A stretch of 64,000 nucleotides of DNA from Rathayibacter sp. Leaf185. GTDB taxonomy: Bacteria; Actinomycetota; Actinomycetes; Actinomycetales; Microbacteriaceae. The DNA lies in the NCBI RefSeq assembly GCF_001423885.1, contig NZ_LMPP01000001.1, positions 372,001 through 436,000 of the forward strand, given 5' to 3'. How positions within the stretch are numbered: the stretch's first letter is position 1; each line of letters begins with the position of its first letter. Below the pieces are notes generated by a model. The model searched no databases. It was not told the origin of the DNA and worked only from the letters and a program-made list of their open reading frames with translations. The translations under genes were made by a program, and so were the position numbers. This document shows, piece after piece, positions 1-64,000 of the stretch.

Positions 1-93
1 CGCAGCGGCCGACCCGCCGAGGAACGTGCGGCGCGCGAGGCGCGCGTCGAGGGCGGAGGGGACGAGCGCGCGCAGGGGTCGTGAGGAGGACAT
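1..93 (-). CDS. N-terminus of a Tat-exported protein (partial)
   Basis: Only the first 31 codons lie in the window; the gene continues leftward beyond base 1. The ATG at 93 has a purine-rich GAGAAG a few bases upstream. The peptide ends in a twin-arginine motif (ARRTFLGGSAAA), so the product is probably exported folded through the Tat pathway. It starts 38 bp after the second amidohydrolase on the same strand and is probably the next gene of the transporter/amidohydrolase operon. A second solute-binding protein would fit the context, but no family-specific residues are visible. Confidence 0.6.
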   Translation of the reverse strand, partial: MSSSRPLRALVPSALDARLARRTFLGGSAAA

Positions 94-131
94 CGCTTCT
101 CTTCTCTGTAGGCGGTGCAGGAGGTGCGGGG

Positions 132-1748
132 TCAGCGTCGGTGCACGATCTCTCCACCGACGATCGTCACGCTGACGCGGGCCAGCCCGATCTCGCTCGC
201 CGGCCGCTCGAACGGGTCGCGGTCGAGCACGACGAGATCGGCGGCGAGGCCGGGCGCGAGGGCACCGGAGGCGTCCTCGTCGTGGTTGAGGTAGGCCGTA
301 CCCGCGGTGTGCGCGACCAGGGCGTCGGCGAGCGAGAGCGCCTGCTCACCGAGGAACGGACGGCGGAAGCTCCCCTCCGGATCGACGTTGGCGCGGTTGA
401 CGGCCGTGTGCACGATCTCGAGCGGGTCGGCGGTGCTGACCGGCCAGTCGCTCCCGGAGGCGAGGGCCGCGCCCGCGCGCGACAGCGACCCGAACGGGTA
501 CTGCCGCCGCGCCCGCTCCGCGCCGAGGAACGGGATCGTCAGCTCGTCCATCTGCTTCTCGTGCCGTGCCCACAGCGGCTGCATGTTGGCCACCACGCCG
601 AGCTCGGCGAAGCGCGGCACGTCGTCGGGGTGGATCACCTGGATGTGCGCGAGCGTGTGCCGGCGGTCGGAGTCCCCGTTGGCGGCGCGGGCGGCGGCGA
701 TCGCGTCGAGCGCCTCCCGCACGGCACGGTCGCCGAGCGCGTGGTAGTGGATCTGGAAGCCCAGCGCGTCGAGCCGGATCGAGATCTCCTGCAGCGAGGT
801 CGGGTCGACGAAGCTCTTGCCCGCGTTGTGGGTGGGGCAGCCGCACTCGTCGAGGTAGGGCTCGAGCATTCCCGCCGTGAAGTTCTCGGCGACGCCGTCC
901 TGCATGATCTTGACGCTCGTCGCACGGAATCCCGCGGCCGCCGCCCGCTCGCGCTTGGCGACCAGCTCGTCGATCTGCTCGAGCCCGCGGCCTCGGTCCC
1001 ACCACAGCGCGCCGACGACGCGGGCCTTCAGCGCTCCGGAGGCCGTCAGGCGCAGGTAGGAGTCGAGCGTGTCGGGCACGTCGTTGGTCGCGCCGACGAT
1101 CGCGTCCTGCCAGCCAGTGACGCCCCAGGCGAAGAGGCGCTCCTGCGCGACCAGCAGAGCCTCGTCGAGGTCGTCCTCGGTGGGGAGCTCGATGTGGCGG
1201 GCGACGATCTGCATCGCCCCCTCCTGCAGCGTGCCGAGCGCCCGGCCGTCGCTGTCGCGCTCGATGCGGCCGTCGGAGGGGTCGGGCGTCGAGTCGTCGA
1301 TGCCGCCGATCGCGAGCGCGCGGGAGTTGACCCAGGCGCCGTGCCCGTCGCGGTTGGGGAAGTAGGCGGGGCGATCGGGCACGATCTCGTCGAGCTCGGC
1401 CGCGGTGGCGATCCCGCCGGGGAACGAGTCCATCGACCAGCCCCCGCCGACGATCCAGTCGAGCTCGGGATGCGCCGCCGCGTAGGCCGCGATCGCCCCG
1501 CGGTACTCGTCGCGGGTCGTGAACGGGGTGAGATCGCACGACAGGATGTCCAGGCCCGCGTGGTGCGGATGCACGTGGCTGTCCTGGAAGCCGGGCAGCA
1601 CGAGTCCGCCGGCGGCGTCGAGCGTCTCGACGTCCTCCGGTGCCTCGCCGCCGATCGAGGCGATGCGGCCGTCGACGAGCAGCACCGGCTCCTCGACGAC
1701 GCCGGCCGGGGTGAGCACGTGGCCGCCGGTGATGAGAAGTGAGGTCAT
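132..1748 (-). CDS. Amidohydrolase family 3 (YtcJ-like), copy 2
   Basis: A metal-dependent hydrolase of 538 residues with the layout of the YtcJ/amidohydrolase-3 group: an N-terminal beta-sandwich strand, a metal-binding HxH in DSHVHPHH near residue 58, the conserved block IMQDGVAENFTAGML mid-protein, and a C-terminal LAADLVVLDRDPF sandwich segment. Such enzymes hydrolyse amides, N-formyl groups or cyclic ureas; the substrate here cannot be read from sequence. Its ATG overlaps the TGA of the preceding amidohydrolase (ATGA), so the two are translationally coupled. It is clearly a paralogue of that neighbour (same GGGWSMDSFPGG-type and DGVAENFTA blocks). No signal peptide is visible, so it acts in the cytoplasm, probably on what the upstream importer brings in (inference). 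Confidence 0.85.
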   Translation of the reverse strand: MTSLLITGGHVLTPAGVVEEPVLLVDGRIASIGGEAPEDVETLDAAGGLVLPGFQDSHVHPHHAGLDILSCDLTPFTTRDEYRGAIAAYAAAHPELDWIVGGGWSMDSFPGGIATAAELDEIVPDRPAYFPNRDGHGAWVNSRALAIGGIDDSTPDPSDGRIERDSDGRALGTLQEGAMQIVARHIELPTEDDLDEALLVAQERLFAWGVTGWQDAIVGATNDVPDTLDSYLRLTASGALKARVVGALWWDRGRGLEQIDELVAKRERAAAAGFRATSVKIMQDGVAENFTAGMLEPYLDECGCPTHNAGKSFVDPTSLQEISIRLDALGFQIHYHALGDRAVREALDAIAAARAANGDSDRRHTLAHIQVIHPDDVPRFAELGVVANMQPLWARHEKQMDELTIPFLGAERARRQYPFGSLSRAGAALASGSDWPVSTADPLEIVHTAVNRANVDPEGSFRRPFLGEQALSLADALVAHTAGTAYLNHDEDASGALAPGLAADLVVLDRDPFERPASEIGLARVSVTIVGGEIVHRR

Positions 1749-3412
1749 GAGGTGGTCCTCTCGGGGGCGGTGTGGACGCGGGTTCCCGCGACGAAGGTCT
1801 CGAGCACGCGGGTCTGCCCGATCTCCAGCGGATCGAGGGCGAACGGGTCGCGGTCCAGCACGACGAGATCCGCCTCCTTGCCCACCTCGATCGAGCCGCT
1901 GACCGCCTCGACGCCGTTCACCCAGGCGGAGCCGGCGGTGTACGCGGTGAGCGCCGTCGCGAGGTCGATCCGCTGCTCCGGGAGGAACACGTCGTACTTC
2001 CCCGCCGCCCCGCGCTCGGACGGGGCCGAGATCCGGTTGACGGCCACGTGGATCGCGGCGAGCGGGTCGGGAGTCGAGACCGACCAGTCGCTGCCCGCCG
2101 CGAGCACCGCTCCCGAGCGCTGCAGATCACCGAACGGGTACTGCCACGCCGCGCGCTCCTCGGCGAGGAACGGCAGGGTCAGCTCGACCATCTGCGGCTC
2201 GAGGGCCGCCCACAGCATCTGCAGGTTCGCGGCGACTCCGAGCTGCCGGAACCGCGGCACGTCGTCGGGGTGCACGACCTGCAGGTGCGCGATGTGGTGG
2301 CGATTGCCGAGGCGCCCGTTCGCCGCGATCGCGTGCTCGACCGCGTCGAGGCACTCGCGCACCGCCCGGTCGCCGATCGCGTGGAAGTGCACCTGGAACC
2401 CGGCGGCGTCCAGCAGCGGCACGGCCTCGTTCAGCACGGCCGGGTCGACCATCGAGAGACCGTCGTTGTGAGTGTGCCCGCCGTGACCGTCGAGATAGGG
2501 GTCGAGCATCGCCGCGGTGAAGTTCTCGGCGACGCCGTCCTGCATGATCTTGATGCTCGTCGCCGCGAAGCGGCCCGCGGTCCACCGCTCGCGCTTCTCG
2601 ATCAGCTCCGGGATCTGCTCGACGCCGCGCGCCCGGTCCCACCAGATCGCGCCGCGCACTCGCGCGGTCAGCTCGCCCGCCTCCGCCGCTCGCACGTAGG
2701 CCGGGCCCGGGTCGCCGACGTCGCCGTAGGAGCCGATGATCGCGTCCTGCCAGCCGGTCACCCCGTGCGAGTGCAGGTAGCGCTGGCCGAGCAGCAGCGC
2801 CTGGCGCATCTGCTCGTCGGTCGAGGCGGGCAGGAGGCGGCGGACCGCCTCCATCGCCCCCTCGTGCAGGGTGCCCGACGGACTGCCGTCGGCGAGCCGC
2901 TCGATGCGCCCGTCGGCGGGATCGGGGGTGTCGCGGTCGATGCCGGCCCGGCGCAGGGCGGCGGAGTTGACCCACGCGCCGTGCCCGTCGGCATTGGTGA
3001 GGAAGGCGGGCCGGTCGGCGACGATCCCGTCGAGCGCCGCCGCGGTCGGCGTGCCGCCGGGGAACGCCGACATGCTCCAGCCGCCGCCGAGGATCCACGC
3101 CTCGTCGGGGTGCCGCGCCGAGTAGTCCGCGATCGTCGCGAGGTAGTCGCTCGACGTCGCTCCGTCGCCGACCCAGCAGCGCATCATGTCGAAGCCGCCC
3201 CAGACCGGATGGACGTGCGCGTCCTGGAAGCCGGGGACGAGCATCCGCCCGGCGAGATCGACGACCTCGGTGCGCGGGCCGATCCAGTCGGCGACGTCGT
3301 GGCCGACGGCCGCGATCAGGCCGTCGACGACGGCGACGGCACTCGCACGGCTGCGGACGGCGTCGGCGGTGAAGACGGGACCGCCGGTGAGGACGAGGTC
3401 GGCGTGGGGCAT
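1745..3412 (-). CDS. Amidohydrolase family 3 (YtcJ-like), copy 1
   Basis: 555 residues, same family and motifs as the following gene: DAHVHPVWGGFD (HxH metal ligands), GGGWSMSAFPGG, IMQDGVAENFTAAML, and ADLVVLDRDPFAL near the C-terminus. The ATG at 3412 is preferred because AAGGA lies seven to eight bases upstream. An in-frame ATG at 3442 that overlaps the permease stop (ATGA) would add ten residues and is the alternative. The gene is fifth in the operon, after the four transporter genes. The pair probably arose by tandem duplication followed by divergence. Cytoplasmic; substrate unknown. Confidence 0.85.
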   Translation of the reverse strand: MPHADLVLTGGPVFTADAVRSRASAVAVVDGLIAAVGHDVADWIGPRTEVVDLAGRMLVPGFQDAHVHPVWGGFDMMRCWVGDGATSSDYLATIADYSARHPDEAWILGGGWSMSAFPGGTPTAAALDGIVADRPAFLTNADGHGAWVNSAALRRAGIDRDTPDPADGRIERLADGSPSGTLHEGAMEAVRRLLPASTDEQMRQALLLGQRYLHSHGVTGWQDAIIGSYGDVGDPGPAYVRAAEAGELTARVRGAIWWDRARGVEQIPELIEKRERWTAGRFAATSIKIMQDGVAENFTAAMLDPYLDGHGGHTHNDGLSMVDPAVLNEAVPLLDAAGFQVHFHAIGDRAVRECLDAVEHAIAANGRLGNRHHIAHLQVVHPDDVPRFRQLGVAANLQMLWAALEPQMVELTLPFLAEERAAWQYPFGDLQRSGAVLAAGSDWSVSTPDPLAAIHVAVNRISAPSERGAAGKYDVFLPEQRIDLATALTAYTAGSAWVNGVEAVSGSIEVGKEADLVVLDRDPFALDPLEIGQTRVLETFVAGTRVHTAPERTTS

Positions 3413-3438
3413 GGTGGGGTTCCTTGTCGAGAGACCGG

Positions 3439-4302
3439 TCATCCGCCGGCGAGCGTCTTGGCGATCTGGGAGGCGGAGTCGCCGGCGCGGCGCAGCACGA
3501 GCGCGACGGCGGCGAGGGCGACCAGGGTGAGCAGCAGCATCACGGTCGACACCGCCGCGATCTCGGGGCGGAGGCCGCTGCGCACGGCGCTGAGCACGTA
3601 GACCGGCCACGGCGTGGATCCGGACACCTGCACGAAGGCCGCGATCACCGTGTTGTCGAGGCTGAAGGTGAAGGCGAGCAGGCCGCCGGCCAGCACCGCG
3701 GGCATGGCGAGCGGGAAGGTGACGCGCCAGAAGGTGCGCATCGGCGTCGCGTAGAGGTCGGCAGACGCCTCCTCGAGCTTCTCGTCGAGGCCGATCAGGC
3801 GGGCGCGCACGAGGTACGAGACCACCGCCACGGCGAAGAGCGAGTGCCCGACGACGAGCCGCGCGGTGCCGTCGTTGAAGATCGATAGCCCGAGATCCTG
3901 CCCGAGGAACACCAGCCACGGCAGCAGCGCGACCGCGTCGACGATCTCGGGAGTGACGGACACCAGCAGGAGGAGGGTGATGAACCAGACCGCCCAGCGG
4001 CCGGGGCGCCGGGCGAGCGCGATGCCGGCCAGCGTGCCGATCAGCGTCGCCAGCAGAGCCGCGATCAGCCCCGTCCGGATCGACACGATCACCGCGCTCT
4101 GCACCGCGGGCTTGTTCAGGATCGTGGCGAACGCGTCGAAGCCGAAGCCCTCCCACGCCACGAGCAGCCGCCCGGTGTTGAACGACGAGATGACGATCAC
4201 GATGATCGGGAGGAAGAGGAAGACGAAGACCGCGGTGCTCCACACCGCGAGGCCGACGTCGATCGGCGAGCGGCGCCTCCGGTGCAGCCTCGCGTCGCTC
4301 AC
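3439..4302 (-). CDS. ABC transporter permease, PotC-like
   Basis: A 287-residue inner-membrane permease of the spermidine/putrescine type. It has an N-terminal transmembrane helix (AVFVFLFLPIIVIVISS), further hydrophobic segments, and the cytoplasmic EAA-loop region around EEASADLYATPMRTF that docks to the ATPase. The GTG start at 4302 overlaps the TGA of the preceding permease (GTGA); a longer start at 4359 would lie inside that permease and is rejected. Together with the other permease, the binding protein and the ATPase it forms a complete importer. Confidence 0.88.
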   Translation of the reverse strand: MSDARLHRRRRSPIDVGLAVWSTAVFVFLFLPIIVIVISSFNTGRLLVAWEGFGFDAFATILNKPAVQSAVIVSIRTGLIAALLATLIGTLAGIALARRPGRWAVWFITLLLLVSVTPEIVDAVALLPWLVFLGQDLGLSIFNDGTARLVVGHSLFAVAVVSYLVRARLIGLDEKLEEASADLYATPMRTFWRVTFPLAMPAVLAGGLLAFTFSLDNTVIAAFVQVSGSTPWPVYVLSAVRSGLRPEIAAVSTVMLLLTLVALAAVALVLRRAGDSASQIAKTLAGG

Positions 4303-5237
4303 GAGCCGTCCCCCAGCCGGAGGCGCGCACTCCGGCGCAGCGGCAGCGTCACGGCCCACACCAGCACGCCCGCGAGCGCCGCCGACACCAGGATCACCAC
4401 GATCAGCAGCACCGCCATCGCCGAGCCCAGCGCCCAGTTCTGTCCGACCTGGAACTGGCTCGCCACCATCTGGCCGACCATGTTGCCCTTCGCGCCGCCG
4501 AGCACGGTGGCGGTGATGTAGTCGCCCATCAGCGGGATGTAGACGAGGAGCGTGCCGACGATGATGCCCGGGCGCGCGAGCGGCAGGGTGATGTCGCGGA
4601 AGGTGCGCCAGCTCGACGCCCCGAGATCCCCGCTCGCCTCGCGGAGCGAGGGCGCCACCCGGTCGAACGCCACGTAGAGCGGCAGGATCATCAGCGGCAG
4701 GTAGTTGTAGACGACCCCGAGCAGCACGGCGGGGCGCGTGTAGAGCAGGTCGATCGGGCCGGGGATGACGCCGATCGCCTGGAGCGCCTGCGAGAGCACG
4801 CCCTCCGGAGCGAGGATCACCTGCCAGCCGATCGTCCGGACCAGGAAGTTCGTCCAGTACGGCACCATCACCAGCGCGATCAGCAGCCCGCGCCGATTCG
4901 GAGCGGTCTTGACCGCCATCCAGTAGGCGACCGGCAACCCGATCACGAGGCAGAGCACCGTGCCGAGGACGCCGACCCAGAGGGTGTTCGCGAAGGTCTG
5001 GAAGAACGTGGGCGAGAACGCCTCGACGTACCGGTCGAACGAGAGCACGTCGTTCGCGTGCGTCCCGAAGACGCCCGGCTTGTAGCCGAAGCTGAACCAG
5101 ACGACCTGGAGCACCGGCGCCACGAAGAACACCACGAGCCAGAGCCAGGCCGGCACCGCGAGGGCGAAGGGGAACCGCGGCCCGCGCCGCCGCGCGGGGA
5201 AGTCGATCGGGCGGGTCGCCGTGCTGATCGCGCTCAC
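4299..5237 (-). CDS. ABC transporter permease, PotB-like
   Basis: A 312-residue permease with six predicted membrane segments, beginning with PAWLWLVVFFVAPVLQVVWF and carrying the EAA-type loop REASGDLGASSWRTF. This is the arrangement of PotB/PotH polyamine permeases. The GTG start at 5237 overlaps the stop of the solute-binding protein (GTGA). It pairs with the following PotC-like permease as a heterodimeric membrane channel. Confidence 0.88.
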   Translation of the reverse strand: MSAISTATRPIDFPARRRGPRFPFALAVPAWLWLVVFFVAPVLQVVWFSFGYKPGVFGTHANDVLSFDRYVEAFSPTFFQTFANTLWVGVLGTVLCLVIGLPVAYWMAVKTAPNRRGLLIALVMVPYWTNFLVRTIGWQVILAPEGVLSQALQAIGVIPGPIDLLYTRPAVLLGVVYNYLPLMILPLYVAFDRVAPSLREASGDLGASSWRTFRDITLPLARPGIIVGTLLVYIPLMGDYITATVLGGAKGNMVGQMVASQFQVGQNWALGSAMAVLLIVVILVSAALAGVLVWAVTLPLRRSARLRLGDGS

Positions 5238-6409
5238 GCCCCCGCGGCCGCCTTGACCTTGTTGTAGACGTCGAGCGTCAGCTGATTGGTGACGGTGCCG
5301 GTCTGCATGGTGGCGACCGTCTCCTCCGGATAGAAGATGTAGCCGTCGAGGAACTCGAGCTGCGCGTCGCGGGCGAGCGACTCGATGTCGAGAGTGCCCG
5401 TGTTGTAGCCGATGTAGTCGAGCTCCTGGATCGCGTTCGCCGGGTCGAGCACGTAGTCGATGAAAGCGTGCGCCGCCTCGGGGTGCGGGGCTCCTGCGGC
5501 GATGGCCCAGTTGTCCATCCACAGCTCGGTGGTCGGCGAGCCGAGCACCCACTTCCAGCGCTCCGGATCCTCGCTGTTGAGCTTGCCCAGGCGCGCGTCG
5601 CCGTTCCACGACTGCACGAGCACCTGCGTGTTCTGCGGGATGATCGAGCCGCCCGGGTACGACTCGAACGCCGCGATGTGCGGGGCGATCTTCTCGACCA
5701 TGAAGGTCTCGGCGGCCGCGTAGTCGTCCTCCGACTCGGTCGTGTAGTCGATCCCGTTCGCCCAGAAGTACGGCGCCACGATCTCGATCGGGTCGTCGAG
5801 GAACGACGTCTTCCCACTGCCCTCGTTCTGCACCGCGTCGAGGAAGTCGCTCCAGGTGACGAGCTCGCGCGTGATCACGGTGGTGTCGTAGGCGAAGCCG
5901 GTCGTGCCCCAGTTCTTGCAGACGGTGTACTCGTTGTCGGGGTCCCAGGCCTGCCCGAGGAACTGCGGATCGACCTTCGCGAGGTTGGGGATCAGGTCCT
6001 TCGAGAACCTGGTGAGCAGCCCGTTCTCGATCATCCCGGGGACGAAGATGCCCGTCGGCACGACGATGTCGTAGCCGCTGGTGCCCTTCGAGGCGCCGAG
6101 CTTCGAGAGCAGCTCCTCGTTCGAGCTGTACGAGTCGAGGGTGATCTTCGGGCCCTCCGAGCTCGTGAACGCCGAGATGACCTCGGGCGCGTCGTAGTCG
6201 CCCCAGGTGTAGATCGAGAGGTCGCCCTCGAGCGCGCCGCCCGTCGCCTCCGGAGCGGAGCCGGCGCCGGGCGAGGAGCAGGCGGCGAGGAACGCCGTCG
6301 CGCTCACCCCGCCCGCGACACCGAACAGACGTCGGCGCGAGAGCTCGCGGCGGATGATCGGCACGGCCTGGGCGGGAGCGAGGATGTTCACGGGGTGCTT
6401 CGCGGTCAT
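5234..6409 (-). CDS. Tat-type lipoprotein solute-binding protein (PotD-like)
   Basis: A 391-residue extracytoplasmic binding protein of the spermidine/putrescine family (first mature strand DLSIYTWGDYDAPEV). The N-terminus combines a twin-arginine motif (SRRRLFGVAGG) with a lipobox ending LAAC, so it is probably exported folded through Tat and then lipid-anchored. The ATG at 6409 overlaps the ATPase stop (ATGA). The mature part keeps the typical periplasmic-binding fold order, including the WAIAAGAPHPEAAHAFIDY segment. The ligand may be a polyamine or another small amine; the adjoining amidohydrolases argue that it may be something other than plain spermidine (inference). Confidence 0.88.
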   Translation of the reverse strand: MTAKHPVNILAPAQAVPIIRRELSRRRLFGVAGGVSATAFLAACSSPGAGSAPEATGGALEGDLSIYTWGDYDAPEVISAFTSSEGPKITLDSYSSNEELLSKLGASKGTSGYDIVVPTGIFVPGMIENGLLTRFSKDLIPNLAKVDPQFLGQAWDPDNEYTVCKNWGTTGFAYDTTVITRELVTWSDFLDAVQNEGSGKTSFLDDPIEIVAPYFWANGIDYTTESEDDYAAAETFMVEKIAPHIAAFESYPGGSIIPQNTQVLVQSWNGDARLGKLNSEDPERWKWVLGSPTTELWMDNWAIAAGAPHPEAAHAFIDYVLDPANAIQELDYIGYNTGTLDIESLARDAQLEFLDGYIFYPEETVATMQTGTVTNQLTLDVYNKVKAAAGA

Positions 6410-7599
6410 GATGTCTCCGAGCTGCTCGAGGGTCGTTCGGTCGGCGGTTCGATGTAGCCGGCCGCTCGGGCCGCCTCGTCGAGGGGGAAGAAGAGGGTGT
6501 TCGTGCTGGTCCAGCTGAGCGTGACGGCGGAGTCGACGCTGAGTGCCGGCGCGTCGGGCGCGGGGCGGCGCACCAGCACCGAGTGATCCGCATCGAGGTG
6601 GACGAGGTACTGCACCGTCTCGCCGAGGTTCGCGATCGAGAGCACGCGTCCGCTCGCGGTGTCGACGCCGCCGGCGGGCCGCTCGGCCGCCGCATGGATC
6701 CGGATGGACTCGGGGCGGATCGCCGCCTGGCACTTCTCGCCCGGCCGGCCGGCCGCCTCCGTCCCGCTGATCGTCGCGACCGGGGTGACCAGCGCGCCGG
6801 AGTCGCCGACGACGCCCGCGAGGAAGTTCTGCTGTCCGACGAAGGCGGCCACGTAGGCGGACGCGGGACGGTGGTAGACGGTGTTCGCGTCGGCCAGCTG
6901 CTCGACGCGGCCCTCGCGCATCACCGCGATGCGGTCGCTCATCGACATCGCCTCGCCCTGGTCGTGCGTGACGAAGACGAAGGTGATGCCGAGCCGCGTC
7001 TGCAGGAGCTTCAGCTCCATCTGCATCTCCTCGCGCAGCTGCCGGTCGAGCGCGCCGAGGGGCTCGTCGAGCAGCAGCACGGAGGGGCGGTTCACCAGGG
7101 CGCGCGCGAGCGCGATCCGCTGCTGCTGGCCGCCCGAGAGCTGGGTGGGCTTGCGGTCGGCGAAGCCGCGCATCCGCACCATGTCGAGGGCGTCGGCGAC
7201 GCGTCCGCGGATCTCGCTCTTCTTCGTGCGGCGCTGCCGGAGTCCGTACGCGACGTTCTCGGCGATCGTCATGTGCGGGAAGAGGGCGTAGGCCTGGAAC
7301 ACGGTGTTCACGTCGCGCTGGTGCGGCGCCCGGCGCAGCACCGAGGTGCCCGAGATGCGGATGTCGCCCGCGTCGGGGTGCTCGAAGCCGGCGATCATCC
7401 GCAGTGTCGTGGTCTTGCCGCAGCCGGAGGGGCCGAGCAGCGAGAGGAACTCGCCGGGCTCCACGCGCAGGTCGACCCCGTCGACGGCGACCGCGGTGCC
7501 GTAGAGCTTGCGGACGCCCTCGAGGACGACGGAGCCCGGCGCGTCGGACGTGCCGGTGGACGCCGTGGCGGGCGGGGTGGTGAGCGAGGTCGTTGGCAC
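6406..7599 (-). CDS. ABC transporter ATP-binding protein, PotA-like
   Basis: A 397-residue ATPase with Walker [10 protein letters not shown], signature LSGGQQQR, Walker [13 protein letters not shown] and switch His in [12 protein letters not shown], followed by a C-terminal TOBE-type regulatory domain (about residues 260-397) as in PotA/FbpC. It energises the two downstream permeases. The start is GTG at 7599 with GGGAG about nine bases upstream; no better start lies upstream. It is the first gene of the operon, and a palindromic candidate operator lies about 90-115 bp upstream. Confidence 0.88.
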
Positions 7600-7687
7600 C
7601 GGAGAGGGCTCCCATCGGTCGGACGCACACGGTCGCGCGTCGAACTGTGCTTCGCATTCAAGCGCAGATCGGCCGATGTGCGATGGA

Positions 7688-7714
7688 AACCGTTGTAAAC
7701 AACGCGTTACGGTT
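7688..7714. promoter_or_regulatory. Candidate operator upstream of the transporter operon
   Basis: Two nested inverted repeats. The inner one is CGTTGT (7691-7696), AA, ACAACG (7699-7704). The outer one is AACCGT (7688-7693) and ACGGTT (7709-7714). It lies in the 218-bp gap before the potA-like gene and looks like a regulator binding site. No regulator gene for it is visible nearby. Confidence 0.4.
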
Positions 7715-7760
7715 CCCAAAGCATCCGTGGGCGCGACGGGGCAAGCGGGCAGCGGACGAC

Positions 7761-7797
7761 GAAGGGGCCCGGGAGCGATCGCTCCACGGACCCCTTC
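7761..7797 (-). terminator. Hairpin terminator of the DUF2510 gene
   Basis: A long inverted repeat: left arm 7761-7777 and right arm 7780-7797 pair over about 16 bp with one bulge and one mismatch, around a very short loop. It sits 21 bp beyond the stop of the DUF2510 gene and would separate that gene from the transporter operon. No long T run follows, as is usual in high-GC actinobacteria. Confidence 0.65.
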
Positions 7798-7817
7798 GGA
7801 TCGTGCTGTCGTGCCGG

Positions 7818-8756
7818 CTACAGTCCCGAGTTCGGGAACGCCTGCATGATCTCCGAGAACACCGCGGCCGACCAGCCGATGACGATGATGAAGCTGATGA
7901 CGACGACGCCGAGGAAGATCCAGAGCGGCAGCAGGCCGCCGCCGGTCACGCGCTTGACGACCACGCTGCGGCCGATCACGTAGACGTAGGGCGCGGCGAG
8001 GAACGCCCAGGCCCAGTGGAACGGCTTCTGCACGCCGGCCCTCTTCAGCTGGCGGTGGTCGAGGAACGCGAAGACGACCTCGGCCGCGTAGATCAGGAAG
8101 CCGATCACCTGCACGGCTCCGAGTCCGAGGAGGTACGCGGTCGACATGCCCATCGAGGCGCGCGGACCGTAGGTCGACGCCATCGAGGAGTCGGCGATCG
8201 CGGTCGGGGAGAGCAGGAAGATCGACAGCGCCGACAGCAGCGGGAGGAGGACGACGACCCAGATCCACGGCGTCGAGGTGACGATGCTCGGGTCGCGCGG
8301 CTGGGGGGCGGCCGGGCCGGGCGCAGAGGCGTACGGCTGCTGGGCGTACTGCGGCGCCTGCTGGGCGTAGGGCTGCTGGTACGCGGGCTGCTGCGGCGCG
8401 TACGGGTTCTGCTGCTGGGGGGCGTAGGGGCTCTGCTGCTGCGGGACCTGCTGCTGCGGGGCCTGCTGCTCCGGCGCCGACCGGCCGGAGGCGCTCTGGC
8501 CGTAGCTGGTCGCCTGCCCGCTCGAGGTCTCGCCGTAAGCGGGGCGCTCGGGCGCAGCGGGCGGCGTGGGCGACGCGGCGGGCGGCGTGGGTGCGGCCGG
8601 CGTCGCGACCGGGGCGTCGCGGAGCGACTCGGTCCAGCCGGAGCCGTCCCACCAGCGCTGACGCGGCGAGCCCGCCGGGTCGGGGTACCAGCCGGCGCGC
8701 GGTCCCGAGGGTGCCCCGCCGCCGTTGGTCGGATCGGTCTGGTTCTCGTCGGTCAT
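7818..8756 (-). CDS. DUF2510 domain membrane protein
   Basis: 312 residues. Near the N-terminus (about residues 18-45) is a DUF2510 motif, AGWYPDPAGSPRQRWWDGS, a short Trp-rich module common in actinobacterial membrane proteins. It is followed by a low-complexity Ala/Pro/Gln/Tyr-rich linker (about residues 55-155) and at least four hydrophobic segments in the C-terminal half (for example WIWVVVLLPLLSALSIFLL). The ATG at 8756 has AGAGGA upstream. The function is unknown; the architecture suggests an envelope protein with a flexible linker. Monocistronic, with a hairpin terminator after the stop. Confidence 0.8.
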   Translation of the reverse strand: MTDENQTDPTNGGGAPSGPRAGWYPDPAGSPRQRWWDGSGWTESLRDAPVATPAAPTPPAASPTPPAAPERPAYGETSSGQATSYGQSASGRSAPEQQAPQQQVPQQQSPYAPQQQNPYAPQQPAYQQPYAQQAPQYAQQPYASAPGPAAPQPRDPSIVTSTPWIWVVVLLPLLSALSIFLLSPTAIADSSMASTYGPRASMGMSTAYLLGLGAVQVIGFLIYAAEVVFAFLDHRQLKRAGVQKPFHWAWAFLAAPYVYVIGRSVVVKRVTGGGLLPLWIFLGVVVISFIIVIGWSAAVFSEIMQAFPNSGL

Positions 8757-8898
8757 CGCGTCCTCTGCTCCCCTCCGAGCGGTCTGCCCGTGATCACCGT
8801 GAAGCGTATCGTCGCGACCTCCCGCGTCTGCTGAGCGTCCCCGAAGAGCCTCCGATGAGCGCGCCGAGCGCACTCCCGCCTCGAATGGCGCGAGTCGT

Positions 8899-10100
8899 GT
8901 GGTTCTGGCGCACGGGCGGGTCAGTTGTCGGTACTCGCTGGTTCGATCTCCGTATGGCAGTTGGAGCAGAAACCAGACTCTCCTCGCGTCCGCCGAGAAG
9001 CTGTACGAGGTGTACCGGGCTGCGCTCTCGATTCCGCTCGCGTTCGCGCGCGGTGGTCTGTCGAGCAGCGAGTCGAGCGATCTCGTCGAGCGCTCGATCC
9101 GCGCCGAGCTCGCGGTCGGGTCGGGGGTGTCCGAGCGGGAGCTGTCGCGCGAACTCGAGCGCGCGCATCTGCTCGTCGAGGACCTTCCACTGACGAGGGC
9201 GGCTCTCGCGGCGGCGCGCATCCGCTGGCGGGCGGCCGAGGTGATCTGCTCCGTCGCCGCGACCCTGCCCAGGGAGTCGCTCGCCGAGTTCGACGAGCGC
9301 TCCGCCGAGCTCGCGCTCACGACGACGCCGACGCAGCTGCGGCGCGCGGTCGACAGGCTGCGCGACGAGCTGCACGACCAGCCCCTCGAGAAGCGGCACG
9401 CCCGCGCGAAGGAAGACCGCGGCGTGTGGCTGACCCCGGAGATCGACGGGATGGCGACGCTCAGCGCCTACCTGCCCGCCCCGGCCGCGGTAGGCGTGTA
9501 CAACCGCCTCGACCGCATCGCCCGCACCCTCCGCGAGGGCGACGGCAGTCACGGAGACCAGCGGACCCTCGCGCAGCTGCGCGCCGATGCGCTCACCGAT
9601 CTGCTCTGCGACGGCGACATCGCCGGCACCACTCCGCTCTCCGACGGCGAGACCCCCGCGCCGACCTCGACGGCTACGGAGCGATCCCTGCCGGTGTCGC
9701 CGCCACCGTCACCCGTGTCCTGACCGACCCGAGCACCGGAGCCGTGGTCTCCGTCGGCCGCACCCACCGCGTCCCACCCCCGCAGATGCGGCTCGCCCTG
9801 CAGCTGCGCGACCAGACCTGACGCTTCCCCGGCTGCACCCGACCCGCGTCCACCGCCGAGGCCGACCACACGATCGAGTGGCGCAACGGAGGCGACACCG
9901 CCCTCCACAACCTCGCCTCCCTCTGCACCGCCCACCACCACGTCCGCCACGGCGACCGCTGGACCTACCGCCTCCACCCCGACGGCACCACCGACTGGAT
10001 CACCCCCACCGGCCGCCACATCACCACCCGACCACCCGCGCTCCCCGGACGCTCGCCCGTGCCACCCCCACGATTCGACGACGCACCGCCATCGTTCTGA
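8899..10100 (+). pseudogene. DUF222 / HNH endonuclease-type gene, disrupted
   Basis: The N-terminal 13E12-repeat/DUF222 region reads in one frame from 8899 to 9723 (YEVYRAALSIPLAFARGG through DALTDLLCDGDIAG). From about 9655 the homologous continuation is in another frame (LDGYGAIPAGVAATVTRVL). That frame hits TGA at 9819-9821 exactly where the first Cys of the zinc pair is expected (RDQT-stop-RFPGC). Beyond the stop the HNH core continues intact (ADHTIEWRNGGDT, NLASLCTAHHHVRH) to TGA at 10098. Family members also carry a further stretch before LDGYG that seems deleted here. One frameshift/deletion and one nonsense change make it non-functional as a full protein. The original start is uncertain. 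Confidence 0.8.
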
Positions 10101-10179
10101 CCCGCATCGCCGGCGAAGGGCGTTCGATCGCGCGGAGCAGGACTCCCGTCGTCCCCGCTCCCCCCGCCAGGATGGACTC

Positions 10180-10827
10180 ATGCCGCACACTCTCCGCGCC
10201 CGCGCCGTCCTCTTCGACATGGACGGGACGCTGGTCGACTCGACGGCGGTCGTCGAGACGATCTGGCGCGACTTCGCCGACCGCTTCGGCCTCGATCGCG
10301 CGATGATCCTCGGCGCCGTGCACGGCGTCCGCGCCGAGGACAGCGTCCGCCGGTTCGCGCCGGACGGCACCGACGTCGCGGCCATCGTCGGCGAGCTCAA
10401 CGCCTACGAGCTCGAGCACACGGAGGGGACCCTCGCGATCCCGGGCGCGGTCGCATTCCTCGCAGCGCTGCCCCGCGCCTCCGTCGCCCTGGTCACCTCG
10501 GCGAGCCCCGCCCTCGCCGCCGGTCGCCTCGCCGCGGCGGCCGTCCCCTCCCCCGACACCGTCGTCACCGCCGACGACGTCGCGAACGGCAAGCCCGCGC
10601 CCGACGGGTACCTGCTGGCCGCCGAGCGCCTCGGCAGCACCCCGGCCGATGCCATCGTCTTCGAGGACGCCGAGGCGGGCATCCGCGCCGGCCTCGCCGC
10701 CGGGATGCGGGTGGTCGTCGTCGGTACGCACGAGAGCCCGACGACCGCAGGTCTCCCGCGCATCGAGCACTACTCCGACGTCCGCGTCACGATCGACGGC
10801 GACGAGCTGGTCATCGAGCTCGGCTGA
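10180..10827 (+). CDS. HAD-superfamily phosphatase (subfamily IA)
   Basis: A 215-residue haloacid-dehalogenase-like hydrolase, probably a sugar-phosphate phosphatase. Motif I is VLFDMDGTLVD (nucleophile Asp), motif II LVTSAS, the motif III Lys lies in NGKPAPDGY, and motif IV is VFEDAEAGIRAG. The cap domain lies between motifs I and II (about residues 20-85), as in YfbT- and GPP-type enzymes. The ATG at 10180 has AGGA upstream. Monocistronic, convergent with the lipoprotein gene 18 bp away. Exact substrate not readable. Confidence 0.88.
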   Translation: MPHTLRARAVLFDMDGTLVDSTAVVETIWRDFADRFGLDRAMILGAVHGVRAEDSVRRFAPDGTDVAAIVGELNAYELEHTEGTLAIPGAVAFLAALPRASVALVTSASPALAAGRLAAAAVPSPDTVVTADDVANGKPAPDGYLLAAERLGSTPADAIVFEDAEAGIRAGLAAGMRVVVVGTHESPTTAGLPRIEHYSDVRVTIDGDELVIELG

Positions 10828-10845
10828 GCACCGACGGCCGGCGCC

Positions 10846-12072
10846 TCACCCCCGGACGCACCCCGACTCCGCCGTCAGGCTCACGCCGTCGGGTGTGCCG
10901 CGGATGCTGGCCGACACCACTCCGTCACGCCACGGCGTCACCGCCGTCCAGAAGTCGCGTCCCGAGGCTCGGTCCGTGCGGTCGAAGCCGGCCGCCTTCC
11001 AGCCCTCGATCACGGCGTCGAACGGCTCCTGCGCGCTGTCGTAGACCGTGAAGACAGGAACGACCACGCTGCCCGCCGACCGCGAGCCGGGGCCCTCCGA
11101 GCACGGCTCGACCCGCATCGAGACCTCGGCGGGGACACCGGTGGCGGCGACCGACTCCTCGAGGAACTCGCGGACGACCGGCTCCACGGCGGCGACCCCG
11201 GCCGCCACTTCCGCCGGGTCGGCCTCGGGCAGCGAGGGTGGCGTGGGCAGCGGGGGCTCGGGCGAGCCGAGGGGCAGCCCGAGCCAGCCGGCGGCGGTCG
11301 TCGCGTAGTCGGCCGACTGCACGCTGAAGGACGTCCGCGCGGCTGTTCCGGCGTCGGCCGCCTCGTCCGGTGTCGCAGCGAGCGTCGTGGCGACTCCCTC
11401 CGCGTCGTCGGTGGTGACCGAGACGGAGGCGCGCTCGGCACCCTCCGACGAGCGCACGGTCACGGAGGAGATCCGCGGATCGGCATCGAGGGTGTCGACG
11501 AGAGCGAGCAGCGCGGGCCCGGGAGCCTCCGGCTCGACGGCGATCGACGTCGAGCCCCTGGCCAGGTCGATCCGCCTCGTGATCGTGCGGACGACGGCCA
11601 CCGCCTCCGTGAAGGAGACGCCCGCCGACAGCTCCACGTACCGCTGGTACGGCGACACCGCGACCGACTCCGCGAACGGGAGGACCCTGAGCTCGCCCGC
11701 GAGCTCGACGTCCTCCTTTCGTCGGGGATCGACGACGACGCCGACGCCGGCGTCGCCCGCGGGGATCCTGAGGGAGAGCGAGAGCTTCGTCCCGGTGACA
11801 CCGCTGTGGACCGCATCACGGACCACGGCGGCGACCTCGAGGTCGTCGCCCGACGCTGTCACGTCGACCGACGCGATCCACTCGTCCGGTCGGTCCTTCG
11901 GGTCGGCCTGCTGCAGGGACGACTCGACCGATCCGACGCCCGAACCGGCCCGGATCCTGTCGACGAGGGACGCCAGCGCCGCGTCGGCGCCGTCCGGCGG
12001 CACGGTGCATCCCGCCAGCGCGAGGACGAGGCAGAGCACCGCGACGGCGGCCGCGCGCGCCATCGGACGCAC
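10846..12072 (-). CDS. Lipoprotein of an ABC efflux-type cassette
   Basis: About 405 residues beginning with a short hydrophobic signal and lipobox (AVLCLVLALAGC), so it is anchored outside the membrane. The rest contains repeated alpha/beta segments and a Pro-rich stretch (PEPPLPTPPSLPE), with no family I recognise. The GTG at 12072, two bases after the permease stop, or the ATG at 12063 could be the start; neither has a strong ribosome-binding site, so translation is probably coupled. As fourth gene of the adaptor-ATPase-permease unit it may be an accessory or substrate-binding subunit (inference). Confidence 0.7.
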   Translation of the reverse strand: MRPMARAAAVAVLCLVLALAGCTVPPDGADAALASLVDRIRAGSGVGSVESSLQQADPKDRPDEWIASVDVTASGDDLEVAAVVRDAVHSGVTGTKLSLSLRIPAGDAGVGVVVDPRRKEDVELAGELRVLPFAESVAVSPYQRYVELSAGVSFTEAVAVVRTITRRIDLARGSTSIAVEPEAPGPALLALVDTLDADPRISSVTVRSSEGAERASVSVTTDDAEGVATTLAATPDEAADAGTAARTSFSVQSADYATTAAGWLGLPLGSPEPPLPTPPSLPEADPAEVAAGVAAVEPVVREFLEESVAATGVPAEVSMRVEPCSEGPGSRSAGSVVVPVFTVYDSAQEPFDAVIEGWKAAGFDRTDRASGRDFWTAVTPWRDGVVSASIRGTPDGVSLTAESGCVRG

Positions 12073-12074
12073 CG

Positions 12075-13307
12075 TCAGTACCGGATCGCGTCGATCACCT
12101 TGACGCGCACCGCCACGAGCGCGGGCACCACACCCGCCAGCGCGCCGACCAGGGTCGCCGCGCCGAGGCCGAGCAGCGCCGCCTCCACCGGGAACGGCGG
12201 GATGTCGTCTATCCCGTTCTGCCTGATGAAGTCGACCGTCCACGGATTCGTCACCAGGATGACCGCGAGGGTCACCCCGACCACGCCCGCGACCACGGTC
12301 GCCACGACGCTCTCCATCATGATCGAGAAGAAGATGCGTCCCGAGGACGCCCCGAAGCTGCGTCGGATGCCGATCTCGCGGATGCGCTGCCGGACGGTCA
12401 CGAGCGCGATGTTCAGCAGGCCCAGCGCGCCGAGGGCCAGGACGAGGCCCGCCACTCCGCCGATGACCCAGGTGAGCACGCCGAACGGATCGGAGTCGTA
12501 GGTCAGGTAGTCCTGGCGGTTCACGCTGGCCTCGATCCCCGGCCCGAGAGCGGCGGTGACGTCGCGCGTCACGGCGGCCGCGAGCGGCTCGGCGATGTCG
12601 AGCGGCACCCACATCTCGTAGTTCGGCGTCTGCGATCCGCCGAACGCCGGATCGACCGGGACAGCGAGAGCCGCGTAGGAGTCGGCGAGCATCATCATCG
12701 TCGGCTCGGTCTCCCACTGCGACACCGGGGTGACCCCCACGATCACCGCCGTCGTGTCGTGCTCGCCACCGAGCAGGGTCACGACCGGGTGGGTGCGCAG
12801 ATCGGGGCTGCCCAGACGCTGCCAGAAGATCTCGCTCACGACGAGCGCGGGGGCGAGGCGGCGCTCGTCGCCCTCGGTGAACCAGCTCCCCTGCTCCATC
12901 TCGAGACGGTGCATCACCGCGTACGGCTGATCGACGGCTGTGATCGGCACGTCGACGGCGCCGTCCGCGAACTGCACCCGCGAGCTCCCGTAGGTGGTCC
13001 GGCTGGCGTACTCGATGCCGTAGCGCTCGAGCACCGTCTCCCACGCGGTCTGAAGCGCGGCGTTGTCGACCACTCCGTCCGGCCCGTTCGAGTAGGCGCT
13101 GAGGTAGAGGCTCGCGGGCCGGCCGCTCGAGCGCTCGGCCTGCTCGATGCTGGCCTGGCGCGCGATGCCGCCGGCTGCGACGACTCCGGTCAGCGCGGCG
13201 ACGGCCACGGCCACGCCGATGAGCGAGAGCAGGACGCGGCCCCTGTGGATCCGCAGCTCGGTCCACGCCTCGACGATCGCGCCGGCGATGCCGACCAGGC
13301 CGCCCAT
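12075..13307 (-). CDS. MacB/FtsX-type ABC permease
   Basis: 410 residues with the four-helix MacB/FtsX layout: one N-terminal membrane helix (VLLSLIGVAVAVAALTGVVAAG), a large extracytoplasmic domain (about residues 45-280), and three C-terminal helices (VIGGVAGLVLALGALGLLN, VVATVVAGVVGVTLAVILV, LGLGAATLVGALAGVVPAL). The conserved cytoplasmic loop VRQRIREIGIRRSFGAS is present. The ATG at 13307 shares one base with the ATPase stop (TGATG). It belongs to the mechanotransmission class that drives efflux or lipoprotein/peptide transport with its partner ATPase. Confidence 0.88.
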   Translation of the reverse strand: MGGLVGIAGAIVEAWTELRIHRGRVLLSLIGVAVAVAALTGVVAAGGIARQASIEQAERSSGRPASLYLSAYSNGPDGVVDNAALQTAWETVLERYGIEYASRTTYGSSRVQFADGAVDVPITAVDQPYAVMHRLEMEQGSWFTEGDERRLAPALVVSEIFWQRLGSPDLRTHPVVTLLGGEHDTTAVIVGVTPVSQWETEPTMMMLADSYAALAVPVDPAFGGSQTPNYEMWVPLDIAEPLAAAVTRDVTAALGPGIEASVNRQDYLTYDSDPFGVLTWVIGGVAGLVLALGALGLLNIALVTVRQRIREIGIRRSFGASSGRIFFSIMMESVVATVVAGVVGVTLAVILVTNPWTVDFIRQNGIDDIPPFPVEAALLGLGAATLVGALAGVVPALVAVRVKVIDAIRY

Positions 13308-14047
13308 CAGAGCGCGTCCTCTGCGGCCGCGGCGTGCGCAGGGACGCGCGGTTCGGACGTCGATCCCGTCGCCGCTCCGAGCCGGCCGTGATCGAGGCGG
13401 TAGTGCCGCTCGGCGCGCGCCGCGATGGCCGGGTCGTGGGTGATGGTGACGAGGGCGGATCCCGACTCGCGGGCGATCTCGTCGAGCAGGCTCATCACGC
13501 TCTCTCCCGTGTCGGTGTCGAGGGCGCCGGTCGGCTCGTCGGCGAGGATCAGCCGGGGGCGGCGCACGAGCGCCCGCGCGATCGCGATGCGCTGCTGCTC
13601 GCCTCCGGACATGCGGCCCGGCATCGAGTCGACGCGGTGGCCCAGGCCGACGCGCTCGAGCATCTCGGCCGCGATCGACGCCCGCTTCCAGAACTCGGAG
13701 CCGGTGGCGTAGAGCAGCGGGGTCATCACGTTCTCGCGCGCCGTCCGCCCCTCGAGCAGGTTGAACTGCTGGAAGATGAAGCCGATGCTCCCGCCGCGGA
13801 TCCGCGCCCTGGCACGCGAGGAGAGAGTCTCGGTCGGGCGGTCCTCGAGGAGCATGCGACCGTCCGTCGGCTCGTCGATGAGGCCGAGGATGTTGAGGAG
13901 CGTCGACTTGCCGGAGCCGCTGCGCCCGACGACCGAGACGTGATCGCCCTCGCCCACCTCGAGATCGACCCCGTCGAGGATCGTCAGGGGCGCGGCGTCG
14001 GGCAGGGGGACGACCTTGCGGATGCCCTCGAGCCGGAGGATCGTCAC
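13307..14047 (-). CDS. ABC ATPase, MacB/LolD type
   Basis: 246 residues with Walker A GRSGSGKSTL, Q-loop FIFQQFNLL, signature MSGGEQQR, Walker B LILADEPTGALD and H-loop VTITHD. The spacing and the FQQFNLL element are typical of the MacB/LolD/FtsE group. The GTG start at 14047 overlaps the stop of the adaptor gene (GTGA). It powers the adjacent MacB-like permease. The C-terminal 20 residues are an Ala/Pro-rich extension. Confidence 0.9.
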   Translation of the reverse strand: MTILRLEGIRKVVPLPDAAPLTILDGVDLEVGEGDHVSVVGRSGSGKSTLLNILGLIDEPTDGRMLLEDRPTETLSSRARARIRGGSIGFIFQQFNLLEGRTARENVMTPLLYATGSEFWKRASIAAEMLERVGLGHRVDSMPGRMSGGEQQRIAIARALVRRPRLILADEPTGALDTDTGESVMSLLDEIARESGSALVTITHDPAIAARAERHYRLDHGRLGAATGSTSEPRVPAHAAAAEDAL

Positions 14048-15087
14048 GAGCAGATGACCGAGCCGTCGGCGTTCTGGATGCAGTTGCCCTCGACCGGGAC
14101 GTCCTCGCCCGCGGCGGCCCCCGGGACGAACTGGAGGAGCACTGCTCCCTCGTCCACTCCCCCGGTGATCTCGACGTTCACGCCGTCGGTGAGGCCCAGG
14201 GTGACGGGCACCTCCTCGGTCGTGCCGTCGTCGGCCTGGCGGTAGACCACGCCCGACTGGGCCGAGCCCTCGACCGCGGTCGTCGGCACGACGAGCACGT
14301 TCTCGGCCTTGCCGCCCGCGAGAGTGACCGAGGCGGCGAGGCCCGGGAACACCGTCACCTCGGCCGGGACCTGGCAGCGGAAGCTCGTGCCGGAGCCGCC
14401 GGTCGCTCCGCCGGTCGTCCCGTCTGCGGCCGGAGCCTCGCCCTCGCCGGCGAGCGGCGTCGTGATCGTGAGCCCGGTGCAGGTGAAGCCGGCCGGCCCG
14501 CCGGTGATCGAGACCTGCGCCTCGGTGGGGCGGTTCTGGATCCGGTAGAGCTGCTGGGCGTCGATGGTGCCGGTGACCGCGAAGGTGGGCGGCGCGACCT
14601 GCCCCGTGACCTCTCCGACCGTCACGGCCTGGTCGTGGATGACGCCGAGCGCGCTCAGCGTGCCCGAGGTCGGCGCGTAGACGCGCTCGAAGCGCACCGC
14701 GGGCTCGGGCTGCGTGACGGTGATCGTGCCGTCGGGGTTCGTGGTCTCGACGGGGTCCCGCGGCGTCTCGACGCGGATGTCGTAGACGAGGTCTCCCGTC
14801 GACACGGCCGCGCCCTGCTGGATGTAGACGTCGTCGACGGTGCCGGCCGCCGTGGCCTTCATCGCCACGGCGGGGTCGGCCGCGACGGTGCCCTGGAGAG
14901 TCAGATCGTTGGTGACGGTGCTGCGACCCACCACGACGGTGGGCTCGGTCAGCTCACCGGTCGGGACGGTCGGATCGGCGTCGGCCTCGCCGTCGGGGAA
15001 GAACGCGATCTTCACGAGCGCGAGACTCGCCGCGCCCAGGATGATCATCCACACGATCGGGAAGACCCATCGTCGAACCGTGCCCAT
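14044..15087 (-). CDS. HlyD/MacA-like membrane-fusion adaptor
   Basis: 347 residues: one N-terminal membrane anchor (VFPIVWMIILGAASLALVKIA), then a lipoyl/beta-barrel-type extracytoplasmic region (PTVVVGRSTVTNDLTLQGTV; TAAGTVDDVYIQQGAAVSTG, typical of HlyD/MacA barrel-sandwich halves) and a C-terminal domain ending VSVICS-like with two Cys. The ATG at 15087 has AGGGGA upstream; in-frame starts further up lack support. It is the first gene of the four-gene cassette. The substrate may be a peptide, antibiotic or envelope lipid (inference). Confidence 0.82.
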   Translation of the reverse strand: MGTVRRWVFPIVWMIILGAASLALVKIAFFPDGEADADPTVPTGELTEPTVVVGRSTVTNDLTLQGTVAADPAVAMKATAAGTVDDVYIQQGAAVSTGDLVYDIRVETPRDPVETTNPDGTITVTQPEPAVRFERVYAPTSGTLSALGVIHDQAVTVGEVTGQVAPPTFAVTGTIDAQQLYRIQNRPTEAQVSITGGPAGFTCTGLTITTPLAGEGEAPAADGTTGGATGGSGTSFRCQVPAEVTVFPGLAASVTLAGGKAENVLVVPTTAVEGSAQSGVVYRQADDGTTEEVPVTLGLTDGVNVEITGGVDEGAVLLQFVPGAAAGEDVPVEGNCIQNADGSVICS

Positions 15088-15164
15088 GCTGTCCCCTGAC
15101 TCCGCCCCGGACGTCGGATCAGCCCGGGGCACCGCTGGCCTCGCCCCCTGGCGCACCGAACGGC

Positions 15165-15211
15165 AGCCTATCGAGGCTCCGCGGCGTCCACGTCAGCCGG
15201 GCGGCTGACGT
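15165..15211. promoter_or_regulatory. Promoter/operator or terminator region before the efflux cassette
   Basis: A minus-strand TAGGCT (-10-like, 15165-15170) precedes the adaptor gene by about 78 bp. About 20 bp further upstream is a perfect 22-bp palindrome (15190-15211; arms ACGTCAGCCG and CGGCTGACGT around GG), whose last base is the first base of the YdeI-like gene's stop triplet. It could be that gene's terminator, an operator for the cassette, or both. Confidence 0.45.
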
Positions 15212-15642
15212 CAGCCGGCGAGCTTGGCGACGATCGCCGAGACTCGCCGCGACCGGGTCTCGGGCGTCTTGGCGCCGTCGACCGCCGTGACGTGGGCCTT
15301 CCGCGCACTGGGCGCGAGAGCGGCGAAGGCCTCGACGAGACCGGCGGCGGCGAGTGCGGCGGCGAGGTCCTCGGGCACGACCACCTCGCGCGGGGCCGTG
15401 TCGAGCTCGAGGTCGACCTCGATCGTCTCTCCGCCGGTGAGGCCGGTCGCCGCGCGCTTGTCGGCCGAGAACGAGATGAGGGCTCGCCCCGCCATGGCGC
15501 CGACCGTGCCGGCGAACGCGTAGCCGTTCACGACGACGCTCACCGCCGGCCGCCGCCCGCCGCCGAGGGCGTCGAGCACCTCGGGCGGCACCTCGATGCC
15601 GGTGTTGTTGCCGATCCGGAAGAGCGTCGTCGTGAAGCGCAT
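15211..15642 (-). CDS. DUF1905/YdeI (OmdA)-like protein
   Basis: 143 residues with two modules: an N-terminal DUF1905 barrel (about 1-80: FRIGNNTGIEVPPEVLDALG, VNGYAFAGTVG) and a C-terminal YdeI/OmpD-associated tail (about 85-143: VPEDLAAALAAAGLVEAFAALAPSARK, KTPETRSRRV). Members are small cytoplasmic proteins, some annotated as bacteriocin-protection proteins; the biochemical role is unclear. The ATG is at 15642 without an obvious ribosome-binding site; CAGTCT lies six bases upstream and may be a -10 for a leaderless transcript. Confidence 0.8.
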   Translation of the reverse strand: MRFTTTLFRIGNNTGIEVPPEVLDALGGGRRPAVSVVVNGYAFAGTVGAMAGRALISFSADKRAATGLTGGETIEVDLELDTAPREVVVPEDLAAALAAAGLVEAFAALAPSARKAHVTAVDGAKTPETRSRRVSAIVAKLAG

Positions 15643-15649
15643 GGCAGGA

Positions 15650-15692
15650 GACTGCCACGGGCCCCGCTCCGAAGCGAGAGCCCGTGGCAGTC
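15650..15692 (-). terminator. Strong hairpin terminator
   Basis: Perfect 13-bp arms GACTGCCACGGGC (15650-15662) and GCCCGTGGCAGTC (15680-15692) around a 17-nt loop that can itself pair (CGCT/AGCG). It follows the stop of the orphan gene end at 15700 by seven bases on the minus strand and lies upstream of the YdeI-like gene. Confidence 0.75.
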
Positions 15693-15699
15693 GTGAGCA

Positions 15700-15945
15700 T
15701 CAGAGCGTGCTCGCGCCCGACCAGGCGCCGAGCTTGCCCTGGCTGTAGGTGCCCTCGCCGGCGGAGGAGGTGATGGTCATCGACCAGCCGGTCGCCGCGT
15801 TCACGCCGACGGTGCCGGTCTTCACCCGGAAGGCGATGGGGAAGACGGCGGAGCCGTTGTCGCGGGCGATCAGCGCCGGGTTGAGGAACGAGACGAAGGA
15901 CGTCCCGAGGCCGGTGACGGCGGTCGGTCCGTCACGGACGGGTCC
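15700..15945 (-). pseudogene. Orphan C-terminal gene fragment
   Basis: An open stretch of 81 codons on the minus strand ends in TGA at 15700 and reads like protein (GTSFVSFLNPALIARDNG, FRVKTGTVGVNAATGW, GTYSQGKLGAWSGAS). It begins directly after, and in frame with, the MarR stop. It has no ATG or plausible GTG start that would include the conserved-looking part. A strong terminator follows it. The simplest reading is the 3' end of a deleted gene that kept its terminator. The family is not recognised; the composition (Thr, Ser, Gly, small residues) resembles an exported protein. Confidence 0.5.
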
Positions 15946-16485
15946 TCAGTCTGCGGCTGCCTGCGCTGACGTCGCGGTGACGGGCGGCTCGCCGAGGGCC
16001 GAGCGCACGGCGTCGACCGTCATGCGCCCTTCCGGATCGAGCCGCGTGAGCATCCGCGCCATGATGTCGGCGAGCTGGACGATCTGCTCGGGAGCGAGCG
16101 GGTCGATGACATCGGCGAGCACGGTCGCCACGTGACCCGGAGCCGTCTCGACGATCTTCGCCAGGCCCGCCTCGGTCAGCACGGCATTGGTCGCGCGGCC
16201 GTCGGTCGGGCACGGCCGGCGCTCGAGGTACCCGCGCGCGGCGAGCCGGGTGACGACGTGCGAGAGGCGGGGCAGCGTCGCATTCGTGCGCGCTGCGAGG
16301 GTCGTCATCCGCAGAGCGTGGTCGGGCGCCTCCGACAGCATCGCGAGCGTCATGTACTCGAAGTGGGTGAGCCCGGCGTCGCGCTGCAGCTGCGTGTCCA
16401 GCGCGCCGGGCAGCAGCTCGACGACCGCGATGAAGCGCAACCAGGCGTCGAGCTGATCGGGCGTCAGCCAGCGGGGTGGGACCAT
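15946..16485 (-). CDS. MarR-family transcriptional regulator
   Basis: 179 residues with the winged-helix core of MarR proteins: LTHFEYMTLAMLSEAP, LAARTNATLPRLSHVVTRL (recognition helix) and RGYLERRPCPTDGRATNAVLT (wing). It acts as a dimeric DNA-binding repressor; the ligand is unknown. The start is ATG at 16485 with TAGACT six bases upstream (16492-16497 on the minus strand), so the mRNA is probably leaderless. It lies 39 bp downstream of putA on the same strand. The target may be its own gene or the nearby efflux cassette (inference). Confidence 0.88.
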   Translation of the reverse strand: MVPPRWLTPDQLDAWLRFIAVVELLPGALDTQLQRDAGLTHFEYMTLAMLSEAPDHALRMTTLAARTNATLPRLSHVVTRLAARGYLERRPCPTDGRATNAVLTEAGLAKIVETAPGHVATVLADVIDPLAPEQIVQLADIMARMLTRLDPEGRMTVDAVRSALGEPPVTATSAQAAAD

Positions 16486-16524
16486 CCACTCAGTCTATCG
16501 AGAGGTTGCCGCGACAAGTAAGGC

Positions 16525-19500
16525 TCACACCACGTCGTCGGACAGGTCGACCGCCGCGCCGAAGCGGTGGTTCGTGATCGAGATCGCCTGCTCGCGGAGG
16601 AACGGGAGCAGCTCGACCCGGCCGGCAGGAGTGATCGGGTCGGCGTAGATCGCGACGTCGGGCGAGCCGCCGAGCGCCTCGGCGAGCGCCGTCGAGAGCG
16701 GGATCCGGCTGCCGTCGGCGCGGACGAGGGGCACGGGCTTCCCCGTGCTGCCGCGGGTCATCCCGCTGAGGACGTCGGTGAACGAGCGCGTCGAGTTCGA
16801 GGACGCAGGGGCGGAAGCGCCGTCGGCGTCGCGTCCGAGCGACGGCGCCGTGCCGCCCTGCGGCCCGCCGAACGCGTCGACGCGGTCCGAGACGATGTCG
16901 CCGACGATCCGCACCCGCGAGGCGGTGATCCGGCCTGCGGCGGCTCGCTCGAGCCACTGCGCGTCCGATTCGACGACGACCTTCGGAACCAGGCCGGCCA
17001 TCTCCTGGAGCTGGTCTCCCGAGAGGATCTCCTGGACCCGCGGAGGCAGCGGGATCGAGCTCGACACATCCATCCGCGAGCGCGTGAGCAGCCCGGCGGC
17101 GAGGACCCGGAGGAGCTCGCCGAGGTCGCCGCCGTCGGCGAGGCGGATGGCGATCGGCACACGCAGGTAGCGGAGCAGATTGCGCTCGACTCCGATCTTC
17201 GAGATGTCGGTGACGACGCCGAACTCGGTCGCCCAGGCCAGCTGGTCGGACAGCGCGGAGCGGCGGAGCAGGTCGAATTGCTCGAACTGCAGCGACGACT
17301 GCGCCGCCTCGATGAACTGTCGGGCGCGGTCGTCGAGCCCGCGCAGATGCAGGGTGCTCGACGGGCGGGCGGGCGACGGCTTCCACGAGCCGAAACCGAT
17401 CAGGTGGTTCGGGCCGCCGGCCTTCGCACCCCCGCCGACGGAGGAGCGCTTCCAGCCGCCGAAGGGCTGCCGCCGCACGATCGCACCGGTGATCCCGCGG
17501 TTGACGTAGAGGTTGCCCGCCTCGACCGAGTCGAGCCACAGCGCGAGCTCGTCGGAGTGCAGAGAGTGCAGGCCGGCGGTGAGCCCGTAGTCGGTCGCGT
17601 TCTGCATCCGGATCGCGTCCTCGAGGGTCGCGGCGTGCATGATGCCGAGCACCGGCCCGAAGAACTCGGTGAGATGGAAGTAGCTGTCCTCGCTCACTCC
17701 CTCGCGGACGCCCGGCGACCAGAGCCGGCCGGTCTCGTCGAGGCGGTGCGGCTCGACGAGCCACGACTCCCCCGCACCGAGCGTGGTCAGTGCATGGGCG
17801 AGCTTGCCCGTCGGCTGCTCGATCAGCGGACCCATCACCGCGGCGGGGTCGCTCGGCGGGCCGACGCGGAGGGAGGTGACGGCGTCGACCAGCTGCGCAC
17901 GGAACCGCTTCGAGCGCGCGACCGAGCCGACCAGGATCACCAGTGACGCCGCCGAGCACTTCTGGCCGGCGTGCCCGAAGGCGCTCTTCACGATGTCGGC
18001 GACGGCGAGATCGTAGTCGGCATGAGGAGTGACGATGATCGCGTTCTTGCCGCTCGTCTCGGCGAGCAGCGGCAGATCGGGGCGCCACGAGCGGAACAGC
18101 TTCGCGGTCTCGTAGGAGCCGGTGAGCACGACGCGATCGACCAGCGGATCGGTGATCAGGGCTCGGCCGAGCGCCTCCTCGTCGAGGTCGACGAGGGCGA
18201 GCAGGTCCTGCGGGATTCCCGCGTCCCACAGGGCCTCGACCAGCACCGCGGCCGAGCGGCGCGCCTGCGGGGCGGGCTTGAGGACGACTCCGGAGCCCGC
18301 GCCGAGCGCCGCCAGCACCGAGCCGGCGGGGATCGCGACCGGGAAGTTCCACGGCGGAGCGACCACGGTCACCCGCTCGGGGACGAAGGTCGCACCGCCG
18401 ACCGCGTCGAGCTCGCGGGCGCGGGTCGCGTAGTAGTGCGCGAAGTCGATCGCCTCGGAGACCTCCGGATCGGCCTCGGCGAGGGTCTTGCCCGTCTCGG
18501 AGGCCATCACCTCGATCAGGCGATCCCGGTTGGCGGCGAGGGCGAGGCCCGCACGGTCGAGGATCGCGGCGCGGTCGTAGCCGAGGCGCTCACCCCAGCG
18601 CTCGGCGCGCAGCGCGACGGCGCTCAGCACTCCCTGCAGCTGCTCGGCCGTGTCGACGCGGGCCGCGTCGGCGGTCGCGATGCCGATGCGCGAGGAGGGG
18701 ATCCGCTCGGTGATCAGCCGCGCCCAGCGCCGGTTGCCGGGCAGGGAGGGATCAGTGTCGGGCTCGTTGCGGAAAGCGGCGGTCGCCGCCGCAGCGCCCG
18801 AGCCCCGGCTGAGGCCCAGGACGGCCTGGGTGAGCCCTTCCTCGGCGGGGTCGTGGGCGTGCTCGCCCGCCCCGGCGTGCTCCTGCACGAGCCGGAGCCC
18901 GGACCCCGACGCCCACTCGCGCAGGCGGTCCTGGGTGCGGTTCGGGGTCGGCACGGCGGTGTCGAGAGCCTCGAGCGAGACGCGGAAGCGCTCGAGCTCG
19001 CGCTGGAGCACGCTCTCGTCCTCGAGCTCGAAGACCGCCGAGAGGAAGTTCTCGGAGCTCGAGTTCTCCTCGAGCCGGCGGATCAGATACGAGATCGCGA
19101 CGTCGAACTCGTGCGGGTGCACGACGGGTGTGTAGAGGAGGAGCCGCCCGACGTCCTCGCGGACCGCGCGGGCCTGACCCGTCGCCATGCCGAGCAGCAT
19201 CTCGAACTCGACGTCCTCGGCGACCCCGCGCTCGTTCGCCAGGATCCAGGCGAACGCGATGTCGAAGAGATTGTGCCCCGCCACGCCGATCCGCACCGCG
19301 TCGGTGCGCTCGGGCCGGAGCGCCCAGTCGAGCAGGCGCTTGTAGTTGGTGTCGGCCTCGGCCTTGCTGCCGACCGTGGCGATCGGCCAGTCGTGGATCG
19401 CGGCGTCGACGCGCTCCATCGCGAGGTTGGCGCCCTTGACGACGCGGACCTTGATCGGGGCCCCGCCGGCGCGGCGCCGCTCGGTGGCCCACTCGGTGAG

Positions 19501-20466
19501 CCCCTGGAGCACGCCGAGCGCGTCGGGCAGGTACGCCTGCAGCACGATCCCGGCCTCGAGCCCCTGCATCCCCGGCTGCTCGAGCAGGCGCCGGAACACT
19601 GCGACGGTCAGGTCGAGGTCGCGGTACTCCTCCATGTCGAGGTTGATGAACTTGGGGGTCGGGCTCGCAGCGGCGAGCTGGTAGAGCGGAGTGAGGCGCT
19701 CGACCACTCGGTCGACGGCCTCGTCGAACGCCCACATCGAGAGCTGGCTGACGATGCTCGAGACCTTGATGCTCACGTAGTCGACGTCGTCTCGCTCGAG
19801 CAGCCGGTGCGTGCCCTCGAGGCGACGCCGGGCCTCGCGCTCGCCCAGCACCGCCTCGCCCAGGAGGTTGAGGTTGAGCCGGTCGCCGCCCGCGCGGAGC
19901 CTCCTGATCGCACCGCCGAGCCGGGAGTCCGACGCGTCGACGACCAGGTGCCCCACCATCTGCCGGAGCACGCGGCGGGCGGCGGGGACGACGGCCCACG
20001 GCAGCACCGGACCCACCGCGCCGCCGGTGGCCACCGCCGCGCGCAGATAGGAGGGGAGGAACGCCGGTGTCTTCGCCGTCAGCGCCGAGAGGTTCTCGGC
20101 CGCGACCGAGAGGTCCTCCGGCCGGGCGACTCCGTCGACGAAGCCGACCGTGAAGTCGAGGCCGTTCGGATCCTGCAGCACCCCGGCGAGGCGCTGCGCC
20201 GCGGGATCGGCGGGGAAGGCGCGGCTGCGGACGATCCAGCGGCGCACCAGCATCTCGACGCGGTCGAGGATGGGCTGCTCGGAGTCGAACTCGGGCTTGT
20301 GCCGCGGCAGCCGGAGCGGCATCCCGGTGTGGTACTGCCCCGTGTCGCTGAGGGCGCCGCGATCAGCGCGCTCCTCGGCGGCGGGCTCGGCCGGCTGCTC
20401 ATCGGGCACCACGTCGTCGCGCTCCGGCTCGTTCCCGGGCGCTGCGTGAGACGTCGACTGCTCCAT
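16525..20466 (-). CDS. putA: Bifunctional proline dehydrogenase / P5C dehydrogenase PutA
   Basis: 1313 residues. After an acidic, low-complexity N-terminus comes the FAD-dependent proline dehydrogenase barrel (about residues 70-510: VSIKVSSIVSQLSMW, KFINLDMEEYRDLDLT, RVVKGANLAMERV). It is followed by an aldehyde dehydrogenase domain (about 590-1050: PPWNFPVAIPAGS, AETSGKNAI with the catalytic Glu, GHAGQKCSAAS with the catalytic Cys) and a C-terminal extension of about 250 residues as in longer PutA types. It oxidises proline to glutamate via pyrroline-5-carboxylate at the membrane face. No N-terminal DNA-binding domain is seen, so it is not a PutA repressor. TAGCCT lies six bases before the ATG at 20466 (leaderless). 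Confidence 0.95.
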   Translation of the reverse strand: MEQSTSHAAPGNEPERDDVVPDEQPAEPAAEERADRGALSDTGQYHTGMPLRLPRHKPEFDSEQPILDRVEMLVRRWIVRSRAFPADPAAQRLAGVLQDPNGLDFTVGFVDGVARPEDLSVAAENLSALTAKTPAFLPSYLRAAVATGGAVGPVLPWAVVPAARRVLRQMVGHLVVDASDSRLGGAIRRLRAGGDRLNLNLLGEAVLGEREARRRLEGTHRLLERDDVDYVSIKVSSIVSQLSMWAFDEAVDRVVERLTPLYQLAAASPTPKFINLDMEEYRDLDLTVAVFRRLLEQPGMQGLEAGIVLQAYLPDALGVLQGLTEWATERRRAGGAPIKVRVVKGANLAMERVDAAIHDWPIATVGSKAEADTNYKRLLDWALRPERTDAVRIGVAGHNLFDIAFAWILANERGVAEDVEFEMLLGMATGQARAVREDVGRLLLYTPVVHPHEFDVAISYLIRRLEENSSSENFLSAVFELEDESVLQRELERFRVSLEALDTAVPTPNRTQDRLREWASGSGLRLVQEHAGAGEHAHDPAEEGLTQAVLGLSRGSGAAAATAAFRNEPDTDPSLPGNRRWARLITERIPSSRIGIATADAARVDTAEQLQGVLSAVALRAERWGERLGYDRAAILDRAGLALAANRDRLIEVMASETGKTLAEADPEVSEAIDFAHYYATRARELDAVGGATFVPERVTVVAPPWNFPVAIPAGSVLAALGAGSGVVLKPAPQARRSAAVLVEALWDAGIPQDLLALVDLDEEALGRALITDPLVDRVVLTGSYETAKLFRSWRPDLPLLAETSGKNAIIVTPHADYDLAVADIVKSAFGHAGQKCSAASLVILVGSVARSKRFRAQLVDAVTSLRVGPPSDPAAVMGPLIEQPTGKLAHALTTLGAGESWLVEPHRLDETGRLWSPGVREGVSEDSYFHLTEFFGPVLGIMHAATLEDAIRMQNATDYGLTAGLHSLHSDELALWLDSVEAGNLYVNRGITGAIVRRQPFGGWKRSSVGGGAKAGGPNHLIGFGSWKPSPARPSSTLHLRGLDDRARQFIEAAQSSLQFEQFDLLRRSALSDQLAWATEFGVVTDISKIGVERNLLRYLRVPIAIRLADGGDLGELLRVLAAGLLTRSRMDVSSSIPLPPRVQEILSGDQLQEMAGLVPKVVVESDAQWLERAAAGRITASRVRIVGDIVSDRVDAFGGPQGGTAPSLGRDADGASAPASSNSTRSFTDVLSGMTRGSTGKPVPLVRADGSRIPLSTALAEALGGSPDVAIYADPITPAGRVELLPFLREQAISITNHRFGAAVDLSDDVV

Positions 20467-20627
20467 GCGTCGAGGCTATGCCCGAGTCGGCATGCGAACG
20501 GGGCGTGTCGCGTGCCTCTGGGGAGACTCCGCGCTGGAGGCGGGGTGTGGACGAGCCTCGAGCGGCGCTGCCTGACGAGCAGGCCCGCGGCTCGCGCACC
20601 GCACGCAGGCCGACCACACTGGAGCTC

Positions 20628-22301
20628 ATGGCCCGCAGCTCCGCCCGTCGCGACCGGCACCGCCCCCAGGACGTCTCCGAGCGCAGCGGCACCGCGCCGG
20701 GGCCCCGGCGCGCGAGCGCTCCCTCCGCTACCGACCCCGCCGTCGACGTCCTGATCGTGGGCGCCGGTCACAACGGACTCGTGGCCGCCGCCTACCTCGC
20801 GCAGGCGGGGCTCGACGTGCTGGTGCTCGAGCGCGCTCCGCACGCGGGCGGTGCGACGGTGTCCGAGCACCCGTTCCGCGGAGTCGAGGCGCGGCTCTCC
20901 CGCTACTCCTATCTCGTGAGCCTGCTGCCGCCGTCGATCCTCGCCGACCTCCGCGTCGACGTCCCGCTCGTCCGGCGCCGCTACTCCTCCTACACGCCCG
21001 ACCCCGAGGATCCGACCCGCGGCCTGCTCGTCGACACCGGCGACGCGGAGGCCACGGCCGCCTCCTTCGCCCGGCTCGGCGCCGCCGAGGACGCCGAGCC
21101 GTTCGCCGACTTCTCGCGGCACACCGCGCGGATGGCGCGGGCTCTCTGGCCGACGCTGACCCAGCCGCTCCTGCGCAGGGAGGAGGCACGGCGCCTCGTC
21201 GGCGACGACGCTGTCTGGCGGGCGATGATCGAGCGCCCGATCGGCGAGGTCATCGAGCGCAACCTCACGAACGACGTCGCCCGCGGGATCCTCCTCACCG
21301 ACGCGCTGATCGGGACCCTCGCGGGCGCCCAGGACGCCGACCTCGCGCAGAACCGCTGCCTGCTCTACCACGTGATCGGAGGCGGCACCGGCGACTGGGA
21401 CGTCCCCGTCGGTGGCATGGGGGCCGTCTCGGGCGCCCTCGAGCGCGCCGCCCTCGATGCGGGCGCGCGCATCCTGACCGCGACCGAGGCGACCTCGGTC
21501 AGCCCCGACGGCGAGGTCACCTACCGCCGAGGCCCGCGCACCCGGCGGATCCGCGCCCGCTTCGTACTGTCGAACGCGGCCCCGTTCGTGCTCGACCGGC
21601 TGATGAGCGGTGAGTCGGGCGTCGGCGCCGAGAAGCCGGAGGGCGCCCAGGTCAAGGTCAACCTGGTGCTCCGCAGGCTGCCCCGCCTCCGCGACGAGAA
21701 CGTCACCCCGGAGGCGGCGTTCGGCGGCACCTTCCACGTGAACGAGGGCTACCAGCATCTCGAGGAGTCGTACCGGGCCGCGACGAACGGGGACGACCCC
21801 GGCCCGATCCCCTGCGAGATCTACTGCCACACGCTGACCGATCCGACGATCCTCTCGCCCGAGCTCGCCGCGTCGGGCGCGCACACCCTCACGGTCTTCG
21901 CCCTGCACACGCCCGACCGCCTCCTGACGGCCGAGAACAACGACGAAGCGCGGGCGCGCCTCGAGTCCGCGATCCTCGACTCCCTCGACTCGGTCCTCGC
22001 CGAGCCGATCCGCGACCTCGTGCTCCTCGACGCCGACGGAGCACCGTGCATCGAGACGCGCACCACGCGCGATCTCGAGGCGAGCCTCGGGATGCCCGGC
22101 GGCAGCATCTTCCACGGGCCGCTGTCGTGGCCCTTCGCCGAGGACGACGCGCCGCTCGACACGCCGGCGCAGCGCTGGGGAGTCGCGACCGCGCACCCGC
22201 GCATCCTGGTCTGCGGCGCCGGAGCGCAGCGCGGCGGAGGCGTCTCGGGGCTGGGCGGCCACAACGCCGCCATGGCGGTCCTGGAGGAGCTCGGCGCCTA
22301 G
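20628..22301 (+). CDS. Phytoene desaturase-like FAD oxidoreductase
   Basis: 557 residues. An N-terminal FAD-binding dinucleotide fold (DVLIVGAGHNGLVAAAYLAQAG, VLERAPHAGG) at about residue 40 and a C-terminal FAD motif (GVSGLGGHNAAMAV) match the NAD(P)/FAD oxidoreductases related to PYROXD2 and CrtI. It is not part of the carotenoid operon and lacks the CrtI signature end found there, so a role in carotenoids is not assumed. The ATG at 20628 has GGAG four bases upstream; an earlier in-frame ATG at 20478 would add a low-complexity leader and overlap the putA promoter. Divergent from putA. Confidence 0.82.
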   Translation: MARSSARRDRHRPQDVSERSGTAPGPRRASAPSATDPAVDVLIVGAGHNGLVAAAYLAQAGLDVLVLERAPHAGGATVSEHPFRGVEARLSRYSYLVSLLPPSILADLRVDVPLVRRRYSSYTPDPEDPTRGLLVDTGDAEATAASFARLGAAEDAEPFADFSRHTARMARALWPTLTQPLLRREEARRLVGDDAVWRAMIERPIGEVIERNLTNDVARGILLTDALIGTLAGAQDADLAQNRCLLYHVIGGGTGDWDVPVGGMGAVSGALERAALDAGARILTATEATSVSPDGEVTYRRGPRTRRIRARFVLSNAAPFVLDRLMSGESGVGAEKPEGAQVKVNLVLRRLPRLRDENVTPEAAFGGTFHVNEGYQHLEESYRAATNGDDPGPIPCEIYCHTLTDPTILSPELAASGAHTLTVFALHTPDRLLTAENNDEARARLESAILDSLDSVLAEPIRDLVLLDADGAPCIETRTTRDLEASLGMPGGSIFHGPLSWPFAEDDAPLDTPAQRWGVATAHPRILVCGAGAQRGGGVSGLGGHNAAMAVLEELGA

Positions 22302-22305
22302 ACGA

Positions 22306-23244
22306 TCAGTGCCACCGGTGGTCCTGGATCGTCATTCGCGGACCTCGCCGAGGCTTGTGCGCGCCGCTCGCTCCGATGAGGCGGATCACACGCTGACGGT
22401 GCCCGCGCCACGGCTCGAGCAGCTCGAGCATCCCGTCGTCGTCGACCCCGTGGCGCCCGGTGAGCGCGAAGCCGATCGAGGCGGCGAGGTGGTAGTCGCC
22501 GACGCTCACCGCATCCGGGTCGCCGTGCGCCCGCATCATCACCTCGGAGGCCGTCCACGGGCCGATCCCGGGGACCGACTGCAGCCGTGAGGCCACCTCG
22601 GGCCCGCCGCGGCCGAGCGCCAGGGTGCGCTCGAGCCCCGGCGCGACGAGGGCCGCCGTCAGGAGGGTGCGCGAGCGCTTCGGATCGACGCCCGCCCTGT
22701 GCCAGTCCCACGAGGGCACGCGCCGCCACTGCTCCGCGGACGGAGCGACGTGCAACGGCATCGGGCCGGGTGCCGGCTCGCCGTGGAGGCGGACCAGCGC
22801 GCGGTACGCGCGCCACGCCTCCGTGCTGGTGACCTTCTGCTCGAGGATCGACGGCGCGAGCATCTCGAACACGAGGTTCGCGCGGGTGAGACGGAGCCCG
22901 GTGCTGCGCCGGAGGACGTCGGCGAGCGGCCGGTGCGCCGAGAGGTCGAGCGCGCTCCAGTCGTCGCCGTGCCCCAGCAGCTCGGGCACGTGGTCGACGA
23001 GCCACTCGGCGCCGTCGCCCCAGGCCCGAGCGTGCACCGCCCCGTCGGCCGCCTGCCTCAGCTGGAGGGTCCCGGGCCCGAGCGGCGTGCGGAACGCCCG
23101 CCAGTACCCGGAGGCGTCGATCACCATCGTCGGATCCCCCGTGCCGCGCAGAAGCGTGCGCACCGTGAGCGCGAGGCTCACCGGCACGGCCGGCGCGTAG
23201 ACCGTCGCCCACGCGGGCACCGGTGCGGGAAGGGTGATCGACAC
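22306..23244 (-). CDS. AlkA-type DNA-3-methyladenine glycosylase
   Basis: 312 residues of the HhH-GPD base-excision repair superfamily. The helix-hairpin-helix is LQSVPGIGPWTASEVMMRA (about residue 225). The catalytic Asp lies in DAVSVGDYHLAASIG about 25 residues later. No Fe-S cysteine cluster follows, consistent with AlkA rather than Nth/MutY. It removes alkylated bases from DNA. The GTG start at 23244 has TAGCAT exactly six bases upstream, indicating a leaderless mRNA. It converges on the oxidoreductase gene with four bases between the stops. Confidence 0.87.
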   Translation of the reverse strand: MSITLPAPVPAWATVYAPAVPVSLALTVRTLLRGTGDPTMVIDASGYWRAFRTPLGPGTLQLRQAADGAVHARAWGDGAEWLVDHVPELLGHGDDWSALDLSAHRPLADVLRRSTGLRLTRANLVFEMLAPSILEQKVTSTEAWRAYRALVRLHGEPAPGPMPLHVAPSAEQWRRVPSWDWHRAGVDPKRSRTLLTAALVAPGLERTLALGRGGPEVASRLQSVPGIGPWTASEVMMRAHGDPDAVSVGDYHLAASIGFALTGRHGVDDDGMLELLEPWRGHRQRVIRLIGASGAHKPRRGPRMTIQDHRWH

Positions 23245-23493
23245 GCAGCGATGCTAACCGCGGCCTCCGACATCGGCTGGGGAGGGGTGAGTCGGGACGG
23301 GTCTCGCAGATCTCCCATCCACGACGTGTTCGGAGCCCGCGGCGACACCGGATTGGTCCAGACCCGATGAACACATGCGCAGATCCGATTCGGCCAATTG
23401 GGTGGCGTCTGGCCGCTTCGCAGGCGTAGCTTCGCGCTGTCGCGGCGACGTTTCAAGTCGTCCGGTAATCCGCCTATCACTGGAGATGCGCAC

Positions 23494-24423
23494 ATGTTCG
23501 ACACGACCTTCATCCGCAAGGCGATCGTCCGGAGCAGCGAGACCGCTCTCGACCGTCGTCGTTTCTTCGAGGCCACCGGCGTCGCCGGTCTCGGCATCGG
23601 CGCAGCGGCCCTCGCTGCCCCCTCCGCGTCCGCCGAGGAGGTCGCAGCCAGCGGCCCCAGCGACGCCTCGATCCTCAACTTCGCCCTCAACCTCGAGTAC
23701 CTCGAGGCCGAGTTCTACCTCCGCGCCGTCACCGGCTCGGGTCTCGCCGACTCCGACACGACCGGAACCGGCGCGCGCGGCGGCGTCACGGGCGGCAAGG
23801 CCGTTCCGTTCAAGACCCCGTGGCTGAAGTCCTTCGCCCGCGAGGTCGCGAACGACGAGAAGCTGCACGTGCAGTTCCTCCGCGGCCAGCTCGGCGGCGC
23901 AGCGGTCTCGCGTCCGGCGATCAACCTGAAGGACAGCTTCAACGCCGCCGCCACCGCGGCCGGCCTGATCCCTGCCGGCGGGACCTTCGACCCGTTCCTC
24001 AACGAGCAGAACTTCCTGCTCGGCGCCTTCGTCTTCGAGGACGTGGGAGTCACGGCGTACAAGGGTGCCGCCCCCCTCATCTCGTCGAAGCTCTACCTCG
24101 AGGCCGCCGCAGGCATCCTCGCGGTCGAGGCGTACCACGCCGGCGCGATCCGCTCGGCTCTGTACGGTGCGGGCCTCGACGTGCAGGCCGGCAAGCTGTC
24201 CGACGCACGCGACAGCCTCGACGGCACCGCGCTGGACAAGGACCAGGGCGTCAAGGTCAACGGCCAGGCCAACATCCAGCCGACCGACGCGAACGCGATC
24301 GCCTTCAGCCGCAGCCCCGGCGAGGTCCTCAACATCGCCTACCTGAACCCGAAGGCTGTCAAGACCGGCGGATTCTTCCCCGCGGGCGTCAACGGCGAGC
24401 TGAACACCAGCCAGGCCAACTAG
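23494..24423 (+). CDS. Tat-exported ferritin-like domain protein
   Basis: 309 residues. A twin-arginine signal (LDRRRFFEATGVAGLGIGAA, cleavage after PSASA) leads into a ferritin-like four-helix region (SILNFALNLEYLEAEFYLRAV; EVANDEKLHVQFLRGQL; FVFEDVGVTAYKGAA; AGILAVEAYHAGAIRSAL). The Glu and His residues are spaced as in PF13668-type 'ferritin-like'/desiccation-related proteins. It probably acts outside the membrane; a metal or oxidative-stress role is inferred. The ATG at 23494 has TGGAGA upstream; a longer reading from 23398 would place the Tat motif too far inside and is rejected. Monocistronic, with its own hairpin. The 249 bp before it hold no gene; only an 8-bp palindrome CCAATTGG near 23393 was noticed. 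Confidence 0.85.
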   Translation: MFDTTFIRKAIVRSSETALDRRRFFEATGVAGLGIGAAALAAPSASAEEVAASGPSDASILNFALNLEYLEAEFYLRAVTGSGLADSDTTGTGARGGVTGGKAVPFKTPWLKSFAREVANDEKLHVQFLRGQLGGAAVSRPAINLKDSFNAAATAAGLIPAGGTFDPFLNEQNFLLGAFVFEDVGVTAYKGAAPLISSKLYLEAAAGILAVEAYHAGAIRSALYGAGLDVQAGKLSDARDSLDGTALDKDQGVKVNGQANIQPTDANAIAFSRSPGEVLNIAYLNPKAVKTGGFFPAGVNGELNTSQAN

Positions 24424-24431
24424 TCCCACCA

Positions 24432-24476
24432 CACGAGCGGACCCTTCCCCGAGGCGGCGGAGAGGGTCCGTTCGTG
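24432..24476 (+). terminator. Terminator of the ferritin-like gene
   Basis: Inverted repeat: CACGA plus CGGACCCT (24432-24445) pairs with AGGGTCCG plus TCGTG (24463-24476), with one mismatch and a 17-nt loop, nine bases after the stop. Confidence 0.75.
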
Positions 24477-24528
24477 CGTTAACGCGGAGGTGCACGAACC
24501 CCCGCCCCCGGTCCTCTACTCTGAGCGG

Positions 24529-25557
24529 GTGAAGATCGGGATCCTGACCTCCGGTGGCGACTGCCCCGGGCTGAACGCCGTCATCCGCGGTGCCGTGTAC
24601 AAGGGCATGAAGGTGTACGACCAAGAGTTCGTCGGCTTCCACAACGGCTGGCGCGGAGTGGTCGACGGCGACCTCCTCCCCCTCGGGCGCGCCGACATCC
24701 AGGGCATCGCCAAGCAGGGCGGCACCATCCTCGGCACGAGCCGCACGAACCCCTTCGAGGGTGAGAACGGCGGCCCCGAGAAGATCGCCGAGATGATGGA
24801 CCGCAACGGCATCGACTCGATCATCGCGATCGGAGGCGAGGGCACCCTCGCCGCGGCCAAGCGCCTCACCGACGCCGGGCTCAAGATCGTCGGCGTCCCC
24901 AAGACCATCGACAACGATCTCGGCGCCACCGACTACACCTTCGGCTTCGACACCGCGGTCGGCATCGCGACCGACGCGATGGACCGCCTGCGCACCACCG
25001 GCGACTCCCACGGCCGCTGCATGGTCGCCGAGGTCATGGGCCGCCACGTCGGCTGGATCGCCCTGCACTCCGGCATGGCTGCGGGCGCGCACGTGATCCT
25101 CATCCCCGAGAAGAAGACCTCGATCGAGCAGATCGTCGAGTGGGTGAAGAGCGCCCAGGACCGCGGCCGCGCCCCCCTCGTCGTCGTCGCCGAGGGCTTC
25201 TCGCTCGACAACATGGACGACGCCCACTCCGAGCGCGGACTCGACGCGTTCGGCCGCCCGCGACTCGGCGGCATCGGCGAGATGCTCGCCCCGATGATCG
25301 AGGAGCGCACTGGCATCGAGACCCGGGCCACCACCCTCGGTCACATCCAGCGCGGAGGCACGCCCAGCGCCTTCGACCGCGTCCTCGCGACCCGCCTCGG
25401 CATGGCCGCGGCCGACTCCGTCGTCGCCGAGCACTGGGGCCGGATGGTGGCGCTGCGCGGCACCGACATCTACCACGTCGACTTCGCCGAGGCTCTCGGC
25501 ACCCTCAAGACGGTGCCCGACTACCGCTACGAGGAGGCGCGCATCCTCTTCGGATGA
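24529..25557 (+). CDS. pfkA: 6-phosphofructokinase (ATP-dependent, group III type)
   Basis: 342 residues with GILTSGGDCPGLNA at the N-terminus, IIAIGGEGTLAAAKRL, PKTIDNDLGATDYTFGFDT (catalytic loop), MGRHVGWIALHSG and TTLGHIQRGG. Gly in GGEGT where PPi-dependent relatives carry Asp, together with Lys in PKTIDND, is the pattern of actinobacterial ATP-using group III enzymes (established knowledge). It phosphorylates fructose-6-phosphate in glycolysis. The start is GTG at 24529: TACTCT ends exactly six bases before it, predicting a leaderless mRNA. The longer reading from 24490 would begin upstream of that promoter. Confidence 0.93.
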   Translation: MKIGILTSGGDCPGLNAVIRGAVYKGMKVYDQEFVGFHNGWRGVVDGDLLPLGRADIQGIAKQGGTILGTSRTNPFEGENGGPEKIAEMMDRNGIDSIIAIGGEGTLAAAKRLTDAGLKIVGVPKTIDNDLGATDYTFGFDTAVGIATDAMDRLRTTGDSHGRCMVAEVMGRHVGWIALHSGMAAGAHVILIPEKKTSIEQIVEWVKSAQDRGRAPLVVVAEGFSLDNMDDAHSERGLDAFGRPRLGGIGEMLAPMIEERTGIETRATTLGHIQRGGTPSAFDRVLATRLGMAAADSVVAEHWGRMVALRGTDIYHVDFAEALGTLKTVPDYRYEEARILFG

Positions 25558-25575
25558 CGCGCCTCCTGCGAGTGC

Positions 25576-25600
25576 CGCCTCCGATCAGGCCCGGGAGGCG
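25576..25600. terminator. Convergent hairpin between pfkA and the PEBP gene
   Basis: CGCCTCC (25576-25582) pairs with GGAGGCG (25594-25600) around an 11-nt loop. The right arm lies in the last codons of the PEBP gene. It could serve both converging genes. Confidence 0.5.
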
Positions 25601-26127
25601 CCGTCCGGCGTCGCCGTCGGCACGATCACGGCTCGCGCGAGCGTGTGGAAGTGGATGTTGAAGCCCAGGATCGCGGGCGTCGACTCAGGGTCGAGGTCGA
25701 GCGACTCGACGTCGAGGGCGTGCACGGCGAAGAAGTAGCGGTGCTCGCGGTCCGGCGGCGCCGCTCCGATGAACTGGCGCAGCCGCATCTCGTTGGGCAG
25801 GGTCTGCGCGCCGGCGGGCAGCAGCTCGAAGCCCGCCGCCCCGGCTCCGGTCGGCAGCTCGGTGGTGTCGGCCGGCAGGTTGTAGACGGCCCAGTGCCAG
25901 AAGCCCGAGCCGGTGGGTGCGTCGGGGTCGAAGACGGTGACGGCGAAGCTCTTCGTGCCCTCGGGTGCTCCCGACCAGGCCAGGTGCGGCGAGACGTCCT
26001 CTCCGCCCGATCCCTCGCCGTAGTGGCGGGCGGCCAGCGGCTGCCTGTCGGCGATGTCGTCGCTCGTGAGCGAGAAGGTCGGCACCTCGCCGAGCCGTGC
26101 ATAGGGGTCGTAGGTCCAGTCGGACAT
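25585..26127 (-). CDS. PEBP family (YbhB/YbcL, Raf kinase inhibitor-like) protein
   Basis: 180 residues with the phosphatidylethanolamine-binding-protein core: [65 protein letters not shown] and [17 protein letters not shown], the ligand-pocket blocks of bacterial YbhB/YbcL. Cytoplasmic; the physiological ligand is unknown. The ATG at 26127 has GGAG upstream. It lies 96 bp downstream of the yitT-like gene on the same strand. Confidence 0.9.
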
Positions 26128-26223
26128 CCGGGTCTCCGTTCGAGGGGGGCGCCCGCGAGCGCGGGTCGCGACCAGCCTACGAAGACCGCGGCGGCGATCC
26201 AGGGCTTGCGGAGGAGACGCCGA

Positions 26224-26835
26224 TCACGACCCCAGGTAGCGTCCAGGCCGGTGGTTGAAGGCGAGCACGAGGTTGAGGACGACGACGCCCGCGGCCGAGA
26301 TCAGCACGTTCACCGGCGGCACCACCAGGAGCGCGGCGGCGATCACGCACGCGTCGAGCGCCATCATCACGTAGCCGGCCCGCCAGCCCAGGCGCTCCTG
26401 CGCGATCAGCGCGACGATGCTGAACCCGCCCAGGCTCGACCCGTGCCGGAACAGGATCAGCAGCCCGATGCCGGCGAGGATGTCGCCGGTCAGCACGCCG
26501 TAGACGGGGTCGATGCGCAGCGAGCCGAACGCCAGCGGGTGCAGGCCGGCGAGCGCCGACACCAGAACGATCGAGAACATCGTCCGGAGCGTGAACCGCC
26601 AGCCCTTCTTCCAGAGCGACAGCGCGAGGAACGGCAGGTTCACCCCGACGAGGATCACGCCGAAGGGGATCGGCAGCGGATAGCCGAGGAGGAGGGCCAG
26701 GCCCGCCGTCCCTCCGGTCACCGCCTCGCTCGCCCGCAGGAGGAAGAGGCCGAACGAGACGACGAAGGCGCCGGTGACGAGCCCGAAGACGTCCTCGACG
26801 CGCGAGTGGGGCACGGTGACGGAGGGGTCGGACAT
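26224..26835 (-). CDS. YitT-family membrane protein
   Basis: 203 residues with five or six transmembrane helices and conserved features of the YitT/DUF161 family: SEAVTGGTAGLALLLGYPLPIPFG, a Lys/Trp loop (SLWKKGWRFTLRTMFSIV) and the inverted second half (GVLTGDILAGIGLLILFRHGSSLGG). The C-terminal cytoplasmic DUF2179 domain found in longer relatives is absent, so this is the short form. The function is not established. The ATG at 26835 has CAGCAT six bases upstream, a possible -10. Confidence 0.85.
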   Translation of the reverse strand: MSDPSVTVPHSRVEDVFGLVTGAFVVSFGLFLLRASEAVTGGTAGLALLLGYPLPIPFGVILVGVNLPFLALSLWKKGWRFTLRTMFSIVLVSALAGLHPLAFGSLRIDPVYGVLTGDILAGIGLLILFRHGSSLGGFSIVALIAQERLGWRAGYVMMALDACVIAAALLVVPPVNVLISAAGVVVLNLVLAFNHRPGRYLGS

Positions 26836-26905
26836 CCGACGATGCTGGCACAGCGATGTTGCGCCGCCGTTTCGCACGGGGCGCGCCCCCTCGTAGGCTG
26901 TGCCG

Positions 26906-27799
26906 GTGCTGCCCAAGATCCTGCTGTTCTACCGCTTCGTGCCGCTGGCCGACCCGGAGACGATGCGGCTGTGGCAGCGCGAGCTGTGCGAGTCCCTCGG
27001 CCTCCGCGGGCGGATCCTGCTCTCGGAGGACGGCATCAACGGCACGCTCGGCGGCGACATGGCGGCGCTGAAGCGCTACGTGCGCCGCACCCGCGAGCAC
27101 TCGGCGTTCCGCGGTCTCGAGGCGAAGTGGAGCGAGGGCTCGGGCCTGGACGACGACGGCCGGAGCCTCGACTTCCCCGGCCTGTCGGTGAAGGTGCGCG
27201 ACGAGATCGTGTCGTTCGGCGCACCCGGCGAGCTGCGCGTCGATGCGGGCGGAGTCGTCGGCACCGGAGTCAGGCTGCAGCCCGACGAGGTCGACGCTCT
27301 GGTGGCCGAACGCGAGGACGTCGTCTTCTTCGACGGCCGGAACGCGTTCGAGGCCGAGATCGGCCGCTTCGACGGTGCCGTCGTCCCCGGCGTCTCGAGC
27401 ACCCGCGAGTTCGTCGAGCAGCTCGACTCCGGCGCCTACGACCACCTCAAGGACCGCCCCGTCGTCACGTACTGCACCGGAGGAATCCGCTGCGAAGTGC
27501 TGTCGAGCCTGATGACCGCGCGCGGCTTCGGCGAGGTGTACCAGCTCGACGGCGGCATCGTCCGCTATGCGGAGGCCCGGCGCGGTGACTCCGGCCACTG
27601 GCGGGGTGCGCTCTACGTCTTCGACGGCCGCGGCTCGCTCACCTTCTCCCCCGATGCCGAGGTGATCGGCCGCTGCGTCGCGTGCGGCGCGCCGACCAGT
27701 CGCATGCGCAACTGCGTCGATCCGTCGTGCCGGGCCCAGCTCGTGGTCTGCGAGGCCTGCGAGGCCGTCGCGTGCGCGAGCCATACGCTCCCCTCATGA
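26906..27799 (+). CDS. trhO: tRNA uridine(34) hydroxylase TrhO (rhodanese-domain)
   Basis: 297 residues. An N-terminal acylphosphatase-like region ([24 protein letters not shown]) is followed by a rhodanese domain with active-site loop [10 protein letters not shown] (about residue 190) and a Cys-rich tail (CVACGAP, CVDPSC, VCEAC) that may bind zinc. Family members perform oxygen-dependent 5-hydroxylation of wobble uridine in tRNA. GTG at 26906 is chosen because TAGGCT (26894-26899) lies six bases upstream; GTG at 26900 is the alternative, adding two residues. It overlaps the next gene by ATGA. Confidence 0.88.
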
Positions 27800-28569
27800 G
27801 CATCGAAGCGCGCGGACGCACCCTCGTCGACCTCCACACCGCCCCTGAGCTGCTGAGCGTGGTGAACGTGTGGGACGCCGTCTCCGCGACCACCGTCGCG
27901 GCTCTCCCCGAGACCCGGGCGCTGGCCACGGCCAGCCACTCCATCGCGGCGAGCTTCGGCTACGAGGACGGCGAGAGGATCCCCCTCGACCTGCACCTGG
28001 GCATGATCGCGCGCATCGTCGCCGCGGTCGACGTCCCCGTGTCTGCCGACCTCGAGGCGGGCTACGGCGACGCGGGCGAGACCGTGCGCCGTGCGATCGA
28101 GGTGGGCGTCGTCGGCGCGAACCTCGAAGACCAGATGAAGCCGCTCCCGGAGGCTCTGCGCGCGGTCGAGAAGGCCGTCGCGGCCGCCGAGGCAGAGGCG
28201 GTCCCCTTCGCCCTGAACGCCCGGACCGACGCGTTCCTGCGCGCGGGCGACCGCGACCGCGGCGAGGTGCTCGCCGACACGATCGAGCGTGGCCGCGCCT
28301 ACCTCGACGCGGGAGCGACGTGCTTCTTCGTTCCCGGCCTGCTGCAGGACTCCGAGCTCGAGGCCCTCGTCTCCGCGCTCGGACGCCAGCGCGTGAGCGT
28401 GATCGGCGTGCCCGGCTCGCAGTCGCCCGCCCGCTTCGAGGAGCTGGGCCTCGCCCGGATCTCGTACGGCCCGTGGACGCAGCGCGTCGCCCTGACGGCG
28501 CTGCAGCAGACCGCGGAGGCGCTCTACGCCGGCGGCGCGCTGCCCGAGGGGACGCGCGCACTGAACTGA
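27796..28569 (+). CDS. Isocitrate lyase/PEP mutase-like protein
   Basis: 257 residues of the PEP mutase/isocitrate lyase superfamily: [29 protein letters not shown] (Mg-binding Asp), VGANLEDQM and [14 protein letters not shown]. The KKCGH-type catalytic loop of true isocitrate lyase is absent, so it is a 2-methylisocitrate-lyase/oxaloacetase-like or carboxyvinyl-phosphonate-type enzyme of unknown substrate. The ATG overlaps the trhO stop (ATGA). TACGCT sits six bases before it, inside the trhO coding sequence, giving a probable internal leaderless promoter as well. Confidence 0.85.
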
Positions 28570-28628
28570 CGGACGCGGGAGCTGAACCGACGGTGATCCG
28601 CGGGGCCCTTCGGGCGTAGCGTGGGCTC

Positions 28629-29633
28629 ATGTTCCGAGCCATCGTCGTCGAACGGCACGACTCCTCCGAGACCCCGAACCGCGCCCGACTCGTCGATCGC
28701 GACGAACCCGACCGGGCGCACGGCGACGTGACGATCGCCGTCGAGTACTCGAGCGTCAACTTCAAGGACGCCCTCGCGCTCGCCGGCCGTCCCGGCGTCG
28801 TCCGGCGCACACCGCTGATCGCCGGGATCGACGTCGTCGGCACCGTCGAGTACGCCGACGGCGCCGCGGCCGATCGTTTCGACTCCGGAGACCGCGTGGT
28901 GCTCACCGGCGCCGGCCTCGGTGAGCGCCACGACGGCGGTCTGGCCGAGCGCGCCCGTGTCGAGTCGGAGTCGCTGCTGCGCATCCCCGGGGCGATCTCG
29001 TCGGCCAGGGCCGGCGCGATCGGCACCGCGGGCTTCACCGCGATGCTGGCCGTCCTCGCCCTCGAGCGCCACGGTGTCCGGCCGGGCGAGGGTCCTGTGC
29101 TCGTCACGGGCGCCGCCGGCGGTGTCGGATCGATCGCCGTCGCGCTGCTCGGGCGCCTCGGTCACGAGGTGGTCGCCTCCTCCGGTCGCGCCGACGAGCA
29201 GGGCGACTACCTGCGCAGGCTCGGTGCCGCCGAGGTCGTCGACCGCGCCGCCCTGCAGGAGGCGGGAAAGCCGCTGCAGTCCGAGCGCTGGGCCGGAGTC
29301 GTCGACTCCGCCGGCTCGCACACCCTCGCCAATGCGCTCGCGCAGACCCGCTGGGGCGGCACCGTCGCCGCCTGCGGTCTCGCGCAGGGCGCCGACCTGC
29401 CCTCGAGCGTGATGCCGTTCATCCTGCGCGGGGTCACTCTCGCGGGCATCAACTCGGTGGAGGCGCCGCGCAAGCTCCGCGAGGAGGCCTGGCGCCGCCT
29501 CGCCCACGACCTCGACCTCGATCTGCTCGACGAGCTCACCTCGACCGTGTCGCTCGGAGGCGCGCTGCAGGTCGCCGAGGACGTCCTCGGCGGGCGGGTC
29601 CGCGGTCGCACCCTGGTCGACGTCCGCGCCTGA
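28629..29633 (+). CDS. MDR-family oxidoreductase, AcuI/YhdH-like
   Basis: 334 residues, zinc-free medium-chain reductase: YSSVNFKDALALAGRPGVVRR and AGIDVVGTVEYADG in the GroES-like half, VLVTGAAGGVGSIAVALLGRLG as the NADPH-binding motif, and GGTVAACGLAQGADLP plus RGVTLAGINSVEAP near the end. These are signatures of acrylyl-CoA reductase AcuI/YhdH. It reduces acryloyl-CoA or similar electrophilic enoyl substrates. TAGCGT lies exactly six bases before the ATG, with no ribosome-binding site (leaderless). Confidence 0.87.
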   Translation: MFRAIVVERHDSSETPNRARLVDRDEPDRAHGDVTIAVEYSSVNFKDALALAGRPGVVRRTPLIAGIDVVGTVEYADGAAADRFDSGDRVVLTGAGLGERHDGGLAERARVESESLLRIPGAISSARAGAIGTAGFTAMLAVLALERHGVRPGEGPVLVTGAAGGVGSIAVALLGRLGHEVVASSGRADEQGDYLRRLGAAEVVDRAALQEAGKPLQSERWAGVVDSAGSHTLANALAQTRWGGTVAACGLAQGADLPSSVMPFILRGVTLAGINSVEAPRKLREEAWRRLAHDLDLDLLDELTSTVSLGGALQVAEDVLGGRVRGRTLVDVRA

Positions 29634-29673
29634 CCGAAACGGGCACGAAACAGTGCCTGCGTAGGGTCGCGGG

Positions 29674-30438
29674 ATGAGCACAGTCGACAAGAGCGCAGCC
29701 GGCATCGGCGAGCGCCAGTACCACATCGGAGTCGCACCGGGCGAGGTGTCGACCGTCGCGCTCCTGCCCGGCGATCCCTTCCGCGTGCCGATGATCGCCG
29801 AGTTCCTCGACGACGCCCGCGAGATCGCGCACAACCGCGAGCACCTGACGATGACGGGCACCTACAAGGGCCATCCGATCACCGCGACGAGCACCGGGAT
29901 GGGCTGCCCGTCGACCGCGATCGCCGTCGAGGAGCTCGCGCGGGTCGGCGTGACCTCGTTCATCCGGGTCGGCAGCTCGGCCGCGACCCGCCCCGGGATC
30001 GAGCCGGGAGCGCTGCTCGTGAGCGAGGGCACGCTCCGCAACGACGGCACGAGCGCCGCCTATGCGCATCCGGGGTTCCCCGCGGTGCCCGACCTCGAGC
30101 TGACGTCGGCGCTCCTCGCCGCGACCCGCGAGATCGCGGAGCGCGAGGGGGTGCCGGTGCACTCCGGGATCAATGCGAGCGACGACGCCTTCTACGCCGA
30201 GACGCCGGAGTGGATCGCGACGCTCGAGCGGCACGGGATCCTCAACGTCGAGATGGAGTCGAGCGCGCTCTACGTGGTCGCGCGGCTGCGCGGGCTGCGG
30301 GCAGGCATGGTCTGCGCCTGCTCGAGCAACCTGGTCGACGGCGCGAGCCTGTACTCGGGCACGAAGGAGCGCCTGGCGCAGGGCTGGCGGCTGAGCATCG
30401 AGGCGGCGCTCGAGACGGCGGTGCGGCTGCGGCTCTGA
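29674..30438 (+). CDS. udp: Uridine phosphorylase-type nucleoside phosphorylase
   Basis: 254 residues of the nucleoside phosphorylase-I family: LLPGDPFRVPMIAEF (phosphate site), STGMGCPSTAIAVEEL, SFIRVGSSAATRP and ILNVEMESSALYVVAR (ribose-binding Glu-Met-Glu). This pattern favours uridine phosphorylase over purine enzymes. It cleaves uridine to uracil and ribose-1-phosphate. TAGGGT lies exactly six bases before the ATG (leaderless). The base specificity is inferred. Confidence 0.88.
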   Translation: MSTVDKSAAGIGERQYHIGVAPGEVSTVALLPGDPFRVPMIAEFLDDAREIAHNREHLTMTGTYKGHPITATSTGMGCPSTAIAVEELARVGVTSFIRVGSSAATRPGIEPGALLVSEGTLRNDGTSAAYAHPGFPAVPDLELTSALLAATREIAEREGVPVHSGINASDDAFYAETPEWIATLERHGILNVEMESSALYVVARLRGLRAGMVCACSSNLVDGASLYSGTKERLAQGWRLSIEAALETAVRLRL

Positions 30439-30465
30439 GGACCGGGCCCGAGGCGCCGGACCGCT

Positions 30466-31056
30466 CTACTCGGCGGCCTCGGTGGCTCCGCTGGGCTCGG
30501 CGGAGGCGTGGCCGACGGAGGGGTCGGTGCGGGGAGTGCGGGTGCGGGGGGTCGCGGGCTTCGGGTTCGACGCGGGCTTCGGCTTCGGCTTCGCGGGGGT
30601 CTTCGCCTTCTCCGCCTTCTCCGCCTTCGCGCGCTCGGCCGCCTGCTCGGCGACCTCCGGCACGATCACCAGGTCGTCCGTCTCGATCACGGGGATCGCC
30701 GCCGTCGCCGTGCCGAGCTGCAGCGCGGCGATCAGCTCCTGGGCGTGCCGGGTGCTGATGATCAGGCGCGAGTAGTCCTCGTCGGCCAGGTCGATCACGA
30801 CGGCCGACGGGCGCCGCTTGATCAGCAGGAAGTCCTTGCCGCCGTGGAACTTCCACGTGCCGACCGCGATCGTCAGCGGCACGGCCGTCCCGGGGGCACG
30901 GATGCCGCGGACCCAGATCCACGGATCCTCGGTGACGGTCGCCGACCGGATGCTCGCCCTGTCGACCACGACATCGCCGCGGTGGAAGGCCAGGATCCGC
31001 TCGGCCGGAGTGAGGCGGAGTTCGAGGCGGTCGGGGAGCACGGTCACGACGGGCAT
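30466..31056 (-). CDS. Hypothetical protein with PH-like fold and Lys/Pro-rich tail
   Basis: 196 residues. The first 120 or so read as beta-strands (LELRLTPAERILAFHRGDVVVDRASI; GTAVPLTIAVGTWKFHGGKDFLLIKRRP; YSRLIISTRHAQELIAAL), resembling bacterial PH-like proteins. The remainder is a low-complexity Ala/Lys/Pro tail with repeated KPKP and PRTRT elements. No signal peptide or membrane helix is seen. CAGACT lies six bases before the ATG. Function unknown. Confidence 0.7.
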   Translation of the reverse strand: MPVVTVLPDRLELRLTPAERILAFHRGDVVVDRASIRSATVTEDPWIWVRGIRAPGTAVPLTIAVGTWKFHGGKDFLLIKRRPSAVVIDLADEDYSRLIISTRHAQELIAALQLGTATAAIPVIETDDLVIVPEVAEQAAERAKAEKAEKAKTPAKPKPKPASNPKPATPRTRTPRTDPSVGHASAEPSGATEAAE

Positions 31057-31112
31057 GCCCCTAGTCTGCCCGCCCCGCCCTCCTCCGCGCTCCGCGGTGC
31101 GAGCATGGACGG

Positions 31113-31490
31113 ATGCCGATGGACCCTGAGGAGCTCCGACTCCTCGACGCGATGCTCGCCGAGAAGCAGGCGCAGACCCGGCTCGAGACGGCCCGTCTCG
31201 ACGAGGCGCTGGCCGAGCTGCTCCTCGCGCGCGGCGACGGCACCGCCGACGACGAGCACGATCCCGAGGGCACCCCGCTCTCGGCGGAGTGGTCGCGGAT
31301 GGCCGGCGTCCGCGACGCTCTCGCCCTGACCGCGCGCGACCTCGCCTCCGCTCGGCAGCGCCTCGAGAACGGCGACTACGGCGTCTGCGCGCACTGCGGC
31401 CGCGCGATCGGCGCCGCCCGCCTCGAGGCGCGTCCGACCGCCGACCTCTGCATCGACTGCGCCCGCCTCGCGGAGTCGCGGCGCCGCTGA
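31113..31490 (+). CDS. DksA/TraR-type C4 zinc-finger protein
   Basis: 125 residues: an N-terminal helical region (DPEELRLLDAMLAEKQAQT; LALTARDLASARQRLENGDYG) followed by the zinc finger VCAHCGRAI, 17 residues, then CIDCARL. This is the organisation of DksA/TraR proteins, which enter the RNA polymerase secondary channel. The acidic coiled-coil tip typical of E. coli DksA is not obvious, so direct stringent-response function is uncertain. Two in-frame ATGs (31113, 31119) are possible starts. Confidence 0.85.
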   Translation: MPMDPEELRLLDAMLAEKQAQTRLETARLDEALAELLLARGDGTADDEHDPEGTPLSAEWSRMAGVRDALALTARDLASARQRLENGDYGVCAHCGRAIGAARLEARPTADLCIDCARLAESRRR

Positions 31491-31500
31491 GCGCGCGCCG

Positions 31501-31749
31501 TCAGCCGGGAAGGAGATCGCGGAGCTCCTCCGCGAAGCGCGGGACGCCCGCTCTCTCGAGCGCCGAGAGGAGTTGACGGGGAGTGAGCGGCGGAGCAAGG
31601 CACGCGTCGGACCAGTCCCCCAGCGCCTCGAGTACGAGCTCCGGAAGCAGACCGAGCTGATCGAGGAGACATGCATCGGGGTGCCGCACCTCGAGATCGA
31701 GACCGGCGACGGACGCTGAGTCGAAGTCCGCGCCGGGAAGAGCACTGGC
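31501..31749 (-). pseudogene. Remnant of a PIN-domain toxin (C-terminal part only)
   Basis: Immediately after the stop of the HTH antitoxin-like gene, a minus-strand frame without a start reads SALPGADFDSASVAG, LEVRHPDACLLDQLGLLPE and PPLTPRQLLSALERAGVPRF, ending in TGA at 31501. These blocks correspond to the C-terminal third of VapC-like PIN proteins encoded after such HTH partners. The N-terminal 100 or so residues with the catalytic acidic residues are missing, so the toxin is dead. The overlapping longer frame that starts near 31745 is a shadow. Confidence 0.65.
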
Positions 31750-31751
31750 GC

Positions 31752-32258
31752 CTAGGCCTCGCTCGGCGCTGTCCGCTCGAAGGGAGGCAGGTCGATGCTG
31801 TAGAGGTCGTGTTCCTGCGACGCGGCGGTCAGATCGGCCAGCCCACGCATTCGCTCCCGCTGGATCCGCTCCTGGTAGTCGACCAGGGCGCTCAGCGTGA
31901 CCCTCCGGTGCCGGCCGACGAGCTCGAACGAGAGTCCACCCGATTCGAGGATCTTCACGAACGTGGGACGTGAGATCCCGAGGAAGTCGGCGGCCTCCTG
32001 CGTCGTCAATCGCGCCCGCGACGGCATCACCGTCACTCCGTCACCGCCCGCGAGAGCCGTCGCCACCGTGACGAGAGCGTCGAAGATCTCGCCGGGGATC
32101 CGGACCGACTCGCCATCGGGCGAAACGAGAACGGCCGTCGCATGCGGATCGGATTCCGTCGTCGAGAGTCGGCGAGCGAAGTCGACGACGTCACGCCGCT
32201 GAGTTCCCTTCGGCGGCAAGAAGGTCCGAGAACTCCGGCGGGTTTCTGAGGCGAGCAT
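31752..32258 (-). CDS. Excisionase-type HTH protein, probable antitoxin of a PIN toxin
   Basis: 168 residues with a MerR/Xis-like helix-turn-helix (LTTQEAADFLGISRPTFVKI, wing VGRHRRVTLSALVDY) at about residues 85-130, preceded by a small domain (TAVLVSPDGESVRIPGEIFDALVTVATAL). This form is commonly the DNA-binding antitoxin paired with a PIN ribonuclease. Its partner here survives only as a fragment just downstream. TAGTCT lies six bases before the ATG at 32258 (leaderless), and an inverted repeat adjoins it. Confidence 0.75.
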   Translation of the reverse strand: MLASETRRSSRTFLPPKGTQRRDVVDFARRLSTTESDPHATAVLVSPDGESVRIPGEIFDALVTVATALAGGDGVTVMPSRARLTTQEAADFLGISRPTFVKILESGGLSFELVGRHRRVTLSALVDYQERIQRERMRGLADLTAASQEHDLYSIDLPPFERTAPSEA

Positions 32259-32264
32259 GCACTG

Positions 32265-32285
32265 AGACTATTCGAAATATCCGAA
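32265..32285 (-). promoter_or_regulatory. Promoter and putative autoregulatory site of the HTH gene
   Basis: On the minus strand TAGTCT (32265-32270) is the -10 candidate. Directly upstream is the inverted repeat TTCG (32271-32274) and CGAA (32282-32285) with a seven-base spacer, placed where the HTH product could repress its own promoter. Confidence 0.45.
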
Positions 32286-32322
32286 ACCCAGGGATCCGGC
32301 GCGATTCGGATGAGCGCGCGTC

Positions 32323-33006
32323 TCAGCCGGTCGCGATCCGCTCGAGCCACAGCTCCATCAGCTGGCGCTCGGCGGGCAGCAGCGCCTCGGCCTCGGGCAG
32401 CAGCGCCCGCAGCGCGACCGCGGTCGACGTCAGCGTGACGCGGTCGCCCGGGGAGGCCTGGGTCGTGACGGCCGCGAGGACGGCTTCGCGGGCCACCTCC
32501 GCCATCCGCGGGTCCCGCTGATCGGCCGGCGTGTCCAGCAGCGCGAGCGTGACTCCGCGGCCGACGGCGTGCAGCAGGGCTGCTGCGCGCTCGGGGGTCT
32601 CGCGGAGGCGGCCGGCGCGCGCCACCTGCGTCACCTTCTCCTGCAGCAGCGCGAAGCCGAGCGCGATCGCCGGCCCGGGGTCGGATCGCGCCTGCACGAT
32701 GCGGTACGCCGCCGGGTGGTCCAGTCCGAACTGCACCGCGTCGTCCCAGCCGATGCGGATCGCCTCCACCGGGTCCTCCGGCAGGGTCCGCGCGCTCTTC
32801 GAGGAGACCCAATCGGCGTAGATGCGCTCGACGGCGGCGTCGAGCAGTCCGTCCTTGTCGCCGAAGAGCCGGTAGATCGCGGGGGCCTGCACCTTCGCTC
32901 GCGCCGTGACCGCTCGAGTCGAGACAGCCTCCGCTCCTCCCTCGTCGAGGAGCTCGAGGGCGGCGAGCAGGATCCGCTCGCGGGCGGAGAGGGCGTCGGG
33001 CGTCAT
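32323..33006 (-). CDS. TetR-family transcriptional regulator
   Basis: 227 residues. The N-terminal HTH is ARERILLAALELLDEGGAEAV, STRAVTARAKVQAPAIYRLF and GDKDGLLDAAVERIY, the TetR signature. The C-terminal ligand domain is helical. The ATG at 33006 is favoured because TAGCGT (33014-33019, minus strand) lies seven bases upstream; GTG at 33015 would overlap that element. It is divergent from the NmrA-like gene and probably represses it, since matching inverted repeats fill the shared spacer. Confidence 0.88.
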   Translation of the reverse strand: MTPDALSARERILLAALELLDEGGAEAVSTRAVTARAKVQAPAIYRLFGDKDGLLDAAVERIYADWVSSKSARTLPEDPVEAIRIGWDDAVQFGLDHPAAYRIVQARSDPGPAIALGFALLQEKVTQVARAGRLRETPERAAALLHAVGRGVTLALLDTPADQRDPRMAEVAREAVLAAVTTQASPGDRVTLTSTAVALRALLPEAEALLPAERQLMELWLERIATG

Positions 33007-33015
33007 GCTTCCCAC

Positions 33016-33080
33016 GCTACCGCTTCTGATGATAGCGTCGATATCACAGCGCTACCTCGATCAGAGGTAGCAAAGCTACC
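33016..33080. promoter_or_regulatory. TetR-type operator cluster between tetR and the NmrA-like gene
   Basis: A perfect inverted repeat GCTACCTC (33051-33058), five-base spacer, GAGGTAGC (33064-33071). Extra half-sites GCTACC occur at 33016-33021 (over the tetR -10) and 33075-33080 (next to the ribosome-binding site of the downstream gene). TAGCGT at 33033-33038 is a candidate -10 for the rightward gene. Confidence 0.65.
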
Positions 33081-33090
33081 AGGAGGCATC

Positions 33091-33954
33091 ATGATCATCG
33101 TCACAGGAGCCGGCGGCCGCCTCGGCGGAGCCGTCGTCGACGCACTGCTCGAGCGCACCGATCCGAGCACCGTCGGAGTCAGCACGACCCGTCCCGACGA
33201 GCTCGCGGCCCTCACCGATCGCGGCGTGCGGGTCCGCCGGGGGGACTACGACGATCCCGGGTCGCTCGCCTCGGCGTTCGAGGGTGCTGACCGGGTGCTG
33301 ATCGTCTCGGCCCCGCGCCACGGTGCCGCCGCTCTCGACGCCCACCGAGTCGCGATCGAGGCGGCCCGCGCGGTCGGAGTCGGCCGCGTGCTGTACACGA
33401 GCCATGTCGGATCCGACGCGCTCTCGCCGTTCCCGCCCGCGGTCACGCACGCTGCGACCGAGACGATGCTCCGCGACAGCGGGCTCGCCTTCACCGCGCT
33501 GCGCAACGGCTTCTACGCCGACACCCCTCTTCGGCTCCTGCGCACGGCAGCCGGGACCGGTGTGCTGAGCGCCCCGGTCGACGCGCCGGTCTCGTGGACG
33601 TTCCACCGCGACCTCGCTCCGGGCATCGCCTCCCTCCTCCTCGACGAGTCGCTCGCCGAGCCGGTGGTCACGCTGACGTCCGGGCGGGCGTGGAGCCTCG
33701 CCGAACTCGCCGTGACCGCCTCCGCGGCGCTGGGCCGCCCGATCCGTCACGAGCAGGTGAGCGATGACGAGTACGTCGCGGGCCTCACTGCCGCGGGGGT
33801 GCCCGACTTCGGCGCCGCGATGATGCTCGGCATCTTCCGCGCGTCCCGGCAGCGGCGCCTGGGCATCGTCGATCCGGCGCTCGGCGACCTGCTCGGCCGA
33901 CCGACGACGAGTCTCGAGGAGGCCCTGGCCGAGGACTCCACCGACCGCTCCTGA
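33091..33954 (+). CDS. NmrA/QorB-like NAD(P)-binding oxidoreductase
   Basis: 287 residues of the atypical short-chain dehydrogenase class. The Rossmann motif is IIVTGAGGRLGGAVVDAL at the very N-terminus, with VLIVSAPR, VLYTSHVGSDALSPFPP and FTALRNGFYADTPLRLL matching quinone reductase-2 (QorB)/NmrA proteins. It probably reduces quinones or reactive carbonyls with NAD(P)H. A strong AGGAGG precedes the ATG at 33091. It is paired with the divergent TetR regulator in the usual stress-inducible arrangement. Confidence 0.87.
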   Translation: MIIVTGAGGRLGGAVVDALLERTDPSTVGVSTTRPDELAALTDRGVRVRRGDYDDPGSLASAFEGADRVLIVSAPRHGAAALDAHRVAIEAARAVGVGRVLYTSHVGSDALSPFPPAVTHAATETMLRDSGLAFTALRNGFYADTPLRLLRTAAGTGVLSAPVDAPVSWTFHRDLAPGIASLLLDESLAEPVVTLTSGRAWSLAELAVTASAALGRPIRHEQVSDDEYVAGLTAAGVPDFGAAMMLGIFRASRQRRLGIVDPALGDLLGRPTTSLEEALAEDSTDRS

Positions 33955-34081
33955 GCGCGAGCACAGGTGGCGACTGCACGAATCGCGGCTAGTCCTGCGA
34001 GAGTTCACATGCGGCTGCCGCCCCTCGAAAGGAGGGCGCTGAGCGCCGCACTCCCCCTCCGCTCGAAAGGCACCCCTCCGC

Positions 34082-35563
34082 ATGACCGAGACGTCGACCG
34101 GGCAGGCCGCTGCCGGCGCCCCTCCCGCTCCCGACCGCCGCGCCTGGCGGTCGCTCGTCGTGCTCCTCGCGGGCATGTTCATCGCCCTGCTCGACACCAC
34201 GATCGTCAACGTCGCACTGCCGACGATCCGCACCACGCTCGACGCCTCCGAGTCGACTCTCTCGTGGATCATCTCGGGCTACGCTCTCGCGTTCGGGCTC
34301 GCGCTGATCCCGGCCGGCCGCCTCGGCGACCGGTTCGGCCACAAATGGGTCTTCGTCAGCGGAGTCGCGCTGTTCACCGTCGCGAGCTTCGCCTGCGGTC
34401 TCGCCGCCGACGACGTGCAGCTCGTGATCGCCCGCGTGGTGCAGGGGCTCGCCGGCGGAATGTTCGTGCCGGCCGTCAACGCGTACATCCAGCTCCTGTT
34501 CCGCGGCCCCTCGCGCGGCAAGGCCTTCGCGATCATGGGGGCCGTCCTCGGAGTGTCGTCGGCCCTCGGCCCGATCATCGGCGGCCTGATCATCCAGGCC
34601 TTCGGAGACGAGAACGGCTGGCGCCTGGTGTTCTGGGTGAACCTTCCCATCGGCGTCGTCACGCTGATCGCGGCGGCAGTGCTCCTCCCGACCCGTCGCG
34701 CGCTCGGCGCCGGCGAGCGCGCCCCGAGCGGAGGCGTCGACTGGCTCGGTCTCATCCTGGTCTCGGGCGGTCTCGTCGCCCTCCTCGTCCCGCTCATCCA
34801 GGGGGAGGACGAGGGCTGGCCGCTGTGGACCTTCCTCTCGATCGCCGGCGGCGTCCTGCTCCTCGCGGCGTTCGGCGCCTGGGAGGTCGCGTACACCCGT
34901 CGCGGTCGAGCTCCCCTCGTCCCGCCGACGCTGTTCCGCCACCCCGCCTTCACGGGAGGCGTGATCCTCGCGCTGGTCTACTTCGCCGCCTTCACGAGCA
35001 TCTTCTTCACGATCTCTCTGCTCTGGCAGTCGGGACTCGGCCACACGGCACTGGAGTCGGGCCTCGTCTCGATCCCGTTCGCGATCGGCAGCATCGTCAG
35101 CTCCTCGCAGAGCAACCGCCTCACCGCCCGACTCGGTCGCAACGTCCTCGTCCTCGGCAGCGGGCTGCTCGCCATCGGCCTGATCTGGGTGTGGCTGGTG
35201 CTGCTGACCGCGACTCCCGACTCGATCACCAACTGGCAGCTGCTCGTCCCGCTGTTCATCGCGGGCATCGGCAACGGCTTCTTCATCGCCCCCAATGTGC
35301 AGTTCATCGTCGCGACGGTCGACCCGCAGGACGCGGGCGCAGCGAGCGGCGTGATCTCGGCGATCCAGCGGATCGGCTCGGCCGTCGGCATCGCGGCGAT
35401 CGGCAGCGTGCTCTTCGGGGGGCTCGTGATCACGGGACCGGACACCGTGGCATCCGGCTTCCTCGACGCGGCGGCGCCCGCGATGCTGGTCAGCGCGCTG
35501 ATGGCGATCGCGGCCTTCGCGCTGGTCTTCGTGCTGCCGAAGTCGGTGTCGCGCCGGGGCTGA
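34082..35563 (+). CDS. MFS transporter, DHA2 (EmrB/QacA) drug-efflux family
   Basis: 493 residues with 14 predicted membrane helices. Motif D1-like LDTTIVNVALPTI in helix 1, motif A GRLGDRFGHKWVF after helix 2, and motif C-like GAVLGVSSALGPIIGGLI in helix 5 are hallmarks of drug:proton antiporters. The ATG at 34082 has GAAAGG 11 bases upstream. The 127-bp leader repeats CTCGAAAGG (34024-34032 and 34062-34070) with a small GGCGC/GCGCC hairpin between the copies. It may be co-induced with the preceding oxidoreductase (inference). Confidence 0.9.
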   Translation: MTETSTGQAAAGAPPAPDRRAWRSLVVLLAGMFIALLDTTIVNVALPTIRTTLDASESTLSWIISGYALAFGLALIPAGRLGDRFGHKWVFVSGVALFTVASFACGLAADDVQLVIARVVQGLAGGMFVPAVNAYIQLLFRGPSRGKAFAIMGAVLGVSSALGPIIGGLIIQAFGDENGWRLVFWVNLPIGVVTLIAAAVLLPTRRALGAGERAPSGGVDWLGLILVSGGLVALLVPLIQGEDEGWPLWTFLSIAGGVLLLAAFGAWEVAYTRRGRAPLVPPTLFRHPAFTGGVILALVYFAAFTSIFFTISLLWQSGLGHTALESGLVSIPFAIGSIVSSSQSNRLTARLGRNVLVLGSGLLAIGLIWVWLVLLTATPDSITNWQLLVPLFIAGIGNGFFIAPNVQFIVATVDPQDAGAASGVISAIQRIGSAVGIAAIGSVLFGGLVITGPDTVASGFLDAAAPAMLVSALMAIAAFALVFVLPKSVSRRG

Positions 35564-35572
35564 ATCCCGGCG

Positions 35573-36907
35573 CTAGGCCGTCGCCGACGCGGCGGCCTTC
35601 GCGGCGGCCGGCAGCGCGTCGAGGATGCGGCCGACCGCCGCGTCGTCGTGCGCGGCCGAGACGAACCACGCCTCGAAGACCGACGGCGGCAGCGAGACTC
35701 CCGCGTCGAGCATCGCGTGGAAGAAGGCCGGATAGCGGAACGCCTCCTGCGCCTGCACCTCGGCGTAGTCGCGGACAGGCCGCCCGAGGTCGGTGAACAC
35801 GAAGCTGAAGAGGTTGCCCGCGGTCTGCACGGTGTGCGCCACGCCCTCCCGGGAGAGCGCCGCCGACACCTCGCGCTGCAGCGTCAGCGCCGTCGCGTCG
35901 AGCGCCGCGTACACCGCGTCGTCGGCGAGCCGCAGCGTCCGGATCCCCGCCGCGACCGCGACCGGGTTCCCCGACAGCGTGCCCGCCTGGTACACCGGCC
36001 CGAGCGGAGCCAGGTGGTCCATGACGTCCGCCCGGCCGCCGAGCGCGGCCACCGGCATACCGCCTCCGATGACCTTGCCGAAGGTGTAGAGGTCGGCGCG
36101 GTACGGCGCCTCGCTCCCGCGGTTCTCGAGCCCCCACCAGCCGCCGGCGCTCACGCGGAAGCCGGTGAGCACCTCGTCCATGATCAGCAGCGAGCCGTTC
36201 GCGTGCACGAGGTCGGCCAGCGCGGCATTGAAGCCGGGCTCCGGAGCGACGACGCCCATGTTGGCGGCGGCCGCCTCCGTGATGACGGCGGCGATGTCGG
36301 AGCCGCGCTCGGCCAGCACCGCGCGCACCGCCTCGAGGTCGTTGTAGGGCAGCACGATCGTCTGCGCGGCCGTGGCCGCGGTCACGCCGGCGGAGGCGGG
36401 CAGCGCCAGCGTCGCGAGGCCCGAGCCGGCGTCGGCCAGAAGCCCGTCGGAGTGGCCGTGGTAGTGGCCTGAGAACTTCACCAGCAGGTCGCGGCCGGTC
36501 ACGCCGCGGGCGAGGCGGATCGCGGTCATGGTCGCCTCGGTCCCCGTCGAGACGAGGCGCAGCTTCTCGATCGGCGAGACGCCGCGCGCGGTGATGCGCG
36601 CCTCGACCAGCTCGGCGAGCTCGGTCTCTGCGGGCGTCGACGCGCCGAAGCTCAGGCCGCGCGCGGCCGCCTCCTGCACCGCTCGGACGACCTCGGGGTG
36701 CGCGTGGCCGAGCACGGCAGGGCCCCAGGAGCAGACGAGGTCGACGTACTCGCGGCCGTCGGCATCGGTGATGTACGGGCCGGCAGCCGACACCATGAAG
36801 CGCGGGGTGCCGCCGACCGAGCGGAACGCTCTGACCGGCGAGTTCACGCCTCCGGGGATCGCGTGGCGGGCACGCTCGTACAGGGTGTCGTTCGCGGAGG
36901 TGGTCAC
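35573..36907 (-). CDS. hemL: Glutamate-1-semialdehyde 2,1-aminomutase
   Basis: 444 residues, PLP fold type [18 protein letters not shown] at the N-terminus, [31 protein letters not shown], and the PLP-binding Lys in [15 protein letters not shown]. It makes 5-aminolevulinate from glutamate-1-semialdehyde, the second step of the C5 tetrapyrrole route. The GTG at 36907 has TATCGT exactly six bases upstream (36914-36919, minus strand), so it has its own leaderless promoter 66 bp after hemB. It converges on the DHA2 transporter. Confidence 0.95.
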
Positions 36908-36973
36908 CCCTCCACGATACGGGGCGTACCTCAGCGGATCCCGGGCGAGCGGGTGCCACGGATCGCGCGCGCG

Positions 36974-37945
36974 CTACTTCAGCAGATCCCGGGCGATCTC
37001 GACCGCCCAGTAGGTCAGCACGGCGTCGGCACCTGCGCGGAGGATTCCGGTGACGGACTCGAGGATCGCCGGCTCCCGCGAGATCCAGCCGTTCGCGGCG
37101 GCGGCCTCGATCATCGCGTACTCCCCCGACACCTGGTAGGCCCACACCGGCACGTCCGAGACTGCCGCGACGTCCGACAGCACATCGAGGTAGCTCATCG
37201 CGGGCTTCACCATGACGACGTCCGCCCCCTCGGCGAGGTCGAGCGTCGCCTCCCGAAGACCCTCGCGGCGGTTCGCCGGGTCCTGCTGGTAGGTGCGGCG
37301 ATCACCCTCGAGCGTCGACTGCACCGCCTCGCGGAACGGGCCGTAGAAGCTCGAGGCGTACTTCGCCGAGTACGCCAGGATCGCGGTGTCGAGGTGCCCG
37401 GCCGCGTCGAGCGCGGTGCGGATCGCACCGACCTGGCCGTCCATCATCCCCGAGAGGCCCAGCAGGTGCGAGCCCGCGTCGGCCTGCGCCAGCGCCATCT
37501 CCTCGTAGCGGAGGAGGGTCGCGTCGTTGTCGACCCGACCGCGCGCATCGAGCACCCCGCAGTGCCCGTGGTCGGTGAACTCGTCGAGGCAGAGGTCGGT
37601 CTGCACGACCAGGTCGTCGCCCACCTCCTCGACGACGGCGCGCGTCGCGGCGTTGAGCACGCCCTCGGGGTCGGTCGCGCCGGAGCCGACCGCATCCCGT
37701 GTCGTCGGTACCCCGAAGAGCATGACGCCGCCGATCCCGGCCTCGGCGGCCTCTGTCACCGCACCGCGCACGCTGTCGAGCGAGTGGTGCAGCACCCCCG
37801 GCATCGAGCCGATCGGGCGGGGCTCGGTGATCCCCTCGGCGACGAAGAGAGGGAGGACGAGCTGGGCCGGGTGGATGCGCGTCTCCTGCACGAGCCGGCG
37901 CATCGCCGGGGTCGTGCGGAGTCGCCGAGGACGAATGGCGGTCAT
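36974..37945 (-). CDS. hemB: Delta-aminolevulinate dehydratase (porphobilinogen synthase)
   Basis: 323 residues: [26 protein letters not shown] (Cys-containing metal-site loop), [15 protein letters not shown] with the first active-site Lys, and [14 protein letters not shown] with the Schiff-base Lys. It condenses two 5-aminolevulinates to porphobilinogen. The ATG at 37945 has TAGGCT exactly six bases upstream (37952-37957, minus strand); GGGAG between them could also bind ribosomes. It follows hemD by 59 bp. Confidence 0.95.
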
Positions 37946-38004
37946 GCTCCCAGCCTAGGCCGGGGCGAGTGGACACCCCTTGTGCGGTCAGGACAGACCG
38001 GGGC

Positions 38005-38802
38005 TCAGCGGCCCGCGCGCTCCGAGGCGACGCGGGCGACCGCGTCGATCAGCGACGACGCGGACCGCTCGTCGGCGACGACATCCACGCGGAGGCCCGA
38101 GGCCCGGGCGTCCTTCGCCGTCTGCGGGCCGATCGCCGCGACCAGCGTCGTCTCGGGCACGGGCCCGAGCTGCCGCTGCACCTGCTCGGCGACGCTTCCG
38201 GAGGTGACGAGGATCGCGTGCACGGCACCGCTCGCGACATCGGAGACGACACGGTCCTCGACGGGCACTCCGACGGTGCGGTACGCGACCACCGAGCGCA
38301 CGTCGTGGCCGATGCGCTTCAAGCCCTCGGTCAGCAGCGGCTTCGCGATCTCGGAGCGCAGCGTGAGGATCCGCAGCGGGTGGCGACCGCCGGTCGCCTC
38401 GCCCCACTCGGCCAGCAGGCCGCGGGCGGAGTTGTCCTCGGAGGGGACCAGGTCGACGGCGTAGCCCGCGGCGACGAGAGCCGCGGCGGTGGTCTCGCCG
38501 ACTGCGGCGACCTTGGTGGTCGGCGGCACGGTCGTGCGGAGCAGAGCGAGGACATCGACGGTCGTCGCGCTGGTGACCGTCATCCAGTCGAACGCGCCGG
38601 CCTCGAGATCGGCGAGAGCCTGCTCGAGCGCCGGGAAGTCGTCGGTCGGCGCGAAGTTGATCATCGGGGCGACGACCGGTGAGGCGCCCTTGGCGCGCAG
38701 TGCGGCGGCGACTCCATCACCCCAGGGACCTCCACGGGGGACGAGGATGCGCCACCCCTGCAACGGCTTCTCCCACTGGGAGTAGGCGGCGGGGACGATC
38801 AC
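38005..38802 (-). CDS. hemD: Uroporphyrinogen-III synthase
   Basis: 265 residues with the two-lobed HemD layout and weakly conserved blocks: WRILVPRGGPWGDGVAAAL, FDWMTVTSATTVDVLAL, VAAVGETTAAALVAAGYAVDL, VVAYRTVGVP, HAILVTSGSVAEQVQ and AAIGPQTAKDARASGLRVD. It closes and inverts ring D of hydroxymethylbilane. The GTG start at 38802 overlaps the hemC stop (GTGA), so it is coupled to the gene providing its substrate. Confidence 0.9.
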   Translation of the reverse strand: MIVPAAYSQWEKPLQGWRILVPRGGPWGDGVAAALRAKGASPVVAPMINFAPTDDFPALEQALADLEAGAFDWMTVTSATTVDVLALLRTTVPPTTKVAAVGETTAAALVAAGYAVDLVPSEDNSARGLLAEWGEATGGRHPLRILTLRSEIAKPLLTEGLKRIGHDVRSVVAYRTVGVPVEDRVVSDVASGAVHAILVTSGSVAEQVQRQLGPVPETTLVAAIGPQTAKDARASGLRVDVVADERSASSLIDAVARVASERAGR

Positions 38803-39800
38803 GAAGGGGCTCCCAGAGGTGCGAGGTCGGCGGCACCCGCACCGAGTAGCGCGTCGGCGAGCACGGAGCCGCAGCGGAACGCGGCTTCGACGACGGGCAG
38901 TTCGCGACCACCATACTGCGAATCCGCCCGGTGTCGACCTCTGCTCACCGAACCGTTATCGATCGGCTCCGCCACCTCCCGTACGAGGGACGCCGAGCCA
39001 TCGATCGCGAAGACCACGCCGCGGAGCAGCACCTCGTCGTCGCGGACCGTCGCGGTCGCTCCGATCGGCGCGGCGCAGCCCGCCTCGAGCACGGCGAGCA
39101 GAGCACGCTCGGCTGTGATGGCGGCGCGCGTCTCGACGTGCTCGACCGCCGCGAGAGCGGCGCGGAGCTCGTCGGACGGCTCCTCGTCGCGCACCTCGAT
39201 CGCCAGAGCACCCTGGCCGGGAGCGTGGGGGGAGACGCCGAAGTCGAGGATGTCGGTGATCGCCTCGGTGCGCCCGAGCCGGCGGAGGCCCGAGACTGCC
39301 AGCACGATCGCGTCCAGCGGCGCGTCGCCGTCCTCGGTCACCCGGCGCAGGCGCGTGTCGATGTTGCCGCGGATGTCGACGATCTCGAGGTCGGGGCGGG
39401 CGGCGAGCAGCGCGGCCCGCCGACGCGGCGATCCGGTGCCGACGCGAGCGCCGTGCGGCAGCGTCAGGAGGGTACGGCCGTCTCGAGCGCAGAGAGCATC
39501 GCGCGGGTCCTCGCGGGGAGGGACGGCACCGAGCAGCAGGCCGTCGACCGGAGCCGTCGGCAGGTCCTTCAGCGAGTGCACGATCGCATCGCAGCGTCCG
39601 GCGAGCAGCGCGTCGCGGAGGGCGCTGACGAACACGCCCGTCCCGCCGAGCGACGCGAGCGAGCCGCGCATCCGATCGCCGTCCGACTCGATGCGCACCA
39701 GCTCGACCGGCACGCCGGCGGCGGCGGACATCAGGTCCGCCGTCATCCGGGTCTGCGCCACCGCGAGCGCGCTCGCGCGGGTGCCGACGCGGATGCTCAC
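38799..39800 (-). CDS. hemC: Hydroxymethylbilane synthase (porphobilinogen deaminase)
   Basis: 333 residues: VGTRASALAVAQTRMTADLM, FVSALRDALLAGRCDAIVHS, HSLKDLPTAP, VGTGSPRRRAALLAARPDL, IRGNIDTRL, and the Cys that carries the dipyrromethane cofactor in LEAGCAAPIGA. It polymerises four porphobilinogens. The GTG at 39800 lies 16 bp after the ferrochelatase stop and has no clear ribosome-binding site. The C-terminal 50 residues are less conserved. Confidence 0.94.
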   Translation of the reverse strand: MSIRVGTRASALAVAQTRMTADLMSAAAGVPVELVRIESDGDRMRGSLASLGGTGVFVSALRDALLAGRCDAIVHSLKDLPTAPVDGLLLGAVPPREDPRDALCARDGRTLLTLPHGARVGTGSPRRRAALLAARPDLEIVDIRGNIDTRLRRVTEDGDAPLDAIVLAVSGLRRLGRTEAITDILDFGVSPHAPGQGALAIEVRDEEPSDELRAALAAVEHVETRAAITAERALLAVLEAGCAAPIGATATVRDDEVLLRGVVFAIDGSASLVREVAEPIDNGSVSRGRHRADSQYGGRELPVVEAAFRCGSVLADALLGAGAADLAPLGAPS

Positions 39801-39816
39801 GAAGCGGTGCCGCGCA

Positions 39817-41037
39817 TCACGGGGCGACCCCGGCCAGGGCGGGCTTGAAGCCGGCGCGCACGTTCTCGCAGCAGCCCGGACGGCAGACGTCGTACCAGGG
39901 CCCGAGCGCCGTCATCGACGGCCGGTCCTCGGTGGGAGTGCCGTTGACGCGCTCCATCACGAGGTCGACGAGCCCCGCCACGTAGACCGGGTCGGTGCCG
40001 GGGGTCGCCACGCGGATCGCGACGAGCCCGTGCTCCTCCGAGGTCTCGAGCGCCTCGTTGTCGAGGTCCCACATGACCTCCATGTGGTCCGACACGAAGC
40101 CGAGCGGCACGATGACGACGGCCTTGCGGCCCCGAGCGGGCAGCTCGGCGATCGCGTCGTTGATGTCGGGCTCGAGCCACGGCTGGGTGGGCGGACCGGA
40201 GCGGGACTGGTACACGAGCTGCCACGGCACGTCGACGGTCGTGGCGGCGGCCATGACGACCTCCGCGACCGCGAGGTGCTGCGCCTCGTAGGCACCGCCG
40301 GCGCCGAAGCCGTGGACATCGACGACGGTGCCGTCGTCGTGCCGCTCGTGCGGCCCGCTGCGCTCGGCGTCGGCCATCGGGATCGAGTGCGTCGAGAACA
40401 GCACCTCCACCTCGGTGGCCAGGTCGAGGCCCGGGAGGCGCTCCTTCAGCTTCTCGAGGCCGTCGTGCAGCGCCGTGACGAACGGCATGACGAAGCCCGG
40501 GTGGTCGAAGAACTGGCGCACCTTGTCGATCCGCAGCTCGCCCTCGAGGCCGGTGGCGTCCAGCGCCGCGGCGTAGTCCTCGCGGTACTGGCGGCAGGAC
40601 GAGAAGGAGGAGTAGGCGCTGGTCGCGATGGCGATCAGGTTCGAGAAGCCGCGCTCCTTCGCCTCCGTCACCGCCTCGCTCATGTAGGGCGCCCAGTTGC
40701 GGTTGCCCCAGATCACCGGGAGGTCGATACCGCGTTTCGCGAGCTCGACCTCGAGCGCCGCCTTCAGCGCGCGGTTCTGCGCGTTGATCGGGCTGACGCC
40801 GCCGAAGTGGCGGTAGTGGTGCGCGACCTCCTCGAGGCGCTCCTCGGGGATCCCACGGCCGCGCGTGACATTGCGGAGGAAGGGGATCACGTCGTCCTGC
40901 CCCTCCGGTCCGCCGAAGCCGGCGAGGAGGATCGCGTCGTACGCGACCGGCACCTCGACGTGCTCGGGACCGCTCGAGGCGGCGGGGGTCGCCCCGCGCA
41001 CCACGATCTGCGGCGAATCGGTCGTCGTATCGCTCAT
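39817..41037 (-). CDS. hemH: Ferrochelatase (coproporphyrin III type, HemH/CpfC)
   Basis: 406 residues: AILLAGFGGPEGQDDVIPFL, YRHFGGVSPINAQNRAL, VLFSTHSIPM and VVIVPLGFVSDHMEVMWDLD with the metal-site His and Glu. Cysteines in SSFSSCRQYRED and in the C-terminal CRPGCC are placed as in actinobacterial ferrochelatases that hold a [2Fe-2S] cluster (family knowledge; not provable here). Given HemQ and CgoX in the same cluster, the substrate is probably coproporphyrin III. The ATG at 41037 overlaps the hemQ stop (ATGA). Confidence 0.93.
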   Translation of the reverse strand: MSDTTTDSPQIVVRGATPAASSGPEHVEVPVAYDAILLAGFGGPEGQDDVIPFLRNVTRGRGIPEERLEEVAHHYRHFGGVSPINAQNRALKAALEVELAKRGIDLPVIWGNRNWAPYMSEAVTEAKERGFSNLIAIATSAYSSFSSCRQYREDYAAALDATGLEGELRIDKVRQFFDHPGFVMPFVTALHDGLEKLKERLPGLDLATEVEVLFSTHSIPMADAERSGPHERHDDGTVVDVHGFGAGGAYEAQHLAVAEVVMAAATTVDVPWQLVYQSRSGPPTQPWLEPDINDAIAELPARGRKAVVIVPLGFVSDHMEVMWDLDNEALETSEEHGLVAIRVATPGTDPVYVAGLVDLVMERVNGTPTEDRPSMTALGPWYDVCRPGCCENVRAGFKPALAGVAP

Positions 41038-41813
41038 CGGAGCACCTCTGCGATCTGGTCGGCCTCGATGCGCCGACCCGTGTAGAACGGGACCTCTTCG
41101 CGCACGTGCCTGCGCGCCTCCGTGGCGCGCAGATCGCGCATCAGGTCGACGAGGTTGACGAGCTCCTCGTCCTCGAGGGCGAGGATCCACTCGTAGTCGC
41201 CGAGCGAGAACGAGGCGACCGTGTTCGTGAGCACCGAGCGGAAGCGGGAGCCCTGGCGGCCGTGCTGCGCGAGCATCGCACGGCGCTCCTCCTCGGGGAG
41301 GATGTACCACTCGTAGGAGCGGACGAACGGGTAGACCGTGAGCCAGCGGGCGGGCGCCTTGCCCCGCATGTACGCGGGCAGGTGGTTCGCGCTGAACTCG
41401 GCGTCGCGGTGGACCCCCATCGCGTTCCAGGTCGGCAGCAGGCCGACGAGCAGCTCGGTGCGGCGCAGCTCGCGGTAGGCGCGCTGCAGCTCCTCGGGCT
41501 CGGAGCCGGTGAGCCAGAGCATGATGTCGGCGTCGGCGCGCAGGGCCGACACATCGTAGGTCCCGCGGACGGTCACGCCCTCGTCGGCGAGCTGCGCCAC
41601 GACGTGCACGTACTGCTCGACGGCCGACGCCACGGCGTCGTCGGAGAGGGTGAACGGACGTGCGGGATCCCTGCGGAGAACCGCCCAGAGCGTGTATCCC
41701 AGGGCCTGATCGGCAGGAGCCGGATCGGCGGGGGGCTGCGACGCCGGAGCGGCAGCGCTCGTGTCGGGGGCGGACTGAACGGGACCCGCCGAGTCGGCGG
41801 TCTGATCGGTCAT
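41034..41813 (-). CDS. hemQ: Coproheme decarboxylase HemQ/ChdC
   Basis: 259 residues of the chlorite dismutase superfamily: YTLWAVLRRDP, DIMLWLTGSEPEELQRAYREL, WLTVYPFVRSYEWYILPEEER (catalytic Tyr region) and HGRQGSRFRSVLTNTVASFSLGDYEWI (proximal His side). It converts coproheme to heme b with peroxide, the last step of the coproporphyrin-dependent pathway of Gram-positives. The N-terminal 35 residues are a disordered Ala/Pro/Asp leader. The ATG at 41813 has GGAGCA just upstream. First gene of hemQ-hemH-hemC-hemD. Confidence 0.93.
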   Translation of the reverse strand: MTDQTADSAGPVQSAPDTSAAAPASQPPADPAPADQALGYTLWAVLRRDPARPFTLSDDAVASAVEQYVHVVAQLADEGVTVRGTYDVSALRADADIMLWLTGSEPEELQRAYRELRRTELLVGLLPTWNAMGVHRDAEFSANHLPAYMRGKAPARWLTVYPFVRSYEWYILPEEERRAMLAQHGRQGSRFRSVLTNTVASFSLGDYEWILALEDEELVNLVDLMRDLRATEARRHVREEVPFYTGRRIEADQIAEVLR

Positions 41814-41882
41814 TGCTCCATCATCCCTCCGCCCGTGCCGATGCACAAAAGCGGCGGAGGCTCTGGCGCCCGGGGGCCCGGG

Positions 41883-41888
41883 ACGCTA
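41883..41888 (-). promoter_or_regulatory. Candidate -10 of the hemQ operon
   Basis: TAGCGT on the minus strand about 70 bp before the hemQ ATG, inside an imperfect inverted repeat (41879-41902) that may also end transcription from the DUF3618 gene. Confidence 0.4.
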
Positions 41889-41913
41889 GCGATCAGCGCC
41901 CCGGACCGGCCGG

Positions 41914-42216
41914 TCAGTCCTCGGTGATCGCGCGGACGACACCCCAGGCGACGAGCCCGACGGCAGCGGCGGCACCCACGGCACCGGCGAGGAGCGCCGA
42001 CGGGTTCTGCCGGCGCACGACCTGCACCTTGCGCTCCAGTGTGCGCTGGGCGTTGCGGAACTTGCGGGGCACGTTGACCTTGTACTCGATGGCGTCGAGT
42101 GTCGCCGCGAGCTCGGCTCGGGCGCGCTCGATGTCGGCCTTCAGCTGGCCGGGCTTGAGCTCCGCCGGATCGACGAAGCGGGGGGTGGTGGTCGAGACCG
42201 CGCGATCAGTTGTCAT
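41914..42216 (-). CDS. DUF3618 domain protein
   Basis: 100 residues. The DUF3618 motif is LKADIERARAELAATLDAIEYKVNVPRKF (shown as family-typical block, residues about 25-53), with one C-terminal membrane helix (ALLAGAVGAAAAVGLVAWGVV). These small proteins usually sit beside phage-holin-like (Holin-X) and YtxH-like genes in actinobacteria, as here. The ATG at 42216 overlaps the end of the preceding gene by 11 bp. Role unknown; a membrane-associated stress function is often presumed. Confidence 0.82.
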   Translation of the reverse strand: MTTDRAVSTTTPRFVDPAELKPGQLKADIERARAELAATLDAIEYKVNVPRKFRNAQRTLERKVQVVRRQNPSALLAGAVGAAAAVGLVAWGVVRAITED

Positions 42217-42619
42217 AGCTGCCGACTCCCTTGAACGCCTGGACGTCCTTCTTGATGCTCTCGATCGAATCCTGCGGCACGGGCGGAACGGCCTTCTTGA
42301 TCGACTTGACGCCGATCAGGAGGAGCACGACGGCGACGAGCAGGAAGAACACGGTGACGATCAGCGCCGACAGCCAGGCGGGCAGCCAGGAGGCGATGCC
42401 GATGATCGCGAAGGCGACCAGCGTCGCCCACGCGGTGATCAGGAAGAACGCCGCCACGGCGAAGAGGGCGACGGCGACGCCGGCGCTCTTCGCCTTGCCC
42501 GTCAGCTCGTTCTTCAGCGACGCGACCTCGGCCTTGACGAGCTCGATCACGAGACCGGGGAGGTCTCCGACCAGCTCGCCCAGAGACCGGGCGTTCTTCG
42601 GGTTGCGTTCGTTCACCAC
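42206..42619 (-). CDS. Holin-X/DUF1469-type membrane protein
   Basis: 137 residues: an amphipathic N-terminus (LGELVGDLPGLVIELVKAEV), two strong membrane helices (about residues 45-75 and 80-105), and a charged C-terminal tail. This is the actinobacterial 'putative holin-X' (phage holin family) architecture. Despite the name there is no phage context here. Tandem GTG codons at 42619 and 42616 are possible starts, preceded by GAGGAG. Middle gene of the membrane trio. Confidence 0.82.
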   Translation of the reverse strand: MVNERNPKNARSLGELVGDLPGLVIELVKAEVASLKNELTGKAKSAGVAVALFAVAAFFLITAWATLVAFAIIGIASWLPAWLSALIVTVFFLLVAVVLLLIGVKSIKKAVPPVPQDSIESIKKDVQAFKGVGSYDN

Positions 42620-42680
42620 GGGAGCTCCTCGAGGGTGGGACGTGCCGGCGCGGGGCCGAGCAGGGCCGAAGGGATGTGGA

Positions 42681-43040
42681 CTAGGCCTTGAAGGAGGAGG
42701 GCGACGGCGAGGTGCCGGCGGCGGCAGCCGCCTCGTCCACCTTGGCTGCGGCCTTGCGGGCCGCGGCGGTCGCCTCGGCGTCGGAGGCGCCCTGGCTCTT
42801 CTTGCCGCCCGAGACGGCCTTGACGACGACCGAGCGGACGATCTCGTAGGCCTTGTCGGACACGCTGCTGAGCTGCGTCTTCGCCGCCCCGCCCACCGCG
42901 CCGGCGACGTCCTGCACGGGCTGCGTCTGCCAGAACCTGTTCGCCGCGGCGGCGATCTGGTCGTACCGCTTGCGGCCGGCGCGTGCTCCCAGCACGTAAC
43001 CGGCGGCGGCTCCTGCCACGAAAAGAATCTTGCCCTTCAC
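42681..43040 (-). CDS. YtxH-like one-helix membrane protein
   Basis: 119 residues: an N-terminal helix (KILFVAGAAAGYVLGARAG) followed by RKRYDQI, the usual beginning of YtxH-type actinobacterial proteins, then an Ala/Lys-rich helical region and an Ala-rich tail. The GTG at 43040 has GAGGAG upstream. First gene of the trio with the Holin-X and DUF3618 proteins. Function unknown. Confidence 0.78.
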   Translation of the reverse strand: MKGKILFVAGAAAGYVLGARAGRKRYDQIAAAANRFWQTQPVQDVAGAVGGAAKTQLSSVSDKAYEIVRSVVVKAVSGGKKSQGASDAEATAAARKAAAKVDEAAAAAGTSPSPSSFKA

Positions 43041-43056
43041 GCCTACTCCTCGTCCT

Positions 43057-43074
43057 GAGCCGCTCGTGCGGCTC
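43057..43074 (-). terminator. Possible terminator after cgoX
   Basis: GAGCCG (43057-43062) and CGGCTC (43069-43074) around a six-base loop, 43 bp beyond the cgoX stop and just before the YtxH-like gene. Short stem, so tentative. Confidence 0.35.
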
Positions 43075-43116
43075 GTCTCCGCGGTCGATGACCACTCGTG
43101 TCGGTGCACACCGCAC

Positions 43117-44607
43117 TCACGCGGATGCCTGCGACCCAGAGTAGCCGTCGCCGTCATATCCTTCGCGCGGAATGCCGACGCCTTGACGCACCAACCGGCG
43201 CCGGATAAGGGCCGCCGCCTCGGCCGCGTGCGGCAGCACGGAGGCCAGTCCCGTCCCGGCGAGCCAGGTGCCGGTGACCGCGACTCCCTCGAGCGGTGCG
43301 AGGGCCTCGCGGAACGCCTCCAGGTGCTCACGACGGCCCAGTGCGGCGGCCGGGCGCACGTTCGCCCAGCGGACCCGGGCCGAGTCGACGAGCGACGCCG
43401 GATCGAGCTCGACGCCGAGGAGGACGGAGGCGTCGCGGAGGGCCACGGCCGCCGCCTCCGCATCGCTCGCGCCCTCGAGCGGCGGCTGCTCGCCGGGCCT
43501 TCCGTAGGAGAGGCGCAGAACGTGGCGGCCGGCGGGGAGCGAGCGGGCGAGCCACTCCCACTTCGCGGTGGCGTGCGTGAGCGCCTTCGCGGTCACGTCG
43601 GTCGCGGTCGGGGCGACGAGCACTCCGGAGCCGCGCGGGGCCGCGTCGAGGCGGGCGTCGTCGACGACGAGGGTCACGAGCTCCACGGAGTCACCGCCGC
43701 CCTCGTCGGCGTCGGCGACAGCGGGCACCAGCCCGGCGAGCAGGGCGCGCGCGTCGCGCTCCGGTGTGGAGACGATCACGGCGCGGGCCGACAGGACGCC
43801 GTCGTCCAGCGCCAGCCGGAAGACGTCTCCGTCCTGCTCGAGCAGCCTCACCGCGACACCGGTGCGGATCTCGCCCGAGAGGTAGCCGATCCGCTCGACG
43901 AGAGCATCGACGAGGCGGTGCATGCCCCCGTCGATGCCGCGGACCGCGACACCGGCCGGCAGGTTCGCGCGGAGGGAGGCGACGGCACCGGCGAGCGAGC
44001 CTCGGCGGGTGATCGCGCCGTTCAGCCCCGGCGCGGCGAGGTCGACATCGATGTCCTCGGGGCGGGAGGAGTAGACGCCCGAGACCACCGGGGCGACCAG
44101 GTCCTCGAGCACGCGCACGCCCATCCGGGTGCGGACGAGCTCGGCCAGCGAGTGGGCGCGGCCGATGCGCAGCACCGGCAGCAGGGTGTCGAGCCAGGCG
44201 CGCGCGGCACCGCGGCGGCCGATCGCGCGCACCACGTCGGGCGCGAGCGGGGTCCCGGGGATGCCGAGGATCCCGGCGCGGGGCGAGGGAACGGAGCGGC
44301 CGCCCGCGAGGTGCAGCCACGAGCCGCCCGTGCTCGGCTCGACGACCGACTCGGCGAGCGGGCGTCCGTCGACGACCAGGGCGCCGAGCGCCGCCTCGAC
44401 GTGACCGCCGCGGGTGGCGAAGCTCTCGGCGCCGGCGTCGAGCACGACTCCGGCGATCTCGAGCGGAGCGACGGAGCCGCCGACCCGCTCGCCCGCCTCG
44501 AGTACGACGACGCGCAGGCCGATGCGGAGGCACTCGGCCGCCGCGGCCAGCCCCGCCACTCCCCCGCCGACGACCGCGACGTCGTAGGCCGCGGGCTCCG
44601 TGGTCAC
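43117..44607 (-). CDS. cgoX: Coproporphyrinogen III oxidase CgoX (HemY/HemG-type)
   Basis: 496 residues. An N-terminal FAD dinucleotide motif (DVAVVGGGVAGLAAAAECLRIG, VVLEAGERVGGSV), central LLPVLRIGRAHSLAELV and VVSGVYSSRPEDIDVDLA, and a C-terminal FAD-contact GTWLAGTGLASVL are typical of oxygen-dependent protoporphyrinogen/coproporphyrinogen oxidases. In Gram-positives with HemQ the true substrate is coproporphyrinogen III. The GTG at 44607 overlaps the hemE stop (GTGA), so it is coupled to the enzyme that supplies its substrate. Confidence 0.92.
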   Translation of the reverse strand: MTTEPAAYDVAVVGGGVAGLAAAAECLRIGLRVVVLEAGERVGGSVAPLEIAGVVLDAGAESFATRGGHVEAALGALVVDGRPLAESVVEPSTGGSWLHLAGGRSVPSPRAGILGIPGTPLAPDVVRAIGRRGAARAWLDTLLPVLRIGRAHSLAELVRTRMGVRVLEDLVAPVVSGVYSSRPEDIDVDLAAPGLNGAITRRGSLAGAVASLRANLPAGVAVRGIDGGMHRLVDALVERIGYLSGEIRTGVAVRLLEQDGDVFRLALDDGVLSARAVIVSTPERDARALLAGLVPAVADADEGGGDSVELVTLVVDDARLDAAPRGSGVLVAPTATDVTAKALTHATAKWEWLARSLPAGRHVLRLSYGRPGEQPPLEGASDAEAAAVALRDASVLLGVELDPASLVDSARVRWANVRPAAALGRREHLEAFREALAPLEGVAVTGTWLAGTGLASVLPHAAEAAALIRRRLVRQGVGIPREGYDGDGYSGSQASA

Positions 44608-45722
44608 GGTCGCCAGGCGTGCACGTGCGCGACGAGGCGCGTGAGCACGTCGGGGTCGGTCTCGGGCGGCACTCCGTGGCCGAGGTTGAGCACGTGGGCC
44701 GGAGCGCTGAGTCCGCGGAGGAGGACGTCGTCGACGTGCGCGGCGAGCACCGCCCAGGGGGCCGAGAGCAGCGCCGGGTCGACGTTGCCCTGCACCGGGA
44801 CGAAGCCGCCGAGCCGGTGGTTCGCCTCGTCGAGCGGGATGCGGTAGTCGACGCCGACCACGTCGACGCCGATGCCGTGCATGGCGCCGAGCAGCTCGCC
44901 CGTGCCGACTCCGAAGTGCACGATCGGCACGTTGCGACGCACCTCGCCGTGATCGAACGCCAGGTCGCGCACGTGCGTCAGGGCCCTGGCGGAGGCGGGG
45001 GCCACGTGGGCGGTGTAGTCGGCGAGCGAGAGCGCCCCGGCCCACGAGTCGAAGAGCTGGGCGGCGCTCGCCCCGGCGAGCACCTGCGCGCGGAGGAAGC
45101 GGCCCGTGACCTCGGCCGTCCACTCCATCAGGCGCGACCACGCCTCCGGGTCGGCGTGCATCAGGGTGCGGGCCCGGATGTGGTCCTTCGACGGGCCGCC
45201 CTCGACGAGGTACGCGGCGAGCGTGAACGGGGCGCCCGCGAAGCCGATCAACGGGGTGTCGCCGAGGCCCTCGACCGTGCGGTGCACACCCTCCCGGATC
45301 GGCTCGAGGGTCTCGTCGAGGATCGCCGGATCGATCGCGCAGAGCTCGTCGACGTCAGCGGCGGTGCGGACCGCCTTCTCGAGGACGGGGCCGCGGCCGG
45401 GCACGATGTCGACGCCGACCCCCGCCAGCCGCAGTGGGATGACGATGTCGCTGAAGAAGATGCCGGCGTCGACTCCGTGCCGGCGCACCGGCTGCAGCGT
45501 GATCTCGCTCGCGAGCGCGGGGTCGAGGCAGGCGTCGAGCATCTGCGTGTCGGTGCGCAGCGCCCGGTACTCGGGGAGACTCCGCCCGGCCTGGCGCATG
45601 AACCAGACGGGCGTCGACTCGGGCCGGTCGGAGCGGTACGCCCTGACGAGGGAGGAGTCGGCCGTGCGGCCGGAGGCGAGGGGATGCGACGGATCGAGCA
45701 GGCCGGCGGTGGGGGAGGTCAC
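44604..45722 (-). CDS. hemE: Uroporphyrinogen decarboxylase
   Basis: 372 residues: PVWFMRQAGRSLPEYR (substrate-binding Arg), DAGIFFSDIVIPL, GFAGAPFTLAAYLVEGG, LFDSWAGALSLADY and LNLGHGVPPETDP with the conserved C-terminal His. It decarboxylates uroporphyrinogen III to coproporphyrinogen III. The GTG at 45722 has AATAAT six bases upstream. Divergent from hemA, co-transcribed with cgoX. Confidence 0.95.
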   Translation of the reverse strand: MTSPTAGLLDPSHPLASGRTADSSLVRAYRSDRPESTPVWFMRQAGRSLPEYRALRTDTQMLDACLDPALASEITLQPVRRHGVDAGIFFSDIVIPLRLAGVGVDIVPGRGPVLEKAVRTAADVDELCAIDPAILDETLEPIREGVHRTVEGLGDTPLIGFAGAPFTLAAYLVEGGPSKDHIRARTLMHADPEAWSRLMEWTAEVTGRFLRAQVLAGASAAQLFDSWAGALSLADYTAHVAPASARALTHVRDLAFDHGEVRRNVPIVHFGVGTGELLGAMHGIGVDVVGVDYRIPLDEANHRLGGFVPVQGNVDPALLSAPWAVLAAHVDDVLLRGLSAPAHVLNLGHGVPPETDPDVLTRLVAHVHAWRP

Positions 45723-45803
45723 CGCGGCATTATTCCAGGCGCATCCGTGCATTCCTCCCGCTCTCCGCGCCGGGGCCCCGGTGACCGCGCGTAGACTGCT
45801 GTG
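45723..45803. promoter_or_regulatory. Divergent hemE/hemA promoter region
   Basis: An 81-bp spacer. On the minus strand AATAAT (45729-45734) is the hemE -10 candidate. On the plus strand TAGACT (45792-45797) is the hemA -10, six bases before GTG 45804. Between them lies a perfect 12-bp palindrome, CCGGGGCCCCGG (45770-45781). Confidence 0.6.
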
Positions 45804-47102
45804 GTGCTTCTGTGTCTGACGGCGTCGCACAAGAACGCCAGCTTCGATCTCCTCGAGAAGCTCTCCGTCGACTCCTCCGCCGTCGCCTCCGCCCTCGCGG
45901 ACGGCATCGACTTCGTGTCGGGAGCCGTGGTCGTCGCGACCTGCAACCGCTTCGAGGCCTACCTCGACATCGACGAGCCGCTGACCGCCGCGCAGGCCGT
46001 GGCCGTCGAGGCCGCGACCGCCGCCGTCAGCGCGGCGACCGGTGTCGACCAGGAGCACCTCCGCACCAGCGTCGACGTCGTCTCGGGCGATCGGGTCGCC
46101 GAGCACCTGTTCGCGGTGTCGAGCGGACTCGAGTCGGTCGTCGTCGGCGAGGGCGAGATCGCCGGCCAGGTGCGCCGCTCGCTCGAGGAGGCGCGCCGCC
46201 TCGGCACCACGTCGTCCGAGCTCGAGCGCCTCTTCCAGCGCGCGTCGCAGACCTCCCGCGGCATCAAGAACCGCACCGGGCTCGGCAGCGCCGGTCGCTC
46301 GATCGTGCGCCTCGCCCTCGACCTCGCCGCCAGCCGTGTCACCGACTGGCGCGCCGCCCGCGTGCTGCTGGTGGGCACCGGCAGCTATGCCCGCGCCACC
46401 GTGGCGGCGCTGCGCGATCGCGGAGTCGTCGAGATCGCCGTGCACTCCCCCTCCGGTCGCGCCGAGGGCTTCGCGGCCCGCCGCGCCCTCCGCGCCGTCG
46501 ACGCGGCGGCGTTCGCGGCCGAGGCCGCTGCCGCCGACATCGTCATCACCTGCACCACGACGCAGGAGCCGGTGCTCGACGCCGCACTCCTCGCCGACGG
46601 GCGCCTGCGCGGCGCGTACCGGGAGCGTCAGCTCGTCATCGACCTCGGCCTCCCCCGCAACGTCGCCGGCGATGTGACGACCCTCTCGGGTGTCGAGCTC
46701 CTCGACCTCGAGACGATCAGCCTGCACGCCCCTCTCGAGGTGCTCGACGCCTCGACCCAGGCACGCGCCCTCGTCGACAAGGCCGTCCGCAAGTTCTCGG
46801 ACGTGGCCGACGAGAAGAGCCTCACCCCCGCCGTCGTCGCCCTCCGAGCCCACGTGTTCGACGCGCTCGACGCCGAGATCGAGCGCGCGCGCTCCCGCGG
46901 CGACGACGACGGACGCACCGAGCAGGCCCTCCGCCACCTCGCCGGCGTCCTGCTGCACACTCCGAGCGTCCGTGCGCGCGACTACGCCCGGGCCGGCGAG
47001 CAGGAGGCGTACCTCACCGGTCTCCAGGCGCTCTTCGGCATCGAGGTCCCGGCCGAGCCGGCCGCCGCCCGCCCGATCGACGGCACGGCCGCCACCGCGT
47101 GA
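45804..47102 (+). CDS. hemA: Glutamyl-tRNA reductase
   Basis: 432 residues: [16 protein letters not shown], the catalytic Cys47 in [55 protein letters not shown], the NADPH-domain motif [17 protein letters not shown], and a C-terminal dimerisation helix. It commits glutamate to tetrapyrroles. GTG at 45804 is chosen over GTG at 45801 because TAGACT ends six bases before it. The coding sequence overlaps the GNAT gene (GTGA). Confidence 0.94.
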
Positions 47103-47683
47103 GCCCGGCTCTCAGGCTCCCGTTCGACGCCGAGCCGATCCGCGCCGAGCGTCTGCTGCTCCGGACGCTCCGTCTCGACGACGCCGACGACCACGCCGGG
47201 TATCAGGGCCATCCGGAGGCGGTGCGCTTCCTCCGCTGGCCCGTCCGGACCCCGGAGGAGTCGCGGGAGCACCTGCGCCTGCGACTCCCCTCCGACCGCC
47301 TCGCCGCCGACGGCGACGTCGTCGTGCTGGCGATGGTGCCGACGGAGGGACCCTTCGAGGGTCGCGTCGTCGGCGACCTGACCCTCATCGCGTCCTCCTC
47401 CGAGCAGGCGGCCGTCGAGATCGGGTGGGTGCTGCATCCGGAGGCGCAGGGCCGCGGCTATGCGACCGAGGGAGCCCGGGCGCTCCTCGATCTGGCCTTC
47501 GACCGGCTCGCGGCGCACCGCGTGGTGGCGCAGCTCGACGCCCGCAACACCGCCTCCGCCCGCCTCTGCGAGCGCCTGGGCATGCGTCTCGAGGCGCACC
47601 ACGTCGACGACGAGTACTGCAAGGGCGAGTGGACCTCGACCCTCGTCTACGCCCTGCTCGAGCGGGAGCACCGCGCGTTCTGA
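47099..47683 (+). CDS. GNAT-family N-acetyltransferase
   Basis: 194 residues of the RimJ/RimL-like type: [43 protein letters not shown] (acetyl-CoA binding), and [22 protein letters not shown]. It acetylates a protein N-terminus or small amine; the target is unknown. The GTG start at 47099 overlaps the hemA stop, so it is co-translated with hemA although no functional link is known. Confidence 0.88.
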
Positions 47684-47697
47684 CGCGCGGCGCTCCC
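47664..47697. terminator. Bidirectional terminator between the GNAT gene and glyS
   Basis: Fourteen-base arms 47664-47677 and 47684-47697 pair with a single mismatch around a six-base loop that contains the GNAT stop codon. The left arm is coding. Both converging genes end within it or beside it. Confidence 0.75.
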
Positions 47698-47702
47698 GAC
47701 GG

Positions 47703-49097
<1,395 letters not shown>

Positions 49098-49198
49098 GGG
49101 GAGCTCCTCAGCTGTTCGGGCGCACGGGGCCCTGGCGCGCGCCGGCTGCGCGCGTCCTTCTGGTGTGCGTCCATGGTAGCCGCGGGCATGATGGCGGG

Positions 49199-49600
49199 AT
49201 GAGCAGCCTGCCGCCCCTCCTCGTCTCCGCCGTCGCCGTGATCCGCGACCGGAGGATCCTGATGGTGACCGCGCGGGGGCGCGACGTCGTCTACCTCCCC
49301 GGCGGCAAGGTCGACCCGGGCGAGAGCGGTGCGGAGGCGGCTGCGCGGGAGGCCGAGGAGGAGCTCGGCTCAGCGCCGACGCGGCTCGCCGAGCTCTTCA
49401 CCGTTCGCGAGCAGGCCCACGGCGAGCCGCAGGGCCGGGAGGTGCACATGACGGTGTTCGCCGCCGAGCTGTCGGCCGAGCCGCGCCCGGCCGGAGAGAT
49501 CGACTCGCTGCACTGGATCCGCTCCGCCGACGCGCACCGCTGCCCGCCGGCCGGCGTCGCGACCCTCGCACGCCTCCGCGACCTCGACCTCATCGACTGA
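49199..49600 (+). CDS. Nudix hydrolase
   Basis: 133 residues. The Nudix box runs from GGKVDPGES through [10 protein letters not shown] (about residues 39-61), with the expected G-x5-E-x7-REx-EE spacing. It hydrolyses a nucleoside diphosphate linked to another group; the N-terminal [19 protein letters not shown] resembles MutT/ADP-ribose-type enzymes. The ATG at 49199 has CATGAT six bases upstream and no clear ribosome-binding site. Substrate unknown. Confidence 0.88.
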
Positions 49601-49645
49601 CGCCGTCGGCCGCGGCGACCGGCGGGGCCGGATACCCTCGGTGCC

Positions 49646-50086
49646 GTGGAGACGAGACGACGCGCCAGGGACCGGACGGGGAGTGACGACGCCCGAGGGC
49701 TCGAAGCGGTGCGGATGGAGGCGGCGGTGCCGATCCTGCGCATCTTCTCGGTCGCGAAGGCGGGCGAGTTCTACGTCGACTATCTCGGCTTCACCGTCGA
49801 CTGGGAGCAGCGCGCGGCACTCGACGCGCCGCTCTACCTGCAGGTGTCGCGATCCGGTCTGCGGCTGCACCTCAGCGAGCACCACCGTGACGGCAGCCCG
49901 GGAGCCGCGGTGCACCTGGCGCTCCGCGGCGTGCGCGAGCTGCACGCCGAACTCGACGCCAAGGCCTACCCGTACCTCAATCCGCGCATCACGCGATCGG
50001 CGTTCGGGTACGCCCTCGATCTGATCGACCCCTTCGGCAATCAGCTCCGCTTCGCCGAGCCCGCACCGCAGCCGACCGCTTCCTGA
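49646..50086 (+). CDS. Glyoxalase/bleomycin-resistance-fold protein
   Basis: 146 residues with the vicinal-oxygen-chelate fold of Ble-like proteins: VPILRIFSVAKAGEFYVDYLGFTVDW, LYLQVSRSGLRLHLSEHH, GAAVHLALRGVRELHAEL and LIDPFGNQLRFAEP. It could bind or modify a small molecule; resistance is not implied. GTG at 49646 has TACCCT seven bases upstream (leaderless); an internal ATG at 49715 just before the conserved core is the alternative start. Confidence 0.82.
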   Translation: METRRRARDRTGSDDARGLEAVRMEAAVPILRIFSVAKAGEFYVDYLGFTVDWEQRAALDAPLYLQVSRSGLRLHLSEHHRDGSPGAAVHLALRGVRELHAELDAKAYPYLNPRITRSAFGYALDLIDPFGNQLRFAEPAPQPTAS

Positions 50087-50154
50087 GAGCGTCGTGGTCG
50101 GGCGTTCACCGCCCGTCCACCGGATTCGGAGAGCGGTCGCCTAGCGTGTCGACA

Positions 50155-51780
50155 ATGGCTGCTTCTCGGGGGACGACGGAACGACCACTCGGAGTCGGCG
50201 GGCCCCGGGTCGAGGGGCCCCGGCGATCCCGCTGGGCACTCCTCCGGGCCGGACACGTCGCCCCGCTCGCCATGGGCACTCTCGCGTCGACCGCGATCCT
50301 GCTGGGCTCGCTCGGCATCGGTTTCCTCCCCCGCGACTCCTCGCTCCGCGCCTGGCCCGTGATCTCGACCATCCGGGCGACCGGCTGGCTCACCGAGCTG
50401 AGCGCGATCGCGGTGCTCTGCGGAGGAGTGCTGCTGCTCGTGGCGTGGCTCCGGCTGCGCTCCGTCGCCCTCGACGGCCGCCCGGGCTCGCTCCGCACGA
50501 TCCTCGTCGCCGCTCTCGCGTGGGCCGCGCCGCTGCTGCTGGCCGTGCCGCTGTTCAGCCGCGACATGTTCTCGTACGTGGCGCAGGGCCGCCTGATGAC
50601 CCAGGGCATCGACCCGTACACGAACGGGGTGGCGACCCTGCCCGGCTGGTTCGCCCTCGGCGTCGACCCGCTGTGGGCCGACACTCCGACTCCGTACGGC
50701 CCGCTCTACCTGCTCGCCGAGAAGACCGCGGTGCAGCTCGCCGGCTGGACCTCGCCCGAGCTCTCGATCGCGATGCTGCGGGCACTCTCGGTGGCCGGAG
50801 TCGCGGTGCTGGCGGTCTACGCGATCCGCCTCGCGCGCCTGCGCGGACTCTCGACCCCGCTCACCGCGTGGACGATCGTCGCCAACCCGCTGACGCTCCT
50901 GCTGTTCGTGGTCGCCGGGCACAACGACTCCGTGATGCTCGCGCTGATCCTCGCCTCGCTCTACTACGGCCACACCGATCGCCGCATCGTCGCGGTGCTG
51001 CTGATGGGCGCCGCGATCGCGGTGAAGCCGGTGGCCGTGATCGCCCTGCCCGTGCTCGCCCTGCTGTGGCTGCGCCACGACGCGACGCTGCGCGACCGCG
51101 TGCGGCTCTGGGTGTGGAGCGGCGTCGGCGCCCTCGCACTCGTGGTCGCCATCGGCCTCGCGGCCGGCGTCGGCATCGGCTGGGTGGCCGCGATGGTGGT
51201 GCCGGGCTCGATCCTGCACTGGTACGCGCCGATGTCGTTCGTCACGGTCGTCGTCTCGAGCGCCGTGCAGCTGACGGGTCACGACCCGGGAGTCGCCATC
51301 GCCCTGGTCAAGATGCTCGCCCTGGCGACCGCGGCCGGCATCGCGGCGGCGCTCATGCTGTCGAAGCGGGCCATCGACCCGCTGGCTCGACTGACCGGGG
51401 CACTCCTGGCGTTCGTCACCGCCTCGACCGCGATCCATCCCTGGTACGCGCTGTGGATCCTCCCGGTCGCCGCGCTCTCGCGCCCGTGGCGGAGCGCGCA
51501 CCGGCATCTCGCGGTGTACGCGACGATCTTCCTGATGTGCGTCACGCTGGCCGAACCGGGTGACGGAGGCGGGGGCGCGATCGACCAGATCCCCGCACGG
51601 GTCGCGACGATCGCCGCGATCGCGGTCGTCGGCCTCTCCATCGTGCTCGGCTACACCGACGAGGAGCGCGTCGAGGTCCGGACCCTGATCGGGGCGGTGC
51701 CGTTCGGCACGGAGTTCCTCAGCCGGATGTCCGGGGGCCGGATCGGCGGAGTGCTGGTCGAGGCCCGCCTCCGCGAGTAG
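50155..51780 (+). CDS. MptB-like polyprenol-phosphate-mannose mannosyltransferase
   Basis: 541 residues, a GT-C type integral membrane glycosyltransferase with about 12-13 helices. The first extracytoplasmic loop carries LFSRDMFSYVAQGRLM (catalytic acidic residue) and DPLWADTPTPYGPLYLLAE, as in MptB alpha-1,6-mannosyltransferases of mycobacteria and corynebacteria. It uses polyprenyl-phosphate mannose outside the membrane, probably for lipomannan-like glycans. ATG 50155 is favoured because TAGCGT (50142-50147) lies seven bases upstream; GTG at 50146 would overlap that element. Confidence 0.85.
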   Translation: MAASRGTTERPLGVGGPRVEGPRRSRWALLRAGHVAPLAMGTLASTAILLGSLGIGFLPRDSSLRAWPVISTIRATGWLTELSAIAVLCGGVLLLVAWLRLRSVALDGRPGSLRTILVAALAWAAPLLLAVPLFSRDMFSYVAQGRLMTQGIDPYTNGVATLPGWFALGVDPLWADTPTPYGPLYLLAEKTAVQLAGWTSPELSIAMLRALSVAGVAVLAVYAIRLARLRGLSTPLTAWTIVANPLTLLLFVVAGHNDSVMLALILASLYYGHTDRRIVAVLLMGAAIAVKPVAVIALPVLALLWLRHDATLRDRVRLWVWSGVGALALVVAIGLAAGVGIGWVAAMVVPGSILHWYAPMSFVTVVVSSAVQLTGHDPGVAIALVKMLALATAAGIAAALMLSKRAIDPLARLTGALLAFVTASTAIHPWYALWILPVAALSRPWRSAHRHLAVYATIFLMCVTLAEPGDGGGGAIDQIPARVATIAAIAVVGLSIVLGYTDEERVEVRTLIGAVPFGTEFLSRMSGGRIGGVLVEARLRE

Positions 51781-51803
51781 GGCGAGGGCCGCACGACGCA
51801 GGT

Positions 51804-52094
51804 CTAGGCGTCGTCGGAGGAGGCGCGACGGCGGCGCTCGATCGCGGACTCCGCGGCCGTCGCGGCGGCGTCCGGCTCGCCTCCGCCGAGCATTCCCGAG
51901 AGGGACGACAGCCAGTCGGCGTCGTCGCGATCGCCCGTGAGGGCACTCGAGAACAGCGGCAGATCGCTCCGGGTCGCGTGGATCGCATAGGACTCGCGGG
52001 TGTAGCCGTTGTCGGGGACGACGGGCGCACGGCGCTCGGGCGGCGCCTCCGACTCGTCCCGGTCGTCGTCGTGCTCGTTCTGATCCTGGCTCAC
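51804..52094 (-). CDS. Small acidic hypothetical protein
   Basis: 96 residues, rich in Asp, Glu, Ser and Ala with a basic IERRRRA patch near the end; the middle contains YAIHATRSDLPLFSSALTGD and WLSSLSGMLGGGE. No domain recognised and no membrane helix. The GTG at 52094 has GGAGGG upstream. It converges on the mannosyltransferase and may follow hspR in transcription (84 bp apart). Confidence 0.6.
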   Translation of the reverse strand: MSQDQNEHDDDRDESEAPPERRAPVVPDNGYTRESYAIHATRSDLPLFSSALTGDRDDADWLSSLSGMLGGGEPDAAATAAESAIERRRRASSDDA

Positions 52095-52178
52095 GGGCCC
52101 TCCTCCGTCTCACCGCACCGCGGCGGACGGAGCGTGCGCCGCGGCGGCTCTGCCCGGCGTCCGGTCAGCGTACCCCGC

Positions 52179-52619
52179 TCAGGGGGTAGAAGGGTCGCTG
52201 CCATGCGATCGCGGCAGGGGGCGCCAGACGACCACCTCGGTGCGCCGCTGCGCCCGGGTGCCGTGCCGGAGGGTGACCACGTCGCCCTCGAGCCCGGCGG
52301 CGAACACGCGGCGTCCCGGGCGGTTGAGCAGCTCGTCGGCCAGGGCGCCCTCGAGCTCGCGGACGCGCTGCGACAGCGCCTGGACCTGGTTCTCGAGCTG
52401 GAGGATGCGTGCGATGCCCTCGAGGGAGACGCCCTCCGACGACAGCCGCGCGACCTCGCGCAGCTGCACCACGTCGCGCATCGAGTAGCGCCGCGACTTG
52501 CCCGCCGTGCGTGTGGGCCGCACGAGGCCGAGCCGGTCGTACTGGCGGAGCGTCTGCGGATGCATCCCCGCCAGCTCGGCGGCGACCGCGATCGCGAAGA
52601 CCGGGGTGTTCTCGTCCAC
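52179..52619 (-). CDS. hspR: HspR, MerR-type heat-shock repressor
   Basis: 146 residues: the MerR-like HTH VFAIAVAAELAGMHPQTLRQ followed by YDRLGLVRPTRTAGKSRRYS and a helical VVQLREVARLSSEGVSLEGI, then a coiled-coil (LENQVQALSQRVRELEG) and a C-terminal tail. HspR binds HAIR inverted repeats together with DnaK as co-repressor; two such repeats lie upstream of dnaK here. The GTG is at 52619, 32 bp after dnaJ. Last gene of the dnaK operon, giving autoregulation. Confidence 0.92.
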   Translation of the reverse strand: MDENTPVFAIAVAAELAGMHPQTLRQYDRLGLVRPTRTAGKSRRYSMRDVVQLREVARLSSEGVSLEGIARILQLENQVQALSQRVRELEGALADELLNRPGRRVFAAGLEGDVVTLRHGTRAQRRTEVVVWRPLPRSHGSDPSTP

Positions 52620-52651
52620 GTCCTCGCCTCTCGTCGTCGCCCGCCTCGCCG

Positions 52652-53653
52652 CTAGTAGCGGGCCTTCTCCAGGATGTCCTCGCGCGGATTGTCGCCCGGC
52701 TCGGCCGCCGCGTACGCCTCGAGGGCGTCGCGGGCGGCGGAGGAGAGGTGATCGGGCACGGCGACCTGGATCACCGCGAGCAGATCGCCCGTGCCCTTGC
52801 CGGTCGTGACTCCGCGCCCCTTCACCCGCAGCACGCGGCCGCTCGGGGTGCCGGGGGCGACGCGGAGCTTCACGGGGTCGCCGCCGAGGGTCGGCACCTC
52901 GATCGTGGCGCCGAACACCGCCTCGACGAAGGTGACGGGCACGTTCACGCGCAGGTGCAGTCCGTCGCGCTCGAAGACGGGGTGCTTGCGCACCGCGACG
53001 GTGAGCACGAGATCGCCGGGCTCGCCCCCGTCGGGGCTCGGGCGCCCCTTGCCGCGGACGCGGATCTTCTGCTGGTCGGCCACTCCGGCCGGGATGCGCA
53101 CCGAGAGGGTGCGCCCCTCGCCGGTCTGGAGCTGGACGGTGTCACCCCGGGTCGCGGTGCGGAAGTCGATGGTGGTGCTGGCGGTGACGTCGGCGCCCTT
53201 CTGCGGACCGCCGAAGCCGCGGTACCCGCCGCTCGGCTGACCGAAGCGGCCGCCGCCGGCATTGCCGAACATGCCGCCGAGGATGTCCTCGAAGCCCGCC
53301 GGCGGGCCCTGCTGCGTGCTGTACGAGGTGCGGCCTCCGCCGCCCTGCCCGAACACGTTCCCGAAGACGTCGTCGAAGCCGCCCTGCTGCCCGCCCGGGG
53401 CGGTGAAGCGTGCGCCTCCGCCCATTGCGCGGATCTGGTCGTACTCCTTGCGCTGCTCGGCGTCGGACAGGACCGTGTACGCCTCGCTGATCTCCTTGAA
53501 GCGCGCCTCCGCCTTGGCGTCGCCCGGGTTGGAGTCGGGGTGGAACTGGCGGGCGAGCTTGCGGTAGGTCTTCTTCAGATCCGCCGCGGACACGTCCTTG
53601 GACACGCCGAGGACCTTGTAGAAGTCCTTGTCGAACCAATCCTGGCTGGCCAT
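52652..53653 (-). CDS. dnaJ: Chaperone DnaJ (zinc-finger-less, CbpA/DnaJ1 type)
   Basis: 333 residues: J domain DFYKVLGVSKDVSAADLKKTYRK with the HPD motif (QFHPDSNP), a Gly/Phe-rich segment (about residues 75-145), and beta-domains CTD-I/II (TVQLQTGEGRTLSVRIPAGV; VPVTFVEAVFGATIEVPTL). The four CxxCxGxG zinc repeats of type I DnaJ are absent. It stimulates DnaK ATPase and delivers clients. Third gene of the operon. Confidence 0.93.
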   Translation of the reverse strand: MASQDWFDKDFYKVLGVSKDVSAADLKKTYRKLARQFHPDSNPGDAKAEARFKEISEAYTVLSDAEQRKEYDQIRAMGGGARFTAPGGQQGGFDDVFGNVFGQGGGGRTSYSTQQGPPAGFEDILGGMFGNAGGGRFGQPSGGYRGFGGPQKGADVTASTTIDFRTATRGDTVQLQTGEGRTLSVRIPAGVADQQKIRVRGKGRPSPDGGEPGDLVLTVAVRKHPVFERDGLHLRVNVPVTFVEAVFGATIEVPTLGGDPVKLRVAPGTPSGRVLRVKGRGVTTGKGTGDLLAVIQVAVPDHLSSAARDALEAYAAAEPGDNPREDILEKARY

Positions 53654-53685
53654 GTGCCTCTTCCTGTGTCGTCTGGTGCGGCGAG

Positions 53686-53724
53686 GGACCCCGCCCTGCC
53701 TGCAGTGCGGGCGGGGCGGGGTCC
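53686..53724 (-). terminator. Strong hairpin between grpE and dnaJ
   Basis: Perfect 11-bp arms GGACCCCGCCC (53686-53696) and GGGCGGGGTCC (53714-53724) in the 93-bp gap between grpE and dnaJ. It may reduce read-through to dnaJ-hspR or mark an mRNA processing point. Confidence 0.65.
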
Positions 53725-53746
53725 TCCGCGGTGGTGCGGTGGGGTG

Positions 53747-54361
53747 TCAGTCGGCGGGAACGGCCACGACCACCCGGGCTGCCCGCAGCAGCGAGCCTCC
53801 GAGGTAGTAGCCCGACTCGACGACGTCGGCGACCGTGGAGGTCTCGGCGCCGGGGGTCGGCTGCTGGAAGATCGCCTCGTGGATGTTCGGATCGAACAGA
53901 TCACCCACGGCGCCGGTCTTCACGAGCCCCAGCTTCTCGATGCCTCCGCGCAGCTTCTGCGCGATGGCGGTGAAGGGGCCGCCCTCGGGCAGATCGCCGT
54001 GCTTCTCGGCACGGTCCAGGTCGTCGAGCACGGGGAGGATGACCTTCACCGCGTCGCCGATGGCCCGCTCCTTCTCGAGCTGACGGTTCGACTCCGTGCG
54101 CTTGCGGTAGTTCGCGTACTCGGCGGTCACCCGCTGGAGGTCGGCGAGCCGCTCCGCCGCGAGGGTCTCGGCGTCGGACTGACCCGAGAGGAACGACAGG
54201 TCGGCGTCGGAGAGCGTGGTCTCGACGTCCGGCCCCTCGGCCTCGATCAGACCCTCGGAGTCCTGAGCGGCGTCGGCCGCCTCGGATCCGTCGGTCTCGG
54301 CACCGGTGGTCGGCTCCTCCTCGGGAACGCCCTCGCCCTGGGGCTGGTTGTGGCGCCCCAT
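53747..54361 (-). CDS. grpE: Nucleotide exchange factor GrpE
   Basis: 204 residues: an acidic disordered N-terminus, a long helix with LQRVTAEYANYRKRTESNR, VLDDLDRAEKHGDL, and the beta-wing FDPNIHEAIFQQPTPG, VVESGYYLGGSLLRAARVVV. It exchanges ADP on DnaK. The ATG at 54361 follows the dnaK stop by two bases (translational coupling). Confidence 0.95.
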   Translation of the reverse strand: MGRHNQPQGEGVPEEEPTTGAETDGSEAADAAQDSEGLIEAEGPDVETTLSDADLSFLSGQSDAETLAAERLADLQRVTAEYANYRKRTESNRQLEKERAIGDAVKVILPVLDDLDRAEKHGDLPEGGPFTAIAQKLRGGIEKLGLVKTGAVGDLFDPNIHEAIFQQPTPGAETSTVADVVESGYYLGGSLLRAARVVVAVPAD

Positions 54362-54363
54362 GA

Positions 54364-56226
<1,863 letters not shown>

Positions 56227-56333
56227 ATGCGTGTTTCTCCTTCGCGAGCGGCCGCGAGGCCGTTCAGTCAGTGGGTGGAACGGTGGTGAAGACTCTTGCC
56301 TGTCGAAAACTCTGCGGGAGGGAACCCGGTGGA

Positions 56334-56354
56334 GTTGAGTCCCGCAGGCTCAAG
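56334..56354. promoter_or_regulatory. HAIR element 1 (HspR operator)
   Basis: GTTGAGT (56334-56340), seven-base spacer, GCTCAAG (56348-56354): matches CTTGAGT-N7-ACTCAAG with one mismatch per arm. It overlaps the dnaK -10 and start-point region, an ideal place for repression. Confidence 0.88.
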
Positions 56355-56380
56355 TTTAGCGGACCTCACCGTCGCGTCAA
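56353..56380 (-). promoter_or_regulatory. dnaK promoter
   Basis: On the minus strand TTGACG (56375-56380), 16-base spacer, TAAACT (56353-56358): a good sigma-70-type promoter with a leader of about 120 nt before the dnaK ATG. Confidence 0.82.
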
Positions 56381-56395
56381 GTCCGGACGGAAGAA

Positions 56396-56416
56396 CTTGA
56401 GTCGGGTCGACTCAAC
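56396..56416. promoter_or_regulatory. HAIR element 2 (HspR operator)
   Basis: CTTGAGT (56396-56402), seven-base spacer, ACTCAAC (56410-56416): one mismatch to the HAIR consensus. It lies just upstream of the dnaK -35 and 60 bp before the divergent MFS gene. Confidence 0.88.
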
Positions 56417-56475
56417 TCTCAGGCGGCGCCACGCCGCGGTACCCGCAGTTCACCCGCGCGCCCTACGGTGATCGC

Positions 56476-57846
56476 ATGACAGAGCGCACCGGCACGACAG
56501 AGCGCACCGGCCGCTGGCCCGTCCTCGCCTGGGGACTGTGGGACTGGGGCGGCTCGGCGTTCAACGCGGTCGTCACCACCTTCGTCTTCACGGTCTACCT
56601 CACGACCGACGGCCTCTTCGGCACCCCGAGCGGAGTCTCCGCCGCGCTCGGCTGGTCGCTCGCGGGCGCCGGCCTGGTCGTCGCGCTGATCGCGCCGATC
56701 ACGGGGCGCCGGGCCGATCTCGGCGGCCGTCGGAGACTGTGGCTCGGCGTCCACTCGGCAGTGGTCGTCGTCTGCATCCTGCTGATGTTCTTCGTGCGCC
56801 CCGATCCCGCGTTCCTCTGGCTGGGCCTGCTCCTGCTCGCCGTCGGCACGGTCTTCTTCGAGTTCGCGAGCGTCAACTACAACGCGATGCTCACGCAGGT
56901 CTCGACGCGCTCGAGCATCGGCCGCGTCTCGGGCTTCGGCTGGGGCATGGGGTACGTCGGCGGCATCGTCCTGCTCCTGATCGTCTACTTCGGCTTCATC
57001 TCGCCCGAGGTCGGTCTCTTCGGCGTGACCGGGGACGACGGCCTCGACGTGCGGGTCTCGATCCTGCTGGCCGGCGTGTGGTTCGCGGTCTTCGCCCTGC
57101 CGGTGCTGCTGGCCGTCCCCGAGACACCGGCGACCGCCTCCGGAGCGAGCCGCGTCGGTGTCATCGCCTCGTACCGCGCGCTGTTCCGGCAGATCAGGGC
57201 GCTGTGGCACGAGAGCCCCACCACCGTCGCCTTCCTCGTCGCGAGCGCGGTGTTCCGCGACGGGCTGACGGGCGTGTTCACCTTCGGCGGCGTCCTCGCC
57301 CAGGGCACCTTCGGCTTCAGTGCCGGCGAGGTGATCCTCTTCGCGATCGCCGCCAACATGGTGGCCGGAGTCGCGACCATCTCGGTGGGAGCGCTCGACG
57401 ATCGCGTCGGCCCCAAGGCCGTGATCGTCGCCTCCCTCATCGGCCTCCTGATCTGCGGCACCGCGATCTTCGTGCTGCACGACGGCGGGCAGACGATGTT
57501 CTGGATCTTCGGTCTGCTGCTCTGCCTCTTCGTCGGCCCCGCGCAGTCGGCGAGCCGCAGCTATCTGGCCCGCCTCATCCCCGAGGGCCGGGAGGGCGAG
57601 ATCTTCGGGCTCTACGCGACGACCGGACGCGCCGCATCGTTCCTCGCGCCCGCGGCCTTCGCGGCGTTCGTGTCGATCGCCGCCGTCGCCTCCGGCGGCG
57701 ATGAGGCGAACGTGCAGTACTGGGGCATCCTCGGGCTCGTGCTCGTGCTGGCCGTCGGGCTCCTCCTGCTCCTCCCGGTCCGACGTCCGCCGTCGAGCGG
57801 CGCGTCGACCGCGCCGTCGGAGCGCGAGGCCTCGCCGCTCGCCTAG
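56476..57846 (+). CDS. MFS transporter, UMF1/Atg22-like
   Basis: 456 residues with about 12 membrane helices. The N-terminal block WGLWDWGGSAFNAVVTTFVF and the helix 4/5 region FEFASVNYNAMLTQVSTRSS, followed by GFGWGMGYVGGI, are characteristic of UMF1/Atg22-type major-facilitator proteins. The substrate is unknown (amino-acid efflux is seen in yeast Atg22). TACGGT lies exactly six bases before the ATG (leaderless). The first 12 codons contain a tandem 18-bp duplication encoding TERTG twice. Divergent from dnaK with HAIR sites between. Confidence 0.87.
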   Translation: MTERTGTTERTGRWPVLAWGLWDWGGSAFNAVVTTFVFTVYLTTDGLFGTPSGVSAALGWSLAGAGLVVALIAPITGRRADLGGRRRLWLGVHSAVVVVCILLMFFVRPDPAFLWLGLLLLAVGTVFFEFASVNYNAMLTQVSTRSSIGRVSGFGWGMGYVGGIVLLLIVYFGFISPEVGLFGVTGDDGLDVRVSILLAGVWFAVFALPVLLAVPETPATASGASRVGVIASYRALFRQIRALWHESPTTVAFLVASAVFRDGLTGVFTFGGVLAQGTFGFSAGEVILFAIAANMVAGVATISVGALDDRVGPKAVIVASLIGLLICGTAIFVLHDGGQTMFWIFGLLLCLFVGPAQSASRSYLARLIPEGREGEIFGLYATTGRAASFLAPAAFAAFVSIAAVASGGDEANVQYWGILGLVLVLAVGLLLLLPVRRPPSSGASTAPSEREASPLA

Positions 57847-57898
57847 AGTGTCCGAGCCGCCGCCGCGGCGAGAGGGCACGACGACGGAGGAGGACACC

Positions 57899-58186
57899 AT
57901 GGCGCGAGGCGGGACGGCAGCCCGGGGTCCCGAGCGGCACACCCGCACCTCCGACGCCGCGGTCGACTCGCCGTCGACGAGCCCCGCCTCCGAATGGCCC
58001 ACCGCAGCGTCGCCGGCCGAGAACCGTCCGGCGACGATCCGGGTCACGAAGAAGCGGAAGGCCTCGGGCACGGTCCGCGCCCGTCGCCTCGTGAAGCGCG
58101 CCGGCTACGCGGCCCTCGTCATCGCCCTGCTGGCGGGCCTCGCGGTCGTCGTCGTCCTCATCGTCGCGCCGCACCACCTGTTCTGA
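57899..58186 (+). CDS. Small one-helix membrane protein
   Basis: 95 residues: a disordered Ser/Thr/Ala/Pro N-terminal half, a basic stretch (RVTKKRKASGTVRARRLVKRAG), one C-terminal membrane helix (ALVIALLAGLAVVVVLIVA) and the short end PHHLF. The topology is probably N-in with a tiny external tail. GGAGGAGGA precedes the ATG at 57899; TAGAGT at 57844-57849 is a candidate -10 overlapping the end of the MFS gene. No family recognised. Confidence 0.7.
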   Translation: MARGGTAARGPERHTRTSDAAVDSPSTSPASEWPTAASPAENRPATIRVTKKRKASGTVRARRLVKRAGYAALVIALLAGLAVVVVLIVAPHHLF

Positions 58187-58201
58187 CGAGCGGGGCTGGG
58201 C

Positions 58202-59065
58202 TCAGGTCGCGAGCCAGAAGACGATCAGCAGCAGGGTGACCAGGAAGCCGGTCAGGAAGTTGAGCGCGAGGAAGCGCTTCCAGCCGGCGTTCGCGCGCTC
58301 GGCCTGGGCGTCGGTCAGGGAGCGGAACGGCCAGATGCTGACCGCGTAGGGCACGGCGAGGATCGCGGCGAGGGTCCCCGGCCACGGCAGCAGGAGCAGG
58401 AGCAGCCCGCTCGCGACGTAGGCGCCGATCGCGAAGCGGGTGGTCGTCCTCGCGCCGATCACGGTGGCGATCGAGCCGATGCCACCGGCCCGGTCGGCGA
58501 TGATGTCCTGCACCGCGCCGAAGGCGTGGCTCGCGATCCCCCAGAGGAAGAACGCGACGAGCAGCGCCACGAGCGGCGGGGTCACGACCGTGCCGGCCAG
58601 CGCGATGCCGTACACGGCGGGGCTGACGAAGTGCGTCGCCGAGGTCAGCGAGTCGACGAACGGGCGCTCCTTGAAGCGAAGTCCGGGAGCGCTGTAGGCG
58701 ATCACCGCGAAGACGCTGATCGCGAGCACCAGCCACGACACCGGCGAGCCGAGCAGGACCAGGGCCACGAGGAACGGCACGTTCGTCACGACCGCTGCGA
58801 TCAGCGTGGCGCGATGCTCGCTGCGATCGAGGACCGCTCCCTCCACGCCGCCCTTGCGGGGATTGCGGAGGTCGGACTCGTAGTCGAAGACGTCGTTGAT
58901 CCCGTACATCGCGAGGTTGTAGGGGATCAGGAAGTAGAGAGTGCCGAGCACGAAGGCGAGGTCGATCTCGCGTGTGGTCAGCAGGTAGGCGGCCGCGAAC
59001 GGGTACGCCGTGTTGACCCAGCTCAGCGGACGGCTCGAGACGAACAGCGCGCGCAGCCGGTTCAC
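58202..59065 (-). CDS. crtEb: Lycopene elongase CrtEb (UbiA-type prenyltransferase)
   Basis: 287 residues, UbiA-superfamily membrane enzyme with about nine helices. The first Asp-rich motif is YGINDVFDYESDLRNPRKGG, the second is VQDIIADRAGGIGSIATVIG, and the N-terminus SSRPLSWVNTAYPFAAAYLL is typical of C50 lycopene elongases. It adds C5 prenyl units to lycopene, giving C45/C50 carotenoids. The GTG at 59065 overlaps the stop of crtYf (GTGA). Last gene of the carotenoid operon. Confidence 0.92.
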   Translation of the reverse strand: MNRLRALFVSSRPLSWVNTAYPFAAAYLLTTREIDLAFVLGTLYFLIPYNLAMYGINDVFDYESDLRNPRKGGVEGAVLDRSEHRATLIAAVVTNVPFLVALVLLGSPVSWLVLAISVFAVIAYSAPGLRFKERPFVDSLTSATHFVSPAVYGIALAGTVVTPPLVALLVAFFLWGIASHAFGAVQDIIADRAGGIGSIATVIGARTTTRFAIGAYVASGLLLLLLPWPGTLAAILAVPYAVSIWPFRSLTDAQAERANAGWKRFLALNFLTGFLVTLLLIVFWLAT

Positions 59066-59364
59066 GACGCGCTCCGTCGACGCGAGGGCAGGAGGGTCCA
59101 GAGCGCGGGGAGCAGGAGCGCGGCCGCGATCGCGTAGGCGAAGTCCTCGATCGGAGCCACGCCGATCCGGATGCCCGAGATCAGCTCGTCGTCGTAGGAG
59201 ACCAGGAGTCCCACCCCGATCATCACGTTGTCGAAGACGGCGGTCATCAGCAGCAGCACGGCGAGCGTGCCGAGCACGGCGGCGAGGCGGAGGCGGTGCC
59301 GCGCGATCGCGACGACGACCAGCACGACCGCGAGGAACACGGCGTTGAGCAGGAGGTAGGTCAT
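59062..59364 (-). CDS. crtYf: C50 carotenoid cyclase subunit CrtYf
   Basis: 100 residues with three membrane helices (LLLNAVFLAVVLVVVAIA, VLLLMTAVFDNVMIGVGLLV, FAYAIAAALLLPALWTLL). The conserved TAVFDNVMI and RIGVAPIEDFAYAI segments match the small heterodimeric lycopene cyclases CrtYf/LbtC. It works with CrtYe to cyclise the C50 end groups. The ATG at 59364 overlaps the crtYe stop (ATGA). Confidence 0.9.
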   Translation of the reverse strand: MTYLLLNAVFLAVVLVVVAIARHRLRLAAVLGTLAVLLLMTAVFDNVMIGVGLLVSYDDELISGIRIGVAPIEDFAYAIAAALLLPALWTLLPSRRRSAS

Positions 59365-59702
59365 GCGCGCACCTCCGACCGCGGCGTCGACCGCTTCGCC
59401 GCACGGTTCGAGAGGAACCCGTGCACATCCATCGTCAGATAGCAGAGCAGCGTGAGGAAGAGGACCTCCTCGACCGGCAGCTCCGGCGCGAGCTGCACCC
59501 CGGTCATGTAGGGGGTCTCGCCGCGGAAGAAGACGCCGAGACCGATCCCGACGAGGTCCCAGACCAGGAAGAAAGTGACGCCGACGGGCAGCACGATCGC
59601 CGCCCGGCGCGCGTCGGCCCAGAAGAACAGGCGGAAGCGCCTGTCGAGCACGACCATCCCGGTGATCGAAACGGCGAGCGCCAGCAGGTAGAGCACCCCC
59701 AC
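59361..59702 (-). CDS. crtYe: C50 carotenoid cyclase subunit CrtYe
   Basis: 113 residues, three helices (LYLLALAVSITGMVVLDRRF, AIVLPVGVTFFLVWDLVGIG, PVEEVLFLTLLCYLTMDVHG). The D-R-R-F and PVEEVLFL elements are conserved in CrtYe/LbtB subunits. It forms the heterodimeric cyclase with CrtYf. GTG at 59702, three bases after the upstream stop. Confidence 0.9.
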   Translation of the reverse strand: MGVLYLLALAVSITGMVVLDRRFRLFFWADARRAAIVLPVGVTFFLVWDLVGIGLGVFFRGETPYMTGVQLAPELPVEEVLFLTLLCYLTMDVHGFLSNRAAKRSTPRSEVRA

Positions 59703-59705
59703 CGG

Positions 59706-62261
59706 CTACTCCCCCGCGACCGCGAGCGAGGCGCGCGGCGCCTCCGTCACGTCGGGCGCCACGGGTGCGGCCGGGACGTCGCGCACCGGCAGCGGCTCGG
59801 TCGAGACGTCGCCGCGCACGCGCTTGAGCATCACCTCGGCGCTGATCAGGCACATCGGCAGGCCGATGCCCGGGATGGTCGAGCTGCCGGCGAAGAGCAG
59901 GCCGTCGACGTGCTTGCTGATGTTGCCGGCCCGGAAGAAGGCGCTCTGCGACAGCACGTGCGAGGGGCCGAGCATCGAGCCGCGCCATGCTCCCAGGTCG
60001 CTCTCGAAGTCGGCCGGACCGATCGTGCGGCGCACCACGACGCGCTCGGCGAGGTCCCCCGCTCCGGTCCACGTCGCGATCTGCTCGATGACCGCGTCGG
60101 CGATGGCCTCGACGCGCGCGTCGCCCGCGCCGTCGACTCCGCCGTGCCCGATCGATGTGTCGGCGGGGATGGGCACGAGGACGAACAGATTCTCGTGGCC
60201 CTCCGGCGCGACCGACGGGTCGGTCGCACTCGGGCGGCAGACGTAGATCGAGGCGGGGTCGGGCACCGACGGGTTCTCGCCGAAGATGCGGCCGAAGTTG
60301 TCGCGCCAGTCCTGGGTGAAGAGCAGGGTGTGGTGCTCGAGCTGCGGCAGCTCTCCGCGCACGCCGAGCAGCACCAGCACGGCGCTCGGGCCGGGCTCGC
60401 GGTTCTCCCAGTACGACGGCGGATAGGTGCGCAGCTCGTCGGGCAGGAGCGACTGCTCGGTGGTGAACAGGTCGGAGGCGTTCACGACGAGATCCGCGGA
60501 GACCCGCTCGGTCCCCTCCGGTCCGTCGAACTCGACTCCGACGACCTCCGCGCCGCGACGGCTGCCGCGCGGCGCCCTCGCGGTGAGGATCCTCGTGGCC
60601 GGCGAGGACGTGCGGATGCGCACCCCCGCCTCCTCGGCGACGTCGCGCACGGCGTCGATCAGCGTGGTGATCCCGCCCATCGGGTAGAGCACGCCGTCGG
60701 CAAGGTCGAGGTGGCTCATCAGGTGGTACATGCTCGGCGCCGAGAACGGGGAGGAGCCGAGGAACACGGCCGGGTAGCCGAGGATCTGGCGGAGCCGGTT
60801 GTCGGTGACGGTCTTCCCGGCGAGGGTGTCGAGCGGAGTGAGGAGCAGGCGTCCGAGGGTGCTCGTGCGGCTGAGCACGTCGCGGCGCAGGAGCGGCAGG
60901 AACGACGAGAAGCTCGTGTAGAGGAAGCGGCGCTTGGCCACCTCGTAGGTGTCGCGCGCCGAGTCGAGGTAGGCGCGCAGCCGCTCGCCCGCTCCGGGCT
61001 CGATGCTCTCGAACAGGGCGAGGTTCGACTCGAGATCGGCGAGCACGTCGATCGGCTCGTCGATCCCCTCGCTGTACACCCGGTAGCCGGGGTCGAGCGT
61101 GACGAGATCGAGGCGCTCGGCGGCGTTCGTGCCCATCAGCCGGAAGAAGTGGTCGAAGACCTCGGGCATCAGGTACCAGGAGGGTCCGGTGTCGAAGCGG
61201 AAACCGTCCTTCTCCCACGATCCGGCACGGCCGCCGACGACGTCCTTCGCCTCGAGCAGGGTGACGTCGAAGCCGTCTCGGGCGAGCAGCGCGGCGGAGG
61301 CGAGCCCGCCGATCCCGCCGCCGATCACGACCGCGCGGTGCGATCCGGTCTGCGAGCGCGCAGCGCGGGCCGGCCCCTGACCGAGTCGCGGCCCCAGCGT
61401 CGAGACGGCCGCGCGGGCGGCGAGCGCCGCCTTGGTCGCGGTCGGCACGCTGACGCGGGCGCGGAGGAGGTCCGGGGCGGGCGTCTCGCGGATGCGGTCG
61501 GCCAGCGCCTGGAAGAGGGAGTGGGCGAGGCGAACGGCGCGGCGGCTCGAGCGGGGCAGCTCGGGCACGATCGCGGCGGCCGCGTCGAGATCGTCGTCGA
61601 GGTCGGCGAGGAGGATCGCCTTGTCCTGCTCCGAGAAGTTCCGCGGGTCGATCCCCGGGAAGTAGCTGCGACCGAGCCCGTCGACGTCGGCCGCCAGATC
61701 GCGGAGGAAGTTGACCTTCTGGAACGCCGAGCCGAGACGGCGAGCGCCGGCGACGAGGCGCACGCGCTGCGCGTCCGGGACGAGCCCCGCATCCGGCGCC
61801 GCGAGGAACACCTGCAGGCACATCAGGCCGACGACCTCGGCCGACCCGTAGACGTAGGCCTCGAACGACTCGGGGGTGTGCTCGGTCTCTCGGAGGTCGG
61901 CGCGCATCGACGCGAAGAACGGGCGGGTGAGCTCCGGGTCGATCCCCGTTGCGCGAGCGGTCCTCGCGAAGGCGTGGATGACCAGGTTGGCGCTGTAGCC
62001 GCTGGCGAGCGCCCGCTCCGTCTCGGCCTCGAAGGCGTCCAGCGCCTCCTCGACGGCGGCGCGGTCGAGACGCGCCTCCTCGGCGACCCCGTCGACGATC
62101 TCGTCGGCGACGCGGACCAGGGCGTAGACGTCCTCGACGCGCTCTCGCACGCCGGGGCCGAGAAGCCGCGTGGCGAGCCCGAACGAGGTCGAGTAGCGGC
62201 GGATGACCTGCGCCGACGCCTCGTGGGCGACGCGGTCGTACAGTTCGCTCTGCCGGCTCAT
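59706..62261 (-). CDS. crtB-crtI: CrtB-CrtI fusion: phytoene synthase + phytoene desaturase
   Basis: 851 residues in one uninterrupted frame. Residues 1 to about 290 are phytoene synthase: VRVADEIVDGV (first Asp motif) and FLRDLAADVDGLGRSYFPG (second). A linker of about 25-30 residues (STLGPRLGQGPARAARSQTG) leads into phytoene desaturase from about 307: FAD motif RAVVIGGGIGGLASAALLAR, VVGGRAGSWEKDGFRFDTGP, SPFSAPSMYHLMSHLDL, and the C-terminal LFAGSSTIPGIGLPMCLISA. The linker contains no ATG, and its only GTG falls inside the dinucleotide motif, so a separate crtI start is unlikely. One polypeptide would condense two GGPP and desaturate the phytoene to lycopene. TACGGT lies six bases before the ATG (leaderless). 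A sequencing frameshift that joined two genes cannot be excluded from this window alone. Confidence 0.85.
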   Translation of the reverse strand: MSRQSELYDRVAHEASAQVIRRYSTSFGLATRLLGPGVRERVEDVYALVRVADEIVDGVAEEARLDRAAVEEALDAFEAETERALASGYSANLVIHAFARTARATGIDPELTRPFFASMRADLRETEHTPESFEAYVYGSAEVVGLMCLQVFLAAPDAGLVPDAQRVRLVAGARRLGSAFQKVNFLRDLAADVDGLGRSYFPGIDPRNFSEQDKAILLADLDDDLDAAAAIVPELPRSSRRAVRLAHSLFQALADRIRETPAPDLLRARVSVPTATKAALAARAAVSTLGPRLGQGPARAARSQTGSHRAVVIGGGIGGLASAALLARDGFDVTLLEAKDVVGGRAGSWEKDGFRFDTGPSWYLMPEVFDHFFRLMGTNAAERLDLVTLDPGYRVYSEGIDEPIDVLADLESNLALFESIEPGAGERLRAYLDSARDTYEVAKRRFLYTSFSSFLPLLRRDVLSRTSTLGRLLLTPLDTLAGKTVTDNRLRQILGYPAVFLGSSPFSAPSMYHLMSHLDLADGVLYPMGGITTLIDAVRDVAEEAGVRIRTSSPATRILTARAPRGSRRGAEVVGVEFDGPEGTERVSADLVVNASDLFTTEQSLLPDELRTYPPSYWENREPGPSAVLVLLGVRGELPQLEHHTLLFTQDWRDNFGRIFGENPSVPDPASIYVCRPSATDPSVAPEGHENLFVLVPIPADTSIGHGGVDGAGDARVEAIADAVIEQIATWTGAGDLAERVVVRRTIGPADFESDLGAWRGSMLGPSHVLSQSAFFRAGNISKHVDGLLFAGSSTIPGIGLPMCLISAEVMLKRVRGDVSTEPLPVRDVPAAPVAPDVTEAPRASLAVAGE

Positions 62262-62328
62262 CGTGCCACCGTACGGGGGGAGGCGGCGGCGAGCGGCATC
62301 GAGCAGGACGTCCGCGCGTGGCGGGCGC

Positions 62329-63399
62329 TCATCGGGTGCGCTCCACCACGCTGGCGACGAGCGGGCGGACCTCGGCGCGGAACGCCTCCGGGACCGCGGG
62401 CACCGAGAGCGCCTGCCAGGCGCGGCTCGCGAAGTCGTTCGCGAGGTTCTCGGCGTAGCTGCGGGCACCGCACTCCACGAGGATGCGCCTCACGCGCTCG
62501 GCGGTCTCTCCACTCAAGTGCTCGTCTCCGATCAGGTCCTCGATCTCGGGCCAGCAGTCGGTCCCCGCCGCGTGCGCGATCAGGACGGTCCGCTTGCCCT
62601 CGCGGAGGTCACCCAGCGTGGTCTTGCCGGTCAGACCCTCCTCGCCGAACACCCCGAGCAGGTCGTCGACGATCTGGTAGGCGATGCCGATGAAGCGCCC
62701 GAACTCCCCCAGCGCCGCGACGACCTCGTCATCGGCACCGGCGAGGATCGCGCCGGCCTGCAGCGGCGCCTCGAACGAGTACACGGCGGTCTTCAGGCGC
62801 TCCATCTCGAGCACCTCGTCGACCGAGGGCATCCCCGGCATCAGCGAGAAGTCGACATCGGCCAGCTCGCCGGCGGCGGAGGCGAAGACCGCCTCGTCGA
62901 GCAGGGTCAGCAGGCGCGCGCGCACCCCGTCGTCGGCGCCGACGCCCTCGACGAGCCGGTGGGCGCCGGTGAGCGCGAGGTCGCCGGCGATCACGGCGAC
63001 GGAGGTGCCGCGGTGCTCGGCGATCGGGATGGAGAGGCCCGCCGTCGTCGCCTCGTCGCGGTAGCTGCCCGAGACGTTGGGGCCGCCGCGCCGGACGAAG
63101 TCGCGATCGATCACGTCGTCGTGCACGATCAGGGCGGTGTGCAGCAGCTCGAACGCGGCGCCCAGGTGGGCGGCCGCCTCCGGGTCCTGACCGCCGAGAG
63201 CCTCGTACGCCGAGAGGACCATCAGGGGGCGGAAGCGCTTGCCGCCGCGGGTGTTGGCCTCCAGCGTCTGCCAGAGCGTGAGGTATCGCGGGCCCAGACG
63301 TCCGGCGCGAGCGCGGGCGAGGGAGAAGAAGCGGTCCAGCACAGCGTCGACGTGCTCCTGCCGTCGCCGGGAGAGAACTACGGAGTCTCGCGTATCCAC
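62329..63399 (-). CDS. crtE: Geranylgeranyl diphosphate synthase CrtE/IdsA-type
   Basis: 356 residues, trans-prenyltransferase: GGKRFRPLMVLSAYEALGG, first Asp-rich motif LIVHDDVIDRDFVRRGGPN, EMERLKTAVYSFEAPLQAGA and second Asp-rich region FIGIAYQIVDDLLGVFGEEG with GKTTLGDLREGKRT. It makes the C20 precursor for CrtB and probably the prenyl donor pool for CrtEb. The GTG at 63399 has TAGCCT exactly six bases upstream (leaderless). It precedes crtB-crtI by 67 bp, which contains a second promoter. Confidence 0.93.
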   Translation of the reverse strand: MDTRDSVVLSRRRQEHVDAVLDRFFSLARARAGRLGPRYLTLWQTLEANTRGGKRFRPLMVLSAYEALGGQDPEAAAHLGAAFELLHTALIVHDDVIDRDFVRRGGPNVSGSYRDEATTAGLSIPIAEHRGTSVAVIAGDLALTGAHRLVEGVGADDGVRARLLTLLDEAVFASAAGELADVDFSLMPGMPSVDEVLEMERLKTAVYSFEAPLQAGAILAGADDEVVAALGEFGRFIGIAYQIVDDLLGVFGEEGLTGKTTLGDLREGKRTVLIAHAAGTDCWPEIEDLIGDEHLSGETAERVRRILVECGARSYAENLANDFASRAWQALSVPAVPEAFRAEVRPLVASVVERTR

Positions 63400-63493
63400 G
63401 ACCCGAGGCTAACAAACTCGGTTCTCTAGCAATAAGCCGGCTGAGTTACGACGGCGTGCTTGACTTACGGTCATGACTTCGGGAGGAATCGCG
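63400..63493. promoter_or_regulatory. Divergent crtE/idi control region
   Basis: A 94-bp spacer. TAGCCT (63406-63411, minus strand) is the crtE -10. TACGGT (63467-63472, plus) is a candidate idi -10. A distant inverted pair AACTC (63415-63419) and GAGTT (63443-63447) flanks the likely crtE -35. It may bind a regulator of the pathway (inference). Confidence 0.4.
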
Positions 63494-64000
63494 GTGCTGA
63501 CGGACCAGATCGAGCAGGTCGTGCTGCTCGATGAGACGGGCGGCGCCATCGGCGTCGCCGACAAGGCGACCGTGCACGATGCCGCCACTCCCCTGCACCT
63601 CGCGTTCTCGTGCCACGTGTTCGCTCCGGACGGCGCGCTGCTCGTGACCCGGCGCGCACTCGAGAAGCGCACCTGGCCGGGCGTGTGGACGAACTCGTTC
63701 TGCGGGCACCCCGCCCCGGGCGAGCGGATCGAGGACGCGGTGGTGCGCCGCGCTGAGCGCGAACTCGGTGCCCGACTCGAGTCGCTCGAGGTCGCGCTGC
63801 CCGATTTCCGCTACCGCGCCGTCGACGCCTCAGGCGTGGTCGAGAACGAGATCTGCCCGGTCTACACGGCGACGCTGTCGAGCCGCGAGGCGCTGGACCC
63901 GCAGGCCGACGAGGTCATGGACTACGAGTGGGTCGACCCGGAGGCGACGCTCGCCGCCGTGCGCGCGGCCCCCTGGGCGTTCTCGCCCTGGCTCGTGCTG
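63494..64000 (+). CDS. idi: Isopentenyl-diphosphate delta-isomerase, type I (partial)
   Basis: The first 169 codons are present; the 3' end lies beyond 64000. Nudix-fold IDI signatures: DKATVHDAATPLHLAFSCHVF, TWPGVWTNSFCGHPAPGE (catalytic Cys and metal His) and VVENEICPVYTATL (catalytic Glu). It interconverts IPP and DMAPP and feeds CrtE. GTG 63494 is preferred, with GGGAGGA about seven bases upstream. ATG 63473 is in frame but touches the candidate -10. Only a short C-terminal piece should be missing. Confidence 0.9.
   Translation, partial: MLTDQIEQVVLLDETGGAIGVADKATVHDAATPLHLAFSCHVFAPDGALLVTRRALEKRTWPGVWTNSFCGHPAPGERIEDAVVRRAERELGARLESLEVALPDFRYRAVDASGVVENEICPVYTATLSSREALDPQADEVMDYEWVDPEATLAAVRAAPWAFSPWLVL

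Follow-up and report, generated by a model that had tools for sequence, protein, structure and literature searches.

The window analyzed here is a stretch of 64,000 nucleotides of Rathayibacter DNA. Toward its end lies a compact set of carotenoid genes, in which phytoene synthase (CrtB) and phytoene desaturase (CrtI) share one open reading frame. CrtB converts two molecules of GGPP into phytoene, which is colorless, and CrtI converts phytoene by desaturation into lycopene, a colored carotenoid. The genes and features of the locus are as follows.

58202..59065, minus strand: crtEb-like UbiA prenyltransferase; GTGA overlap with crtYf
59062..59364, minus strand: crtYf-like lycopene cyclase domain protein; ATGA overlap with crtYe
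59361..59702, minus strand: crtYe-like lycopene cyclase domain protein; GTG start 3 bases past the crtBI stop
59706..62261, minus strand: crtBI, CrtB (N-terminal) and CrtI (C-terminal) in one frame; 851 amino acids, ATG start, TAG stop
59778..61334, minus strand: phytoene desaturase domain (NCBIfam TIGR02734), residues 310-828; FAD motif GGGIGG at 314
61323..61439, minus strand: joining segment, residues 275-313 (CrtB end, linker, first CrtI strand); no ATG
61326..61328, minus strand: GTG two codons before the FAD motif; no Shine-Dalgarno match, not conserved
61440..62204, minus strand: phytoene synthase domain (Pfam SQS_PSY), residues 20-274; motifs DEIVD and DLAAD
62329..63399, minus strand: crtE-type polyprenyl diphosphate synthase, the upstream gene, identified by family match
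63473..64000, plus strand: idi, isopentenyl-diphosphate delta-isomerase, divergent; continues past the window end

According to the family matches, crtE, crtB, crtI, crtYe, crtYf and crtEb are adjacent and lie on the same strand (58202-63399, minus). The arrangement points to a C50-type cluster, crtE-crtBI-crtYe-crtYf-crtEb with a divergent idi, and a C50 product is predicted. The genes downstream of crtBI are tightly spaced yet separate, the fusion being confined to the B-I junction. Two more long open frames cross the cluster. One, of 1090 codons (59421-62693, plus strand), runs antisense to it and resembles a shadow frame of GC-rich DNA; the other, of 919 codons (59062-61821, minus strand), runs out of frame and is also shadow-like except at its end, where it contains the real crtYf.

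All 851 codons of crtBI are free of internal stops, and the computed mass of the product is 91.5 kDa. The synthase half scores 125.6 bits against the SQS_PSY cut-off of 26 and has both Asp-rich motifs (DEIVD at residue 53, DLAAD at 188), as do phytoene synthases of this family. The desaturase half scores 552.5 bits with TIGR02734, the CrtI family (cut-off 238.1), carries the FAD motif expected of CrtI desaturases and is additionally matched above cut-off by Pfam Amino_oxidase at residues 317-808. The original prediction of two complete enzymes, with all key motifs, in a stop-free frame of some 850 codons is thus borne out. A shadow-frame artefact was ruled out by the separate family matches of the two halves and by their dN/dS values (0.17 for CrtB and 0.22 for CrtI). 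No NCBIfam CrtB equivalog reached its cut-off among the 25 families listed for the window CrtBI. As this protein, the only one to which the remark applies, passes the NCBIfam CrtI model with no CrtB model listed, its synthase half could go unseen in automatic naming. crtBI is the sole SQS_PSY-type gene detected in the source genome.

The joining segment had been predicted to lack an ATG and to contain a single GTG, within the FAD motif and without a ribosome-binding site. The missing ATG, the GTG two codons before GGG and the missing ribosome-binding site all held; the GTG is not the only one, as the conserved RVSVP end of CrtB holds another in frame, 42 codons before GGG. At neither GTG (-2 or -42) of the window crtBI is there an AGGAGG match of 3 bases or longer. 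The GTG at -2 is present in 10 of 13 Rathayibacter species and missing in three (L007, L008, L013). For comparison we used 122 loci with separate genes, namely 123 picked by filters from 142 non-fused loci, minus one without a located motif. The 142-locus and the 122-locus set each include some duplicates, in which one locus is represented from two collections. An ATG occurs 35 to 5 codons before the FAD motif in none of the 13 Rathayibacter species vs 86 of the 122 separate loci, and an ATG or GTG in 2 of 13 vs 119 of 122. Both of the two are GTGs (L015, L016) that encode valines of the CrtB end; in the two species with a short linker, GTGs are found at -32 and -30. No start codon with a 4-base AGGAGG match occurs in the scanned stretch of any of the 13 species. 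By itself, however, a missing Shine-Dalgarno sequence is a weak point, because only 60 of the 122 separate loci have a 4-base match near the start. Taken at the sequence level, all 13 species appear to have no separate CrtI start (neither an ATG nor any start codon matching Shine-Dalgarno over 4 bases), although GTG codons remain.

An open frame by itself is also weak evidence, since the DNA is GC-rich (about 72%) and the CrtI frame is open for at least 60 codons upstream in 105 of the 142 non-fused loci, some of which are copies. What sets the locus apart, as far as its sequence tells, is that CrtB and CrtI share this frame without a stop or an ATG between them. Among 200 matched loci, copies included, 52 have one open frame, 10 have the same frame with a stop between the halves, 132 have the halves in different frames and 6 contain one half only.

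We then asked how far the fusion is shared within the genus. All 15 Rathayibacter genomes match crtBI, and each has exactly one SQS_PSY match. The proposed check of relatives for a common fusion and linker showed that 13 of the 15 species share the frame and have linkers that can be aligned, the frame being single and unbroken in these and split across contigs in the other two. The two contig breaks (G004, L017/L020; G014, L018/L019), both in draft assemblies, fall directly at the junction of crtB and crtI or close to it, perhaps reflecting a region that is difficult to sequence.

Over the 13 species, the 39-codon joining segment varies in 18, 18 and 33 codons at positions 1, 2 and 3, respectively. 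Its dN/dS is 0.277, compared with 0.167 for CrtB and 0.217 for CrtI (all values from our own approximate Nei-Gojobori script), and the segment takes in conserved ends of both enzymes. The inner linker is 22 codons long in 11 long-linker species and varies there in 7, 6 and 18 codons at the three positions, with a dN/dS of 0.236 in the CrtBI frame; when the DNA is read in the two remaining frames, the values are 1.5 and 3.7. In the remaining two of the 13 species the linker is 12 codons shorter and still in frame. The dN/dS values, approximate as the script is, suggest that the linker is translated and under selection at the protein level. Because the inner linker shows protein-like evolution in this frame and lacks an ATG, CrtI is most likely produced solely within CrtBI.

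Outside Rathayibacter, separate genes prevail. Full-length stop-free matches occurred, among the matches listed, only in Rathayibacter and Clavibacter in the Microbacteriaceae set (299 genomes, 251 matched) and only in Kocuria in the Kocuria-family set (295 genomes, 201 matched); in the sets for the order (297 genomes, 139 matched) and for the class (394 genomes, 48 matched at 1e-140) the window was the only one. The full-length criterion is insensitive to long linkers, as it found two of the five in-frame Clavibacter of the Microbacteriaceae set. We also inspected 83 junctions, made up of 76 further listed matches (stop-free open frame of at least 800 codons) and L204-L210, leaving aside the matches with an internal stop (e.g. 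G267, G232, G304, G196, G1083, G1001, G454 and G455) and the partial match G572. crtB and crtI are in different frames in 82 of the 83 and fused in one (L265, genome G530). That crtB and crtI are separate neighbors in related clusters, as the original prediction had it, therefore holds as the rule (132 of the 200 loci and 82 of the 83 further junctions have them in different frames). One of the matched loci, L066, is titled Vibrio cholerae strain 35D contig00036 and holds a crtB-crtI pair with the junction spacing of Arthrobacter loci; it is probably contamination or a mislabelled assembly.

Kocuria is the second genus with fusions. Of its 27 genomes, 26 have a match: in 7 the frame is single from end to end, in an eighth, which ends at a contig edge and is counted as junction-spanning, the halves are in frame across the junction, and in 18 they are in different frames. 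The fused Kocuria loci are those of K. polaris (L033) and K. dechangensis (L034) together with L174-L180 and L211. The domain order is identical to that of Rathayibacter and the linker likewise lacks an ATG (0 of 7); in contrast, the linker is short and arginine-rich, with weaker evidence of constraint, and the sequences form a separate branch beside unfused Kocuria. A GTG lies 5-35 codons upstream of the FAD motif in 5 of the 7. In six of the 7 a GTG with GGAG is found at -51 or -53, within CrtB, and one has a GTG with AGGA at -3 and -2. The linker dN/dS is 0.291 over 31 codons and 0.44 over the inner 13, where 8, 9 and 11 codons vary at positions 1, 2 and 3, i.e. with little position bias. 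This weak signal is partly due to two rows with indels, which were aligned without gaps. Each of the 7 fused genomes has one SQS_PSY match. On these sequence features the case for fusion is weaker in Kocuria than in Rathayibacter. In four of the five unfused Kocuria closest to the fused ones (L186, L187, L188 and L212), crtB ends at an ATGA overlapping the crtI start, and in the fifth (L189) there is a short gap. The ATGA overlaps of unfused Kocuria are mostly preceded by a purine-rich site, and the overlap is likely the ancestral state.

The third case is G530 (L265/L306), which belongs to a third family of the order (family code f12) and is known from one genome and one assembly. Its crtBI occupies a single 880-codon open frame, and the stretch between 65 and 4 codons ahead of the FAD motif is free of ATG, GTG and TTG. 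The domain order is as in Rathayibacter, whereas the linker is long and Ala/Pro-rich and the branch is separate. Eight other genomes of the same genus are unfused (L157, L160, L164, L165, L172, L257, L258 and L267).

Clavibacter presents what appears to be a halfway state. In 16 of 18 genomes both enzymes lie in one open frame, which is the feature shared with Rathayibacter; in the other two, G228 (L140) and G312 (L141), the halves lie in different frames and crtB terminates in the ATGA at the crtI start. Of the two genera, only Clavibacter keeps an internal start: all 18 genomes carry an ATG with AGGAG, located nine codons ahead of the FAD motif, and the 24 bases before this ATG and the 21 bases from it onward are identical throughout. 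Since start and AGGAG are kept in all 18, Clavibacter probably makes free CrtI as well as the fusion. The 16 in-frame linkers come in 9 different lengths and have a dN/dS of 0.354. Some of the length changes resemble five-codon repeats, which by nature keep the frame.

Phylogenetic analysis was used to trace the origins of the fusion; the trees were quick ones (LG+G4, SH-aLRT support only), with groups defined by fusion and not by the tree. The Rathayibacter fused clade (support 100) is apart from the Kocuria fused clade (99), which adjoins unfused Kocuria, and G530 groups with unfused f12 relatives (support 100). A single origin with Rathayibacter and Kocuria as one clade was rejected (p-AU 6e-6 with 79 rows and 4e-7 with 82), and so were G530 with Kocuria (1e-4) and G530 with Rathayibacter (2e-4) as one clade. 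A shared origin of Rathayibacter and Clavibacter was not rejected (p-AU 0.51). The minimum number of state changes on the tree is three. The count alone cannot separate gain from loss; three gains are favored because neighbors with separate genes occur on all sides. Besides Rathayibacter, at least two further lineages, those of Kocuria and G530, thus seem to have acquired the crtBI join independently.

As read from its sequence, 59706-62261 is a genuine fusion, already known by name and new in extent and evolution. The name dates from 2017, when crtBI of R. toxicus FH-79 (AYW78_09710) was listed as a 'bifunctional phytoene synthase/oxidoreductase' (PMC5552033). This is the same genus as that of the window, with the cluster order crtEb, crtYf, crtYe, crtBI, crtE, isomerase. 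Because it is listed there, the Rathayibacter fusion is already in print as an annotation, and the separate crtB and crtI of the original prediction are not the full picture of C50 clusters. In the portion of that paper available to us, by whose description the two loci are compared, crtBI is an annotation in one species, without tests of linker, starts or other genera. In the literature searched, beyond which most subscription papers lie, we found no published reports of the Kocuria and G530 fusions, the Clavibacter halfway state, the ATGA overlap in most of the close unfused Kocuria or linker tests.

In Corynebacterium glutamicum, crtB and crtI are two genes, the joint name crtBIYe/fEb being shorthand for the gene row. 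The cluster of this bacterium, crtE-mmpl-crtBIYe/fEb, is described as a gene cluster similar to that of the window (PMC7432914). Natural carotenoid fusions were predicted to join other pairs of enzymes. This is contradicted by thraustochytrid CrtIBY, which holds CrtI and CrtB in a single polypeptide, as in the window, and yielded beta-carotene in yeast (PMC5924542, PMC10016063). The same sources place it in a protist, with the order I-B-Y and a lycopene cyclase in the chain; in contrast, the window has the order B-I, with the cyclases encoded by genes of their own. In fungal CrtYB/CarRA, phytoene synthase is also fused to another pathway enzyme (PMC2889829, PMC5924542), the partner there being lycopene cyclase and in the window the desaturase.

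Taken together, the locus very probably encodes a true bifunctional enzyme, CrtBI, belonging to a carotenoid cluster of the C50 type. One passage of the ribosome would yield a protein of about 91.5 kDa, in which the N-terminal half is predicted to condense two GGPP to phytoene and the C-terminal half to desaturate phytoene to lycopene. Expression as a single protein, activity of the two halves, the evolutionary route and channelling are inferred. The starting point was most likely crtB and crtI coupled via an overlapping ATGA, a common arrangement in the order. An indel in the fast-evolving tail of crtB would then have brought it into the frame of crtI and removed the crtB stop, and the ribosome-binding site and ATG of crtI would have been lost last. 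The comparison of Kocuria and Clavibacter suggests such a path from overlapping genes to fusion. Likely benefits are the local transfer of phytoene, which is insoluble, and a fixed 1:1 supply of the enzymes, the latter provided that translation does not also begin at an internal start.

Two other readings of the shared frame deserve consideration. The enzymes might also be made separately, with the frame shared incidentally, crtB reading through and CrtI arising from an internal GTG too. Free CrtI is indeed likely in Clavibacter, with its conserved ATG and AGGAG, and Rathayibacter retains GTGs at -42, at -2 (10 of 13 species) and at -32 and -30 (short-linker species), at which weak internal initiation may occur. 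However, none of the 13 Rathayibacter species has an ATG or a start with a 4-base Shine-Dalgarno match, a start at -2 would cut the first strand of the FAD fold and is absent in three species, and the other GTGs are valines of the conserved CrtB end. We therefore consider separate production improbable. An assembly or sequencing error that merged two adjacent overlapping genes is easy to imagine, as the order commonly has crtB/crtI pairs that overlap in different frames and one erroneous indel would suffice. Yet the same frame, an alignable linker and codon-position-biased variation recur in 13 of 15 species, and the ATG of crtI has been lost as well, which a one-base error would not do; the chance of such an error is negligible.

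With a genuine bifunctional enzyme as the preferred reading, the reason for its existence can be considered. It is conceivable, if somewhat doubtful, that CrtB-CrtI fusions originated at least three times in the order from overlaps, with Clavibacter halfway, because phytoene is handed directly to the desaturase. A neutral outcome of overlapping genes, fixed by drift without any benefit from channelling or a fixed ratio, has a real chance as well, though not quite an even one. A single indel is enough to merge the frames, Clavibacter tolerates a merged frame with an internal start, and a neutral ratchet, in which the overlap merges and the start decays, accounts for the same facts. Nor is the fusion always kept or common, considering the eight other examined genomes of the G530 genus, all unfused; the pathway can do without it, given that crtB and crtI are as a rule separate in the order. 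On the other hand, the fusion has been kept in all 13 readable Rathayibacter species and found on at least two further branches without the crtI ATG, which is a hint of benefit, not a proof. Should the direct hand-over of phytoene be real, the series from overlap through merged frame to fusion would offer natural before, between and after versions for testing carotenoid channelling. crtBI also represents a natural one-gene design for lycopene with equal amounts of the two enzymes, of use in pigment engineering.

Finally, the Kocuria fusions bear on a published record. A 2026 survey describes Kocuria as an exception that 'lacked crtB' (PMC13028206). The fused Kocuria analyzed here carry crtB in frame with crtI, and the fusion probably explains the reported absence; our comparison may correct the record. 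The survey also reports that the carotenoid cluster of Spongiispira (Pseudomonadota) mirrors that of Kocuria, likewise without crtB (PMC13028206). Either Kocuria contamination or a transferred fused cluster would explain this observation.
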